A stretch of 64,000 nucleotides of DNA from positions 37,949,081-38,013,080 of the forward strand of contig OX485809.1 in assembly GCA_950295325.1 (NCBI GenBank), given 5' to 3'. Source of the DNA: Polytrichum commune. Lineage: Eukaryota; Streptophyta; Polytrichopsida; Polytrichales; Polytrichaceae. Each line of letters opens with the position of its first letter. Position 1 is the stretch's first letter. Below the pieces are notes generated by a model. That model saw nothing but the letters and a program-made list of their open reading frames with translations, was not told the DNA's origin and made no database searches. The position numbers and the translations under genes are program-made. Shown here piece by piece: positions 1 to 64,000 of the stretch.

Positions 1-359
1 GGGGTTGGTATTCCATCCGTTAGCTCTAGTGTGGTAATTAGCGGGTCATATTTGTTGTGTTTGTGTGTGCGGGCTTGTTCGGGGAATCTGTCGTGGCAGT
101 AGGTGAATTCAATGAATTATACGGTGTGGCTTGGGGAGGGTAGTATTGGAGTTTGCGTTTGGTTGGGAGCTCCAATAATGCACATTATGTCTGGTCTTAA
201 TTTGGCTTGACAATGACATGGTGCTTGCGTGCATATACATTGGAGGAGCCAGTCGGGAATTGTTTGGTCTTGGGGTTGGTTGGGTAATTTGCCCGCATTG
301 GTCAAGGTGAAGAACCTGGTGTTCTTATTGGCTTGTAGGGTTTGGGCAATGAGGTGGGT

Positions 360-1107
360 TTATTTATTGTGTCTTGCAATTCGTAGGCTACCCATATATT
401 GGGCATATCTAAATTTTAGAGTTTGGGTAATTTGTGTGTCGGGTATTTTATCATGTTTCCAAAAATGGTTGGAGAGTTTTTGATTGATTTCTTCATTCGA
501 GAGCCATTTGGCTACGTATGGGAATTTTTGTTTGGCTAGTGAAGTTTCTCGGTTTTCGTGGTCTTTCATTATGAATGTGTGGAGGTTGCGGATGGCTCCA
601 TCATGTGTAGCCGTGGGGGAGGTTGCTAGCCAATAGGGGGTAGCGTGCGCTATGTGTATGTGTGGCGTGTTTTCCGGTTTGTCTTTGAGTGTCCCTTCGT
701 TGGCTAGTGCGTCTGCCATTTCATTGCCCCTAATTCCCGTGTGCACGCTTACTTTGTGTATGTGTATCATGTGTGGGGTCCAATATATTTGGTGTACGAT
801 GGCTGCGATGAGTAATTTATCGGGGTGGTGGTGTTGAGATGTTGGGTGTTGGATGTTGGATGTGGTTGTTTATTAGGTAGATGTTGTTGAGGCTATCTGT
901 GAATATATGTGTGTCTATTTGGGTGGTTTGTATAGTTTTTATGGCTATAAGTATGGCGTTGAGATCGGCTCTTAGAATATTGGGATATCCCGGTAATCTT
1001 TCGGCTATTTGGGTATTGTTGTTGGGACTGTATACCCCTGAGCCCGCGATATTGCCGACTATTTGTCCCTCGGAATTTTTGGAAAGTGGTATGAAGGACC
1101 CGTCCAT
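360..1107 (-). pseudogene. LINE RNase H domain, frameshifted
   Basis: This minus-strand RNase H sits in two frames: 817-1107 holds the first half and 360-770 the second. The acidic active-site set can be followed. 'MDGSF' supplies the first Asp, 'FTDSLN' the third, and 'GIRGNEMADALANEG' the last Asp with the usual Gly-Asn-Glu context. The expected Glu in the second motif reads Asp here ('LRADLNAI'), so the active site is altered as well as split by a frameshift near 780-820. The domain belongs to the LINE that occupies the first 3.4 kb. RNase H of this type removes the RNA strand during target-primed reverse transcription. Confidence 0.75.
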
Positions 1108-1432
1108 ATATATGCATTGTTGTGGGTGGTATTTGAGGGGGTGTATGTGGTTGTATGCGGGGGGTAGTGGTAGTGTTATGTTGTTGTTGGGGGGGGTGGT
1201 GTGGTTTATGGGAGCGGTTTTCCATGTTTTGGAGAATTTAATGTGATAATTGTTGGGGGTGGGTTGAATGGGATGGATGTCTATGTGGGTGTTGGTAATT
1301 CTTTTTAGGACTCTATTTAGATTGTTTGGGAATTGTTGGTGTAGTGTTGGGGTTAGCTGGTTGTGTATGTATATGATGGATGTGAGTGATGGTTCCGTAT
1401 ATTGGTAGTATTGTGGCCATTATGGCGTGGGT

Positions 1433-3093
1433 TTATATTGTATGGTGTGGGGTGGTATGGTAGAGATGACGTGGATATCTGCTCATTTGGTGAGGGTTAA
1501 TTATGAGGATTGTGATTGTTTGTGTATCTTCTTTGGCGGCCATTTGGGCCCAATGAATGGCTTGTAAGGTTGTACTATGGTCTGTTGGGAATGCTAGACC
1601 CCTACCCTTCCATTTGGACGATTGAGCATGTCCTAGGGATCCGAATAACATGTCGCGGGTGTGTTGGGAGTGGTATTGTGTGAGTTGTGTGGGACACGTA
1701 AGAGGGGAGGAGTAGTATGAGTGTGTGATTTTGAAGGAATCTATAAGTAATTTGATGATTTCCGGGTGTATTGTATGGTGTTGATTTTTGGGTAGTATGT
1801 GTTTAGGTTTTTTCTTGGGGAGTATGGTAATGTATCTTTGTACGAGCCATAATATTTCTGTGTCGAAGTTTTGTACTAGGGGATGTAGGGAGTTGGTTAG
1901 GTGGGTTAGGTTGTTTTGAGAGAAGCGTGCCCATAGCCATTCTAGTCTTTCTGTGGTAATGATGGCGAGGAATTGTCCATTTTGGTCATATATGTGGGAT
2001 TCCGCGGCGCTTGTTTGTATGGTAGGTTTATTTGTAATGGTATCTTTGTCTGGGTTACATTCTTGTATGGATGTTTTGAGATTGGTGATCCTAAGCGGGG
2101 GGTGTATGTGTTTTTTATCCTTTGTTTGGGTGTAGTTGAGGTAGTTATCATATGTTTGGGTGGCTTTTTGTTTATGGGTGGTGGTGTGGTATCTTGTTAT
2201 TAGGAGGAGGTTGTGTTTTAAAAGGATGTTGTCCGGGTGTAAGAGGTCCTCCTCAAGGCGCCATTGTTGTGTGGTGCCATGCATGGTGAGCCATTGACAT
2301 AGATCTTTTCTCTTGAAGGCTTGTGCTCCCCATTTGTCACTTCGGTTGGTGGTTTTTGTATCAACTATTTCATGGATGGCCCGCCCTAGTGTGGAGTCCA
2401 CGTGATGGGGTTGGTGGTTAAGGTCTAGAGTGTTATTTGTGGGTGTTGTGTGTGGTGGTTGGGGATGATTTTCAAGGGGGTTGGGTGTTGTTGTGATCGG
2501 GAATATTATTGTGGCTTGTTGTAGGGCTTCCTTGATGGTTTTGGGTGCGAGTTTGTACATGTTTCGGTATTCCTCTTGTGTGAGTATGGCCTTGCTGTTC
2601 TTGTTTTGAATTTGTGCTAGGGTTGTAATGCCATGTGTGTAGAATTTGTCTAGGTATTTTGGGATTTTATTTTGGAGGCATCATCAAGGGTGGTGTATAT
2701 TGGGTTGGATAGCCATGCTTACTCTAATGGGGTTTTCCTAAGGGGGAATGCTCGATTGGCCGTGGTAACATGTATTTCGTATTCTTTTGTAAGTAGGAAG
2801 AGGGTTCGGGCTATGGGTGACCTTATACATGCTTGTTGTTTAAGTTTCGGGAGGTGGAGTGAACCTCCATATTTAGCTGCTATGTATTTAGTTAGGCCTT
2901 GATATATGTCGCCTAGTTGGCATGGGTCGTTGAGGGCTTGTAGTAATTGTTGGCCTATGCAGTGTATGTAGTCGGGTAAGAGGGAAGAGACTCCTATGCC
3001 AAAGTTTTTATTTGTGAGGTGCGTGAGAATGTTGGCTGAGCTTTTGGATATATTGCATATTTCTTTGGTTAGTTTGCCTATTATTTTATCCAA
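1433..3093 (-). pseudogene. LINE RT thumb and connecting region, broken
   Basis: Two open stretches (2719-3093 and 1433-2560) in the minus direction continue one LINE protein, with a frame break between them near 2600-2700. The first begins with 'LDKIIGKLTKEICNISKSS' and contains a 'GIGVSSLLPDYI' motif. This is typical of the region just after the reverse transcriptase palm and thumb in plant and fungal LINEs. The second contains 'STLGRAIHEIVD' and 'MLFGSLGHAQSSKWKGRGLA', and it links the RT to RNase H. The part that would hold the RT catalytic aspartates is absent. The composition is rich in T, N, H and I, reflecting the G/T-rich plus strand. Confidence 0.7.
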
Positions 3094-3395
3094 TTTCGTA
3101 ATGTTGGGTTTGGAGAATGGGACTGCATAATATGCATATGCTATACGGGGTTTTATAACTGTGTTTAGTATCTTGATTTTTTGTTTGAGACTGGCTGGGG
3201 ATAGGGATAGTAGTTTACTTTGTTATTTAGCTTTTTGGAGAGTGATTTCCCTTTGTAAGTTCCATTTGAGGGATGGTTTGAGTTGGATGCCTAGATAGGT
3301 GTACAATTCGTTTTGTGTGAGGGTGGGGAAGTTTTTGGTTTTGTATGTGACGTTTTGTGATTGGATGTATGCTTTGAATGTGTTACCAAACTAAA

Positions 3396-4580
3396 TGGTA
3401 GGGGTACTTCCTTCATTTTCAAAAGGCAACCTTCTTTGGGTAACATATGTGTATGCAAGGAGTTTGTTCCCTTAAAGTGGGTTCACGGGGGCTTGTTTGT
3501 CGTCAAGTTTCATTCTATTTAGGACTAAGTAGGTGAGGCACTTCACAGTTATTTCATGTATGTGTTTCATGAGTTTTTTTTATTGAACGTTCTTGTATGG
3601 CTCCTATGACGCCCACTGTAATGGTGGTGAGGGGGTTGACTTGGCACCTAATGGTTCTTAATGTTTGTTTAAGTGGATTATATTTGGTGTTTTTCCCCAT
3701 TTTGAGCAGCGGTGGGGAATATGTCGTGACAATATGTGAATTCTATGAATTAAATGGATGTTAAAAGAAGTTGGTTGTCCATGGGGGCGACTAGGACACA
3801 TAAGATATCTAATCTCAGTCTAGCTAGACAAGGTCATGTACAAAGGGGGGGTATTGCATGTACATTGTAGTACCTAGTTTGATATTATGACGTCTTGAGG
3901 TCGAGAATTTTGGTTTCTAGCATTGACAAGAGTACAGGATCTAGTGTGGTTGTTTGAATGGAGAGTGCAGACTATGTGGTGTACAATGTTGTTATGGCAG
4001 GCTATGTAGAATCCTTTGATGTGTGGATTTGAGCATGTAGAGAGGAGGTGGGGCCATGTGTCCATTGCATTGTTGGGGCACAATGTAGAGTTTGGGTCTG
4101 GGTGTGTGATTGGCCAAAAGATGTTCTTGCGGTGATTTCCCATATATTGGGCATAGCAGAAATTGAATGCTAGTGTGATTCCAGGGGTTTTCCAAAAGTG
4201 GTTAGAAAGTTTGTGGTTGATTTGTTTGTTGGATGACCAGTTGTCCATGTACGGGAATTTCAATTGGGCTAGTCTTAGTTCTTTTGTTGGTGGTCTTTGT
4301 TATTGTATGCTTGTAAGTTGCGGATGGCCGCCCATGTGTGCGCCAATTGGGACTTCCATTGAGCCAATATGGCGTGGTATGGGCTACATGTATGCGGGGT
4401 GTAGGGATTGGTTTGACTATGGTGGTTCCAACGTTCGCAAATTGGTCAGTGATTTCATTTCCTATTATGCCAATGTGTGCTCTAACTTCTTGGATTTTTA
4501 TTTTGTGTGTGGACCATATGATTTGATTAATTATGATTGATATGAGTAGTTTGTCTGGGTGGTTGTGTTGGGAAGTGTAG
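3396..4580 (-). mobile_element. LINE copy 2, RNase H and 3' part
   Basis: This minus-strand copy is related to copy 1. The open segment 3874-4263 aligns with the C-terminal part of the copy-1 RNase H region. Shared pieces are 'INHKLSNHFWK' and 'FCYAQYMGN' against 'INQKLSNHFWK' and 'FRYAQYMGS' in copy 1. The RNase H core continues with many stops to about 4580, where similarity ends abruptly. It resumes at about 8890, so one ancestral element has been split by an insertion. The boundary with copy 1 near 3395 suggests that copy 1 inserted next to, or into, this copy's 3' end. Confidence 0.7.
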
Positions 4581-4947
4581 TAAGTTTTTGCTCTCAGTTA
4601 AATAACCCCAAACCTAGGGTACAGACTCTCAAGGAAGGCCTAACTAGTGTCTATTACAGGCATTTGTCACATTATAGTTCATTAATCAAACAATAGGGTT
4701 GCTATCTTCACTCTAAATCATGACCGGTATGTCTTTTACTCTCCTTTTCTCTCTTGGTTTCCTCTCACTGTGTCTCATTCAGTGGGGTATGTGTGTCAGT
4801 CTCAGTAGTAGCCATCTCGTCATGAGATTGTGTAACAATAGTCTTTCGAGAACAATAGTCTTTGAGTATCACAATTGTCTTTGGTAACCATTGGCCAATG
4901 CATCTTCAATTCAAAACAATTCCTTCGTTATTTTGGTCAATGTTAAT

Positions 4948-5356
4948 CACGGGGGGTGCACTTCATTGTCAAGTTGAACACCACGTGCGATAAAACAAAA
5001 TCTACTTTTTACATAAAGCATCACCAAAATGGTTCAAAAGTTTATGATTTTTTTTTCATGAGTAGATATACATAGTATCTATTACACAGTAAAAATTGGT
5101 AACCAAATTTGATGATTTGTTTTTTTATAAAACATACCGTTTCTAACTAGAATGACGCAACATTGAACTAAACAAATTACTACAAAAAATGAAGATGACT
5201 AAAAATTTCAAAAAAATATAAAAAAGATATTATCAATGGTTATGTGTATGTAGAAAAAATATCATAATTTTAAAAATTATCTATGGCATGTAATATAGGG
5301 TAGCAAACTTTTATCGCACGTGGTTATGAAATGTAAGGGGGTGTGATCCCCCCGTG
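4948..5356 (+). mobile_element. 409-bp MITE, CACGGGG family, copy 1 (8-bp TSD)
   Basis: The element starts CACGGGGGGTGCACTTC and ends in the inverted form GATCCCCCCGTG. It has inner inverted matches around CACGTGCGATAAAA. It is flanked by a perfect 8-bp direct repeat, ATGTTAAT (4940-4947 and 5357-5364). The interior is AT-rich and non-coding. Eight-base duplications point to hAT-like transposition, although the CACGGGG ends are not a classic hAT end. It is closely similar to the inverted copy at 5670-6081 and more distantly to 31673-32082. Confidence 0.88.
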
Positions 5357-5669
5357 ATGTTAATTCCAATACAAGACAAAGTGTTTATTCATTAATTCTA
5401 GATTAATCATTACTCACAACTTATGCAACTAACAAAATTCAATGGTCAACTATTGTCTTGGTCGCCTTGCAGAACCTGCAACAACAACAATTAGGGTAAC
5501 ACACAAGACAATAGTTGATCTGGTTAGCTTATCCTTTTGTACTCAAAGATCAAGTCTCTAGACTAAATACCAATTTACCACTTAGTTAAGACTAAAATAA
5601 ATTATGCCTAGATATCATTTATAATCCAAAGTTTATTCTATCTTATGTTCGTTTAATCCCTCTCACAAT

Positions 5670-6081
5670 CACGGGGGGATCACACCCCCTTACATTTCAT
5701 AACCACGTGCGATAAAAGTTTGCTACCCTATATTACATGCCATAGATAATTTTTAAAATTATGATATTTTTTCTACATACACATAACCATTGATAATATC
5801 TTTTGTATATTTTTTTGAAATTTTTAGTCATCTTCATTTTTGTAGTAATTTGTTTAGTTCAATGTTGCGTCATTCTAGTTAGAAACGGTATGTTTTATAA
5901 AAAAAAAAACAAATCATTAAATTTGGTTACCAATTTTTACTATGTAATAGATACTATGTATATCTACTCATGAAAAAAAAATCATAAACTTTTGAACCAT
6001 TTTGGTGATGCTTTATATAAAAAGTAGATTTTGTTTTATCGCACGTGGTGTTCAACTTGACAATGAAGTGCACCCCCCGTG
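5670..6081 (-). mobile_element. 412-bp MITE, CACGGGG family, copy 2 (8-bp TSD)
   Basis: This is the reverse-complement counterpart of the element 313 bp upstream, nearly identical along its length. It begins CACGGGGGGATCACACCC and ends CACCCCCCGTG. It is bounded by a perfect 8-bp duplication, CTCACAAT (5662-5669 and 6082-6089). The different duplication from copy 1 proves an independent insertion rather than a segmental inversion. Confidence 0.88.
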
Positions 6082-8697
6082 CTCACAATCCTCACTTCTT
6101 CCTCTAATCAACTGATCAGAAGTGATTTCTCGTCACTTCAGTTGATTGAGTTCCTCTCTTAAATTCCATTCTTCCCAATTACAAAGCTATCAGCCTAAAC
6201 TCATAATTCAACTATAATCTCAAGTGGTTGAACTATTAGTTTTCTTCATCATGGCCTCTCACAAGCTTCAACCATACTCAATAGATTCTCTCATAGTCAG
6301 ACACTTGGCCTTACGGCTTCTTTACAGCCTATAGTAGGATTCAACTATAGTCCATAGTTACACTTCACTCAGGCTAGTTCTTGACTAAACCGGTTTCTCC
6401 CTCCCACAGGTAGTCGAAAGGTCACTCGGCCACGTCTTGTATTTCCTCAGACGATAATTCAACTCCCTCTCTCTCCCTCAGTGCCATTCTCACTCACTTT
6501 ATCTCTCTGTGTGGACACACTTCTCAACCAGACAATAGTTCATTCATACAGTCAATCTGCACACCCTCCATGTTTGCAATCTTGATCTGCTCAACTATGT
6601 TCGAAGTTCTTCACTCCGACAATAATTACACAATGTTCGCTTCCTCCCTGCCAATAGTTATCACTTCCAATTTATTTCTTTGAATCATCATGTGAGCCCA
6701 ATATTGTGCCCACATGTATTCTTAACCTCCGAATTCACTAAAAACTTGGACTTTGTGATTGTGATGAACTTGTGAAAAGATAGAGAGAGTGATGTTCATT
6801 AGCTTAGAATTGTTTTACCTTAAGCTTGTGGGTGGAGTTAAGTAGAGCTTTGAATCAATGTTTAATTGACATGAGAATTAGTGATGGTTAGGTGGCACCT
6901 TAGGCGAAGAGTTAGAATTCAAGGTTTTAGTGTCCGAATTGGGGCCCTCACTGACCGTTTAGAAAGGGGAGGGGCTTTGTGGATAATCCGGAAGGATCAG
7001 TGAAGGGGAGGTGATCCTTCCCCCTCTCTCTCTCGCTCTCTGCCTATGATCTGAGAGCATAGAGGTCAACCCAGTAGTTAGTCGACAAGGGAGAGGACTA
7101 TCGGAATGGCGGTGGCTGGATGGAGATGTGCGGGATGTCTTCAACACCAGGGTTGTGCACTTGATCTCAGTTGGCACATATAGGTTAGCTTCCTTGTTAG
7201 AGCGAATGTGGACTGAGCTGCACCCTGGAGTCGCCAAGGAAGGGCCAGCTCGAGGAGTGGCCACGGCAACATCGAACTATGGTGAGGTACAACGGCTGGG
7301 AATTGGATTCAAATGGGAGGATTTGCTGTTAGCGGACTCTGAAGGACTCAGGGCGCAATGCCGAAGAGGAAGTGGGTTCACCAAGCTTATTATAAGGAAT
7401 CTTGGTTGCCCAAACGGAGCTGATCTGGGATCTGGGCAAGGACCGCACACCGAGCTGGGTGGGAAGGAGGCTGCCAACAGCTAGCCTTAACATGTGAAAG
7501 GAAACAGGGGAGAATTCCGAGGCAAGGGCGGTGCAGATGGTTGGAACAGTGCGTAGGATAAGGGGCTAGGAGGGCAGTAATGGCAACTAGGTTGGTGAAG
7601 TTCGACAACCAACTCACCTTCACTGGGAAGGGACTCGCGAAAACAGTTGGAGGTCGCTCTATATCGGCCAAGGAGTAGTGGAAGCCCAACCTCGCCTGGG
7701 ATTGGAGTAGTATTTAGGTGTGGATTTGAGATGCTAGAGAGTTGAGTAGGGTGTGGCGTGGTGTTGTAAACTTGAGTGATCCAAATGTGTGATTGGCATT
7801 GCTTAAGGGCCTTGGGAATTGGCTCAAGGCAGTTAAATGGCCTAATCCTTGTAGATTGGAGGCCTGAGAGTGGATGTTGATGTTATGGAGTGAGTGTGGT
7901 TGGCAATGACTACAAGGAAAAAAGAGTATTTTTAAATACTTGTGACCTCGTGTTCTTGAATAAAGTTGTGTGCTTTGATCTTCTTTGGATGTGGCATGGG
8001 GAGTTGATTAATAGGATTGAGGAAGTCACACAAGTGCATGTGTGCCATAGGCCTTCACCCGGATTACGACGCATAAGGGTGGGGGTTTGTGGCTCACACA
8101 TCACTCCTCTCCAATTCCTCACATTTGTTCCCTCGCTTATCATTCTTCCCTCTGTTTCAGTCACATTCTCTTCCTCTCTGGGATTAATTGCTTTTCGGTT
8201 CTTCTCTCAATGCTTCTCACATTTTGAACTCATACAACTCTGCTCTTCACTTTAATCTCAACAAATTTCACACACCACCACTGATAATAATTTCTCACAT
8301 TCCTCCTATCAATTATGCTTTACGCACAGGTTTACTCGATCTCACTCGACTCCGCTCGCATTCCTTCTCTCCCTCTACTTTGCCTACATTGAACAAAACG
8401 GCAATTCCACTTAACAGACAATAGCGTTACAATTCATATTTACTCGCCCCAAACAAACGATAGTTTGACCGGACTTCGGTCCTTTAGTAGACTATCCATT
8501 CACGTCAACAATATGCTTCATCAAAGTCTGGTAACTCGCAATCACTGCGAAGGCTACTCATAACACCAGAAGATTGTTCCACTACTTTCCTCGCCCGAAT
8601 ACGGTGCTGAGGAGACAAAACTTAGTAGTTCTACAATGCGCTCAAGCTCTCAGAGAAATGTCTGCCTTCTCCATCCTCGCCAACCCTCTTACAAGGT

Positions 8698-8718
8698 GGG
8701 GGGGGGGGGGGGGGGGAA
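8698..8718. repeat. Poly(G) run, 21 bases
   Basis: This is an uninterrupted run of 21 G bases, the longest of eleven G or C homopolymers of at least 10 bases in the window. It lies inside the 4.3 kb insertion. Confidence 0.9.
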
Positions 8719-8889
8719 GACGATAGTTACCATAACCAACTAGGGCCTCCTAAGGCCATGCTAATAGTTATAACCGTCCTCCTAGCCTATGGTTTAACTG
8801 TGTTCATCCTCTCGGATGGACTTCATCCGGATTTCAACTATAAGCCTATAGTTAACTAAGTGACCAAAAATTTGGCTCACATGAAGACA

Positions 8890-9275
8890 AGTGACAAATG
8901 TAATTGTTTATTAGATAGAGATTGTTGAGGTTGTTTGTTAGGATGAAGGTATATTGGGGGTGCCATTTTGTGTAATGATTATTGCTATTAGTAGGGCAAT
9001 TAGTTGTGCTTTGAGGATGTTTTGTAGCCTAGTAGTCTTTTAGCAATTTTGAGGTTATTGGTTGGGTTGTATGCGCCTGAGCCAACCATGTTACCTACTA
9101 TGTTTTCATCACAGGATATGAACGACCCATCGGCAGATATGCATCGTTGTGGGTTAAATTGAGGGGTGTATATGGTGGTATTCTATTGGTAGGGGATGTG
9201 CCGTAATGGGGCGGGGGGGGGGGGGAGGGGGGTATGTGGGTGAATTTTGGGGCAATTTGCCATTTTTTGAATATT
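8890..9275 (-). mobile_element. LINE copy 2, continuation (RNase H start)
   Basis: The sequence resumes similarity to LINE copy 1 positions about 870-1235. For example, 'GTTTATTAGATAGAGATTG' matches GTTTATTAGGTAGATGTTG, and the stretch encoding 'GNxxGSGxYxPN' in RNase H is shared. It stops near 9275, so the copy is truncated at its 5' side. A 13-base G run (9213-9225) interrupts it. With 3396-4580 it makes one element split by an insertion. Confidence 0.7.
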
Positions 9276-10180
9276 TGACTTGTAGTCAAAGGGGGTGCCA
9301 AGGGGTGCACCTTCCATCAAAAACCAAGAACCACATGCGTTTGTAACATACTCTAGAACAACCCTACATAAAAGTTGTTTTTTTGTAAAATCAAGCAATA
9401 CACGTCCAATTTCAATGATACAAATACAAGTGACAATGTGTATACATTTAAACATTTACATTCAAATATAATCATTAACATAAGTATAAAAATATGTTTT
9501 TGATTGATAATACACCCCTATCATATGTATAATGGAGATCCCTATACTCCACCCAATAATTACCAAATTTTCTATGTATTTTATAAACCCTCCCAACAAA
9601 CCAAACCTTAATTAAAGCCAAAAAAAAATTGTTCATTTCTAAATACTTGTCCCATAAAGTCTAGTAACCCTACTAGACAAGTACAAATGGTATATACTTT
9701 CTAGAGGTCCTCCATACATGTACATAACTATGCAACACGGCTCGCCGTGTTTAGCATTCGGACAACGGGCTCGCATTCACGCCGGCACAATATGCGGGCG
9801 TTACTTTTTCTTTTCTTTTTTTGTACATAACTACGAGTTATAATTTGTGTAGCATATGTATAGTACATAATACGGAAAAGTTCAAATTGATACCTCTTTT
9901 GTGCACTCACATATACTCATACATGTTATGAAAGGTGCAACCCTCGGGGGATGGGGTTGCTTTGAACTTGGTTGGTTTTGATGAGGATGTCATATAGGTT
10001 GAGTATATTCTGTGTGAGTATGTTGAGTACTTGGTGATATTCTAGTGGAGGTCTTTTATAATAGATGCATATGATGGAGGTGTATTAATTTCTTAGATTA
10101 TGTAACTATTTTGGCCATGCAGTCTTGGAATTGTATTATATGGTGTTTGAGCAAGTAGTTTTGATGGTGTGCATGTTTGT
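9276..10180. other. AT-rich stretch, possible further LINE remnant
   Basis: 9276-9900 shows no gene. 9930-10180 is G/T-rich on the plus strand like the LINE copies, and its minus translation gives short fragments with stops. It may be a degraded 5' LINE part, but no diagnostic motif could be read. Confidence 0.25.
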
Positions 10181-10190
10181 GTGTTGACCC

Positions 10191-10473
10191 CACCACCTTA
10201 GTCCACCCAACTATGGTGGGGGGGTCCTTGGACCTTGTTGTATGGGTACCTCAAAGCCCTTTGGGGGGATACCATGTCCGGTATCTTCAAGGCACTAGTG
10301 GCTAGCCAGGAACTAGTATAATGTGTCTCTATAGTGTCCATTCTCGAAGGGGAGAGTAGTATTGTCCCAATGTCCCCTTGTCCAGTGGGCATCGGGTCAT
10401 TGGCATTACGAACGGACACTTTATTCACACCGGCCCCTTGCTAAAAAGGGACCGGAGTTTCTATCTATCTATC
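10191..10473 (+). mobile_element. Retroposon-like segment (SINE or short LINE 3' end) with 11-bp TSD
   Basis: A 283-bp segment is flanked by a perfect 11-bp direct repeat, TGTGTTGACCC (10180-10190 and 10474-10484). It ends in a short tandem tract (TCTATCTATCTATC). A long direct repeat plus a simple-repeat tail is the signature of target-primed retroposition. I could not find RNA polymerase III A and B boxes, so a 5'-truncated LINE tail is as likely as a SINE. Confidence 0.5.
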
Positions 10474-10484
10474 TGTGTTGACCC

Positions 10485-13187
10485 ATCCAACACTTAAAGG
10501 TTAATAGTTAAACCTTAAAGGGCATGGGGTCTCAATATATAACCACATACACAATTTATATGGGCTTCACCAAGTTCATAGTAAACCATATTTTGTGTAT
10601 TTATGTGTTTAAACCATATTACACACATTGTCATATGTCAAGGATAAAATAGAATACACTCATACTATACATTGATGATCAGATTACAACGTATGTATTT
10701 GCATCCAAGTTGTGTATTTGAACTTAAATCTCTAATAACATCCAACAATGTTACACTTATTTAATTAATCATGCACTTGAACAATAGGTCGGTTTTAGAT
10801 AGGGTCATTTTGACATGATCAGCTAAAAATGACAATGTATAGCTCAAATACACTATTTTTTGCTTGGAGCAATCCAATCTAGGCCTCTTGAACGCTTACT
10901 TCTTTGCAGAGCAATGAATGGGGAGAATAATGCTAGTTACAATTGAACCGGTCGAAATTCAAACTTGAGAAAATCACCGATCATTTTAGAGGAATCTAAG
11001 GAATATACCTCAAATTTAATATCCCTTTGGATCAAGCTATCAAAGTTTAGAACACCAGTGTTGGGAAACATGCTCAACTAGGGCATTGGGGGGTAAATCC
11101 AGTGCCAGGAGCTCGGGGGGGTAGTCATTGGTTGGAGTAGCAATATACGTGCGAACAAATGATAGGGTATTTTAAAAACATGGGGGCTAAAAATTATAAT
11201 TGGACTTAAGAGTAATATAGGGTATCAAAAATGGCACTAGACATCTTTAAAGTACTATAGGTTATGGAATAATAGGTAATTTGGAATTATAAGTAATGCA
11301 AGCCATTTTTCTATTAACCCAAAGTAGAAATTTACATAATGATAGCATGTGAAAAAAAGTAGAGAATTGAAAGTAATACCCCCCTATAAAATAGTGGTTG
11401 TTCGCACCTATATCCTTAACTTTTTAACACACTGCCCCCCCCCCCTGAGGCCAGGAGAGGAAAGTGTTACATTTATAGCCTTACGAGGATACTCTTCAGT
11501 ATTTTGTGATATATGACATGTATTCAAGTATCATGTCCTTTTTAAATAATGTTAAAATGTTTTGACTTCAATGGCTAGCCTGTTGTCGTATTAATAGACT
11601 TTTATTTTGATATTAAATAAAATTTAAATTATTATGATGTATATTTTAAGTTGATATAATACAGATTATAGATTGTAAATAGATGTGTTTGTTTATTGAT
11701 TTAACCCTCTATTGCTTCGGGGTGCATTCTAGTGAACTTGGAATTTCATACCACCCTTAACGTTGAGGTCATTTGAGTTCACTATCATCAACATATGTTT
11801 TGATCTGTCACTTGTCTATAGAAGCCAATTTCATGATGAAGGCGTGGGAACAAGAATATCATAATTTTAACAAAATTTGAGAAGATCCAAGGGCATCCAA
11901 ATTGAAGTTATCAAGTTGGGGTAGCTAAAATTGGAAGACAGGATGGATGTAGACTCTTGACTAAATAAGCACACATGTTCAAGATTGGAAAACATACATG
12001 TGAAAATGTGAATTTTTGAATTTGAAGTTCTTATGTTGCTTGTAGAGACAGTCAAAGCTCATTGACCAGATGATGGAAGTCTCACATATTGAACTCAAAT
12101 ATCATTTTTGGAGCATGTTTGCTTTGAATTGTCGTCCAAACTGCTAAAGATAGTCCATTTTTAGAAGGAACAACACCCAAGAAAACTTGCCTCCTCACTC
12201 AAGTCTTAGTGAACTTCTACAAAGATCAAATTCACCATGGAGCATCTTTCTCCTTCATATTAAATTTAAATCTAAGAAGACATGAACCTATCTTGTCTTG
12301 AAATATACAATAATCATCATGCCAAGTGGGAGACCCATATGATGATGTGAGGTGACAATTACTTTTTAATTATTATTAATTTCTTGGAGAAGGGAGGCCA
12401 AAAAACCAACGCCAAAATGCATTAGGAACCAAGTAAGAGAGCCTAGGGGGGAGGGCACTAGCAGTATTTTAGAAACGATGCGGAATAAAATTTAGGGTAT
12501 TTAATATTCATTCAAGGTAAAGTTTTGGTATTCTATATAAAATATAGGGGCCAAATCAATGTTGGAAACCAATTATAAAAAAAAAATGCATTACAACATG
12601 TGTAAGGGAGCACATTTTGCTTCATCAAAGAAGATGGAGGGCTCAATTTTATTCCATGTAGGTTTCTCTTCATTAAGGATACTTTGAACTCCATTATGTT
12701 TAAACGTTGACACAAAGGAGAATATTTGAGACAATATTTGATGTTTGAAATTCTTTTCCAAATGTTGTACAAACTCTTGCTATCTTGCAAATGTTGGGCA
12801 ATTGTGTTTCTTAACACATTAAATTCTAAGGTTGCACTCTACTTGCATTCTTCATTACAATCTTGTTGGTGTAATTAAATTTTATTGTGTTTTCTTCTTG
12901 CCATACCATAACAATGCAATCCCGTTGTTAAAATGCCAATTCACAATGCACCCCCCCCCCCGCGCGGCTAAAAATTAAAGGCTATCAAAAATTTGTAAGA
13001 ATAATAAGGTATCTAATATTGAATGCATTTTAAATTTATAATTACCAATGTAGTATTGAAAATTTAAGCTCAGTTGTTTCTTTCTACTTGAAGGACTCTT
13101 AATATTCTAATTCTTAAAGATAATACCCCCCTTTGAAAATGAATGATTGTTGTAGGTGTTTGCAAAAATTTGTTATGAGTGGGGCTA
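10485..13187. other. Non-genic AT-rich DNA
   Basis: There is no supported gene. The stretch has an 11-base C run at 11435-11445 and another at 12951-12961. A minus-strand open stretch (12533-12817) reads 'NTIAQHLQDSKSLYNIWKR', which faintly resembles Copia-type gag. Nothing around it confirms this. Confidence 0.3.
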
Positions 13188-13270
13188 GGGCGAACCAACC
13201 CGTACACTAGTTCCTTGGAGGCAAGGATTTAGGCATCCAACAAGGAACGAGTGTAAGGGTTGGTTCGCCC
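13188..13270 (+). mobile_element. 83-bp palindromic element, copy 1
   Basis: Nearly the whole 83 bp folds on itself. The arms start GGGCGAACCAACCC and end with the reverse complement GGGTTGGTTCGCCC, and they match for about 29 bases with two or three mismatches. A second copy of exactly the same length lies at 33803-33885. No clear target duplication was found. Confidence 0.6.
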
Positions 13271-13439
13271 GAATCTCTTCAAAAGGAGGCAAAGCCCCTT
13301 AGACATGCCACACCGCCTAATTCTCTTAGCAACAAAGAGACCCGGACCTCATCAAGGACAACCAACCAAACACCCAAACTAAAAACCGAAATATTCAAAA
13401 ACTTAGAAACTAAAATTTTAAAAACTAAAATATTTTCAA

Positions 13440-14790
13440 ACCCAATTTAGGTCCAATTGCACCACTTAGTTTAAAGAATTAACCAACTCACGAGTTAGTG
13501 AGGATTGCCTGACCAAAATTCTAGCTAACTAAAATCATGGCCACACCATCTAGCTAGGAGATTAGTTAATAATGTGAGTAAGTGAAAGCAACTACCTTAG
13601 AGGGCCCTCTATTCCAACACATAATAATTATTTTCCCCTAAAATATTGCCACATGTCATGCTCACATTCACCACAACCATTTTTATCCCACATGGAAACT
13701 ACATTCCGGAAATTGAAGAGAGAAGTTAAGGTTGACTGACCAATTTTTTGCTCAACTTGCCCAACTTTTGAGCATGACATTAATTACGAGACATTATAAT
13801 TTTGTGGCCCACACCATTTTTGTTTCATTATTATTTAAAATTTAAAATTATGAATAAACTTATTATTTAATCTATATACTTTTATTTAAAAAATTATTGA
13901 TTTTTTATCACCAAAATATTATTTTGTAGCTTTAAATGTATGTTAATTTAGGACACGTGATTTAGGACAATGTAAGTAACAATGTCGTCCACCTCATAAA
14001 AATTTGGAGAAGAGATGGGAAAAATGAAAGGGGGCCATTCAAGACAAAAACTTGGGCTACTCATTTGTAAAAGTTAGCTAGCATTAGGGGTATGGATGAG
14101 TTAAGATTTATACACAAAAGCAAGGTCCCAAAAGTTAGCTAATTTCTATTTTGATAACTTTTATTTAAACCCTAGTTTTAACTAGGTGGTGTGGCTGTGA
14201 GATAGATTAGCTACCTCATATGTTAGCTAACTCTCTTAACTCAGTAGTGCGAGCATAATATAACTAATTTGAGTGGTTACTTATTCTAATTGAAACCTTA
14301 ATTGGGATGTGTGGTTGAACCCTAAATTGGTCAACCTTTGGATAGTGGTAACTAGGTGCTTGGTTGTGCGATTGGTTAGCTTGCATACGAGTTACCATAG
14401 AGAGCTCCCTATTTTATCTTTGCAAGTGCCGGAACGTAATTTCCACGTGGGATACAAGTGGATCGTGGCAAATGTGACCATGCCACATGGCACCATTTGA
14501 GGGGGAAATTATATTTTGTGTTGGGATAGAGAGCCCTCTACAGTAGTTGATCACTACCTCACATTGTTAGCTAATTCTCTTAGCTAGGTGGTGTGGCCAT
14601 GAATTTTGGTAGCTAGAATTTTGGTTAGTTAATCCTCACTAACTCGTAAGTTTAGCTAATTCTCTTAACTAGGTGGTGTAGTTGAGCCCCTTAACATGGC
14701 AATGCAAGCATAATATAACTATTTTGAATGGTTACTTACTCTAACCGGAGCCTTAACCAGGATGTGTGGTTGGACCCCTAGATGAGTTGA
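13440..14790. repeat. Fold-back repeat with ~240-bp arms
   Basis: 13440-13690 is the reverse complement of about 14470-14700 with moderate divergence. Shared strings include CTAGGTGGTGTGGCCATG-like sequence and AATCCTCACTAACTCG. Part of the right arm (14660-14790) is also a direct repeat of 14165-14320, with AGCATAATATAACTA and GGATGTGTGGTTG in both. The loop is AT-rich with no coding frame. This looks like an old fold-back or MITE cluster; the boundaries are approximate. Confidence 0.5.
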
Positions 14791-15539
14791 TAGAGCATAT
14801 TAAAGCAATGAACAAAGTGAGCGAGGGGTGAGAGCTCCATGAGATATGGGCAAAAGTCATATGTTATAATATGTTCTTTCATGCGTCTAGCCTCTAATGT
14901 AACTATGGCATTTTATTTTTATTTTTTACTTTTAGATTACATGGGAAGGGGATGTCAACACAATTGATTAAGGGATGGTTTACATCATGGACAATAAAGT
15001 CGTCCCAAGGTGTTGTAAGAGCGTTGCTTGGTTGTTGAGCTTGTCCCAGGACCACTTCGATTACACCAAGAAAAACATGGCAGAGTGAACATGGAGGTCG
15101 AGGTCCCCAAAAGACATATTTTAAAACCTAAATAATCTACTAAAATGATTCAACGGGTTTCGTGGTGAAAGAGGCAAGAGAGGTGGTCTAGTAGGAGAAC
15201 GCAAAGGTCCGTGGCAGAGAAATGCCATTATGATTTTTAAAAGAAATTTTTTGAGGGTCATAATTTAAAAAAAAAACATATATATGAAATGTTGGCTCTC
15301 CTTTATTATGAAATAATGATATACTTAAAAAAACTAGTAAAACATTACATTTCAAAAAACCAATAAAATGTTAAATTACATTAAACTAGTAAAAACATTA
15401 TATTATATTGAACCAATATAACACTATATTATATTAAACCAATATATCGTTAAATTACATTAAATGATATTAAACCAATATATCATTAAATTAAATTAAA
15501 TGAATATAATGTTATATTACCCTAAAATATTATATAAGG

Positions 15540-15788
15540 TTGTTGTATTCAACAAGTTCTTCTTTTTTTTGTGAACATGTTGGCATAGTTTGTGTAATAC
15601 TGTGTGAGTTTTTTTTGGCAATCATGGAGGAATATATTGTAGATGAGGATTCACGTATGAACTCATGGAGGAAAGTGGTCACAAAATTCACAATGGATGC
15701 AAGACATGATACCTCTAATTTTCAAGAGCAATCAATCATTGATTGCTCAAATATTACATGGTCTGAATTTGTTGTTCTCTCTTTCTAG
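15540..15788 (+). CDS. Small unrecognised frame inside the Harbinger element
   Basis: An 82-codon open frame contains the stretch 'MEEYIVDEDSRMNSWRKVVT', which is more charged and protein-like than the surrounding translations. It lies in the half of the Harbinger element opposite the transposase and on the other strand. PIF/Harbinger elements carry a second, MYB/SANT-like gene, so the position fits. No tryptophan-spaced SANT pattern can be recognised, so the assignment is only positional. Lysine-rich sequence continues to about 15995 in broken frames. It may be noise. Confidence 0.25.
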   Translation: MLYSTSSSFFCEHVGIVCVILCEFFLAIMEEYIVDEDSRMNSWRKVVTKFTMDARHDTSNFQEQSIIDCSNITWSEFVVLSF

Positions 15789-16779
15789 TAAATTTCACCC
15801 TCCGCCAATTATAGATATGTTTGATTTTTTTGCAAAGAGGACAATTGGAGAAGCCTCTTGAAGTTGGCATATACTAAAGAATGGAACAACAACAATAACA
15901 ACTTCAACATGTTCTTGAAAAGAAGACAAGGCAAGCAACAAAAGAGGAAGCGAAGGAGACTAAGAAAACCAAGAAGAATGTCATAGAGGTCAGTAAATAA
16001 AAAAATAAAAAATAAAAAATAAAGAAGAAGAAGAAGAAGAAATTTTGAGGTGCACTACCTAATTGTTATTCTACATGAGATGGACAAGAAATTTGCAAAA
16101 ACAACAAACAAACAAAGTATATTGAAGCGCTCGACATTGTTTTGGGGAAGGGGGACATAACGGCTATACATCTAAGACCAAGGCTTTCTAAGGTTTCATC
16201 ATGAGGCCCACATACGGCCACATATTACCTCATATATCCCCATTCAATCTTCATCCCATGGACAAAATACATGGAAATAAGTTAATGGTTAGACAGAAAA
16301 AATGAAAGAATTTTGAGCTAAACCAACGCGAGATTCGTTTATTATCTATGCCATCTCTCGCGTGTAATGGGTTTCGAACTTGCTTTGGTTTGGTTCAAAA
16401 CTTTTTTATCACCTTTGTCTAACCAAAAACCTATTTCCATCTATTTTGTCTTTACCTATTACTCTTATATATATTATGTACTTACCTTGCAACTTTTTTT
16501 TTGCATTTCAACTTTGTTTCGACATTCAATTTTTGTATTCTGTAAGTGCTAACACATAGATCAAATTACAAATTCATTTAGTAGCTGCAATGTAAGAAGA
16601 AATACAAATGCATTATTAAATAATACAAGTATGACAAAAATGGTAATAAAATTTGAGGATCTGATAAAAAACAAGAATATTAATGGTTTCAACAAATGGA
16701 TGGATGGCATGGAAGTAGGGTGAGAATGCATAATCGGATCCCAACAAGTGTGTTGTGCTTCTCTCCATGAAGAGTGTCC

Positions 16780-17740
16780 AAAACATCATGCACACAAGGG
16801 TGACCCCGGCGTGACACCCGGGACCTGTGGCGCCATTGGTAAGAGGGCCCAAGTGATCCTAGTGTGGGTGAGGGCTCCGGGTGTTGGGAACGCCTCCCAC
16901 CCACGGAGACTAGGAGTCATGTCCATAAGATCATGGGCTATGAGTAGCTTATGGCGCCGGGATTCTAAAATGCTCAAGAACACTTTAATCGGAGGTGTGA
17001 GCTAGAAAATATGGCAATTTGAGTGGAGCGTTGCCTAGGGACAACGCCCTAGGACAGCAGTGACGTGGGAGTGGCGTATGGGACTGCCTAGATTTCAACA
17101 GGCATAACTTCCTCAATACTTGCATGAATGAGGCAAGTGAGAGGTTCATCAACATCTATGCAAAGACTACATGCCGATAGAGTGGTTGCTTGATAGCACC
17201 AAAGATCATGGGAACAAGTTATGATGGTCTGAAGCTGTTGGGGGCTTCTAGCCCCAGCGGCTAAGGGAAAATGTCTACTTGGCCCCAACCCTTAGGAGAA
17301 AGACAAAAGGTTTCTTGAAGATGGGGTGGGGGCCTTGCCCAAAGACCAAGAGGCTTATATGGGTGAGGCAGCATGGCCGGCCAAACCCACTCAAGGCGAA
17401 TGGCATGGCCTCCACGGGCATTGGCCTAACGTGGGGGCACAGTTGCCTAGTATGGTTTGGGTTGTTGTAGTGTTGCTCCGGCAACGCGATGATCAACTTA
17501 AGATTGGACTTCCATGGATGGAAGTCCACATCTAATCATGGGGTATTGATTAAGGGGAGAGTCCCGAATGCAAAGTAGGAGGGTTGGTCCCCCACCTATG
17601 AGCTAAGAGGTCCGCGGTATGGGGAGCTCACCATTCGCATGGCGGAATGCAAAAGGTTAGCATTCGTGACCCTTGCTAGAATGTGAAAATGATCAAGATT
17701 GTTAAGGGACGCTAGCAAGGGTTGCGACAAAGTTCCACAA
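16780..17740. other. GC-rich block inside the Harbinger element
   Basis: About 960 bp of clearly higher GC content sits within AT-rich transposon sequence. It starts near ACAAGGGTGACCCC and ends near GCTAGCAAGGGTTGCGAC. Short overlapping frames on both strands do not look like a protein. A solo LTR or other insertion is plausible, but no terminal repeats or convincing target duplication were found. Confidence 0.35.
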
Positions 17741-18776
17741 AATCATTGCAAGAAGATATTATTCCATATTTTCTTACATCATGCCAAACAACTACAGTTA
17801 CAACACCAACACTTGTTGGATCATTAAAATTAAAATTAAAATATTATTATTAGTTGTAAAAATTTACCACAAAAAATTAAGATAAGATTGAAATGTCTAT
17901 TAGATTCTACAAATTTCTTGAAGAGCATGGACAAAAACTTTGTTGCTCTCCTAGATAAATTCTAGTTACCATTTGAATGTATGAGTCTCACTATGACTAT
18001 ATGTATCTGATAAAAACTAACCTCATTAATACGATACTCGTTTATATAACATCATCAATATTAAAAACACATTTTTGCAAGACAAATTTTTTAGTTCAAA
18101 ATTCCCTCTTTTATGCAACTATGACACTTGATAATGCAACATGTAGAATCTCCATTTTGTCTTACTAAAGAGGTAGTTAATGCTAAAATTCCTTTTGTTT
18201 ATGTTATGTACATCTAAAATACAATTATTTTCATTGGGAAACATCAGTTATCATTGAGAATTTAATAATAATTAGGGTTACTAATGTAGAATGAACATGG
18301 TTAGGATTAGAGTGGCTTTCGCCTAGTATGTTGTCTTGAACACAAGTGATATAGTATCATCAGTATCTTGATACCAGACGTCATACATCATTGTTCTCTA
18401 GTGTTTATTAGATAACTCTTTATATTTTGGTGTTAATAAAATTATTAGTTTTCAAAAGTTAATAGGAAAGTTAGATAAGATGACAATTGCTAACTTGGGT
18501 ATACAATACCAGAGATCTTTAGATTCTTATTTCAAGAGTTATAAAGAATATTTGTATTTTTTTGGAGTTATGAATTATTATTTCCTACCATTTACGTAGA
18601 TTAAACTCATTGTATGTATTCTTAGGCTCATATTACTTATGTTTTTGTATTCCTTGAATAATACGACAATTTAACACCATTTGTCATATTAATGAGAAGA
18701 TGATATCTTGATAATATGAATTTTTGTGTTTTTGAAATATATTATACTAAATAGGGAGAACAATATGTCAAACTTA

Positions 18777-19990
18777 TTACGTATTTTGAACTGCCACATT
18801 TTTTTTTGCATATTTACTGTACATCATGTAAAATGTCATTGTCTTCTCATTTTTTCCAATAAATTTTTTTGTATCATTTTTATCTTCTACAATTGGAGCA
18901 TCTTCTTTAGCTAAAATATTTCTTTTCACTTTAGTAAATTCAACTCTTTTTTCCTGGAATACTTCGTCATTTTGTATTTCTCCCTCATGAACATTTCTAG
19001 CCAATTTATTTTCTACTTATATAATACATTCCTCTTCAATCTTTTCATTATTTACAATGTGTAATTTATACAACACTATACATATTGCTACAATATATGT
19101 CATATTCCTCAAAGATACCTTGGATCGCTTTATCCTCAACTTCCACCTATCCTTCCGAGTGTCTTTTCCACACATGTTCTAGTTGAACACTTGATAAAAT
19201 TCCAATTTTCTTCCTTCCCAGATAATTCAACATTACCACCCTTCGATGCACAATACATCCAAGGTCTCATCGGATATGTGGCGTCTCTTATAAGTTTATA
19301 CGGTTGGATTCTGCCTTCTATATATATTTGTCCGAATATTATAACCTGAAAAACAACCCAATTATGAAGACTTCCTACCCGTCTAAATTCATAATCTTAG
19401 AATGTATAATTTGTTTTGATATTTCCCTATAAAATTATTGAATTGAACGACTTCATATAGTTGTAGTCTTTTTCGCCAATTACTGGAGCTAAAACATGAA
19501 TATGCGACCCATCTGCTGCCCCTACATTGTAAGTTATACCATGCAGTTGCTCGAATCTGGAAGCCAAACCCCCAAACTGCAATTCATTTGGAGTTTGCAC
19601 AAAAAAATGGTTGCAAATGTTTCTTAAGAACTCTACAAAATTTCCTCAATATTTTTGATATTGTACTCTTATGAGTTCCTTACAAGTCTTCTATGCTTTG
19701 CAATTCATCACCACTACACAATCTATGCATTGACATTGCTACCCTCTCTTGCATTGGGCACAGTAACCCTAAAACATGTATCTTCTTTCTTCAAATTTGG
19801 GCCCAACCTCTCATACAAAAAATTTAATGGATTGTATTTCATTCAAGTTCATCTTTTAAATCTTTTCTCTGTCCACGACCCCAACAACAAGCGATTTACA
19901 ATTCGTACATCATTTCTTGACTCCATATGCCTCTCTCTATATACCCCATACTCTCATAAACCAAATTCAAATTCACGAACTTCTCCCATT
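18777..19990 (-). pseudogene. PIF/Harbinger transposase (DDE), frameshifted
   Basis: The minus-strand translation follows the PIF/Harbinger transposase order. A helix-turn-helix-like segment near 19610-19760 reads 'GTHKSTISKILRKFCR' and is followed by 'KHLQPFF'. Next is the first catalytic Asp in 'GAADGSHIHVLAP' (about 19485-19520), then 'KDYNYMKSFNSI'. A degenerate 'YPMRPW' motif follows near 19265. The Glu motif region 'TRTCVEKTLGRI' lies near 19150-19190. The C-terminal tail is open at 18777-19004. At least three frame changes and several stops break it, and the second Asp block (normally GWPGSxHDAR) reads degenerate ('RVGSLHNWVVF'). The enzyme would cut and rejoin the TIRs of this element and its derivatives, but this copy cannot be active. 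Confidence 0.85.
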
Positions 19991-20427
19991 CTCCTTGTAA
20001 AAGCAATGCTTGAATGTTCACAACATGCTTCACAAGCATGTACAAAAAATATATATAATCCTAAAAGCAATATAAGGCTCCTCCTCCTTTGCAACCATGC
20101 TTGCTAAAAATCAAGGTGAAAGCAAGCAAAAACAAGAAGTGAAGCCAAGAGAAAACAAATGAAATCAAGAAAATGGTTAAACTTGAATTTTTTTTTTCAA
20201 AACCGCCCTCTTTGGACATATATTTAGAAAATCAACACATTTGTTTTTTTGGTTCATGGTCATTCCTCTTGGTTCACATTCAGTTTACACCTACTAAAGG
20301 GCCCAAGGGTTCCTAAATTGTTTCTTTAAGAAGTTGGGCCATGGGAGTTGGACCATGAAGTCGTACCAATTAAAAATACCATCGTCCAGGGTCCGAGTTT
20401 ATGGTCCATGGTGTAAACTGGCCCTAA

Positions 20428-22756
20428 GCGTGTGGTTTTTAACCACCTAGTTGTGTGTTTAAGTACCAGGTTTGGTGCAATTTCCTACCTTTCAAAAAGG
20501 ATATCAAGACAAATGCATATCTTTTGAATAGATTGTAGGTTTAGCGGCTCAAGACCAAAGGCCTTGGACCAAGTTTAAGGTTTGGTTAGTGAGGATGAGT
20601 TTGTTTCTTAGGTTAGAACTCATGAAATCCTCCCAAAAAAATAGTGTCACGTAAGCACCACTTCATTTTTTAAGCTTTGGTCTTAGACTCGAAGGCAAGC
20701 CCTTTGCTTGAGAAGCAGGTCATAGACATTTCAAAGGACATGATCCATCAAGATGCCATTTAAATGTTCTAAGGTTTGTAAGAAAATGAAAGTTCAAGTG
20801 TAAGTGGAATTGAGTGAACAAGCTTGAGTAACTTGAGAGCTAGCCTCAACACCAAGAGAAAGATTTTTATTCTTCCAACTTTTAAGCGTAAAGGGGGCTG
20901 GGTGGGTACTTATGGCATGTTTTACATTCGTGACCAACCGTTTTGAGAAAAATGAATCATGGTTTTCTCGTGGCCACAATCCTTAGTCAAGAGCCATAAT
21001 GAAGAGAAATCCACATCACATTTCAATAGCCTTGGTCATGGGATATGATGTAAAGAGGACATACATTTTCAAGATAATGTATCAAGGGTAATGCAATAAC
21101 TAAGAAAAGAGAAGAAGCCCATCATCTATGTATATATTTATTCATATATCTATAGACAACCTATTTGGTTGGTCTCGTCCCAAAATCCAAGTGATCACCA
21201 AACATGATTCATTTAAGGTTATGTAGGATTCCATGTCACTTTCTCATCCGTTCTTTGACATGATTGATCTTTGTTTTGGTGACCAAGTGTGAAGTAGAGT
21301 GGAACCCGTCACACATGTGCAACAAATGAGAAAATCTAGAAAGCATTGATCACAATACTTAATCACTATATTGACTTAGTGTGGCATGTTGATTATAGTG
21401 GTCATTGTGACTTATCATGTAGCACCAAGTGGCATGTGACACCTCCTTTAACTACAAGCTAATGATTGCAATACAATCAATGTGGGTCAATGGTGAAGAA
21501 TGTTGGCCACACTAAATCACAATTTTAGTGTAGTGTAGACATGCCCTTAAGGAGCATGTACGACAAAGGTCATGGAATACAATGAATTAAACAATTTTGA
21601 ACAAATAACAATGACTATTATGATAGGGCCATACAAAGACTACTATGATAAGGCCAGGGCTAGACACCCACCTATTTGAGTTGGGCCCCCACCACTATCA
21701 TTGACATAAAGGGGGTTTGGTAAAAATCGAACCCCAATAGATTTGTGATTATTTCATCTCAAGGTAGTCCCTCTAGACTAATTTGGGGTCCTTGATGCTA
21801 ATTCTAAGGTCATAACATTACTAAATGAAGTATTTCATGCTATAATATAATAGCTTACGTTTCACCTTGGGTATTGTTAGTAGGGGCCTAGCTCCAAGAG
21901 GTGGATCTTTAGCCCTAACGTTTTGATAACTTAAGGTAGATGCACCTAATTTGATTATTTATCTTTATCAAACACCTATAGTTGAATGGTATGTGGTAGA
22001 GGTAGATCCAAAAACGGATACCAAAAGACATGTGTTCAAAAGAAATTGGATTATATATTATATTAATATATTTAAGCTCATTAGTCAACATAATTGGTGG
22101 AACCTACATGACCATTTCAATGATCACAAGAATCTTCCTTTGGCAATGAACTAAGAAATTCGTATGAGCTCCAAAAATCACGAGGAAAGTGGCTATGGCC
22201 TAGATTTGAATTTGCTAAGCACGCATGTTGTGCTAATCACGTGTTTCATATCCTAGAAGGCTAAGGTAGAATAATGGAAAACGGTGATTGACCACTATTG
22301 GTTTACTAGACTAAGAGTAGAACGATTATTGGGTGGACCCAAAATGGCTAATTGTAAAAGTGGTGGCCCAAAAAAGGATATGATGATAGGCCAAATGCAA
22401 TGATTGGTCATATAGGTCATGTTTCACACCACTTGAGATCACTTGTGAGTACCATCAAGTTAACCGTTTTGTGTGCATTGATGTGCAGGGTAAGATATTT
22501 TGATGCTCAAATTAGGAAGACTCAAATATACAAATAATGGATTTGACTTACTTATCTCTTGAAAAAAAAACTTACTATCTACAATGAATAAAAATACAAA
22601 ACAATTTGCATTTTTCATCATTCCCTCTTCTCCATCTCTGAAAGAAAATACTGCACATTATTTCAAGCCACCTTCGTGGCCGAATTAGCTTATACTCATT
22701 GTTTCCGGTATTTCTATTTCACATAGTTGGGAAAAAGTAACGATTTAGGACCCATC
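20428..22756. other. Non-genic stretch
   Basis: No gene was recognised. Composition is AT-rich with scattered short frames. A short near-tandem duplication around 21615-21660 (ACTATTATGATAGGGCCAT and ACTACTATGATAAGGCCA) was seen. A weak similarity links about 22100-22290 to 35740-35900. Confidence 0.4.
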
Positions 22757-22759
22757 TAA

Positions 22760-23697
22760 GGGCTGGTTTACACCATGGACCAGGTTGTCATCCCAAGGAG
22801 TTGTAAGAGCGATGATTGGATGCTAAACTCGTCCCGGGACCACTTTAGTTTACATCAAGGAAAGAATGGCAGAGTGACCATGGAGGTCGAGGTCTCCAAA
22901 AGGACATATTTAAGGCTTAATTTATACACTAACATGGTCCAATAGGTTTTGCGGTGAGAGAGGCAAGAGAGGTGGTATGGTAGGAATAGGCAAGGGCCCA
23001 TGGCAGAGAAATGCCCTTATATATTTGTTTTTTAATGAAGTATTTTTTGGGGGCTTTATATACAACTCGTCCCACTAGGTAAGGCTCACAAGGCACACTT
23101 TTCAACATCTATACGATGTAATGAATCTTGAGAAGCAAGTTCGCCCTCTATGTGCCTTGATCATATCATAGCCCATGAGACAAACGATTTGCTCCATATC
23201 CTACCCCTTAAACTAGCTCCCACATGTTTCACCAAACAATGTGGGACATCTAGAACTCAAGAATTCAAGTACACATGATGAAGCGGGTTGCAAATAATGC
23301 TCAATGTACAACACAAGGTACACGTCACATGCAAATTACATTGAACATGTACAAAATAAATCGCTCATTTTTTTTTGTAAGAATTGTTGTGAGAAGATTT
23401 ACAAGCCACGTCTTTGACACATATAACAAGAAGTGAAGACAAGTGAAGCCCAAGAGAAGACAAGAAAATGATGAAACTTGATTTTTTTCTCTCTCAAAAG
23501 TGCCCTTTCTAGGCATGTATTTTTAAAAAAAATCAACACATTCACATTTTGGTGCATGGTCATTCTTCTTGGTCCACATTCGGTTTGCACCTAGTGAGGG
23601 GCCCAAGGCTTTCAAAACTTATTTTTCAAGAAGTCGGACCATGAACTCAGACCATTCAAAAAGGCCCTCGTCCATGGTCCATAATGTAAACCGGCCC
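22760..23697 (+). mobile_element. Non-autonomous PIF/Harbinger derivative, 938 bp
   Basis: It begins GGGCTGGTTTACACCATGGA and ends with inverted TAATGTAAACCGGCCC, the same family ends as the 5.45 kb element. Body sequence such as ATGGCAGAGAAATGCC, the run GAGGCAAGAGAGGTGGT and 'GGTGCATGGTCATTC' is shared with the full-length copy and with 39760-40615. It has lost the transposase and keeps about 340 bp of extra middle sequence compared with the 39760 copy. The left flank is TAA; the right flank reads TTG, so the duplication has decayed or the right edge was altered by the adjacent element. Confidence 0.8.
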
Positions 23698-23699
23698 TT

Positions 23700-24292
23700 G
23701 GGGTCACTTCACACACAAGGCTGAAGGCCCTTGACCATAGCAATGTAAGAGATCTCATTGGTCAAAAAGGCAGAGACCATCCAAGTTCACTTCACACTAA
23801 GAGGTGAAGGCCTAAAGGCCCAAAGAAAAGTTTGTGGATGAAAAGTCTACTTACAGTCCTACATGGCAGGTTGTGGATAAGGGTGCATGGTCTACCGGAA
23901 TTTGCGTCAGACCCACCTCCAAGAGGTGGACTTGACGCAAAATCCAGGAGACCATGAATTTTTTAAGATTTTTTTTCCAACATGACAGATTCCAAGACAA
24001 ATTGCAAGGCAGATTCCATAACAGATTCCAAGACAGAAACACCACCAAGTAATTCTCTTAAAATTGATAAAGTTTGAGACATGTTATAATAAACCAACTC
24101 CTCCCCTCTTTTCCCGCCAACAAAATATGCAATGGTCCCGCAACATGGTTCACTCTCACTTCACACTATGCTTGAGGGCCCGAGACTACATGAAATGGCT
24201 TTCCCAACACCCATGGTACGGCCTTGGGATGAGAGTCAAGGGTCCCCACCATCACAAGGTCACGGCTCTTGGCTCATGTGTGAAGTGGCCCT
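23700..24292. mobile_element. ~590-bp TIR element adjacent to Harbinger derivative
   Basis: Left end GGGGTCACTTCACACACAAG and right end (reverse-complemented) AGGGCCACTTCACACATGAG form imperfect inverted repeats of about 20 bp. It abuts the Harbinger derivative directly. No coding capacity and no clear target duplication were seen. An internal 65-bp hairpin sits at 23889-23953. Confidence 0.55.
23889..23953. repeat. 65-bp hairpin with ~31-bp arms
   Basis: Arms run from GGTCTACCGGAATTTGCGTC to its imperfect complement ending GACGCAAAATCCAGGAGACC. The loop is AAG. About 26 of 31 positions pair. Confidence 0.65.
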
Positions 24293-24890
24293 GAATGTTG
24301 GACTGTGGAGCAAGTCTGCCACACTACTGGTCATATCGATCCCTGGTTTAATGAGATCTCAACAACTGTACTCGTAATGGCCTGTCATGGCTCCTCTATG
24401 TCTTTAACCAACAAACATATTAAGTTGTGTAGACTGTGGTGTAATCAGTTCCTAGCCTAGGCTTCCCACCTGAGGAGCTTTCTCCTCCTCATCAGTAGTA
24501 TCGTGTGCACATCCATGACTGGCAAGTGGGGATCTCGTAGATTTGGTGGAATCCACACCTCCGGTACATGACGCAGGTGAGGGGAATCTGGGATGTCCAG
24601 GATGAGTACATGTGGCAGGTCAGTGGGCTTGAAGTGGGCGGACGTGGGTAACCACACGTGGGTGAGGAGGGAGGGTGTGGTTATTTAGTTAACCTGCAGC
24701 ATCAAATTGGGCAAACATGGGCTAATCATGGCTCAGTCATCCCCCAGCAAGTGCCTTGTGATGTTTTCAAAGCCATTTATAAAGTAAAGTATAGTAAATG
24801 TAGTGATTTTTTAAAGCTCACCCAAACTTATGGCACACAACACTATGCTGTTTATGGTATTTAGTGTCACATGCGTAATAGTGTCATGTA

Positions 24891-25371
24891 CATCCTAAAC
24901 TCCGTACTATCAACTTCCATAATGTCACACACTCTCTAGTATTCCGAAACCCTAGGGAACGGATGTTTGTAGTTCAAATCTCACTCCTTATTGTCACATT
25001 TCTCTCCCTCATATCAAGAATTTTGTCATTATTGTAAACCACCACAGAAGTCAACCCACACCCTTGCACATCGCCATGTGTCAATATGTGGAGTGTCTTC
25101 TTCTTCTTCTTCTTCTTCTTCTTATGTCATTTGTTGAATGTTGGTGCATGCATCCACCACATCGCCCAGGAAGGCCAAGTGGAGTGGACCACACTAGCGT
25201 AGGTGACAGTAGAACAAATTCAAATTGTCCTCACATCTCCTTTGTGTTATTCCATAATGTCACATTCTACACTAATTCTATAGTATCACGCATCCAAGTT
25301 AACACTACAAAACTCCTTAATATCATGTGCACTTTGGTTGCCACATGTGTGATACCCTAGAGTTTAAAGTG
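24891..25371 (+). mobile_element. 481-bp TIR element, CACYCTAAACTCCG family, copy A
   Basis: The left end CATCCTAAACTCCGTACTATCA and the inverted right end CACTTTAAACTCTAGGGTATCA match, with TA on both outer sides. The whole length is similar to 38971-39444. It contains a (CTT)n tract near 25090-25120 and no gene. The flanking TA suggests a 2-bp target duplication, though such a short one may be chance. Confidence 0.7.
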
Positions 25372-25373
25372 TA

Positions 25374-26149
25374 TGTTGTTTGGAGGTGTATGGAAGGTTA
25401 CACTAATGATTAACAACTCCGCCAAAAGTGTCACCTTATGACAGTAGGCGTTCAAGTGCACTTACTAATATCTTGGCATAAGTATGTTCAATAATGTTAT
25501 GAGGTGCATGTTTATGTTACATAATGGTCTACATGTTGACTAAAGTGTACACAAATGACACTTTCCATTAGTACGTTCAAAAATATCTTCCTCTTGCATA
25601 TTTAAATGTAAACATGTGACATTTGCCGTTAGTATGCTCAAAAATATATTCCCCTTGCATACCTAAACGCAAGATGATCATCTAAAGTATCCCAAAGTGC
25701 CTTATGTTGACGAATGAAATCATATTGGCAACTAGTGGCTGTGACACTTTGAGACCTCGAGGCATTTAGTTTAGGCCCTTCACAAATAGTGCACATGGCA
25801 TTAAACAACGGAAACATCATAGTATGAATGTGAGGCTTTTTAAATAGCCTCATTGAGCCAATACGAGCCGCCATGGATGTTCCCACTAGGCTCAAAGGCA
25901 AACATGTACCATCTAACACTCATAGATGGGGTCAAGTGCTACAACCCATGGCAAAGGAGTCATCTAACAAATTTAGAATCTATTCGAGTTTTTTTATTGG
26001 GCATTGTGTCAAATTCAACATTGTGGCTAACTTAAGTAGATTGTGTGCATACTTGTTGGAGTGTAATTTTAAGGATTTTTTTTATTATGATTGATTTTAT
26101 TGCTTAAAAGTTTGAAATTCTAAATATTGTAGGACAACTACGTTGCACT
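25374..26149. other. Non-genic stretch
   Basis: No gene was recognised. Near 25590-25650 there are two near-identical sentences of sequence, each containing AAAAATAT-TTCCYCTTGCATA, indicating a local duplication. Confidence 0.35.
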
Positions 26150-26305
26150 CTCCATATTTCAGGTGATCATTCATATTTATGGAGTACTTACAAAGTAGGA
26201 GCCTAGGGTGCTAGCCTAGTAGAAATAATAGCTAGGAGGATTTGAACCTAGCAGCTCATGGATCCCAAAGCAAGTCCTTGGCCATCAACTCCGCTCACAT
26301 CACAT
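26150..26305 (-). mobile_element. tRNA-derived SINE-like sequence
   Basis: On the minus strand a perfect B box, GGTTCAAATCC (26238-26248), follows an A-box-like TTGATGGCCAAGG (26276-26288) at tRNA-like spacing. After the tRNA-like head comes a short body with TAGGCTAGCACCCTAGG. There is no CCA-compatible acceptor stem or intact cloverleaf, so it is a SINE head or tRNA relic rather than a tRNA gene. Confidence 0.55.
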
Positions 26306-28860
26306 ATTCTCTAATATGTACATATATGTAGGTTGGATGTGAACTAAAGGTTTTAAAACATTTGTAGACTCTTTATAGTTGTTCAAATCTATGGAATGCT
26401 TTTGGGAAATTTTCAACCTATTTAACTTGCTTAAAAAAACTTTGGGAATTTCTATAGGATGCATATGAATTTATTATTCTAATTATATTAAATCATCTTT
26501 ATAGGTTTTCATGTATGGATTTTTTCCAAGTGATTTAACTTGCATGACGGTCTATCTTAGCCTTTTAGTTTCCATTGATATCTTTGGCTTTGCAAATTTG
26601 CCAAGGTCGGGGGGGGGGGGGGGGGCAAACAATGAGGCTTACAAAGTGACCATATGCTCAAAATGGCACAAATTAGTCAACAAGACTGTGGCCTTGAGCC
26701 ATATCACTAAGGTGTAAAAGTGACCACCCAAATGGTCCTTTCACACAACACAAAATTGTTTTGGCTCAAAGGCAAGTGTGTTCTATACACCACAATCCTA
26801 GTATTGCAAGGTGGATGAACTCTGCACCTTAAGTGCATCCCCCCACTCATAGAGCCACAAACGGACCTTGACCATTGGCTTTTTAGACCTTTTAAAAAGC
26901 AAGGCAACATGCTCCATCTTCTCCAATCCTAATACTTATCACCCATTGATTAGGTATGTTGTAGCTAAAGGGCCTTCTCTCTCTCGCCCTTCAACTCTCC
27001 AAATGTAGGGAACGAAAGCATTTTCAAGGGAGGGTCTTCTAGAACATAATCATCGGGCAATAAGAATTATATATATATGTGTGTGTGTGTGTGTGTGGGG
27101 GGGGGGGGGGGTTGACTTTTTTCTTTTTCTTTTTTGATTCTAAAGGGGTCAACTGCACGATAACATTACTCAGATGGTGGGAAGGTTCATTGGGCCCAAA
27201 ATAACTTGAGCTTTATGCTTGAATAATGCCCTTGAGATGTGAGACATGGCAAATACAATGTTGAATATGTAGCATTGGGGGTGCATGTGACAACCACATG
27301 TATGTTCATTAAAATTTGGACTTAGTGGGAAACCGGAGATCTACCATGAAGGATGGCCTCCTACATATCCAAGTACAATTGGCACTTGGCGGCAACAACA
27401 ACGGTGGAAGAGGAGGAGCAGGAGGAGGAAAGGCCATGTGGTTGGGCCCACATTCCAAGTGTAACCAATTGCAAAAGGTGTCGAGTGTCAGACCTCTACG
27501 TTGTTTATCTCTAATGGCACATGTTGGTTGGGGGGGGGGAATGATTAAGTATCACTTAGTATATTGTGGTGTTTCAAAAAAAGTATTGAAGGTATAATTC
27601 TTAGGATCAAAAAGCATATCTCATTGGTTGAGAGAGGTAAAAAAATCAACGCTCAATGCTACCCTCCATGCAAGGGTTCAAGTAACCACTTCAAACAACC
27701 TAGAAAACTTCACTTTCATTATCCATATCCAGATTACATGATATCAAATTTTCATAAACTTAAAACCCTTAACCTCATAAAGTTTTGATTTCTTTAATGC
27801 TTTGGTAACTTTTCTTGAACACATTAAGGGTTTGTATTGGTTTCAAAGTGTTGGTTATTGTCACTTCTACCTTGGTATTTTACAGGCCTTTCAAGAATTT
27901 TCTTGCTTTTGTTGGGTGCTAGAAAATAAACTAAAGGATGGCATGTAAAGGGGCAAAGGGCCACCAACTAACCAAATAAACAAACTACCTAAACCTTTGT
28001 ACATGCTATGGAGCATGAGATTTTCCAGGGCCTCTCATCAATGAGCATGTTATAAATAAACTATAAGAACCATGGCCTTTTGCCTCTAGTGTGCAAACTA
28101 CCTCTGATCAGTTAGTATGTCTGTATGATTGAGGTTTTCTATGATTATGAACATTACATGATTTCGATGTGAGTTATGAAAGTCCATAACATATTGAAAG
28201 ATATAAAATTTAAAAAAATGGACACACAAAAAGGATGATATTGTGGCTTATGGTAACCTAATTTAACAACTTCAATGTTTTTCAACTTCCATTTGTTTAT
28301 AAATATTCCAAGTAAATATTGGTATGTACTAAGATTATTAATCAAATATGCTATATATCCCCACAAATAGCCACATTATTCCATAGCCCCTCTTGAAAAC
28401 GCCCCTTTGTCTCAAGTGTTTCGTATATGTTCAAAAGAATGGATCCCCCATGGTTGACTGAGGTACAAACAACCAATTGCTTCCAAAGACCCAATCATCA
28501 AACCCATGTTTAAGTTGAATTAGGAAGGGGGAGAGGGATCCCGAGGGCTTTACTCAACAATCATTCTTCATAGAGCCCACCATCAATAAGTGTTATCCGC
28601 ATGAGTGTTTAAATTGCATATGTGTTAAGGAAAATTGTGCTCTCTAAAAAACCTCCAAAAAATACACTTATAAATGTTAATTGTTAACCGTTGAAAGAAT
28701 GAAAGTGAGGCTACAAAATTTTATAATTTGGATGAATTTATTGTTAGATGCATGCGATATGCACACAATCACTTTTGATTGTATAGTAGGTTAAATTTTT
28801 TTTGCTTGGAGTTACTGCATCAATATCATGAATTATTGGAAACATATGTGTATTTTTCAA
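26306..28860. other. Non-genic stretch with microsatellites
   Basis: There is no gene. It holds a 17-base G run (26609-26625) and a compound tract of AT, GT and then G repeats (27069-27111). Confidence 0.5.
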
Positions 28861-28875
28861 GGTTTCTTTTGACAA

Positions 28876-29300
28876 TATGGAAGCAGAGGAGGCAATCATG
28901 AGAGATAGGGAAGCTCAAGAAGCAACACATAAGAAACAGTTGGAAGAAATTACTACCTTACACCGGAACAACCAACATTGGTATCTAAAGAGAGTGAAAG
29001 TGGGCCCATTATGGATGCACACAAGTTTATCAATTATGAATTGAAATATGATCTAAACAATCCCACATACCTATTGAGGTGGAAATTATTGGTATGCTTG
29101 ATAGAGGAGGTGATGCACATAACAATGTGCAAATTAGTGATGTGGTGGTAGATAAAGTAGGATTCAAGGATGTTGGAAGTGCATTAGTGACCTTGAAACA
29201 ATTTTTGAAACAAAGACCTACTAATGTTACACCCTTCATCCAGAGCATTCAAACACTTCAAAAAGGAATAGGATCTTCGCATGCACTAGAATCTCATTAA
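28876..29300 (+). pseudogene. Coding-like fragment, unknown
   Basis: Two consecutive stretches read like protein. 'MEAEEAIMRDREAQEATHKK' starts at 28876 and, after frame changes, 'MLDRGGDAHNNVQISDVVVD' to 'GIGSSHALESH' ends at 29300. The first is charged and could form a helix; the second resembles no family I recognise. No introns or promoter can be assigned. It could be a transposon gene remnant or a gene fragment. Confidence 0.25.
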
Positions 29301-30759
29301 AGCACTATAGATTCATTATTTCATTATCCGTAGATGTATGATGACATTTATATCTTATATATTTTCATCCTTTATTTATATAAATGTTATTTTGAAAATT
29401 CCAAAAACACATAAGTGTTATTCATGTTAGTTTTGCAAATTGTCGATGCTACCCTTGATGAGTGTTAAGGTGTTAACACAACATAAGTTTCCTTGCTCCG
29501 AATTATTAACAAATATCGAGGATGGATTGTAGATACATGAGCCCACATAGCATGTCAACATTCTTGAGTAATGTTATGTTATCATATACAACGTTTGTAT
29601 TTCTTAGACCACTAGAATTGCAATCAAGCTAGCTTGTGGATTGTTGAAACTTATATAGTCAACATTGATTAGTATATTTGATGCACCTTGGGAGCTACCA
29701 TAACACATTTATTAAGTCGGGGTTACATGCTCTCTATGATAGAGAATATTCCTTTAGTTACGGTAACTATATGGACATCAATTAGAGACTATTTTTGCCA
29801 ACAAGAACTTAAAGAACAATTTTTTTGAGATGGAATACTTCTAAAATATAGAGAATCTATAAGATTCAAGAGAGGATCCAACAATGGCAATGGTTGAACA
29901 CTATAGCGCTACAATGTTTGGGGAGGTTATACCAGGATTAGAAATGCAAATGAATAGATAGGTATATAGTGGTAGTGTCTGGGGAGATTTTTGGGCACAA
30001 TTGGTCAAGATCCTAGTATTTCCAATTCCAACCAATTACATGTTGTGATATTTCGGTTTTGTTTTTTACTAATTTGATATATAATCTGTTGATTCCTTTT
30101 GAATGATTGGTAATTTTCCTAAAGTCATGAACTTCAACCGGTTATTTTTCAAACCCAACCAGTTCATGTATAACTGGCATTGTCACATTGGTTCCCAATG
30201 GGGAAGTGTTCCCAGGCATGTGTAGGCAAGAAACTTGGGCAATGAAGGAGACATGGGAGGGGCGGGGTGGGGCCCAACCAAATGAAAATGTGATCCAGCC
30301 CGAGGCTTACTTTATAGCATACGCTAAAAATTTATATTTAATCATATGTTATCAATCATGACTATAAATTCAAAAGAGTCCGAGTAGACTAAATATTGCA
30401 CTTAGTGTTATATGGTATTTCATGTCACAGTGGCAACTTTTCTAATGACACTTCTTATTGTAAGTATTATCATGGAGGATTGAAATTTGGTTGGCATCGA
30501 TGCCAATTATTGAAACAAAGTTTGGTATTATGCATCCTAACAATTTTGTAATGAAATAATGTTATGGATGATTGAGATTTGGATGAAAATCACATAGTAT
30601 GTGATAGTAATTGCAACATTGTAAATTTATAATACCCATTTTTTTTACAAAGAATCAAAGAATTATGTTAGATTTACAATTAGTGTTGGTGACACTGCAA
30701 TTAGTATTGAGCAAGACAAAATAGAAATCAATGACACTAAATACAATATTTAGTTGTGG

Positions 30760-31270
30760 GGATCAAGCATTGTCAAGTACACAACTCCACTACCCTCCAT
30801 AAGTTTAAGCGAAAGTGATTCAAAACTATATACTAACTTTGGATTTTGTGAATGAAAAAATCATAAACATTTGGAAAACACATTGATCTAAAAAGCCGAG
30901 CAATTTATGTTGCCAAATGTTTTCTCAAGAAGAGTCTACATATTCTAGAAGATGGTGCAAGTAGTGTGCAAGCATATATATTGAACACGTAATTCTCTAG
31001 AATTTGTTTAAAACTTGATAAAATTACATAAAATTGATGTTTTTTCTAGATGTTTTTTGAAATGATGCCCTCAAGTTTATAATGAATTCAACCAATATGG
31101 AAAAAAAATCCCAACTTCAAAGTATTTAAGATCATGAAATCTATGTCCAAAATCAAAATTAGCCATTACCTTTCGAGGAGTACTTTTAATGATGAGTTTT
31201 GAAGATCTCATCTTGATATTCTATATTTGAGTACCTAACACTTCGATAGAGGGCACAATGAAAGGATCCA
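30760..31270 (+). repeat. Dispersed ~500-bp repeat, copy 1
   Basis: It is similar along its length to 60030-60545 in the same orientation. Shared strings include GTCAAGTACACAACTCCA, GATGGTGCAAGTAGTGTGCAA and TAGCCATTACCTTT. It is non-coding. No ends with target duplications could be defined, so it may be a fragment of a larger transposon. Confidence 0.6.
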
Positions 31271-31672
31271 ATTTAAACAACACTTTGCTATAAATTTTAG
31301 GCATTTGACCAAAAACTTTATGGTTTTAATATACTGGAGCATTTCTTTTCCATATACTTGAATGTGCTTGCTCCATGCGTGCTAATTTGATTGGTGTTTT
31401 GGATGTGCCACTCAGGTCCCATTCAAAGTGGAGATACCTTGGCCCCACCCTTGTATCATGTCATAAATGCGTACTAGGCGATGCCATATGGTGGGCTCTT
31501 GGGTATCCAATTAGCACTAGTGTAGGTATGGTATATAGATGAAATAACTCAAATGTAGGCATAGTATCAGTAACTCAAATATTGATATTTGGTGGGTATG
31601 TCAAGGTGAGAGAATTTTTGTTTATCCGAGTTATTATTTGGATCACTAGATTGATACTAAGAGGGTTTTGCA

Positions 31673-32082
31673 CACGGGTAGATCACTCCATTGTCAAGTT
31701 GAACACCACGTGCGGCCAAAAAAAATCTTCTTTTGGTAAGTTGCACCACCAAAATGGGTCAAACTTTTATCAATTTTTTTTCATGGGTAGATATACACAG
31801 TACCTATGACATAGTTAAAAGTGGTAACTAAATTTGATGATTTGTTTTTTTCATAAAACATACCATTTCTAACTAGAATGACACAGAATTGAACTAAAAC
31901 AATTACTAAAAAAAATAAAGATGACTAAAAATTTCAAAAAAGTATACAAAAGATACTATCAATGATTATGTATATGTAGAAAAAATATCATAAATTTTAA
32001 AATTATATATGGCATGTAATATAGGGGTAGCAAACTTTGTCCGCATGTGGTGTCAACTTGACAATGAAGTGACCTCCCCGTG
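31673..32082 (+). mobile_element. 410-bp MITE, CACGGGG family, copy 3 (8-bp TSD)
   Basis: The left end CACGGGTAGATCACTCCATT and inverted right end CACGGGGAGGTCACTTCATT extend to about 43 bp of inverted repeat, including TGTCAAGTTGA. A perfect 8-bp duplication, GTTTTGCA, flanks it (31665-31672 and 32083-32090). The interior aligns with the two copies at 4.9-6.1 kb, with more divergence. Its inverted repeats are more symmetrical than those of the other copies, so it may preserve an older form. Confidence 0.88.
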
Positions 32083-32277
32083 GTTTTGCATAGGCATGAA
32101 GGTTCTTGCATGGCATATAGACCCGAATGATATGTATTGAAAATTCACCATCAAGAAACAATATTTTTATTGGTTTCAAAATTTGTGAAATCCTCGTTAT
32201 GGATTTTCAAAGGGTATTAAAAAGGAAGTGATACCACATCAACACTAGTCAGCTAGTACCATTGATAGGGCTATTAA

Positions 32278-32694
32278 GAGCATCCCCACCAGATCGGGTA
32301 CACACCAAATAGAATATATAATATTCTATACCTTTGGGGAGCCCTCTATCTTGGGCGGGGCAACTCATCTTGAGTCAAAGCCCACCAAAGCCTAGGCATA
32401 CCCCCGGTATAATTAGGAAGCAATCAATAAGACAACGACACCTATTCACTGACATGGGATAAAGTAGGATATTGGAGTATCTGATATTAAAGTAATCTCT
32501 TGGCGGGCGTGAGGAGGGCCGTTATATGAACCATTTATGGCGGGGGAAGGTCTTTACTATACCCAGGCTGGTTCTAAATTATGGGGGACCGGACACTAGT
32601 GGGGCTCAATTTATGCCCGTGCCGCCACCTAAGAACCCGGGATGCCTCATTTTTGGCGTTGGCATGCCCCATGCCCGGTCTGGTGGGGACGCTC
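32278..32694 (+). mobile_element. 417-bp PIF/Harbinger-like MITE (TAA TSD)
   Basis: The left end GAGCATCCCCACCAGATCGGG and the inverted right end GAGCGTCCCCACCAGACCGGG match at 19 of 21 bases, with TAA on both sides (32275-32277 and 32695-32697). GAGCATC-type ends with a 3-bp T-A target are seen in several plant MITE groups. It is GC-richer than its surroundings and non-coding. Confidence 0.82.
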
Positions 32695-32792
32695 TAAGTG
32701 GCTAATATTCCTCCAATGTGTTATGCGATATATGGTTAATGCCCTTGGAAATCCTACCATTTATGGTTGGAGTTTATGATTTGTGGTTCAAT

Positions 32793-33214
32793 AGAGTTAT
32801 CCATGAAGTCCCTAAAGGAGGGACAAAACCATAGGTTTGATCCTTCTTTGAGAAAACTCTCTATTGAGAAGCTAGTTAGCTTGTCGTGTATCAAAACCTA
32901 TTTTGAAAGTTGGGTGAAATTTTTGGAACCTCCTCTTTCTACTTCTCAAACTTTGAGGAAATGTAAGATCTAAACTAGGGTATACACATGGGACCCACTA
33001 TCCCATATTTCAAATCGACCTATGTAAGGGTAGCTTGGCCCACCTATCCTAGTAAAACAAGCTAGAAAGCTGATATTAAACAACCCGACACCAATCTTAG
33101 TGTATGGCTATCTAAGCATTGAGAAAACTTGGATGACTTTGTGTTAATTTTCATAAACTCATGGTTGGGGACTAAACCCATGGGTTTCATATACTTTGCT
33201 TTACACATAACCCT
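32793..33214 (+). mobile_element. 422-bp dispersed element, AGAGTTATC family, copy 1
   Basis: It starts AGAGTTATCCATGAAGTCCC, ends CATAACCCT, and is flanked by AAT on both sides. It aligns along its length with 49413-49817. Near the start is GGTTTGATCC, close to a polymerase III B box, so a SINE origin is an alternative to a MITE with short inverted repeats. Confidence 0.65.
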
Positions 33215-33802
33215 AATATCCGGCCAATAATTGAAGCATGTTTCATCTATAAGTTACCCTGCCTAAGGCTTTCAAACCGAATTGGTTATTGGGTTATCTC
33301 GATCGGTTCGCTTGGAACGAAGTGTGTAGCTGTTGCATGCTTCTCCCCCATTCATTGAGAAGCTAACAATTCTCATGAAATGTGTGGAGTTCAAGTTTGG
33401 GTTGAAAAGGAGGTTATGAGGATGGGACATGAAAGACTGTGCAAGACAACGTGAGCAAGTTTGAAAAGGCACAAAGAGCAATTGGAGTGCGCCATTTTCT
33501 TGTACCTTTGAAACATGATGAATTTCAATAACTTCTGCCTTGAAATTTAAACTTTGGTCAGTACATAAGAAGGTTCTCTTGATCTATGAGAGCTGGGCTC
33601 TGGGCCTCTGGCCATCAAGATTGTGAAAGGACACTTGAACCAGTGCATTTCAGATCTATATGAATGCACTGAAGCTTACCCCCCCCCCTTTCCTAACACA
33701 CACACAAACCCAAAAGAAAAAAGAAAAAAGAAAAAAGAATCCTCTCTTCGAGTGTGAAATTCTCTTTGAACTACATAACATTGCTCATGCCATGGAGGGC
33801 TG

Positions 33803-33885
33803 GGGCGAACCAACTTCTACATTGGTTTTTTGGAAGCAAGGGTTTAGGCATCCAACAAGGGATGAGTGTATGGGTTGGTTCGCCC
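33803..33885 (+). mobile_element. 83-bp palindromic element, copy 2
   Basis: It has the same length and the same GGGCGAACCAAC...GTTGGTTCGCCC ends as 13188-13270. The middle GGTTTAGGCATCCAACAAGG is also conserved. Confidence 0.6.
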
Positions 33886-34544
33886 AAATTTGCCATGAAG
33901 CATGCTCTCTTTTTCAAACTGGGAAGCCTACTCCATAGTCGAGAATCCAACTTCAATAATTCATGGTTTGTAAGCGCTATTCTTGTCATAACTAACTGCG
34001 GCGTTGTTGAGTCGACCGTGCTAGCATGTGCTAGCCCACACATGCAGCATGCGGGCAAGCATGCCAACAAAGTCGGTCATGCTCTTTTTAATATAATAAT
34101 TATTATGTCGGTTACAGATCACCGGGGGTAGGTGTAGCTTCTGGTTTCCGTCACATTGCGAATAGTACTCATGTTGAATACTGTTCATTTTGTGAGGGAC
34201 GCCCAACTTTAGGTGGAGCATAATCCTTCCCTAATTCCCGTCACTAGGGGTGCAACACCTTGGTGCTAAGTAATGTTATGTATGAATCCAGAAATAATGT
34301 GGTTTTAAAACATACCGTTGGTCATGTCTTATGAGAGCATGTACTATTTCCCTATCATTCATCTAAAATGGGGTTTATTTTTCTTTTCACTTCAAGGCCA
34401 ACACACATGAGAGAATTGCAGTGACTTTAGACATGCATTGCAGTGTGTAGTCTACAAATTTGCACCAATGAGAGGGGTGATAATTGAGGTCATATTCATT
34501 GTTCGACTGTAGCTACTCCTTTTATGTGCACCTAATTTTTTTTA

Positions 34545-34688
34545 CTAAGGTAGGTATACCCAAACCATCATTGAACTTAAAACCACCATTATGTATGACA
34601 TGCATGCATGTGGAAGCAACATATATATGTATGTGCTACATAGTGGTGGTTTTAGGTTTGATGATGGTTTAAGGTACACCTACCTTAG
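34545..34688. repeat. 144-bp hairpin with ~50-bp arms
   Basis: The left arm begins CTAAGGTAGGTATACC and continues through AAACCATCATTGAACTTAAA. The right arm is its near-complement, ending GGTACACCTACCTTAG. The loop is about 45 bases and includes TA-rich sequence. The structure fits a small MITE; MITE-derived miRNA precursors have the same shape. Confidence 0.65.
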
Positions 34689-34699
34689 TTGTGGTGGAA

Positions 34700-36058
34700 A
34701 GTGGACTTAAACCTCAACCACAACCACACCTAGTTGAGTACTTGTGTAGAAATTCCCTTTCACATTTTTTTGAAGTTTTCCTCCATTCTAATAAAGTGCC
34801 ATTAAAAGTTAATGAAAGCCTTCCATCTACCAAATTTCATGTTTGAGAGAGCTTTTGGGTTGTTTCTACAAGTTGGCACGTAATTATACTAAATGTTGTA
34901 TTTAGTGTCACTCACTATTCGAAATTACACAATGCTATAATTGTTAAGTTCACATCTTTTTTGTATGTCAACAAAGGCCAAATTGGTTGTTTGGACATTG
35001 TAGAAAATTTAACATATATACTTGGTTAAAAAACATTAATAATAAAAAGATATAGCATCTTGTAGCTCCAAATAGTAAGTGACACTAAATGTAATGTTTA
35101 GTGTAATGTTTAGCAATTGGGTGGGGGTTGGGTGTTTCTATAATTCTCAATACTTGTTAGTTTAATTTAGTCAAGAGAAAGGTTGTCATAAATAAGAGAC
35201 GATTGACCCTTGATCAAAGCCAAAAACTTATATTTAAACCCAAGCCAAGTTTACGAAGCATGGCTTAGGGACAAATGCTAACCTATTGCTTTGTGTAAAA
35301 GGTGGCAAGTAGTTTGATGTTTTGGAGGCGTCGTTTCTTTAGCACATTTAAGGTGAGATACTTAAGGGCGTTGATGAAGTTTCGCAAACATCTCCCCCCA
35401 CTCCTACTACAAATGTGGTGAGGTGGACAATCCACCCCTTGCCTTTCAAGGTGTCAATTAGCATTTGGTATTTGATATGTATTTGTCTTATTGTATCTTT
35501 AGGGATGTTGTCATGGCAAATCTCATAGGCCACTCACCGGTTGGGCCACCAACAAATGGCTCCTACTAGCAGGGGCCACTTTTAGCTCCAATTTGACTAG
35601 TGAGAGCCACTGGATATAGGCAATTTTGGTAGAAATTGTTCACTAATGGCATGCACTAGTAAGTGTGGATGGGTTGTCAATGAATTGAATGTCGAGTGTA
35701 TTTATCAACATACTTAGGGACCTATATGATCACTTGAAAAGAAAACAATCTTCATGTTGATAATGAATAACATGTGAACTTATGAGCATAAATAATGATG
35801 AGGAGAATGGCTATGGTCTCGATTTGGCCCATTCACCAATCCTCTCATTCTATTTATCAATCACGTGCTCAAAACCTATCCTACAAGAAGCCAGATAATC
35901 ATAAGTAAGCAACATTGTCAAAGCATATACCTCAGGTAGTGTAAGTTAATATAGAGTTGAAGTTAGATGTTCCCACCCAGTGATGATTTTCATATGATAA
36001 TGTTTAGGTTTTGGGATGTGATCAAATTTTTCTTATATATATGCCTATGGATGTGTAA

Positions 36059-36094
<36 letters not shown>

Positions 36095-37289
36095 GCACAT
36101 GTTGTTACAAAATTCTATTGTATTGAAATTACAAAAAAATACAAACAAAAACTTTCACAATTTCAACTTTGTGATATATGGAACCAACAACAAAAATTCA
36201 ATGGCCAAATTACTTGACTATCACTTATCCATGTAGTTTCTTACAAAAAGTAAGCACGTAATCTTAAGTTGTTGGTAAAAAAAATAAGCTTATGATGATA
36301 TATTACAATGTTGGTATAAAAAAATCAAAGGTAGAACAATAGTTTTAAAGTTAGAAAATTACGAGTATATCATACCACCATGTCATTTAATTGGGCCAAT
36401 TTGTCAACCCTTCATATTTCTACATATCAATATGACATTATCCCAATCAATTTCTTCAATAAGAAGTTCACTCCAATGCATCAAGTGGTTTCAATGCCAA
36501 ACAAGCTTGTAGATGGCTCTTGATCAAATTTTTCTTGGAGATATCTCACTCTCACATAATTTACACTAGAATGTAATACTAGCACTCATTGTCAAAGTTT
36601 GTGTAAGCTTGGCCAATTGGTGAACCACTCACGGTAGCATAGTCTTAATGGGCTTCATCGTTTGTCCCCTTGATAAACACCTCACAACATGAATTTGTAG
36701 CACAACCAAAGGATCTTGTGCAAACTCCTTCATTGAGTTGTTCAACTTTCGTCTATGATTTGATGAGTGACCCACCCACATGTAGGCCTAGTGAGCAGAA
36801 TATAAAATCTCAATAACTATGGCGTATCTCTAGTAACATGACTTTCTAGTTGCCAAAGTCTCTTTGCCTGTGAAGAGGGGACACGGGCAAAGTGCGGAAG
36901 GTTGGTTGGGGCATGATTTGGGCTACGGTGAAAATGTTTTACATTGAACTAAGGTAAGTAGGTCTTAAACGGACAATTTTCTTTGCACCCCCATTTCTCG
37001 TAAAATATGAAACACGCATTTAGTGCAAGATGATTATCAAATCCAACTCCTGCCCGTAGTCACTTTCCTCAAATAAATTGGAGTTTTTATGAATATCCTT
37101 CATTGTCAAAGTGGAAATTCTTTGAGTTATTACATGGCCATATAGGCTACCTCTCTATTTAAAGTTGATTGTTGATTGTTGTATCTAGAAACGTTAACAA
37201 ACTTTGAAGACGTTGGCAATTTCTTTTCAACACATGGTTTTTTGGGTGTCTATTCTTAGATTTACACCCAATCATACACCACTCAAATA
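34700..37289. other. Non-genic AT-rich stretch
   Basis: No gene was recognised. It contains an (AT)n microsatellite of about 30 bases at 36061-36090. Confidence 0.5.
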
Positions 37290-37560
37290 TAAAGAGATGC
37301 ATGTGTTATTCTGTTACTTTCTTTATTCATACACCTATATTTTATTGCTTTGTGATTCGATGAGAATGAAATAACCAACATAGTCACCAGAAGACACATA
37401 TGTGAAAGAGATTGGACAAAAACTTTAATTTGTTTATTAACTACTCCACACTCAATAGTGAACACAGATGGGAGACTCATGAAATCATTTAAGGGATCAA
37501 CAAGCAATGTGCAAATAACCATGGTCCATAACCACATCGGATACTTGTTGATGCACCATA
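37290..37560 (+). repeat. Dispersed repeat P, copy 1
   Basis: It shares ordered blocks with 48300-48590 and 51400-51690 in the same orientation. Examples are AGAGATTGGAC, then ACTCCACACTCAATAGTGAACAC, then TGGGAGGA-like sequence and CAATGTGCA/CATGCAC. It is non-coding. Confidence 0.5.
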
Positions 37561-38970
37561 GTCGATTTGCCAATGTGTGAGGCCAAACCCACCACCCTTA
37601 AGCGTCCTAGTCCGGGTGATGGTTTTGAGAATCACATTCACTTCATAACACCATAATGTGAATTGCTATGTGGCTCCCATGTCCAAGGTACTCACTTCAT
37701 CGTAACTCAACTTACTTTATTATTTGGAGCCTCTTGGCTCGTGGTGGAAGTTGATTTTTCAAGGGTCCAACCCGCAGCCTTGGCCACACATGCCCTTAAA
37801 GAGATTCTCCTTGCACCCTTTAGCCTAACCTCCTTTGTCTTGCCATCGCGGGGGTCCTCCACCTTCTCCATTGATTATGTATGTGATTTATTTCAACCAA
37901 AAGACTGCAAGTGTTTAAAAACACTCACCTCAATGGTCCATCATTAATACATTCAAAAAGTCACACACAACCCTACCTAGTCTAATGAATCCCAACCCTT
38001 TCCTAAGATCTAGGATGGCCTACAATAGTCTAGTGTGATTTAAATTAATTTTCGGGCTAAACAACTAAGTTGCTAGGCCTTGTTTAATTACTTGCACTCC
38101 CACAGGGTCAGCTGGCACTTGTGCTGGCTTTGGCTACAGAACTGGTTACTGTGCTGGCTTCGGCCCTGAACTGGTTACTGTGTTGGCTTCGGCCCTGAAT
38201 CAGCTATGAGCTGCCCTCAATAAGCAACCCTAGGTGCTAATCAAGCATTCAACTAACACCCTTCTTTCTGCACTTAGCAAAAATGAACTAACTTACCCCG
38301 CTAATGAACTAATCTAACACACAACTACTCTAAGAGCTACTTAATCCACACACCTTGTCTCAAGCTCTAAGAGCTCCCCCCCTTGAGAGATAATGAGAGA
38401 GAGCAAAAATGAGAGAGGGAAGCCTTAAGTAGCAAAGAGAGAGAGAGGTCATGAGGTAAGGATAGGGTGAGAGGATTAGCACCTCCAATCACAACCCCTT
38501 AATCCCTTCCTTCTAAGTAGGGACTCATTCCATCCACAAAGCTCTTACATTCCTAAATCAACAAGGTGGATCCTAATGTGGGCATTTAACCCGCGGAGCT
38601 CACCTTGCCTCACCTTACTCCATACTCACCTAGTCAAGGCATCACTTATTGAACTTAAACCTTGAAACAATCACACAACACCACCTAATGTCCAAACTTA
38701 AATCCACACCACACTTCACTCTTTTTATATTTTTGTGAACAATCATAACACTTCAAAGTCTAACTAAAATTGGTTTCAAAGAGTTAATCACCACATGTGG
38801 GCACCATTTTGGGCTCACACAATGGAACAAAAGTCATGTTATGTAAACCTATTCGATAGAAGTTGGAGAACATGAAAAACAAATAGAACGCCCACATCCC
38901 TTAGTTGCATGTTTTAGAACAATGTGCCCAATTAAGCAAAAAGTCTACCTTCTCATCCTTTTTCAAAATA
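37561..38970. other. Non-genic stretch with a 35-bp tandem repeat
   Basis: 38122-38205 has just over two tandem copies of a ~35-bp unit containing TGTGCTGGCTTCGGCCCTGA. 38380-38460 is purine-rich (GAGAGA). 38860-38895 matches 51715-51755, linking it to repeat P. Confidence 0.45.
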
Positions 38971-39444
38971 CACCCTAAACTTTGTAATATCAATCTCCAT
39001 AATGTCACACACTCTCTAATATCCCAAAACCCTAGGGAACATATGTTCGTAGTTCAAATCTGACTCCATACCATCACATTTCTCTCCCTTATATGACAAA
39101 TTTTGTCATTAATGCACACCACCAAAGAAGTCAACCACACCCTTGCATTGCGCCATGTGTCAACATGTGGAATGTCACCTTCTTCTTCTTCTTCTTCTTC
39201 TACTTGTTAAATGTTGATGCATGTGTCCGCCACATCACCCGGGAAGGCCAAGTGGAGTGGACCACACTTGTGTAGGTGACAGGGGAACGAATTCAAATTG
39301 TCCTCACATCTCCTTTGTGTTATTCCATAATGTCATATGCTACACTAATTTTATAATATCACACATCCATGTTAACACTACAAAACTCCGTAATATCACG
39401 TGCACTTTGGTTGCCACAGGTGTGATACTACGGAGTTTAGAGTG
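38971..39444 (+). mobile_element. 474-bp TIR element, CACYCTAAACTCCG family, copy B
   Basis: It begins CACCCTAAACTTTGTAATATCA and ends in the inverted form of CACTCTAAACTCCGTAGTATCA. TA flanks both sides. It is full-length similar to 24891-25371, including a (CTT)n tract at 39180-39200. Confidence 0.72.
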
Positions 39445-39759
39445 TACATGGAAGGGTAGAGGGACAAAGACAAACTGTTTTTGGGACCCACAGCTTTTCT
39501 GATTTGATGTCCGGGACCTGAACTGTTTCCAGATTTTAGGTTTTGAGACTTTTTCCAAATTTTTATTGTTGTCGTAGTCATCGTCATCAATTGAACGTTT
39601 GGGAACTTGTAGGATGACAAAAGGAAAAAAAATCAGTAAAATCAACTTACTACAGTACACTAAATATATCGTATTTACTGTCACTTACTAGTTGGAATAA
39701 TACGTGATATACAGTAAATGATTGTAGCATTGTGTAATTTCTAATATCAAGTGACCTAA

Positions 39760-40615
39760 GTGGTTGTTTACACCATGGACCATGAAGTAGTCTCAAGACT
39801 ATAAAATATGCGATTGGCTATTGAACTCATATCGGGACCATTTCGGTTTACACCAAGAGAAAAATGTTAGAGTGACCATGAAGTTCGAGGTCCCCAAAAG
39901 ACGTATTTTTAAAGCCTACATTATCCACTGACATGGTCCAACATGTATTGCCGTGGGAGAGGCAAAAGAGGTGTTCTAGTAGAAAAAAGACAAGGGCCCA
40001 TGGTAGAGAAATATTGTTAAAAAAATAATTTAATGAAATTTTTTTGGGAGAGAGAAGACAAACACAAGAGAAGACAAAAGCATGGTCAAACTTGGTTTTT
40101 ATTGTTATTATTAATTTATAAATTTAATAAAATTTCCGAAACTGCCTTTCTTGGACATATATTAAAAAAATAAGCACATTCATTTTTTGGTGCATGGTCA
40201 TCATTCCTTTTAGTCCACATTCAGTTTACACCTAATAAGGGGTCCAAAGACTTTGTAAACTGATATTATCTAAGAAACCGGACCACGGAAAAGGCCATCT
40301 TCGATGGCGCATGGTGTAGAGCGGGTGGGTCTAAATACCCCCATCGAGCGTGGCTTGGAGGCCAGGTTCAGTGGGGTTCATTTTTCTGGCCCTCCCCGTT
40401 TTGGCCCCTTGGGGATTTTTTTTGGTTTTTTTTTGCTAAATTTGGGTCCTGCGGCCCCAAATTACTCTAGGAAGCCCCCTATGAGATCAAGTAAGGCCCC
40501 ACCCAATTAAAAAAATAGGGGGCAGGTTTTACCCCACCCCTGCCACCCCCTCCCGAATCTGGCCTCCGAGCCACGCTTGATGGGGGTATTTAGACAGATC
40601 CGTGTAGAGCGGCCC
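39760..40615 (+). mobile_element. Non-autonomous PIF/Harbinger derivative with nested MITE
   Basis: The left end is GTGGTTGTTTACACCATGGA. The right end GGCCC lies at 40611-40615, after a 279-bp insertion. TAA flanks both sides (39757-39759 and 40616-40618). Without the insertion and its 9-bp duplication the element is about 568 bp. Its body follows the two terminal regions of the 5.45 kb Harbinger element almost end to end, so it is an internal-deletion derivative. Confidence 0.83.
40323..40601 (+). mobile_element. 279-bp Mutator-like MITE (9-bp TSD) nested in Harbinger copy
   Basis: The inverted ends share CTAAATACCCCCATC and AGCGTGGCT, for about 43 bp of terminal repeat. A perfect 9-bp duplication, GTGTAGAGC, flanks it (40314-40322 and 40602-40610), the length typical of Mutator-like elements. 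It sits 13 bp inside the right end of the Harbinger derivative, so it is the younger insertion. Confidence 0.85.
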
Positions 40616-40618
40616 TAA

Positions 40619-41880
40619 ACACAATACATGTAGTAGTGTAGTTCCCGCTTGTTCGTTCGTTTGTTCATTCATTCCCTCATGCATCGATGGTTGTTGGAGG
40701 GTGGCCATGAAATGAAGAGGAGAGCAAGCAAGGGCAGTAATGAGGGGCGTCGCCTTTACTCCCACTAGCTGAGCCAGCCATTTATTAGCCTACCACTCTT
40801 GTAGGCGGGGCTGGCTTAATTAAGAGCCCGAAAGCGCCCGCAGCCACAAGTAAGTCATCAGGGCCGGACTCTAGTGTGACGATGATCAGTACTACACTAT
40901 GACCAAAAGTTAGTTGGCCAGATATGGCTGCGGCAGGTGGGCTAATCTTGCGAGATTTGCTGCCTCCACCAAGCTTCAGAGGCGATGCAGGGATCCTCCA
41001 TGTGCTGCTATCTAATGCACCTCGCTCATGCCATCTCTAACTTTTAGCAGCACCCCATCTTGCATACCATACTTAGAATGTGCGCACTGTTCTCGGTGCC
41101 AAACCACAGCTTTCGGGAACAAGTTAAGGCTCGCTGATTTTCGGTAGCGGATGGGGTTAGATGACTCATGATTCTAGGCTGGGTGCTTCTTGAGACTGTA
41201 GGTGGAATCTAGGTTGTCTGTGGATCTTCAGACTCATCAAGTTTGGACTAAACTTAGTGTTCCGGATTTCCATGACTATGTAGTGGGCTTTTCGGTGCGG
41301 TAGTACTGTAGTTTATCACAAGTGTTTGGGACACAGTAGCCCTGGATATCATCATCCGAAGGTGGTATCAGCAATTTGGAGCATTGAGAGATCATGCGGC
41401 AGACTCGCCTGATTAAAATTGAGGTAACTTACAGATCAGTCTGCAGGTTGATGAGTTGAAAGCCGAGTGTCGGTGTTTACCACTGATACGGGGAGGCTGG
41501 AATGAGAAAACATTGGCATTGGGCGGGAGGAGCAGCATCAGCAGCCTCCTCACCAAGTTTCGGAGCCATTGCAGGAATTGATCCCCGCTTTCGCCGCCCC
41601 GCTTTTCATTCTAACTGGATTTGATGCGGGGCTCGTCACTGTTTTCCAGTGGATGTGGATGGACTTTAAGATAAGTGTCGCCGAGGGGTGGGTTTCCAAC
41701 GGTGGGTTTGTTTTGATTGATGTTGGGCTGATTTGAGAGTGGGAGTGAGAGTGAGAGGGAGGCATGTGGTGGTGCAAGTGTTGTTGCAATGTGGGGTTAC
41801 GGGAGCTACCGGAGGTGAAGGAGTGATCAGGGACACACAACAGATTAAATTCTGGGTGAGGGATTGTTAGACCCGGAGCG
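40619..41880 (+). promoter_or_regulatory. Upstream region / 5' UTR of DUF688-type gene
   Basis: This 1.26 kb stretch between the Harbinger copy and the start codon has a more balanced base composition than the repeats around it. It should hold the promoter and 5' UTR. I could not pick a TATA box or start site with confidence. Confidence 0.4.
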
Positions 41881-44800
41881 ATGGGAGGATACAACAATGT
41901 GAGTGTGCAGGCGACAAATCCAGCTGCGCTGGAGAGCACAAGTAGCTCGAAAGGTTCGAATGCTCCTCTGCGACGAAACAGCTCAGGGAAAGTGTGGCGA
42001 AGCTCGAAGAAGCGTGTGTGTGTGGAAGGCTCCGATCTCATGGAATTCTTCTCCATCAATGTGCCTGCAATTGAGAATCCCTCGTTCATGGGGGCTGCTG
42101 CTGGGGACTCGGTGAAGAATGTGAAGTCTAGGTCATCATCACCGTTGCAGAGATCGGTGACAGCAGGGGTGCCCTCAAATCACTTCGGGGGGTTAGGTGG
42201 GACCAGCTTCCGGTCTGAGGACAGCGAGAGCTGCCTGGCCTTGTGGGAGGAGCCGAAGCAGGAAACAACTGTTGTGTACAGTGGCGAATCGGGATGGTTG
42301 AAGCTGGGATCGCAATCACCGTGGCGAGAGTCGGTGAGCAATGCGGTTCGCAAGTTCGAGAGCTTGTCGCAGGCTGTGGTGGGAAACAACAACAACAATA
42401 GTAATAATAATAATAACAAGGAGAAGCAGCTGCGGAGCTCATGGCGAACCGCCTCCTCCTCTTCGCCTCATCACCCTAACAACAGCAGCAGCAGCCCTCG
42501 TGCTTCTTTTCAAGACAGAGCTTCATTGAAGTTGGTTGGGGGGCCCCGATCACCCTGGCGAGACTTGATGACTTCGTCTTCTTCATCATCACCATCATCA
42601 TCATCTCCGAGGAGGTCCAGTGTCAATCTTGCGGAGGGTGCTGGGATTCCATCCACGTTGTCACGTCTCTCGCCCAGCTGTGAGCTCAACAATGCTAACA
42701 ATGATGCTACTGCCGCGGAAGCTCCGAAGCGAGCAGAGTTTCCGATTGCAAACGATGGGAGAATTAGGGAGAACAAGGATGAAGCGGCGGACGTGGCAAC
42801 AATTGCGAAAGCTGTGACTGTGATTCCATCGATGCAAAAGTTAGGAGGAGGTAGTTGTAGTGGAACGGACTGGACGGTTCCAGTGAGGATGCCAGCGATG
42901 GGGGCGGAAGCGGGTGAGGAAGCTTGTCAAAGTGAGGAGAATAAGAATTGCAATTTGGGGGGAGATGATGTTGTTGGTAGTAGTTCGAACAAGTGTTCGA
43001 AGGAGGTTAGGTCAGAGGATGAGACACCGCTGCGAGCTAGTGGGGCTATTCCTTTTGCTTGGGAAGACAAGCCTGGGACACCGAAGACGATTGCTGCGGC
43101 AGCCGAGCGAGCATTGTCGAGGAAATTCTCGAAGAACAGCGTGGAAGATTGTGTCGATCGTGGCGATTGTTCGGGGCCATTGAAAAGGTCGAGGTCCATG
43201 GACGAAGCTTTGTTCGGTGACTGCGCGAGCGAATTGTTGCAGGGCGGAGGAGGACAGCAGCAAGCCTACCCCTACCCCTTCTACGCAGGGAGCTTGACTC
43301 CGCAGCCGGTAAGCCACCGGTACTACCAGCAGATGAACAGCTTGAAAACTCGGTGCAGCTCCCGCTGTGGCTCGATTGATGGAGTTCGAGATGCAAGTGG
43401 GATAGATTTGGTGGCCTCGTCGGCTGCCAAGTTTCTGGAGGACGAGGGATGCCCATCCCCTGCTTTGGCACCCATCAAGACAGCAGGATCCGTGCCATTC
43501 CAGTGGGAAGAAGCTCCGGGTAAACCCTTGAAGGTTGATGACCAAACCCTGACCTCCGAATGCCAAAGCACACTCCAGCTTCCTCCTCGTCTTGCAGCAG
43601 CCTGCAATTCTCGCCACTCACCCTTGGTTGGGTTTTACAAGAGAGCTTCCCCTCAACACCAGGTCCAGAGCAAGGTTGTTCGCACTCCCAGGATGATGGT
43701 GAGGACCATGGAACCTGCCACGCTGATTAAGTCCAAATCTGTGGGTGAGGCCAGGAGGAGCCCTTTCCGCAAGGAATTGGAAGCCGCAAACCTTGTTAAT
43801 GTTGTGAAAAGATTGAACCTTCTTGCTGCAGCAGGGGACAGTACCAATTTGCCTTGCTCACCAACTAGCATCTTGCATGGCCCGGATGATTGTAGCCAGC
43901 CATCATCTTCTTCGAATCCTTCCTTGAGCTCGGAGTGCAATCTGCCCCTGATTGTAGCCACACCGAATTCCTTGTCTCGCTCCAGCTCTCACTCTAGCCT
44001 GTCGTTCGACTCGATGGAGAATGACTCTGACTTGATTAGCCCACCCTCCAGCCTCAGATCTCCGCTCCATGTGAACAAGACACGCAAGGATCATGGCAAC
44101 AATTACGAGCACGATGGCACACCCGAAAGCGTGAAAGCTTTACTCAAAATCTGCAAGAGTGGGAGCCGGTGGGTGAAAACCAAAAGGCAGCCGCCAAACA
44201 AGTTGGGCACAATCTACAGCCCCGAGGTTTGGTCACAATCTCCCAAACCAAGTGCAGCAACCAAAAAATCTCCTGGAGTAGTGTTGTTGAAGCAATCTTT
44301 GTTGCAACAGAAGAAGAAGTCGCCTTACGTGATGCCATCGGTTCTGTCTCCAAGCCGAGCTCCGAATCCAGACTTCTCAGCCCGCCTTGGTGGACGATTC
44401 TCTCCCCTCAAGGATCGATTGGTCTCTCGAAGCGATGCGAATGTGGAACCCCAATTCCAGTTTAGCTCTTGTGCTTCCCGAATCCTGCAGGACGACATGG
44501 GCGACCGATCTCCTGCGTACACCGCCACATTGGAGCTTCTGTCACCTGTCCACCGAACTTACACCAAGAGGAAAGTGCAAGCCAAGTCCAAGGTCCGAGC
44601 TGGCAGGCGATCCTCCAGAGGATTCCGACTGCGAACCCAATTCCTTGTGAGCATCTGTTGTTATTGCACTCCCTATTAGAACAGTTGCTTCCAAATCACT
44701 TCTAAGACTTCTAATGGCTTGATGATTTTTTCTTTCACAAAGAAGGGAAACATGCTTGGAATGAGGGCATTGAGAGGAATTCTTGATACAATTTGTGTTA

Positions 44801-45791
44801 CAATTTGTGTTACAATTTGTGTTTGAATTAAGAAAAGATTTGCAATTTCAAATGTCATTCTTAGAACAAATAAGAAGCCATTAATCTAACCAGGGGTCAC
44901 CATCCAGGTTTAATCCATTTTTCTAAGGATCTTCTTAGAAATGATTTAGCAGCTCCAAATCAAGTTCTAAAGGTGACCCCTATGAGTGCTCCAGATAAGT
45001 TGCTCGGGAGTGCATGGTCGATCGATTGGAGATCATTGCCCATGTTTGCTCATCCCTCAGGGATTTGACTTATTCCTGACACTTTTTCTCTATGCAATTT
45101 GTATGTGCAGGTTCCCATGAGCAAAGCTTTGAAGAGATTCCTTGCATGGTGTGCTTGCTGTAGCTGCCCTAAGAAACTTAGGGTGATGAAACCGAAGTCA
45201 CCTTACCATCATGGCGACTACACACTCTCCCCTGCAGACTTCAGGTTCTGTAAGGTAACAATCATAACTCATCCATCTAACTTCCATTATGCTGGAATTG
45301 CAATCTCACATGCCTTCTTTTTAACTCTGATATTGCCACCAGCGTGAATTACAGTGTTGGCTTCATTTTTGAGATGGTCAAATTCTACATGTAGTCCCAA
45401 AACAGGTACTACGAGAATTAAAGGGGTCCTAAAGACTACTGCCTCTTTTTGAAGGTGAACACCTTGAATGAATGAATGAATGAACAAACAAACATGCATG
45501 GACAAGCTGGCCTACACCCATCTCCCCCAGGGGCAAGCCCCTACTTCCCACATGTTTGGTTGAAAATATCCGGGTGACCCAGATACCCCCACTATGATTG
45601 GGTGGACCATATGTGGTAGGGTGCACCGAAAATCAAGTGCTAGGAAGGTCACCCATCCAAATGCTTATTCCAGCCTTAAGGTGGCTTAACTTCAGGTTTT
45701 GATGAGATCTGAATCTGGATTTTGGCATCATTTTGTTTTGTCAATTGTGAATCTAAACTTCTAACATTTTTGCATTTGACAGCCAAACTGA
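41881..45791 (+). CDS. DUF688-type plant protein, three exons
   Basis: Proposed structure: exons 41881-44646, 45111-45254 and 45783-45791, giving about 972 residues. Both introns are GT-AG and phase 0 (donors at 44647 and 45255, acceptors ending 45110 and 45782). The second exon adds a basic Cys-rich stretch, 'LAWCACCSCPKKLRVMKPKS'. The last exon contributes only Pro-Asn-stop. If intron 1 is retained the protein stops eight codons after 44652-44679. Two copies of the family's hallmark are visible: 'IPFAWEDKPGTPK' at residues 390-402 and 'VPFQWEEAPGKP' at 538-549. Ser-, Asn- and Gln-rich low-complexity tracts are abundant, for example Asn runs near residues 170-180 and Ser runs near 200-245. 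No membrane segment or signal peptide is seen. DUF688 proteins have no established biochemical role, so function is not assigned. The start is the first ATG of the long frame. Codon usage is GC-richer than the surroundings. Confidence 0.88.
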
Positions 45792-47740
45792 GGACCAGGA
45801 GCTCGTGGTGTATGTACTACTCCCAAAGCTTTGCCATCATGTAAAGCAATGAGGCTGAAGGTTCAGCTTTAAGTAAGAAAATTTGGGTTTTTGAAGTTTA
45901 TCAGTCGACATTCCAAGTTCCAACATCATTCTTCACAAGTGTTTATCCTTCGGCAACAAAGTGTTCCACCTGGAATTCTTCTTCAGCACATGCTATATAT
46001 GTGTTGTTGTGGGTTAAAAGAAATACTCACCTTCTGTAAGCTTTCAAGTGGCGACCCAAGATGTGAAGGAAACTGCCTGATCCTGTGCCATTACCTGAGC
46101 CCTTCCAGCCAGAAGCAATCCAACATACAGCACTGACATTGTACAATAGTGAAGTAGCATGGAAGAGGGCGGTGTACAAATCTTTGGTCACAACAGAGAA
46201 GAGGTTTTATCCTTAGAAATTTTGATACAGAACATGATGCTTTGAACAAAGGTGTCTATATATGAAATTACAACAAAAATTGTAGGTACTGCTTCTCTGC
46301 CTCCTCTACCTTATCTCCACCAGACTTCTTTCTTGTAAGTATCCAGACGTTCTTGTCAATTGCAACATTTCAATTTTCTATTCTACAGATTAGAGTTAAA
46401 ATTTAATATCACAATGACACGTGCAAGTCTCAAGATGTTCACAGGATCTCCGGCCAGCTTGGTTGAGTATCACAAAGCGCTCACTGAGGCCAGTCAGAGA
46501 AGAATTTTGAGCCTGAAGGAAGTGGGGTAGGTTGTTTAGGTGATTCGGATTAGATCAATGGCCTGCTGAAGTATTTGCATTCAAAGTGTCAAACCATAAA
46601 CAAAGTATATGTTTGCGTAGTGTTGAGATGACATGGTTGATGTACACACATGCTTGAAAGAGTCCTCAAAATAGAGGGTCTGTAATTTTGTTTTTCTTTA
46701 AAAAAAAAAATTGCAAACTACAGCAACATCATGTAAGTTGATGCTTATGAGGCTTCATTCAGAGTGTTGTTTAGTAGTTACCAATGCACATCCTGGTTTT
46801 TGGAAGCTTGACATCAAGAACTCAAGGATGCTTTTGCTGAGGACATCAATGGAGCCTTTTTGAAGTAACTTATCAATTTGGATCTTCTTTGGATGTTTGA
46901 TTTCAACAACCAAAGCACTTAGGTGCTTTGGTTGGTGGCACCCAAGTGCCCAAATCAATGGTCCATTTATAAATCAATGAATGTATCACATTTATTCCAA
47001 AGTCACAAGAAATGTTGCTGAGCATCAGTTGGATTATGGTGTTCACATTGTCGGTATTGCAGAAAAAATTACAGTTTCACGAGGAACCAAAATGGCCTTT
47101 TATGTGAGGATACTGACCCAATCCTGAACTATATCTGAGGTCTACCAGCCTAAAAGCCTATATGGCACTGGCAAGCAAGATCTAAAGGCCTGTATACAAA
47201 AGCTTCAAGTGACAACTACAAGAAGATTCAGAATGAGCTAAATCTTAACAAAGGTGGTTAAAAAAAGAAGGTCGTTCAGTCTGGTGACACTTTGGACCCT
47301 AATTTCTCATCATTTTTCCAGGCAAATCATCTATCCTGTGAAGCATTTTCAACATGTGAAATGCCAACAAGAAAGGACTATGTGTAAAAGGAATTGATGA
47401 AAGTTGGTGACCCATGCGTCTTGGCAAGCTTGTAGCTTGAATTCAGGCATCCTCCATCAGGAAGGAAACTTGCAAAACAAAACTACAACTAACTACAAAC
47501 ATTCTTTCTGGTCACAATACATCAGAGTGTGTTTCTTAAGGCTGACATGTGAATAGGCAAGGTTCAGATTTTGATGTGTTATGTGCAGGAGATGAGGTGC
47601 AGTCATCATGTTTAGAATAATAACCTCTGGCTCACTATTGATGATTAATGTTAAAATCATAGCTTTCTCTAGTTCTTTGCTAGCTGATGTTACAAACTCT
47701 ACTTGTTTGTGAAAGAATTTGGCGGTTTCATCTTAAATTG
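45792..47740. other. 3' region between the two genes
   Basis: Convergent genes end on both sides, so 3' UTRs and terminators of both should lie here. No further exon, RNA gene or delimitable transposon was recognised. Confidence 0.4.
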
Positions 47741-50700
47741 CTAAACAGTGGCATCCACTCGCGGTTCATATGACAAAGTCATACAACGCCGAGAAAATCC
47801 TTGCAGGAATGGGCAACAAGGCAACCACCTCCACGTTCTGTAACTGATGCTGTACACAAGCACTCTTCGTCTTGCTATTGTGAAACATACAAGGTCTCCA
47901 TGCCCATAATATGTGAACAACCTTGTTCCTGCATCAAAATTTTATCAGATGTTTTGGGTAACATATAGCTTGAGAATTGCTGGAATCTCTTAGTTTCTTT
48001 CAAAGTTGGAAATTCGGTAGAGGGCTGTCTGGTTCGACTCAAAATATAATTACTTTTTGGGGAAAAAAAGTGTCAATGTGTTGTGTCCGCATTGGTCACC
48101 AATGTCCAATACAACGTGGGGATTAACTTTGGCACCTAAAGTGGACCAGACAGGACACACTATGGTAATCAATAAACTCCTACATGTAAAATAACCTTGG
48201 GCCATTTTGGAAGTCTAATGGATGGCTTTACTTGTACGTTACACATCGGTGTAAGAAACGGTGACATGTACACCAACATAGGAACTAAGACGGCTATCAA
48301 GGAAGGTATGCAGGTGTTATTTGGTTACTTTTTCTTAATCGGACACCTATTTTTGATTGGTGTGTGGTTAGGTGAGGATCAAAGAACAAACACCATAAAG
48401 ACACATATTTATAAGAGATTGGACTTCGTCTCCAAACTTTATCAATTACTTGACAATCAATAGTGCAGACAATTGGGAGGATCTATGAATTTACTTAAAG
48501 AATCCACAATCATGCACTTTCGATAAGCATAACTAAATCAGGGGAGGTCCGATTTTCAATCTAGTTTTTGGTGAGGAATTATAGATTTTGAGACTTACCT
48601 GACTGTAATTGCAATAAAGGCAATTTCATAATAAGCTTTATTACCTTATTAGGTGACATGAGAAGAAACATAGGAGGCATTATGAACTTGAAATGGTAGG
48701 CGAAACACACGACACAGAACACACCTTTACCCAACAACCACAAAGCAGTTGACGATTAAGAAAACAAGTCAAAATGTGTACCTGAAATACTGATCACCTC
48801 TTCAAGGAGGTGATTAGGCATAGAAGCCATCTTGAACCACTGACTGCCAACTGATTGCAGCGCCCAAATGGTAACTCTTGTCATCAGAAATTGCTCGCTT
48901 ACAACCTCCACCATGAGCAACAATCCATTGCACTCGCAAATTTGTGGCAACATAAGCTGTGTGTCCTCCATAGCCGGTCCTTTCACCTCCACCCATTGCT
49001 CTCCTTCCACCTCATAAGCTAGAATGGCATCGAAACCTGGACAACACAAAAATGTGTGATTTCAATACTTTGTTGTATAAAAAAATATGAATCGTGTTGA
49101 TGTGAACACTTTGTTATTTCACGTTTAGTGGCAGTTTCAGAGAAGAGAAAAAGAAACAATGTTAACCTGCACTGTAGAGGGAACCATTGCAAAAGACGGC
49201 ATTTGTCTGGAAGTGATGTTGCACGGGGTGACTTTTCACAAGCTTCCAGGACTTGGACACCGAACAATAAACTTCGGTGATGAGATTCTTCCCATATGAG
49301 TTGTTACTCCCTGCTACCACCACCTTGTAACTCCTTGCCTCCTCATCCACTACCATGCCTGCATAATTAGGAAAAGACATGTTTTAATGTTCCAAGAAGT
49401 ATAATAGGTATTAGAGTTATCCGTAAAGTCCCTAAAAGAGGGATGAAATCGTGGGTTTGATCCTTCAAGAAAATTTTCTATTAAGAGCTCGCTAGCTTGT
49501 CATGTCTCAAAGCCTGTTTTGAGAGTTGGGTGAAACTTTTGGGACCTCCTCTTTCCACTTCAAAAACTGAGTAAATTTTAGGATCTAAAATATGATATGC
49601 ACATGGGATCCATTGTCCTATATCCCAAATCAACCTATGCAAACTAGCTTTGCTCGACATGCTAGGAAGCCGGAGTTTGATAGCCCAACACCACTCTTTG
49701 TGTATGGTAATATAAGCAGTAAGAAAACTTGGATGAATTTGTGTAATTTTTATGAACTCAAAGTTTTGGGCTAAACCTATGGTTTCATCTGCTTTACTTT
49801 ACTTTACAGATAACTCTATTATGATTTACTATTTGAAAATATCTGCTTTCATTTCCTTATTGATGCAAAAGATTGAAACGAAATAGATGTAGGACTTGTA
49901 GTTTCAAACCTTCTATCCCCACAGGCATCGAATGGCAGGAACCAGTTTCGTGATTGATGTGCAATTATGAACTAGGCAATGGATGAATGGATGCAAGCAG
50001 CCAAATAACAGCCGCATACCATAGGTGATGGGTGGCTACTATGGCAGGGCGATGCATATCCATTACCAGACATAGTGATCAGGTCCTGGCAATGTCATTG
50101 ACTATGGGTGATAATGTGCCTCCTCGTATCCATTCAGGAATAGACATTCAGTAAAACTCTGGCCCTGACCACTACACGCCCACTACACTATTAGCCACTA
50201 TTGTGAGGCTTATGCACCATTGTGGGTGACCGAGTTCTGGATTTCAGGATTGGAAGCTCTACCCAACAAGGCAGATGATGTGAGTTTGCAGCATGTGATT
50301 TGAGCAATTAATAAGTGCACGACAAGTACTGCATCCCAGTGGACTCCAGTGGAATGCTCATTATGAACCAGGCATTAAACGAAAATGGCTCAGACAATCT
50401 AGAGGAATTAAACGAAATTAATGCGAGTTGCCACAATTCTTGTCAATGTAGACATGGACAAGGCGCATTTTGCGATGTTAAGGAATTGGTGCTCCACATG
50501 CTTGCTCACATTCACTGTTATCATTGTGATATAGTCCTAAAACTCACCAGCTGAACATACTTCCAGAGGAGGCATTATGAATGCCATCCAATTCACACAA
50601 CATGCTCAAAGTGGTATTAGCATTGACTGAGAAGAGAAGAGAAGAGAAGAGTTGTGATTCTTGTGACTGAGCATTTGTGGTCCATACGCTTGCTCACACA

Positions 50701-52515
50701 TGGTGAACATGCTTCCGACATATGCCAGTTTATGAACTCGGTAATGGATGCAGGAGCCTTGCCATGGGTTGTAGTAGACACTCAACCTACTGTGACATGG
50801 TAGATATTGGTTGCCTACTACAGTTGAGTTGATGGCAGGGTCAATATGTGTACATAACTGGACATAGTGGTCAAGTCATGCCAAGATCATCTCCTATACA
50901 TTTTGGAGCTTTGGAACAGCTAGGGCGCATGGACTTTGACGCAATTACCATTTCAAAGTTTCAAAACGATTGGTTGTCAATGGCAGCATGCTCAATAGAC
51001 GGTGGGGAATGGTTCGGAGCCTTTACTTCATATGCATGATAGGCACAATAGGTTAAATGGCATAGACCAATTTCAATATCTTCTATGCATTTTGGACCTT
51101 TGGAACAGAGAAGGTGCATGGGCGTTCACGCATTTGCCATTCCTAAGTTCCAAAGTGACTAGCCTTCAAGAACAACAACCTAGGACATTAATGCACATGG
51201 GTGCAATGAACCCAAGCTTTTCAAATACATATGTTCATAAGCCTCCTCGTATCCGACCAGGAATAGACACATCAGCAAAACCACTTAGCCTGACCACTAT
51301 GAACATTACATTCACACTTAATGCACAAAAGTGGCATGCACATCTACGACATTAGCATTCAAGATGAGGAAGAAGAGAGAAGAGATTGCCAACATGGTTA
51401 TGCGGGTGTTATTCAGTTACTTTTTTGAATCGGACACCTACATTTGATTGGTGCCTGGTTAGGTGAGGATCAAAGAACACACAAATGATTATTAAAAGAG
51501 ATTGGACTACATCTTCGAATTTTATGAACTACTCCACGCTCAACAGTGAACACAATTGGGAGGACCTATGTATTGTTCAAGAAATTAACAAACATGCACT
51601 TACGATGACCATAATTATAAAACAGGGGAGATCCAATTTTCAGTCCGATTTTTGTTGGTACTTCATTGTAGATTTGCTCATTCAGCACAAGTTTTGTTCT
51701 GTAAATCTAACAGGTAGAAGTTGGAGAACATGAAAAACGAACCGAATAACACCCACATACCATAAATGCACAAAAGTGGCATGCACATCTACGAAGTTAG
51801 CATGCGGAAGACGAGGAAGGAGAGAGAAGCGGGAAAAAGTGGCGATGTGTTTAATTTGCCCACCTACAATGGGGTATCTCCAGAGATGGCGCTTGGGAGG
51901 GAGCTCCACCCACGCTTTACTGAGAGGGTTACACACAAACATCTTGTCATCGCGGTGTCGCAAGCACAGCAATCCGGCAGCGGCCGCCACCACTCGCGCT
52001 TTGGAGCTCGGCAGGAACCCAAGCGGGAGCTTGCACCAGCTGTCGAGCTCGGGGTTGAACGCCACGCATTCACGGCCCTCACCACGAAACAGGTACCAAG
52101 GTTGTTGGCTGGACGAATGTCGGCGAGTACTAAGAATTGTGGCAAACAGGGTTGGGGACTGCAGAAGCTCGTTGAATTGCTTGGACACCGAGCGGAGACG
52201 CAGTAAGCTGGGTACCGGGAGGAGGGCAAGAATACGTTCTAGCAAGTGGATGGGCAGGTTGCTCCATAGCTTCGGATCCATGGTGGGAGAGTTGGATGAG
52301 CTCGCAGTGTAACGGTTATGATGATTATGGGTTAGGTGGTGGTGGAGGCGGCGGAGGGAGTGCTTCAAATTCGACTTCTCGCTCTCGAATTCATGGGGCG
52401 CTGGATCCGGTGGACGTTGATGATGGTCATCAATGTTGCAGCAACCGAGGGCTCGGTCCACTGCCGCTTTCCATGACAGGGTGATCGGCTTCAACGTCAC
52501 TCCGAGTTTCGCCAT
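47741..52515 (-). CDS. F-box/kelch-type protein, four exons, 428 aa
   Basis: Exons on the minus strand: 52515-51864, 49358-49167, 49036-48782 and 47928-47741. All introns are GT-AG and phase 1, and the spliced length is 1,287 nt including TAG. The F-box covers residues about 82-125 ('LWSNLPIHLLERILALLPVP' then 'SLLRLRSVSKQFNELL'). A kelch-like beta-propeller region follows, with 'WYLFRGEGRECVAFNPELD', 'KVVVAGSNN', 'FDAILAYEVEGEQW' and 'YGHGDLVCFTIARRRVLVY'. The ending 'EPRVDATV' fits the closing repeat of plant F-box/kelch proteins. Such proteins act as substrate receptors of SCF ubiquitin ligases through SKP1; the substrate cannot be inferred. A His-rich linker (residues 56-67) precedes the F-box. 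Intron 1 is 2.5 kb and repeat-filled. The gene faces the DUF688-type gene tail to tail. Confidence 0.9.
48300..48590 (+). repeat. Dispersed repeat P, copy 2 (F-box gene intron 3)
   Basis: It shares GTGAGGATCAAAGAACA, AGAGATTGGACT and CAGGGGAG-TCC-ATTTTCA-like blocks with 51400-51690. It lies within intron 3 (47929-48781) of the F-box gene. Confidence 0.6.
49413..49817 (+). mobile_element. 405-bp dispersed element, AGAGTTATC family, copy 2
   Basis: It starts AGAGTTATCCGTAAAGTCCC and ends CAGATAACTCT. It is flanked by ATT on both sides (49410-49412 and 49818-49820). It lies in intron 1 of the F-box gene, only about 50 bp from the exon 2 acceptor. It aligns along its length with 32793-33214. 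Confidence 0.68.
51314..51840. repeat. Direct repeat (~75 bp) flanking dispersed repeat P copy 3
   Basis: 51317-51390 and 51768-51840 share AATGCACAAAAGTGGCATGC, then CACATCTACGA and a purine-rich tail with GAGGAAG. The segment between contains repeat P (about 51400-51690). All of it lies in intron 1 of the F-box gene, ending about 20 bp from the exon 1 donor. Confidence 0.65.
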
Positions 52516-53650
52516 TGCAGATCAAAGCTAAATGATTAGCAACCCGAAAGTTTAAGAATACTTCGGTACTAAAGCTTCGGAACAAGAACTAGCCCAGGAA
52601 TTTGTACAAAAGGTGGGAACTTTATCATCTCTTTAGAAGAAACTGGAAATGTTGCAGCAACTGAGAGCTCGGTCCACTGCCACTTTCCATGACAGGATGA
52701 TCGGTTTCAACGTCACTCCAACTTTCGCCATTGCAGATCAAAGCTAAAAGATTGGACTTAATGCCGAAAAGAATATCAAAATACAAAGTAAGCTTGCGAC
52801 TTCAGTAGTACTAAAGCTCCGGAATGAGGACTAATTTAGCCTCGAGATTTGCAGAAGGCAGGGGATTTTGCATCTCTTTAGATGAAACTGGAAATGTTGC
52901 AGCAACCGAGAGCTCGGTCCACCGCCGCGGTTTTCAATGATCAGGTGATCGATTTGAATACCACTCTGGACAAGTGTGGCCATTCTTAAAAACAGCAGCA
53001 GATCAAACCAAGTGATTGGCATCCCCGAAAGACTAAGAAAAATTTACAAAATCTTGCTACTTCGGTAGCAAAGCTTCGGAACAAGAACTAGCCCGGACAT
53101 TTGTACAAAGGTGGAGACTGTTGCATCTCTTTAGAAGAAACTGGGAATGTTGCAGCAACCGAGGGCTTTGTCTAATGTTGCTTTCCACGACAGGGAGATT
53201 GGTTTCAACGTGACTCCAAGTTTCGCCATTCTCAGCAACAGTAGCAGATCGAAGCTAAATAATTGCCAACCCCGAAAGAATATAAACTTAATATTCTCGC
53301 CACTTCAGCTCTAAAGCTTCGAATTGCAGGACAAGAACTAGCCCGGGAGTTTGTACGAAGGTGGAGACTTTAGCATTTTTTTAAGGAAACTGGAATGTTG
53401 CAGCAACCGAGAGCTTGGTGCAAGGCCGCTTTCCACGACAGGGTGTTGGTTTCAACGACACTCCCAGTTTCACCATTCTTAGAAATAGCAGCAGAATGAT
53501 TGGCAACCCTAAAACAATAAGAATGATTTTATTTTATTCGGCACTTCAGTACTAAAGCTCCGGAACAAGAACTAGCCCAGACATTTGAACGAGGCGGGGA
53601 ATTTGCATCTCTCACAAGAAACGGGGTATGGCTACATTGCTACATCCCGA
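52436..53650 (-). repeat. Tandem array of the F-box gene's first-exon start
   Basis: A unit of about 216-253 bp is repeated upstream of the gene. TTGCAGCAAC-type anchors occur at 52436, 52652, 52897, 53150 and 53398, and a decayed sixth copy lies near 53630. Each unit contains the first ~28 codons of the F-box protein plus its 5' flank. The copy starting at ATG 52731 reads 'MAKVGVTLKPIILSWKVAVD', and the one at 53229 reads 'MAKLGVTLKPISLSWKATLD'. Both are open for about 30 codons. The copies at about 52985 and 53475 are frame-broken. The gene's own exon 1 is the first unit. Confidence 0.85.
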
Positions 53651-55162
53651 GACTCGCTCGACGTTCGAACACGACAACTTAGAAAACTACCCCCTTTTTC
53701 TCATATCCGCAAAATCATTGTTTCATATCCGTGACATCACCGAGGTTCTTATGTGAGAGTGGACCAACAATGGGGAGAAAAGACGGCCAGCACCGAAACT
53801 GAGTGAATGATGATATCCTTGGCCATAGTTCACAGCAAGGATTTTATCCAAGTCTAGTAGCTGCAAAACATCACCCTCCCTCCTCTCTCCTCCCGTCTCC
53901 CTTCTCCTGTCTGTGCTCTATCTCGACCGCACAGCCCCCCAACCCCCAACCTCCACCAAGATCATCAACAAGAATTGTGGTCAACAAGCAAGCGACCACA
54001 CCAACTTCACATCCGTGATTACGACTCACCACACATACTTTGTACTCTTGGCATGCACGCAACCCAACTTACTCTCTCAACCCTAGCACAATGGAATAGA
54101 CCTCCCACCCCCCTCACACACACACACACACACAACACACACACATCACATAACCTTGTCACGTAACCCTGGTGATGCGAAACCTCACCAGCAGCTACTT
54201 AGCCTTTATGACTCAGCTAACCGATGCCACCCATCCATCTGTCCAGACAACATCAAAACTGTGAGCACTTTGACGTAACAGCAAGCCAATGATGTCAATG
54301 ATGGGCAAACAACCATCTTGAATATAACGTAGTAGTGACAAAACTGAAAGGCAGGCAGGCAGGCCAGGCAATATAGATAGATCTATGATATCATCTCATA
54401 ATTCTTTACTTCTGAACATCACCCACACTCTACTTATAAGTAGTAGGTAGCTAGGTACAGCACTTGAGCTTCTTAGATCTGCTTCTTCTAGTTCTTGTTC
54501 AAGTCTGTCTACAAATGGGGAGATGGACCACTAGTTACACGACATTGAGTTTGAGAATTAATTGGTTGAAGTTCAGAATTTTAGACAAATCGCTGATCAT
54601 TTTAGAGGAATCTATAGAATAAACTTTATATTAAAAATGAAAGAAAAACCAAAAGATTTCAATATGTAACATTGTAATTGGTTGTACTTGGAAACACTTG
54701 GATCTCGACTGGTTTTGTCTGAAATCTCCTTGGTCACAACTTAAGTTGCTGAGTTGTAGCTCTAGCTAGCTTATGTCTTATTCTTGTCAAAGACAGAGTT
54801 GTGCCAGAGAGAGTAGTCTAAGTTATGTGTCTGTGTTCCACTGGGGCTCTGTCTGTTTGTAAGTACTGGAGTCCTGCCTGCACACAGGACAAAGAAGAAA
54901 ATAATAATGAGAGAAAGAAGGGTCCGGGAGTCAGGACTTAAGTTAGGAAACCAGGGAGCAACCTGCAGCACCACTTTCATGGATAATGGCAGGGCAAGCC
55001 CTGGCTTGCCTTCCATGTCAAGTATTCTTTTTGACTCAACATTCGTTCGCATTAAATGAGGAGAACCAGTTGCTAGTTGCAGATGAACCGGTTGAGTTTG
55101 AGAAAATAACTGGTTGACATTCAAGACTTCAGGAAAATTACCCATCATCGAAGATGCATGAT
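53651..55162. other. Non-genic stretch, probable distal promoter side of the F-box gene
   Basis: It holds a (CA)n tract at 54116-54145 and no gene. The string GATCATTTTAGAGGAATCTA near 54595 recurs at 10980, marking a dispersed repeat. Confidence 0.4.
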
Positions 55163-55420
55163 AATAGAGAATTAGTGTAGCATGTGACATTATGGAATAT
55201 CACAAAGTCAACATTGTAATAATGACAATGATGACAATGTGATGTGTGCAAGCATGTGGTTTGGATTCTTTGGTGAATTACTACAATGTCAAAACCTACA
55301 ATATATGGGAGGGAAATGTGACAACAAGAAGGCTTAAACTAAGCACATATGTTCCCTAGGGTTTCGGGATAGAAGAGAAGCAGTGACACTACAAAGGGTG
55401 ACATTATGGTGGTTAGGGTG
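55163..55420 (-). mobile_element. Truncated copy C of the CACYCTAAACTCCG element
   Basis: In reverse complement it starts CACCCTAACCACCATAATGTCAC and contains the family's AAACCCTAGGGAACATATGT. A piece ending AGAATTAGTGTAG-TGTGACATTATGGAATA follows. Much of the middle and the far terminus are missing. Confidence 0.5.
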
Positions 55421-58056
55421 TAATTGTTATTTCAATTGTTGGGTCTCTACAAAATCCTCCCCCCCCCCCCTTCTGAAATTTAACATTGAAGGTGTTCAAT
55501 GAAGTAGCCCAAAGTATGGTACATAAGACAGTCTTGTATGGAGCCACTCCATCCACAAAAACTTCCCCCTATAGGTGTGTAGTCGATTCATCCCAACTTG
55601 ATCTCACAAGAGTAATTTGGGACTCCTATCTGCTAATTTTGGGGTCAAATGAGGTCCAAACCGTCTCTCAAAAAACATAATTGATGAAGGTAGCTTTGAA
55701 CCCTTGATCATAGCTAGTTATATAACACACCCATTTACTTGTCAATTTCTTAGTCATTGCAATATTACATGATAGTGTATTCTAAATTTGGAGGTCTATT
55801 ATGATTAACTCCCAAGGTGGCACCTGTTGTATATCAAGCAAGGGTCACCGTCTCATGAAATCGATTTATAGGAATTCAGAATCTTAGAACTTCTAACAAG
55901 AAGCAAATGTTCTTAGTATTAGAAGATATTATAACAACTTTTTTTTTTTAAGTTTTCAATTTATTTTTGGAGAGCTAAGGGCCCATTTGGACAGTGACCC
56001 TTACATAACAAAAAAATCATATGTTTTTGGTGCCATTGAATTCCTCGCAATTTCGCACATGTCACAAGTCTTGGGGGGGGTGTGGACTCTTCATACTATG
56101 TACAAACTAACGTGAGTGTAGAAAATTATATTAATCCAAACATTAGCATACATAAGAAAGATTTTTTTAATTTTTTCTAGTGCATACATTTAAAATGGCT
56201 ATTGATTTTATTGAGTAAAGGTAGATGTACAAAAGGTGGTCATAAAGTTCAGAGTATTCTTCTTGACATATGAAGTGCTAGTTTCATCCAACGTACATTT
56301 TCATTCATTATTGTCATATGGTACTTGTCCCAATGAATTATATATGTAATGAAGGTCTATTTTTCATGATTTAGATTATGCGTATGTAGTGGAGATATTT
56401 ATCACATTAAATTGAGAAACTTAGTGCAAATACATGTGCTCATTTTCTACCTTACCGTTAGTATGTATATTTTTATTTTTTCTCTATAAAATCTCGTATA
56501 TGGGAGGGTTGATTTCATAGTCACCCACAGACTTTAAATTTTCAATGAAGAGTCCCCCCCCCCCATGTTGCAAGTCTTTACATAATAAGGACATACCACA
56601 AACCGGTTTCGTAGGTATATTAGAAGGAACTAATAAGGAGTTGTTGTAGAAGAAGAGTCACCACCCGGGGATCAAATGACTTCACCAAATTTGATGGACA
56701 ATAACTTGCTGGATAGCTCTTGAAAAGAGCTTCAACACAATGTACATTGCCTTGAATGATTTGATGCTTTGAAACAAGTGTTTTAACATGGGTGGCATGG
56801 TTTATTTGGGTGACGATGTATTTGAAATTTGGATTGTGAAAATTAGAATATCAAGTTAAGCTCTAAAGGGTCTTAAAAGTGACCATGGTTTAGTCTAATG
56901 GGATTGAGTATATGTCATTGATGACCCCTCAATGAGTTACCAAATGTTGGGTTGCAATCACACACACTAGGACAAGTTGCCCATGCAAAACACGCATGGC
57001 CCATCTCCTTTTTCATTTTGAACCAAAAGTTAGAAGGTTGGGCATGGAGTTGAATGGTACAACTTTGACATGTCAATGATCGACAACCTTTGACATAAAT
57101 TCTAGGTGTACAAGACTCGGAGATTGATGTTGTTGTTGTTGACAATAAATTGAATCACACCACAAGGAGGTCATCATTTATGAGTCATTATATATGTGCT
57201 CAATGACCTCACCAATCCCAAACCCGTCATTAAAGCTCTCATGAGAAAAATACACCAAGCGTCATCAAATACCTCACATACCTCGTATTCAACAAAAGAA
57301 CACTAGACAATAAACAAACACCCATTCCCCCCCCCCCCCCCCACACACACACAAACACAAACATACAAAGAGCCCACCTTTGGAAAGGAAGGCAAAACAC
57401 CTTAACCCTTAAAGGACAATGCAAGCCCCATGGGCTTGGTATTATTTTGGGAGAATCTTGTTCAAAACTTCTACTCCATTGCACCAAATGGGGTTTTTAG
57501 AATGCCAAATTGAGCACCTTAGCAAGATCTATACTTCTTTAGAATAAAGCCTATGTAAATTAATTGGTTAATCATGCTTAAAATGAATTTTAAAAGATAT
57601 TTTGGGTGTGGTATCGGGAAAGCATATGTTATTTAAGGGTTAAACTGAATCATGGATAACCATGATCAGTTCAAGATCAACAGGCTCAAATTCATGTTGG
57701 TACATAACACCATGATTTTATTTTATTTTATTTTATCTTTTTAGCTCCTAGGTTTTATGGTCCCTCGGGGTATCCTCCAAACACAAATAGAAATGGGGGT
57801 TCTAATTACCAAACATGTCTCTAATAGCGAATAATTGTTTGTAAGTATATCAACATAAGGAGGGGACAAAGAGGGCCACAATCTCCAAGAAATTTCCATC
57901 AACTCTTTTTTGGACAAGTTTGTGAAAGTTTCTCACACAATGTGAGCAAGCTTTGCTTCCTATGATAATAGCAAACACACATGTGAAAAAACTGGAATAC
58001 TCATGTCAAATGGGCAACACTCTTGATTCCATGGATGGCTATTACGACATGATGTT
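55421..58056. other. Non-genic stretch
   Basis: No gene was recognised. C runs lie at 55459-55470, 56554-56564 and 57327-57342, the last joined to a (CA)n tract. Confidence 0.45.
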
Positions 58057-58065
58057 GTCTTTGGC

Positions 58066-59333
58066 GGAGGACGCTAAACACCCCCCCACAAACTTCTAGG
58101 GATTCCATATTCGGGCGGGGGCAGCCCTCCCACGAAATTTCTGGCCCCGCCCGGATTTTTTCCAAACCCGCCCGAAAATAGCTGCCCGCCCCGCCCGAAA
58201 ACGAAAAAAACATTGCTCTTCCATTCTTGAAGGCTGCTTGACTACAAATCCCATATTGAGTGCACTTCACCTTCAAGGTCTCAAATCGAATATATATGTG
58301 CACTTCCACCTAGTAAATAAGGCATTAAATGGGATTTCATTCCGGGAGTGAAACCATCAACCAAGAATGTAATTAACTTGGAAGTCAAAAAATTAGAAAA
58401 TCCTCATCAACATTGAGGTTATAATTTTTATGACTTACCATTTGAAATTGTCTTCGTCATTCTTAAATGACACTTAAATTTAGTGTGCTGATGTGGTATG
58501 TATATTTTATAATATTTTAGATAATTCTGGCTACTTTCAAGAATATTCATACGCACTTATCTATAAAATGTACTTAATGGAACTAATTAATCAATTATTT
58601 TAATTACCGGATTTGATTGGAGTTAATTTCATTAATTAAATTTTAGGGTTAATTAGGCTTACTGGATATAAAAATTGAGTATTGTAATTACTGAAATTGA
58701 TTGGACTTAATTGGAGTTAATTCCAGTAATTAAATTTTCTTACTTAATTTGGAAAGAATACTTTCTGATTTATTTGGGATTAATTAGGATTAATGAGAAT
58801 TAATTAGACATAATTACATTAAATCACACTTAATTAGAATAAGTGCGTATGAATATTCTTGAAAGTAGCCAGAATTATCTAAAATATTATAAAATATACA
58901 TACCACATCAGCACACTAAATTTAAGTGTCATTTGAGAATGACGAAGACAATTTCAAATGGTAAGTCATAAAAATTATAACCTCAATGTTGATGAGGATT
59001 TTCTAATTTTTTGACTTCCAAGTTAATTACATTCTTGGTTGATGGTTTCACTTCCGGAATGAAATCCCATTTAATGCCTTATTTACTAGGTGGAAGTGCA
59101 CATATATATTGGATTTGAGACCTTGAAGGTGAAGTGCACTCAATATGGGATTTGTAGTCAAGCGGCCTTCAAGAATGGAAGAGCAATGTTTTTTTCGTTT
59201 TCGGGCGGGGCGGGCAGCTATTTTCGGGCGGGTTTGGAAAAAATCCGGGCGGGGCCAGAAATTTCGTGGGAGGGCTGCCCCCGCCCGAATATGGAATCCC
59301 TAGAAGTTCGTGGGGGGGTGTTTAGCGTCCTCC
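58066..59333. mobile_element. 1,268-bp Mutator-like fold-back element (9-bp TSD)
   Basis: Two inverted arms of about 495 bp (58066-58560 and 58839-59333) are nearly identical and enclose a 278-bp AT-rich loop. Ends are GGAGGACGCTAAACACCCCC and its complement. A perfect 9-bp duplication, GTCTTTGGC, flanks it (58057-58065 and 59334-59342). Long terminal inverted repeats plus a 9-bp duplication are typical of Mutator-like elements. Open frames inside the two arms are mirror images of each other and are not genes. The near-identity of the arms indicates a fairly recent origin or gene conversion. Confidence 0.9.
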
Positions 59334-60029
59334 GTCTTTGGCCTTCCGTTGACTGTAATTAGTAATCGAATCATTGTTCGATTACTATAAATGATAAGAC
59401 AATTAACTGATATTAACATTCCAAATATAGCATTTGACTAGCTCTAATACTGTTTTTCAAAACTTAATTTCCGTTGATTCCATTTTAAAACTTGATTTCA
59501 CTTTTGAACTTTGTAGCAATCAATTGAGAGGTGACTCTTGTGAGTTTGACTACATTTTGACAAGCAATTGATTGCTCCAATGTACCCCTAGATAAATCAT
59601 AGTGTCATACTTAAACTCCCCCCCCCCCAATTAGTATGATTTGAAATTCTTTTTAAAGTCCAGGAAGTTGAAAAGGCTAATGGGATTGAAAGTACATCAA
59701 GATGGTTTTAAACTAGTTAATTCCTAGAGTGGCGGAGTGCAGTAGCCTCTGTGAGTTAGAGGCTAATGTTAAGTTGTTGGTTTAATTGAAAGAATGACTT
59801 GAGGCTCCTTGGAACTACGTTCTCAAATAGTGATGGAAACTTATCTCTAATATGCTTGTATAGGGGACATTCCAACACAAAATATGCCCCACTTCTAATG
59901 CACACACATGTCATAGTGTCGAATCTAGGTGATTTGAAGCTTGAGGTTGCAACACTAACGGTGCAACAACAATAAACACTTTGGGCTCCTGAAACCCTAG
60001 GATTTCTAGTGGCACTAATTTCACAGCGT

Positions 60030-60545
60030 ACGGTGCAAGCATAGTCAAGTACACAACTCCATTACCTTGCATAGGTTCAAATGAAAGTGTTCAAAACTAT
60101 ATACAAACTTTAAATCTTGTGAAGGAAAAAATCCCAAACATTTTAAAAAGCATTGATCTACAAAGCCAATCATATGATGTTGACCAAAAAAAAGAAAAGA
60201 AGAAAAAAAAAAGTCTACATATTTTAGAAGACGGTGCAAGTAGTGTGCAAGTAGGTATATTGAACACATAATTGTCTAAATTATTGTTTTAAATATGATT
60301 AAATCACATTAAATTGATGTTCTTCTACAAATTTTTGTAATGATGGTCTCAAGTTTATGATGAATTCAAGGAATATGAAAAAAGAATTCAACCTCAAAAT
60401 ATTTAAGGTGATGAAATCTACATTCAAAACCAAATTTAGCCATTACCTTTTGAAGAATACTTTAAATAATAAGCTTTCAAGATCTCATCTTGATATTCTA
60501 TGATTGAGTAACTAACACAACAGTAAAGGGCACCATGAAAAATAA
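60030..60545 (+). repeat. Dispersed ~500-bp repeat, copy 2
   Basis: It matches 30760-31270 in the same orientation, with small indels including an A/G-rich insertion at 60186-60212. It is non-coding. Confidence 0.6.
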
Positions 60546-62680
60546 AATAAAATTGATGTGATGGTCAACATAATCGATTCCAATAATATATATATATATA
60601 TTCTCACACAAACGCTCCAGATATATGTAGAAAATAAACCATCTAATATCCCTCAATGATGGCTCACAACAACACAAAGCCCTTAAGTTATTTGATGTGA
60701 TTGAATGGGAAGGAGATATGTAAGGTAGATGTACACACTTGCAACACACAAAGTCAATCCCAACGTCACTCTCTGTGGACAATATTTGTATTATAGTCAT
60801 TGTGTGTATGTACCCCCATAGATGTTGAAATTGGTGGCATTGTGTGTGAAGAATGGATACACTTGCTTTATAATAATTTAAGTTAGACTTTGTAACCTGC
60901 TCGAATTTACTGACAACAAGGATCTTTCTGGCAGTCCCTTTGCACAAGGATACGAATCATTGAAGTGCCAAGCCAAAGCATGAAATGATCCATTTGAGAA
61001 TTTATCAGCCAAACAGAGCTGGTGAGATTCTCTAAGAAACCATCTCAGCCCAATGTTACTTGAGGTGAAATTGTTTCTTTCATACAAAGTCACTCACAGC
61101 TCACACTCATGACTTAAGTTAGCACTCAGTGCTACATTTCAATTGACTACGGTTAGCGTTCCCCAACTTACAGCTGGATTGGATTGGGAGATGTCTTATC
61201 CAATTGCAGATTGAACAGACCGTCACTACAAATTTTAAAATTCGACTCTGAAACAGAGATGCAAATTCAGTCATAAATTATTGGACTCCTTGAATGATCA
61301 GCTAGGTCCTCCCAATTGTTTACTTTTGTTTCTTAGATGAGACACTTAATCTAGTTGCAAAAAAAACATACAAAGTCACCAGGGCCCTGAATAGAGAGGA
61401 CATCTCTTTGGGATGCACATAGTGGAACCACACAACCTCAAGAAGTGTATGATGTTTAAGCATGACTAAGTAGACTGACGAACAAAGACTTGACATTCCA
61501 AGAGATATAAGAGTCTTGTAAGAATTGAACTGACACTAGAGGATCGACTCCATGGTATAGTTGTATTCTAAGTCCGTTTCCCAATCTCATTGTGATACGT
61601 GTGTTTTGGTGTTCATTCTTGAATACAATTCTTGCCATTTACTGCTGAAGTAGAGGGTGCGCACATAACTAAGACGAGCGACCTCGCAAGACTCACATCC
61701 CTTATAATTGATCTCTGAAGAAGAAAATTCCATTAGTAGCGTAAATTAGTTGTCACTCAAGATTCTTGTGAGAGCTGAGAGTGTTGAGAATCATCATATT
61801 GTGTTAGTTGGTGGCGGTGAAGTCATCATAAGTCGTTTTGATGCTCCTACAAGGACCACTTGCCAGAAATCATATAGAGAAACATTCCTGGTCTGGTTTC
61901 ATATATATATCTATATGAAAGTATATGACTTACATGAAATGAGTTACATGAAACGATCGGAGTACAACTGTACAAGGCTCATGCTGCTTTCGTCATATTG
62001 TGCTTTTCACTGTATTTTACCTCAAAACTTCTGCCACTGATGATGCCAGAAATTGACCAGGTTACACTGGCATTGTGCAGCCAGGCAAAGGCTGCTATTG
62101 AGTGCTGTATTCCAAAACAGATTCTCTCAAGTAAGATTTGCAAGAAACACTTATAAAACAACTACCCATCAACTTTGAAGCAGATCTGTTCAGTCTATGC
62201 TGCACAGAATTCGACCTGGTTGCAGTAAGGTAGATGAGGCTGATTCGGTTAGCTTCCATAATCGGACACCTAGTTTTGGTTCCTAATCGGTAGTACAGTT
62301 GCGCTAATCTAGTGGATGAGTAATACATGTTGATTTGGTGCCACCTTGATGGTATTTGGGTTAGTCACCTTCATAAAAATCAAACTACACACATCATCCT
62401 CTATAATTCAAGGTTGGAAAAAACCCAAGTTTTTCCAGCCGATGCATTGGGTTTTTGGTTATAATGCAAAAAACCTGATTTATGTGAATAAAACCATGGT
62501 TTTATTCCAACACTCGGCACTCGCCAATCGGCAATTGGCACCACCATTGGCGGACATTGGGCCCTTTGCCCTTTAATCTCAAGTTATCTGCAATAAAACC
62601 AAATAAAACTAGATTTTGTTGGACCTCAAATGATTGGATTTTTTTTGAAGAAACTATGAAAACCCCAACTCTAAAAAACC
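60546..62680. other. Non-genic stretch
   Basis: No gene was recognised. (TA)n sequence lies near 60587-60600. Several short frames on both strands show no family motif. Confidence 0.4.
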
Positions 62681-62735
62681 GTGTGGTGCCAACCTTGCTA
62701 TTATTAGGAGTGCTATCCACTGAGCTATGACACGC
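62681..62735 (-). other. tRNA-like relic or SINE head
   Basis: On the minus strand an exact A box, TAGCTCAGTGG (62717-62727), is followed at short distance by a degenerate B-box-like GGTTGGCACCA. The flanks CGTGT and ACACG could pair as a partial acceptor stem. It is too short and too degenerate for a working tRNA. Confidence 0.35.
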
Positions 62736-64000
62736 TTTATTTTTGTGGGCGAGGTGGGCAAATTAGGAGGTAGCAACTTGGGCAAATGACGAGGTGGCAT
62801 GTGGTTGTGAGGTACCGACCAACTTGTATTGTGGCTATTCTACAAGGAATAGCCAATCCAACAACATTTTATCTTATCCGTGACCACTTTAGAGACATGA
62901 CATAGTCAATATTCACATTAAACTTTTGTTTTCATTGGCAAATGACTCATGCAGAGTCTGCTAGTGACGTCGTCCACTTACACAACATTGAATGATGAAC
63001 GAGTTCCCCCCTATAACACCATATTGGGAAGCAAAAAAATCTTTGATTCTAGAGTCTAGACCAAAACCTTCCTCAACTCCAATTTCAGTGATTTCAAATT
63101 CTTTGGTCACGATTTGCAATTGCCAACCTACCCAAGGTTATGATGCTCAAATCAAATCCATCAGCTAGATGATTCCATAGGACTGGAGGTGTCCACATTA
63201 GCCTCATCTACCTTAGCTGGTTACTTGTAGAATTATGACAACAATATGACTTTAAAACACAGGAACATCTACACTCAACATAGTCATCATGAACTAAGGT
63301 AGAGGGTGCTAAATCCAACACCCCATCCAAAACCAACACCTATAAACGCCTCCCAATTGCCAACACTCTACAACCTTGAACCGTACCCGGCGGTGTAGGA
63401 GTGTCTGGGCCCACGAGGTGACGGTTTTAGGTGCCATTAGTGGTGCCACCTCATAGCAGCCTCCATGACCTTCATGTAGGGTATGTAACGGGCTCCACTC
63501 TATCTCGGGTTGGTTCAAGGTGGGATTAGGGTGGCTTGTCAATGCCTATTATAGTCATTCTATTCACAACGCCAAGGAGGTAGGCCCACAAAGCACAAAA
63601 GGGTCACTTCCCGGGATGCAAAGGACGTCGGTTCCCGGGATGCAAGGTGATGGTTTTGCAAGCGAACCGGGAGGGATCATGGAGGTAGCCGTGTGGCTTT
63701 GCATACCATTACTACTTGGGCTTTGATGTAGTTTGGGTCTAGTACCCAGCTATGTTGTGTTGGTTCTAGGCAATGAAGGTGGGGGTCCTCATCATATGCG
63801 AGGTTGCCATACACGGGGCCTATGGATTGGTATAAGGAAGCTAGTAGTTTTGACTTTGAATATTCATCAAATATTCAATTGAGACTAAAAATATTTTTTC
63901 TTTCTTGATACCTATGTTTAGCCCAAAGGCTAATATGAATATATATTTTATATATCAACCACATAGCCATATGTATGTGCAATAGCTTAAAGTGTTGGTT
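62736..64000. other. Non-genic stretch to window end
   Basis: No gene or delimitable element was recognised. Around 63600-63650 the string TTCCCGGGATGCAA occurs twice, a short local duplication. Confidence 0.4.

Follow-up and report, generated by a model that had tools for sequence, protein, structure and literature searches.

Partial tandem duplication of the 5' end of a gene is a kind of rearrangement that is already known. The closest published case found in a limited literature search is PEP1 of Arabis alpina, at which exon 1 is duplicated in tandem together with parts of the promoter and of intron 1; the two copies of exon 1 lie 6.3 kb apart, have separate mapped starts and are both spliced to one exon 2 (PMC3527215). 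The locus described here resembles PEP1 in that the 5' end of a plant gene, comprising first-exon coding sequence and promoter sequence (presumed here), is partially duplicated in tandem upstream of the full gene. It differs in that the PEP1 copies carry a complete exon 1, whereas the present locus has five units of ~250 bp, with copies truncated inside predicted exon 1. In a limited search on first-exon arrays and repeated upstream ORFs (uORFs), no array of multiple short units that break off within exon 1 was found among the matches listed (titles and starts of abstracts).

Two other plant systems invite comparison. The repeat unit of the apple MYB10 R6 allele is short and noncoding, about 23 bp, and the maize b1 repeats are about 0.85 kb long, nearly identical and situated about 100 kb from the gene. 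The R6 promoter minisatellite is similar to the present locus as a promoter tandem array beside a plant gene (PMC11321683), and the b1 paramutation repeats as direct repeats located upstream of a plant gene (PMC3798267). The present unit differs from that of MYB10 R6 in that it includes a start codon and coding sequence and its copies are much diverged; unlike the b1 repeats, those described here are diverged and adjoin the start codon.

The window, that is, the whole 64-kb stretch of Polytrichum commune DNA that was analysed, contains a predicted four-exon F-box/beta-propeller gene on the minus strand with a product of 428 aa. Exon junctions are GT/AG sites picked by eye and then verified through translation, giving the following gene model.

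51864-52515, minus strand: exon 1, 652 nt; F-box at residues 84-124 (Pfam PF00646, 1.1e-9)
49167-49358, minus strand: exon 2, part of the beta-propeller; inside the PF03478 match (residues 165-359)
48782-49036, minus strand: exon 3, predicted gene model, checked by translation
47741-47928, minus strand: exon 4, stop codon included, predicted gene model, checked by translation

Three Pfam matches of the predicted product exceed their cut-offs (given in brackets): PF00646 at 38.2 bits (20.5), PF03478 at 45.1 (27.4) and PF24750 at 36.9 (25). The F-box is followed by the beta-propeller, the domain order characteristic of an F-box/beta-propeller gene. PDB matches include a kelch protein, E 0.0014, and, at 0.42, an F-box chain. 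Arabidopsis At5g43190 may be a relative. A scan of viral contigs for relatives of the F-box protein yielded one stretch that fitted a pattern and none that was confirmed. The ATG at 52515 is the first downstream of a stop in the frame that reaches the F-box domain. Intron 1 contains direct and inverted repeats (51320-51358/51765-51803 and 51399-51425/51733-51759), and sequence judged by eye to resemble them is present in intron 3 (about 48280-48580). This suggests that a small mobile element has been inserted in the introns.

The 5' end of this gene is preceded by four additional head-to-tail copies of promoter-side flank and first-exon coding sequence, all on the minus strand and in the orientation of the gene. 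Together with the live copy they form an array of five units at 52432-53627, each made up of a 5' flank of 131-163 bp and a core matching the first 28 codons.

52432-52515, minus strand: U0 core, codons 1-28 (MAKLGVTLKPITLSWKAAVDRALGCCNI) of the predicted live gene; reference for the array
52516-52646, minus strand: U0 flank, 131 bp, with homologous flanks in each of U1-U4
52648-52889, minus strand: U1, ATG at 52731; open 32-codon frame 52731-52633; core with 7/84 differences from U0, free of indels
52893-53144, minus strand: U2, ATG at 52983; core frame broken through indels and substitutions
53146-53392, minus strand: U3, ATG at 53229; open 32-codon frame 53229-53131; core with 12/84 differences from U0, free of indels
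53394-53627, minus strand: U4, outermost unit, ATG at 53476; a 1-base deletion shifts the frame; array homology stops at about 53627

The U0 flank is presumably the 5' leader and proximal promoter of the live gene, and the flanks of the array may likewise act as promoter. The preliminary description had reported that the 5' flank and the first ~28 codons were multiplied in tandem beside a live gene, and self-comparison bears this out for a gene whose predicted frame is intact: a blastn search of the entire window with 52430-53700 as query yields matches off the diagonal that cover ~1 kb at 71% identity (E 5.5e-136), far more than chance would give. The same repeat families are found by a separate repeat search of the window. 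The five to six upstream units of the preliminary description come down to five in all, the live one included, which stand in register with ATG-to-ATG spacings of 216, 252, 246 and 247 bp; the similarity of a candidate sixth unit at 53628-53700 is insignificant, its score of 21 being equalled in 196/1000 shuffles. 'First exon' also overstates what was multiplied, since the first 28 codons are copied and the rest of the 652-nt exon 1 is absent. No array copies occur elsewhere in the 64-kb window at E 0.01 (blastn). None of the 24 rows from Tandem Repeats Finder at its default score covers the array, which is unsurprising because the units are so diverged.

Between units, which also differ by indels, the coding core is 8-30% diverged and the best-aligned flank segment (A) 11-37%. 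Pair by pair, the cores of U0, U1, U3 and U4 are 0.08-0.18 diverged from one another and 0.18-0.30 from that of U2; the corresponding flank values are 0.11-0.37 for segment A, 0.20-0.38 for segment C and 0.33-0.67 for the AT-rich segment B, in which few bases align. Indels are absent from the core between U0, U1 and U3, and the flank alignment contains 14 gap blocks. GC content is 0.48-0.57 in the core versus 0.38-0.41 in the flanks, and GC3 of codons 1-28 is 0.71. The ATG is retained but the frame is shifted in two of the four copies (U2 and U4). In the other two, U1 and U3, an open frame of 32 codons ends directly past the CCN motif, in agreement with the earlier statement that at least two copies keep an ATG and an open frame of about 30 codons. 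In addition, an antisense frame (plus strand, 52433-53499) is open for 31-55 codons from a common ATG in all five units, that of U2 beginning four codons earlier than in the others. When the frames are compared by reading, third codon positions coincide, and the antisense frames are therefore probably a shadow of the sense frame.

Folding of the five units on both strands was also considered. The 10 folds have z-scores of -2.06 to 0.61 and share no common fold by eye, and miRNA-type or conserved hairpins were accordingly rejected. The most stable fold is that of U4 (z -1.83 and -2.06; 6 and 7/200 shuffles as stable). The repeat search gives two weak inverted pairs between units, of 24-25 nt and 76-79% complementarity. 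Rfam at gathering scores returned no match, and no tRNA was found.

Elsewhere in the window, a retroelement-like stretch lies on the minus strand at 360-3222. It contains RNase H fragments at 360-866 (Pfam 1.4e-4) and 817-1416 (0.002), both under the curated cut-off, preceded by an ORF at 1433-2680 that matches PCIF1_WW (PF12237, 5.8e-9, over cut-off) and by an ORF at 2719-3222 that resembles a reverse transcriptase end by eye and has no confirming Pfam match. A cap-methyltransferase-type domain within a retroelement would be unusual; no report of a retroelement with a PCIF1-type domain was found among the literature matches listed (titles and starts of abstracts). A second RNase H-like fragment, also on the minus strand (4202-4597; 8.2e-4, under cut-off), may be a degenerate copy of a related element, and the neighbouring ORF at 3874-4299 has no Pfam match. 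On the plus strand, a 939-codon open frame at 41860-44679 with a DUF688 match (7.1e-8) is probably a plant gene.

U0 has the look of a mosaic. In segment A it is closer to U2 (10/87 differences) than to U1 (20/84), and in the core it is closer to U1 (7/84) than to U2 (15/84); U0 and U1 also have in common a 13-nt gap just 5' of the ATG. Informative sites at which U0 matches U1 and not U2 make up 6/23 on the leader side and 14/18 on the core side. A maximum chi-square test of the U0/U1/U2 triplet gives a permutation p of 0.0088, or about 0.04 corrected for five triplets; U3 with U4 and U0 gives 0.023, and the remaining three triplets 0.09-0.22. This suggests unequal exchange. Judged on these alignments, exchange between units is likely to have happened, the mosaic pattern of U0 being supported but short of certain.

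Selection on the copies was assessed, at this one locus, from core and flank divergence and from the kinds of change in the core. The core was compared with flank segments A and C, and segment B was omitted because of its poor alignment. In all six pairs among U0, U1, U3 and U4, divergence is lower in the core than in the flank, with Fisher p values of 0.0076-0.027 in five of them and 0.08 for U0-U3; for the disjoint pairs U0-U1 and U3-U4 the values are 0.0076 and 0.027. In the two of four U2 pairs that were tested, core divergence is not significantly below that of the flank (p 0.85 and 0.35). There are 22 core events not confined to U2, the 13 U2-only events (5 synonymous, 8 not) being omitted. 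Of these, 11 are synonymous versus about 27% expected (p 0.017) under a mutation model with its transition ratio taken from the flanks, from which a CpG effect was left out because CpG occurs at just 4 positions of the flank consensus, too few for an estimate. Nine mutation models differing in transition and CpG bias give p 0.01-0.13, so that the significance of this signal depends on the model chosen. Changes at third positions (10/22) show no significant excess (p 0.16-0.31). Private core changes are nonsynonymous in 4/4 cases in U1 and 3/5 in U4 and synonymous in 4/6 in U3; the single one in U0 is synonymous.

The low core divergence and the synonymous lean hint at past coding constraint on the copies or at conversion from the live copy. 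In our reading, constraint may have acted for part of the time, in the simplest case for as long as a particular core was the live one, or conversion may have occurred. Mutation rates of core and flank may also differ, because their GC content differs. Furthermore, the probability that a copy bearing 7-14 substitutions still has its ATG and has acquired no stop is 0.55-0.31 under a neutral model that ignores indels, so that two open copies out of four need no selection. The synonymous excess would be compatible with some coding history of the copies, and the private changes of U3 fit a reading confined to past constraint least comfortably. The lean falls short of proof for present-day translation of U1 and U3.

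The array is probably the product of an old tandem duplication of promoter/leader and partial first exon, in which the gene-proximal U0 alone is live. A head-to-tail duplication would have copied the proximal promoter/leader together with the first 28 codons, and the array may then have grown to five units through unequal crossing-over or conversion. Protein would be made from U0 only, as the unit joined to the remainder of exon 1. Transcription most likely starts in the 131-bp flank of U0 or in the adjacent neighbour, and U1-U4 would be untranslated. The four upstream units appear to be mostly in decay, and any function they have would most likely be as promoter-proximal DNA and as partners in unequal exchange. 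The array, its limits, the divergence of its units, the broken frames and the truncation within predicted exon 1 are read directly from the DNA. Several of these features favour duplication debris: all copies end at codon 28, partway through a 652-nt exon, which is the pattern to expect from a random duplication breakpoint, the five units are in register, two of the four copies are frameshifted, and the private changes of U1 are all nonsynonymous. The array is thus most likely ordinary duplication debris in the control region of a gene, although two of the copies, should transcription ever reach them, may have kept the capacity to encode a short peptide.

Other origins and roles fit these data less well. 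An assembly artefact is exceedingly unlikely: nothing was found in its favour, and false duplication yields near-identical copies, whereas the present units show a core divergence of 8-30%, a divergence of 11-37% in flank segment A, and indels. It is unlikely, too, that the repeat came first, the gene having either gained an N-terminal extension from the last unit to an ancestral start at Met79 (MDPKLWSNLP), or using Met79 still, with the array noncoding. The F-box match does begin at residue 84, five residues past Met79, residues 1-83 have no Pfam match at E 0.001, and the sequence context of Met79 is CCACCATGG. Against this, the higher GC content of the core than of the flanks and the GC3 of 0.71 weakly favour a coding origin, and the lean towards synonymous substitutions is, again weakly, what a coding origin would give. 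Copies of the repeat are also absent from the rest of the 64-kb window, which says little about the genome. The preliminary description had further suggested that the copies might be alternative first exons. All four end within exon 1 and the donor is missing, so they are not ready-made for this role; a complete exon 1 with its splice donor is present in none of the four (predicted exon 1, 652 nt). Starts at several units and splicing to the gene body, in the manner of PEP1, would depend on cryptic sites, both a donor and, within U0 or exon 1, an acceptor. By a crude donor consensus, 2/75 GT sites in the array score 6/9, equal to the three predicted donors of the gene and compatible with cryptic splicing. 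Flank and ATG are present in every unit, and partial exon 1 duplication with two transcripts is already known from PEP1 (PMC3527215). Even so, such use of the array is decidedly improbable.

If translation is considered, a transcript starting at 53690 or above would carry 15 ATGs 5' of the main one, 13 of them within 52516-53627. A purine occupies -3 in 13 of the 15, with a G at +4 in addition in five. The U0 leader by itself contains one uORF, of 19 codons (52628-52569). Under ribosome scanning, many upstream ATGs should depress the main frame, and a start inside the 131-bp U0 flank is therefore simpler. This weighs against a long leader that includes the copies, in which the open frames 52731-52633 and 53229-53131 would be peptide uORFs regulating translation of the F-box protein. 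Both 32-codon frames are open, with a purine at -3 and G at +4 of their ATGs, so that an upstream frame with a start codon is open in two of the four copies, as sought in a conserved-peptide uORF. Core divergence below that of the flank in the six non-U2 pairs, synonymous changes in 11 of 22 events and synonymous private changes in 4/6 cases in U3 all point in the same direction. However, half of the copies are frameshifted, the private changes of U1 are 4/4 nonsynonymous, and the antisense frame, open in 5/5 units, indicates that open frames are easily obtained in the core. Regulation by peptide uORFs is accordingly improbable. It is quite improbable that the upstream units constitute a reservoir of diverged N-terminal cassettes that swaps leader and N-terminus variants into the working gene, with the open copies translated in some individuals; exchange would then already have replaced part of the live start, whose leader and core would come from different units.

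As probable duplication debris beside a predicted live gene, the array provides a clear example at a gene start, with units and divergence sufficient to trace unequal exchange and decay next to the gene. If the number of units, or the sequence joined to exon 1, varies between individuals, the locus would offer a natural experiment in how expression is affected by repetition of leaders and start codons.
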